A stretch of 5,526 bases of DNA, taken from NCBI GenBank assembly GCA_021821235.1, contig JAKACS010000261.1, positions 1-5,526 of the forward strand, read 5' to 3'. Shown here piece after piece: positions 1 through 5,526 of the stretch (position 1 is the stretch's first letter; the number at the start of each line of letters is the position of its first letter). The translations under genes and the position numbers were made by a program. The DNA is from Bacillota bacterium (GTDB taxonomy: Bacteria; Bacillota; Bacilli; Bacillales_B; DSM-18226). The notes under the pieces were generated by a model. It did not search any database. It saw only the letters and a list, made by a program, of their open reading frames with translations, and was not told the origin of the DNA.

Positions 1-38
1 GTGCTGTGCTGAATCAGTAATTTTTTTTTACTCCATTA
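1..38. other. Left-edge intergenic sequence, no confirmed gene
   Basis: This short stretch precedes the leader RNA. It contains a run of nine T (21-29). A reading frame entering from the left would end at TAA 18-20 (frame 3) or at TGA 10-12 (frame 1), so the upstream gene, if there is one, may finish here. Too few codons are visible to identify it. In B. subtilis the gene at this position is epsB, a tyrosine kinase, but nothing here shows that. No convincing -35/-10 pair was seen. Confidence 0.3.
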
Positions 39-54
39 GTTCTCTATTAAGAAC
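39..54. promoter_or_regulatory. Inverted repeat GTTCT-N6-AGAAC, possible SinR-like operator
   Basis: GTTCT (39-43) and AGAAC (50-54) form a perfect 5-bp inverted repeat with a 6-nt spacer. The left arm continues as GTTCTCT (39-45), which matches the GTTCTYT half site recognised by SinR, the biofilm repressor of Bacillus. A second match, GTTCTTT, lies at 193-199. Established knowledge: SinR represses eps operons, but its main sites are at the epsA promoter rather than in front of epsC. No promoter is visible here, so the repeat may instead be a small RNA stem-loop at the edge of the leader RNA. Confidence 0.3.
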
Positions 55-59
55 ATGTT

Positions 60-176
60 GGTGATGTCTCCTAACCATTAGCAATGGAGGCACTCGGTCA
101 TACTGTGGGTTTAAAAACCTTAGATGCCAGTCGTCGAGAGTGTGATGTGAGGATGGGTTAGATGCCCGTATTTACC
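60..176 (+). promoter_or_regulatory. EAR (eps-associated RNA / 'epsC' RNA) antitermination leader element
   Basis: EAR is a cis-acting RNA found between epsB and epsC in Bacillales. It promotes processive antitermination across the long EPS operon. This region sits directly upstream of an epsC homologue and folds by eye into a fully nested structure. The outer stem is 60-64/172-176 (one G-U pair), and an inner stem is 69-72/150-153. Inside that are hairpin 75-79/83-87 and stem 91-95/138-142 (CACTC/GAGTG). The latter encloses a possible short GG/CC contact (96-97/127-128) and hairpin 107-111/116-120. A small GGG/CCC hairpin (155-157/165-167) lies between the two outer stems. The assignment rests on position, fold and remembered resemblance to the family. 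No covariance search was run, and the ends may be off by several bases. Confidence 0.75.
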
Positions 177-177
177 T

Positions 178-227
178 AAAAACTTTAATCATGTTCTTTT
201 TAGAGAGAGAGTATGATTAAAGTTTTT
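178..227 (+). terminator. Long AT-rich hairpin with T5 tail, candidate intrinsic terminator
   Basis: AAAAACTTTAATCAT (178-192) is the exact reverse complement of 213-227. Pairing continues inwards through 193-200/205-212, allowing four G-U pairs, to a TAGA loop (201-204), giving a stem of about 23 bp. The 3' arm ends in five T, preceded by G, so read in the + direction it looks like an A-tract/stem/T-tract terminator. It starts two bases after the presumed EAR and ends 11 bases before the Shine-Dalgarno of epsC. The stem is poor in G+C, so terminator strength is uncertain. It could instead be an RNA-processing or mRNA-stabilising hairpin. Confidence 0.5.
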
Positions 228-238
228 AATGATGATTG

Positions 239-247
239 AAGGGGGAG
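239..247 (+). promoter_or_regulatory. Ribosome binding site that sets the epsC start
   Basis: The purine run AAGGGGGAG lies 5 bases before ATG 253 (about 7 if only AAGGGGG is counted). It supports that ATG over the in-frame ATG at 229 or 232. The ATG at 229 has only the 3' arm of the hairpin upstream and no usable Shine-Dalgarno. The site lies just outside the hairpin, so it stays accessible if the hairpin forms. Confidence 0.75.
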
Positions 248-252
248 AGGCT

Positions 253-2079
253 ATGACATATAGACAAAGATTATCATTTTTTATCCTTATTGATTCATGT
301 ATTGTGCTAACGGCCATTTATTTTAGTCATTTTTTAGTGAATGCCACGATTTTTGTTCTTACTTTTCCTGTTGTGATCAGTTCAATCGCCATCTTGTTCA
401 GCCATCATTTTTTTTCTGTAAGATACAGACTCTACAAAAAAGCATGGGAATATGCCAGTGTCGGGGAACTAATGATCATTCTGAAAACCGTCACTTTTTC
501 CCTGGTTGCTGCTGGAATGATCCAGGAGCTGATTTTTTTGCGAATTTATTTTCGCATGCTGATGGTGACGTGGCTGCTGAATATTCTCTTGATTGGCGGA
601 TCGCGCTTTTGCTGGCGAATCTATCGCGATTCTGTTCTCAATCAAGCAAACAATCAAAAAAGAACGCTGATTGTTGGTGCTGGATCGGCTGGGATGATGG
701 TAGCAAGGCAGTTAAAAACCAATAAAGATGCTGGGCTCCTACCCGTAGCGTTTATTGATGATGACGAAAAAAAGCATAAGCTTGATATTTTAGGCATCCC
801 GGTTATTAGCGGGGTTGCAGGAATTGAGCAGGCGGTTCGAGAATTACATATTGATCATATTGTGATCGCGATTCCTTCTCTTAGCCGAAAAGAGATGAAC
901 GTTATTTTTCAAGAATGCGCCAAAACGGTAGCGAAGACGCAAATTTTGCCAATGCTTGAAGATTTAATGACAGGGAAAGTATCCGTCCAGCAGTTTCGTG
1001 ATGTCGAAGTGGAAGACTTGTTGGGAAGAGAACCGGTTCAATTGGACATCGAGAGCATTTCGGAATATATTACTAGTAAGGTCGTGCTCGTTACCGGGGC
1101 TGGTGGTTCAATTGGCTCGGAAATTTGCCGGCAAATTGTGAAGTTCACCCCAAAACAGCTGATTTTGGTCGGTCATGGGGAAAACAGCATTTATACTATT
1201 GAAATGGAACTAAGAGAAAGATGTGCGAATGCGGCTATTCAAGTTGTGCCAGTCATTGCGGACTTGCAGGATAGCAAGAGAATCATGGCAGTAATGAGCG
1301 CCTATCATCCCGATGTTGTGTACCATGCAGCCGCACACAAGCATGTTCCATTAATGGAAGGCAATCCGGGGGAAGCGGTGAAAAATAATTTGATTGGCAC
1401 GATCAATGCTGCTCAAGCAGCCAGCTGGAACGGTGTAAAAACATTTGTGATGATTTCGACTGACAAAGCGGTCAATCCGACAAGTGTCATGGGGGCAACA
1501 AAGCGGCTGGCCGAGATGATGATCCAGCACTTGGACCAAGAAAGTACCACCAAGTTTGTTGCTGTTCGCTTTGGGAATGTCCTTGGGAGCCGCGGCAGTG
1601 TTATTCCTTTGTTTAAAAAGCAAATTGAAAAAGGCGGTCCAGTTACCGTCACCCATCCGGATATGGTACGCTATTTTATGACCATCCCAGAAGCTTCCCG
1701 GCTTGTGATTCAAGCTGGTTCCTTGGCAAAAGGCGGCGAAATATTCGTATTAGACATGGGTGATCCTGTGAAAATTGTTGATTTGGCCAAAAATTTAATA
1801 AAGCTGTCCGGAAACATAGTGGAAGAGATCGGCATTGAATATTCGGGAATCAGGCCGGGAGAAAAACTGTTTGAAGAATTGCTGAAGCCCGATGAGATTC
1901 ATGAGCAGCAAATTTATCCGAAAATCTATATTGGCAAGAAAGCGGAGCTTTTTTTAGAGGAAATTGAAGAAATTATCGCGACATTTGAAAACATGGATCC
2001 ACAGGAACTTAAGGAAAAATTAATTCATCTTGCCAATAATAAAGCAACGACAAAACCATTATTGTCCGTTTCAGTCTAA
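253..2079 (+). CDS. epsC: EpsC/CapD-type membrane-bound UDP-N-acetylhexosamine 4,6-dehydratase
   Basis: The product is 608 aa, the usual size for the CapD/EpsC/WbpM/PglF family. These proteins convert UDP-HexNAc, typically UDP-GlcNAc, to the 4-keto-6-deoxy sugar at the membrane for EPS repeat-unit synthesis. Four hydrophobic segments lie near residues 9-28, 34-53, 73-95 and 101-119. A CoA-binding-like Rossmann domain follows (VGAGSAG, 141-147). The C-terminal extended SDR domain has the NAD(P)-binding motif TGAGGSIG (281-288), [17 protein letters not shown] with TDK at 403-405 and K417, and [12 protein letters not shown]. The catalytic Tyr of classical SDRs is Met413 (MGATK), as is normal for the large membrane members of this family. 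The ATG at 253 is chosen for its Shine-Dalgarno; starting at 229 would add eight residues (MMIEGGEA). The gene follows the EAR-like leader, as in B. subtilis, and ends 14 nt before gtaB. The family is secure, the exact sugar is not. Confidence 0.92.
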
Positions 2080-2093
2080 AGGAGTGTTATTTG

Positions 2094-2987
2094 ATGAAAG
2101 TACGAAAAGCGATTATACCTGCAGCAGGGTTAGGAACGAGATTCCTTCCCGCCACAAAAGCGATGCCAAAAGAAATGCTGCCGATTGTTGACAAACCGAC
2201 GATCCAATATATTGTCGAAGAAGCGGTTGCCTCCGGGATTGAGGATATCATTATCGTGACCGGAAAAGGAAAGCGGGCAATTGAAGACCACTTCGACAAT
2301 TCCTTTGAGCTAGAACACAATCTATTAGAAAAAGGGAAAATGGATTTACTCGATGAAGTGCAAAAATCGTCGAAGTTGGTAGATATTCACTATATCCGCC
2401 AAAAAGAGCCAAAAGGCTTAGGGCATGCGATTTGGTGCGCGCGTAAATTCATTGGCGATGAGCCGTTTGCAGTGCTGCTTGGCGATGACATTGTCCAGGC
2501 GAAAAAACCGTGCCTGCAGCAGTTAATGGAACAATACGAAAGATACAATGCCACCATTCTAGGTGTGCAGTCTGTAGCAGATGAGGAAGTTTCCCGTTAC
2601 GGAATTGTTGATGCTCAGGCGATTGGCGACCGTTTTTACAGTGTCAACAGCCTTGTTGAGAAGCCGAAGCAGGAAGATGCACCGTCCAATCTCGCTATTC
2701 TTGGACGCTACATCTTAAGCCCAAAAATTTTCGAAATTTTAGGTGAGCAACGTCCTGGCGCTGGCGGCGAAATTCAACTGACCGATGCAATTTCGGCATT
2801 GAATCAGTTTGAAGCGGTCTATGCGTATGATTTTGAAGGAACGCGCTATGATGTCGGTGAAAAAATGGGCTTCATTCAGACAACAATTGAGTTTGCCTTG
2901 CAGCGCGAGGATTTGCGCCCAGAGTTAATTCATTATCTTTCAGAGGTTCTCGAGAAAGAACTGATGAAAGAGCGGACAAAAGGCTGA
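2094..2987 (+). CDS. gtaB: UTP-glucose-1-phosphate uridylyltransferase
   Basis: This cytoplasmic enzyme makes UDP-glucose from UTP and glucose 1-phosphate. UDP-glucose is the donor for glucose in EPS, teichoic acid and glycolipids. The 297-aa product keeps the family motifs in order: [22 protein letters not shown] from residue 9 (nucleotide binding), [11 protein letters not shown] ending near 112, LLGDD (128-132), VEKP (188-191), [12 protein letters not shown] (222-233) and GTRYDVGEK (249-257). It reads as very close to B. subtilis GtaB, which is 292 aa. A Shine-Dalgarno AAAGGAG (2078-2084) overlaps the epsC stop codon. Start choice is between ATG 2094 and TTG 2091, one codon earlier; ATG is preferred, but the TTG form (MMKVRKA) would match the B. 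subtilis N-terminus length (MKKVRKA). In B. subtilis gtaB is not in the eps operon, so this copy is probably dedicated to EPS and may be a paralogue of a housekeeping gene. Confidence 0.95.
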
Positions 2988-2992
2988 GTCTG

Positions 2993-4147
2993 ATGGCAGA
3001 TAAAGTTCTTTTTGTTGCGACGGTCGATTATCATTTCAAAGCTTTTCATCTGCCTTATTTAAAATGGTTTAAAGAGCAAGGATGGGAAGTCCATGTAGCA
3101 GCATCCGGCTCACTGGATCTGCCGTATGTTGACAAGAAGTTTACAATCCCGATTCAACGGTTTCCGTTTCATCGCGGAAATGTTCGCGCCTACCGGGAAC
3201 TAAAAGAACGGATTAACGAGAATCATTATAAATTGATCCACTGCCACACCCCAACGGGTGGGGCTCTTGGCCGTTTGGCGGCTCGAAAAGCAAGGGGGCA
3301 TGGCACAAAGGTTTTATACACAGCACACGGCTTTCATTTTTTTCATGGTGCACCGCTTTTGAACTGGCTTATTTATTATCCAATTGAAAAAATCCTCTCA
3401 AGGATGACCGATTGTTTGATCACAATTAATGAGGAGGATTTTCAAACGGCATTGAGGCACCGGTTTAAAGCGGATCAGATCAAGCATGTGCACGGAGTTG
3501 GGGTGAATACAGATCGATTTCACCCAATCTCCCCGGAGGAAAAACGGAGATTAAGAGCAATGTTTGGCTATCAAGAGCAAGACGTTTTACTGTTTTACGC
3601 AGCCGAATTTAATAAAAATAAACATCAACAGCTGTTGATTAAAGCATTGGCAAAAATAAAGGACCAGATCCCAGAAGCAAAACTCTTGCTTGCGGGAGAT
3701 GGTCCTCTTTTATTGGGCTGCAAACAGCTAGCAGCACAGCTTGGAGTCGAGCAAATGGTGGAGTTTTTAGGTTTCCGCCAAGATATTGAACAGCTGTTAA
3801 AAATAAGTGACCTTGCAGTGGCTTCGAGCCTGCGTGAAGGGTTGCCCGTCAACATCATGGAAGCGATGGCCTGCGGCCTGCCGGTTGTCGCCAGCGACAA
3901 TCGCGGGCATCGGGAATTGGTTGATCAAGATCAGAATGGCTGGCTGGTTGAAAAAGAAGATGTTGATGAGTTTGCACATCGAATAAAATTGATTACCACC
4001 AATCGTGATTTAATGAAACAATTTGGGGCTTTTGGTCAAAAGAAAGTCAATACTTTTTATAGTTTGCAAAAAGTACACAGAGAAATGAACGCTGTTTACC
4101 AAGAATTTATGAAAGAAAGGAGGAAAACCGTTTGGATAGCCCAATGA
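2993..4147 (+). CDS. epsD: EpsD-like family 4 (GT-B fold) glycosyltransferase
   Basis: The 384-aa product is a retaining GT-B glycosyltransferase, expected to act on the cytoplasmic face of the membrane and add a sugar to the lipid-linked EPS unit. The N-terminal acceptor domain carries HCHTPTGG (83-90) and AHGFHFFHGA (111-120), a signature of EpsD/Cps-type enzymes, followed by GVGVNTDRF (168-176) at the domain linker. The C-terminal nucleotide-sugar domain has FNKNKHQ (206-212), LLAGDGP (232-238) and REGLPVNIMEAMACGLPVV, with the E-x7-E pair E282/E290 and the GH-RELV segment at 305-310. There is no signal peptide or clear membrane span. The start lies 5 nt after the gtaB stop, with AAAAGG (2978-2983) as a modest ribosome site, so translation is probably coupled to gtaB. 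The 3' end overlaps the next gene. Sugar and linkage cannot be read from the sequence, and the epsD symbol rests on motif and order similarity. Confidence 0.88.
   Translation: MADKVLFVATVDYHFKAFHLPYLKWFKEQGWEVHVAASGSLDLPYVDKKFTIPIQRFPFHRGNVRAYRELKERINENHYKLIHCHTPTGGALGRLAARKARGHGTKVLYTAHGFHFFHGAPLLNWLIYYPIEKILSRMTDCLITINEEDFQTALRHRFKADQIKHVHGVGVNTDRFHPISPEEKRRLRAMFGYQEQDVLLFYAAEFNKNKHQQLLIKALAKIKDQIPEAKLLLAGDGPLLLGCKQLAAQLGVEQMVEFLGFRQDIEQLLKISDLAVASSLREGLPVNIMEAMACGLPVVASDNRGHRELVDQDQNGWLVEKEDVDEFAHRIKLITTNRDLMKQFGAFGQKKVNTFYSLQKVHREMNAVYQEFMKERRKTVWIAQ
4116..4123 (+). promoter_or_regulatory. Ribosome binding site that sets a TTG start for the EpsF-like gene
   Basis: AAAGGAGG is a near-perfect Shine-Dalgarno inside the end of the preceding gene. 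It is 8 nt from TTG 4132, the normal spacing, but 20 nt from ATG 4144, which would be too far. It therefore decides for the TTG start. Confidence 0.75.
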
Positions 4148-5259
4148 GAATTTTGCATGTAGTAGTGAATATGAATCGCGGCGGCGCCGAAACGCTGATT
4201 ATGAACTTGTATAGAAATATCGACCGAACAAAGGTTCAATTCGATTTTTTAACCTGCAAAGAAGGTGTATTTGATCCTGAAATCACTCAATTGGGTGGGA
4301 AAATTCATAAAATCCCTTACATTACAGAGGTTGGTCATTTTCAATACATTCAAGCATTGACCAATTTTTTTACTAAAAATCATTATCAGATCGTTCATTC
4401 CCATTTAGATAAAATGAGCGGCTTGGTACTCCGGGCTGCGAAAAAGGCAGGAGTACCCGTTCGAATTTCACATAGCCACAATACAAAAAGTGAAGGCGGT
4501 ATAGCAACAAAAATCTATAAGTGGTATTCAGGAAAGTTGATTCCTTCCAATGCAACGGAATTGTTTGCTTGTTCTATGGATGCCGCAAAGTGGCTATTTG
4601 GAAAAAAATCAACGACTGCAACCATTATAAAAAACGGAATTGATTTAAAACAATTTCAATACTCTAAAGAAATAAGAGAGAAAATGAGAGCGGAACTAGG
4701 AATCGGAAATGAAACGTTTGTAATAGGGCACATTGGCCGCTTTAATGAACAAAAGAATCACATCTTTTTACTTAAGATTTTTGCGAAATTCGTTAAATTT
4801 AAACCCCATTCAGTATTGATTTTAGTAGGAGATGGAAACTTAAAACCTTTCATTGAAAAAAAGGTGCGCCAAATGGGTTTGATAGCAAATGTTCGATTCT
4901 TAGGAGTTCGAAGCGATGTAAATCGAATCCTCCAAGGGATGGATGTTCTTGTCTTTCCTTCTTTACATGAGGGCTTACCCGTATCATTAATTGAAGCACA
5001 AGCTGCAGGTATTCCGTGTGTGATTTCCGATGTGATTTCCGATGAGGTGAATATGGGTGCTGGACTTATTCATTATGAAAGTATTAAAAATTCACCAAAA
5101 AGATGGGTGCAAATGATCATTCAACATTCCAACACGAAAGTGGATCCAATCAAGTTCATTAAAGAACGGGGTTATGACATCACGATTTCAGCTAGTTGGA
5201 TTCAAGAATTTTATTTAAAACGAGTAAAAAAATTTAGGAGTAGCAGGGAAACAGCCTGA
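4132..5259 (+). CDS. epsF: EpsF-like family 4 (GT-B fold) glycosyltransferase
   Basis: The 375-aa product resembles B. subtilis EpsF closely in order and wording of motifs, and probably transfers a sugar to the growing EPS repeat unit. The N-terminal domain begins MRILHVVVNMNRGGAETLIMNLYR (GGAET at 17-21), a donor-enzyme glycine loop, followed by VHSH (88-91) and ISHSHNT (112-118). NGID (168-171) marks the linker. The C-terminal domain has HIGRFNEQKNH (200-210), LVGDGN (231-236), RFLGVRSDV and PSLHEGLPVSLIEAQAAGIP (276-295), with the E-x7-E pair E280/E288. Translation is taken from TTG 4132 because of the strong Shine-Dalgarno. This gives MDSPMRILHV and a 16-nt overlap with the upstream gene. 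The alternative ATG 4144 would give a 4-nt ATGA overlap. The gene looks richer in A+T than its upstream neighbour. No epsE homologue lies between the two glycosyltransferase genes. Confidence 0.88.
   Translation: MDSPMRILHVVVNMNRGGAETLIMNLYRNIDRTKVQFDFLTCKEGVFDPEITQLGGKIHKIPYITEVGHFQYIQALTNFFTKNHYQIVHSHLDKMSGLVLRAAKKAGVPVRISHSHNTKSEGGIATKIYKWYSGKLIPSNATELFACSMDAAKWLFGKKSTTATIIKNGIDLKQFQYSKEIREKMRAELGIGNETFVIGHIGRFNEQKNHIFLLKIFAKFVKFKPHSVLILVGDGNLKPFIEKKVRQMGLIANVRFLGVRSDVNRILQGMDVLVFPSLHEGLPVSLIEAQAAGIPCVISDVISDEVNMGAGLIHYESIKNSPKRWVQMIIQHSNTKVDPIKFIKERGYDITISASWIQEFYLKRVKKFRSSRETA
5019..5042 (+). repeat. Perfect 12-bp tandem duplication inside the EpsF-like gene
   Basis: TGTGATTTCCGA occurs twice head to tail, in frame, encoding VISD-VISD just after the E-x7-E region. 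The remembered B. subtilis EpsF sequence has IISDSITEKV at the same place with no length difference. The repeat may therefore reflect ordinary divergence or gene conversion-like drift rather than a net insertion. The reading frame is intact. Confidence 0.6.
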
Positions 5260-5263
5260 CACT

Positions 5264-5269
5264 GAGGGG
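5264..5269 (+). promoter_or_regulatory. Ribosome binding site of the right-edge partial gene
   Basis: GAGGGG lies between the stop of the EpsF-like gene (5257-5259) and ATG 5277 with 7-nt spacing. It supports the truncated frame as a real gene and fixes its start. Confidence 0.65.
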
Positions 5270-5276
5270 TTCGATC

Positions 5277-5526
5277 ATGCCTAAAATAAGATGCTTAATT
5301 AGACTGGGAGAGGTGCCTCTACATCTTTATCAGATTACTGCCGGTTTTCTGATGCTAAAACATCAAGGAATTATTGAATTAGAAATTGAAAAACAGAGAT
5401 CGTTCGATCGGGATCGGCTTCCATATAATATGATGGAAGTTATTTTTAACGAGGAAATAAAAATCTTATACGATTTGAATGATGGTTACGATAATCTTTT
5501 AGATCATAATCAAGATTATGTAGAGT
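5277..5526 (+). CDS. Partial gene of unknown family in the EPS operon (N-terminal 83 aa)
   Basis: An open frame runs from ATG 5277 to the right edge without a stop and is cut off by the window. It begins MPKIRCLIRLGEVPLHLYQI and continues through GFLMLKHQGIIELEIEKQ, LPYNMMEVIF, EEIKILYDLNDGYDNLLD and HNQDYVE. A good Shine-Dalgarno, GAGGGG (5264-5269), lies 7 nt before the ATG, and the gap to the preceding stop codon is 17 nt, so it is co-transcribed. There is no signal peptide. The 20-30 region is moderately hydrophobic (ITAGFLMLKHQGII) and the rest is acidic and soluble-looking. I do not recognise the family. By position it may be another sugar transferase or EPS-modifying enzyme, with the YDLNDGY segment a possible nucleotide-sugar-contacting loop, but this is inference only. 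Confidence 0.7.
   Translation, partial: MPKIRCLIRLGEVPLHLYQITAGFLMLKHQGIIELEIEKQRSFDRDRLPYNMMEVIFNEEIKILYDLNDGYDNLLDHNQDYVE

Follow-up and report, generated by a model that had tools for sequence, protein, structure and literature searches.

The original description of the EAR RNA (epsC/EAR, RF01735 in Rfam) is reportedly that of Irnov and Winkler from 2010. To our knowledge it is unsettled how an EAR RNA that may ride on the polymerase leaves the first gene behind it translatable, and we know of no N-like protein for EAR. Passages of the published work assign EAR an antitermination role in B. subtilis, and passages of PMC10653937 and PMC7858274 map it there between epsB and epsC. The put RNA of phage HK022, as portrayed in the passages available on it, likewise acts in RNA-based processive antitermination. 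In phage lambda, about 200 bp separate nutL from the N gene behind it, the RNA of this interval is highly structured, and an RNA loop from nut to the polymerase has been proposed to block N translation (passages of PMC5725501). In the dfn leader of a long Bacillus operon, LoaP overrides a NusA-dependent terminator (passages of PMC12691694).

Here we describe an EAR leader in a 5,526-nucleotide stretch of DNA, which as a whole is referred to below as the window, and compare it with EAR leaders from related genomes. The window carries the following features:

3-20, + strand: probable last codons of epsB (AVLNQ, stop codon TAA at 18-20), assigned by analogy, with only six codons in the window
39-54, + strand: H0, a GTTCTCTATTAAGAAC palindrome (GTTCTCT at 39-45 and an inverted half site), a small hairpin or SinR-like site
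59-168, + strand: EAR RNA, with stems 65-71/86-92, 93-104/139-151, 107-112/115-120, 123-126/132-135 and 154-158/164-168
177-228, + strand: H1, a 24-bp A/U-rich hairpin (inverted repeat I1), 177-200 pairing with 205-228 around loop 201-204
241-250, + strand: GGGGGAGAGG, probable Shine-Dalgarno sequence of epsC
253-2079, + strand: epsC-like UDP-sugar 4,6-dehydratase, 608 aa (Polysacc_synt_2, E 3.5e-124; CoA_binding_3, E 6.1e-14)
2094-2987, + strand: galU/gtaB UTP-glucose-1-phosphate uridylyltransferase (TIGR01099, 412.4 bits, cut-off 326.8)
2993-4147, + strand: GT4-type glycosyltransferase (Glycos_transf_1, E 3.1e-42)
4132-5259, + strand: GT4-type glycosyltransferase, overlapping the preceding GT4 ORF (Glycos_transf_1, E 4.1e-25)
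5277-5525, + strand: ORF past the second GT4 gene, cut by the window end, with no Pfam or NCBIfam match

The EAR of the window is an ordinary copy of the known element. Using cmscan with the Rfam models, RF01735 matched the + strand at 59-168 with 112.6 bits against a gathering cut-off of 42 (E 7.7e-20) and over its full length, model positions 1-117 of 117, and no other family exceeded a gathering score within the window; rows for miRNA and snoRNA families fell far under their cut-offs and were taken as chance. The initial annotation had placed an EAR with a nested multi-stem fold at 60-176. The covariance match bears out the identity and the 5' end, while the 3' end had been drawn 8 nt too long. 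The fold holds as well: in an alignment of 50 EARs, made up of the window and 49 random draws out of 98 further EARs kept below 88% similarity, pairing holds in 97.5% of stem cells (89.8% for shuffles), 17 of the 33 stem pairs have changed on both sides (a level that none of 500 shuffles reached), and cells changed on both sides number 141 versus 32.8 in shuffles, with slid registers of the alignment leaving at most 52.0% paired. Given this significant match and the compensatory changes in the stems, neither of the outcomes named beforehand as refuting the EAR, an insignificant covariance hit or stems unsupported by such changes, was found. A pseudoknot has been predicted for the epsC motif (passages of PMC2864571); by eye, CTAACC at 71-76 could face GGTTAG at 156-161 in the window, and the same bases overlap two EAR stems.

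EAR is common in two of the orders that we searched. At E 0.001, matches were obtained in 190 of 296 genomes from the order of a Paenibacillus, in 255 of 397 from the order of a Lederbergia and in 6 of 150 from the order of a Sporosarcina. Pairs of EARs about 4-32 kb apart on the same contig and strand were seen in G010:C11, G214:C19, G036:C4, G156:C96 and G686:C31, and in one record labelled Clostridia (L019, MAG: Clostridia bacterium RGIG5739) an EAR and an H1 stand before galU, by transfer or mis-binning. For the comparisons that follow, loci were collected from a pattern scan, from EAR matches among those listed (in two orders the best-scoring part of all matches) and from EpsC matches, and of the resulting 260 instances 224 were left once copies identical over the EAR plus 50 nt, and those lying too close to the end of a locus, had been removed. 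Because the species share ancestry, the counts given below do not represent independent events, and p values should be read as approximate.

The EAR in the window is the leader of an exopolysaccharide gene, epsC at 253-2079, and has the stems of the B. subtilis EAR, a full-length match to the same model and, probably, the position between epsB and epsC that the element has there. Very probably the order epsB-EAR-epsC is as in B. subtilis, the epsB side being read from six codons, since the AVLNQ ending resembles that of ORFs preceding EARs in relatives and two of these ORFs (L004 and L197) match the Pfam family AAA_31, presumably as expected of an EpsB-type kinase. Among 45 of 85 such upstream ORFs, most end like GVILNEK, GAVINKAG or GAILNEG (L146 and L149 are exceptions), about 31-94 nt before the EAR, and GKST is present in 37 of the 85. 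To class the genes downstream, the first open frame of at least 150 aa was compared by BLAST with the window's four proteins; it is epsC-like for 133 of 224 EARs, galU-like for 56 and something else in 31, with no such frame in 4. The proposal that EAR and epsC form a conserved unit is therefore partly supported: the link holds in the 133 epsC loci, yet the pair is separable, because a galU-like gene stands first in 56 of the 224 and another gene in 31.

The downstream operon had also been called rearranged, with epsE absent. It does differ from the B. subtilis eps operon in that galU follows epsC in the window; however, in 126 loci that extend at least 5 kb downstream and match any of the window's four proteins, the order met most often is epsC-galU-GT-GT (30 loci, the window counted), with epsC-GT-GT lacking galU in 11, so that the rearrangement is a difference from B. 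subtilis and no rarity. An absence of epsE cannot be claimed, since the operon leaves the window after two GT4 genes and one ORF.

Nor does the EAR lie directly before epsC, as had been stated: the feature drawn at 60-176 missed a 24-bp hairpin, H1, which intervenes at 177-228. This hairpin has 24 uninterrupted pairs and a predicted folding energy of -23.0 kcal/mol (z -4.4; none of 200 shuffles reached so low a value). It lies beyond position 168, where the RF01735 model stops, in a place where no other Rfam family rises above its cut-off. A stem of comparable score (at least 36) occurs within 100 nt after 132 of 224 EARs but in none of the controls, namely 448 dinucleotide shuffles, 223 upstream stretches and 224 stretches 400 nt further on. 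Counting only stems of at least 20 pairs in the same 100 nt gave 146 of 224 versus 16 of 448 shuffles, 10 of 223 upstream stretches and 5 of 224 stretches 400 nt on. A second setting, adopted later, lowers the score to 34 and widens the search to 300 nt, with controls of its own; it finds a hairpin behind 161 of 224 EARs, in none of 224 mononucleotide shuffles and in 6 of the 223 stretches taken 700-1000 nt on.

At this second setting the hairpin is present in 116 of 133 loci in which the next gene is epsC-like, 31 of 56 galU-like, 14 of 31 other and 0 of 4 without an ORF. The 63 of 224 EARs without a hairpin at threshold (17 of 133 epsC, 25 of 56 galU, 17 of 31 other and all 4 lacking an ORF) indicate that H1 is dispensable for some EARs; L049 and L233, at least, have stems that the ungapped detector missed. 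When the 30 best EpsC matches were chosen by EpsC similarity only, blind to RNA, all 30 places had an EAR and 29 a stem scoring at least 34 within 330 nt, the thirtieth (L128) having two pairing arms around an inserted loop. The hairpin also varies little in size: arms average 26.7 nt (sd 3.2) and run from 22 to 38 nt in 100 representatives, and the 161 stems have a median of 26 and a mean of 24.7 pairs, with a few shorter ones such as L249 with 17. Insertions of about 100-200 nt, between EAR and H1 or within the H1 loop and with the arms kept, were seen in L103, L107/L151 and L128/L175; for L107/L151 the detector had picked another inverted repeat inserted before H1, and in L151 we took the covariance model match at 6282-6368 as H1.

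The position of H1 follows the EAR. The median gap from the EAR end to the hairpin is 10 nt (IQR 7-24), and 102 of 161 hairpins start within 13 nt, whereas the distance from H1 to the next long ORF is more variable (IQR 15-110, from -80 to 353, measured to the frame's first start codon, hence some negative values). A covariance model of H1 (R1) built from 22 sequences, the window among them, matches the window at 174-231 with 58.2 bits. In 100 loci (811 kb), some of which contributed sequences to the model, it found 59 places, never more than one in a locus, and 58 of these fall no further than 330 nt 3' of an EAR; the other 41 loci gave no match at E 0.01. We also searched 12 genomes, scoring the 150 best candidates in each. 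Ten had a match, the best match of each lay by coordinates at an EAR/epsC leader, and so did all matches with E at or below 0.0033. The matches not placed beside an EAR were G521:C13, G543:C1:3269801, G076:C1:1299462 and G002:C25 (E 0.008-0.38). No match was returned for G013 and G621, although the hairpin of G621 (L080) is in the model, which indicates that this genome search loses true copies.

The hairpin is not peculiar to the window's clade, given its presence in a locus of the B. subtilis group (L096), where it lies 27 nt behind the EAR, ends shortly before the epsC ribosome site and has no T-run. In both this locus and the window, then, a long hairpin stands behind the EAR and outside the Rfam model. 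The EpsC encoded at L096 shares 94.7% identity over 457 aa with an EpsC used for comparison, and B. subtilis itself probably carries H1, judging from this locus of its group.

Many close relatives of the window carry a small ORF of about 46-59 aa, with the pattern PKSIKKAxRYIKQDASKEQLxEIKKL, in the interval from H1 to epsC. It was seen in L105, L106, L112, L114, L116-L119, L121, L123, L124, L130 and L132, and a simple pattern search detects it in 21 of the 133 epsC loci; Pfam returned DUF1659 alone for the L105 copy, at E 0.089, and no ORF of this PKSIKKA type was seen in the 24 nt that separate H1 from epsC in the window.

Two lines of evidence indicate that H1 acts as RNA. Among 22 aligned hairpins, 22 of 24 pairs show two-sided changes, cells changed on both sides number 119 versus 35.0 in shuffles, and 92.9% of cells are paired versus 38.0-52.1% in slid registers, the rows having been preselected for a strong hairpin, a 4-nt loop and arms of 23-28 nt, which favours a high paired percentage. 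Furthermore, a palindrome in DNA should treat G-T and A-C mismatches alike, and our detector penalises both equally, yet 98 H1 stems less than 85% alike contain 241 G-T versus 40 A-C mismatches where composition predicts 1.5 to 1. This excess has p 2e-21 against composition and 1e-13 against slid registers (873 to 442), both rough values that ignore relatedness. Covarying pairs together with G-U far above A-C thus point to a role as RNA, and we hold with high confidence that the element is an EAR and that H1 is conserved as RNA in the order EAR-H1-gene.

A smaller palindrome, H0, precedes the EAR. Passages of PMC3163267 give the SinR consensus as GTTCTYT, bound with higher affinity as an inverted repeat, and H0 fits a predicted SinR operator, with GTTCTCT at 39-45 and TAAGAAC at 48-54 (reverse complement GTTCTTA) one base off; it differs in lying probably behind epsB and not at a known promoter. 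The pattern GTTCN8GAA[CT] occurs in 82 of 223 upstream 150-nt stretches of EARs versus 1 in a far control, and 74 of the 82 sites stand before epsC. The palindrome conserved before EARs, GTTCTTTATWAAGAAY, which is SinR-like in sequence, has an orientation bias of 44 to 1. Specifically, GTTC..GAAT occurs 44 times and ATTC..GAAC once, and variants of G-U type total 51 versus 5 of A-C type, so the palindrome before the EAR may be a small RNA hairpin instead of a SinR site.

What might H1 do? In the published B. subtilis scheme, EAR is transcribed after epsB and folds, and the polymerase then reads through terminators further down the operon. If EAR stays attached to the polymerase, the RNA between the two would form a loop, and the epsC ribosome site would be hidden in it. 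H1, with about two helical turns of double-stranded RNA, could allow an RNase III-type enzyme to cut the loop, or could at least compact and insulate it; in either event epsC might be translated while the polymerase stays modified. RNase III substrates are near-perfect double-stranded RNA of about two turns, and H1 has this form, with 24 pairs in the window. Mini-III prefers paired ACCT/AGGT (ACCU/AGGU in RNA), which occurs in 10 of 100 H1 representatives, among the commonest four-mers with two G or C (mean 3.7) and not decisive; none was seen in the H1 of the window. We put forward an RNase III-type cleavage and release stem tentatively, as one possible role for H1.

A role in insulation or stabilisation seems to us about as likely, the two being our best guesses though each with a limited share of belief: a passive H1 could block pairing of EAR with later RNA, or shield the RNA end from exonucleases. 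Its start near the EAR end, its fairly constant length and its sequence differences between clades would suit such a role; however, a 25-bp stem seems in our judgement longer than insulation needs, and a shared sequence pattern persists in the arms of many H1 copies. We consider it unlikely that H1 serves the epsC leader as an intrinsic terminator or attenuator and is the first of those that the polymerase ignores under the action of EAR. Its place between an antitermination RNA and the first gene does recall the dfn leader, in which a leader RNA hairpin and later terminators are combined as they would be here, although the hairpin bound by LoaP is a small UNCG hairpin and H1 a 24-bp stem. The stem of the window ends in GTTTTTA, L011, L188 and L203 have T-rich tails, and, with T inside the 3' arm counted, at least 5 T fall in some 8-nt segment across the stem end in 90 of 161 cases. 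In the 8 nt directly behind the stem, though, at least 5 T are present in just 20 of 161, so most H1 stems are not plain terminators, and mean GC is 0.28. No T-run follows the stem in the B. subtilis-group loci L096, L083 and L084. A terminator scan of the window does not list 177-228, where the stem has a GC of 0.21 and so lacks the GC-rich stem before a T-run that characterises intrinsic terminators.

The remaining explanations are far less credible. H1 could be a DNA feature, either a palindromic operator or a mobile repeat, as its 52-bp inverted repeat and the GTTCTT word that it shares with the SinR-like site might suggest. Single copies cannot tell RNA from DNA, since some score higher in antisense (L203, L204, L208 and L230, with L200 and L223 matching in antisense only); across copies, the asymmetry of GT over AC, the differing sequences found at this position from locus to locus and the few matches elsewhere make a DNA feature very improbable. 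We give just as little credence to a two-state switch in which a long-range repeat closes the EAR and competes with H1. Positions 41-57 and 190-206 are complementary at 15 of 17 (inverted repeat I2, which joins the GTTCTT-type word of H0 to the same word in H1), and the window ranks 4th of 161 in complementarity between upstream stretch and 5' arm, but relatives barely exceed unrelated loci in this measure (16.84 vs 16.60, sd 0.24). As a general feature, a closing helix at 41-57/190-206 was unsupported by permutation over loci.

Returning to cleavage at H1, the layout EAR-H1-epsC matches that of nutL, the RNase III region and N in lambda: an antitermination RNA, a structured stretch and the first ribosome site. 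RNase III reportedly modulates repression of lambda N, to go by the title of a cited paper. The likeness is one of layout, and lambda differs in employing the N protein, while cleavage of H1 is only proposed. By extension, and speculatively, EARs may often be two-part elements that pair an antitermination RNA with a double-stranded stem of their own, cut by RNase III for release, which would free the ribosome site of the first gene with the polymerase staying modified; as part of the same speculative reading, this could be the lambda nutL-RNase III-N solution, separately evolved in the Bacillus and Paenibacillus groups.

The passages searched on EAR and processive antitermination, a scope outside which the first EAR description lies, contain no description of H1; such silence is weak evidence, and the novelty of the hairpin is unproven. 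The EAR match and the gene order alone would be ordinary, and the hairpin that had been missed is the interesting part of this locus. Its conservation suggests that the Rfam model RF01735 stops short of a conserved part of the element. Conserved with the EAR, including at a B. subtilis-group locus, H1 provides a concrete and cheaply testable candidate for how the first gene behind an EAR would remain translatable.
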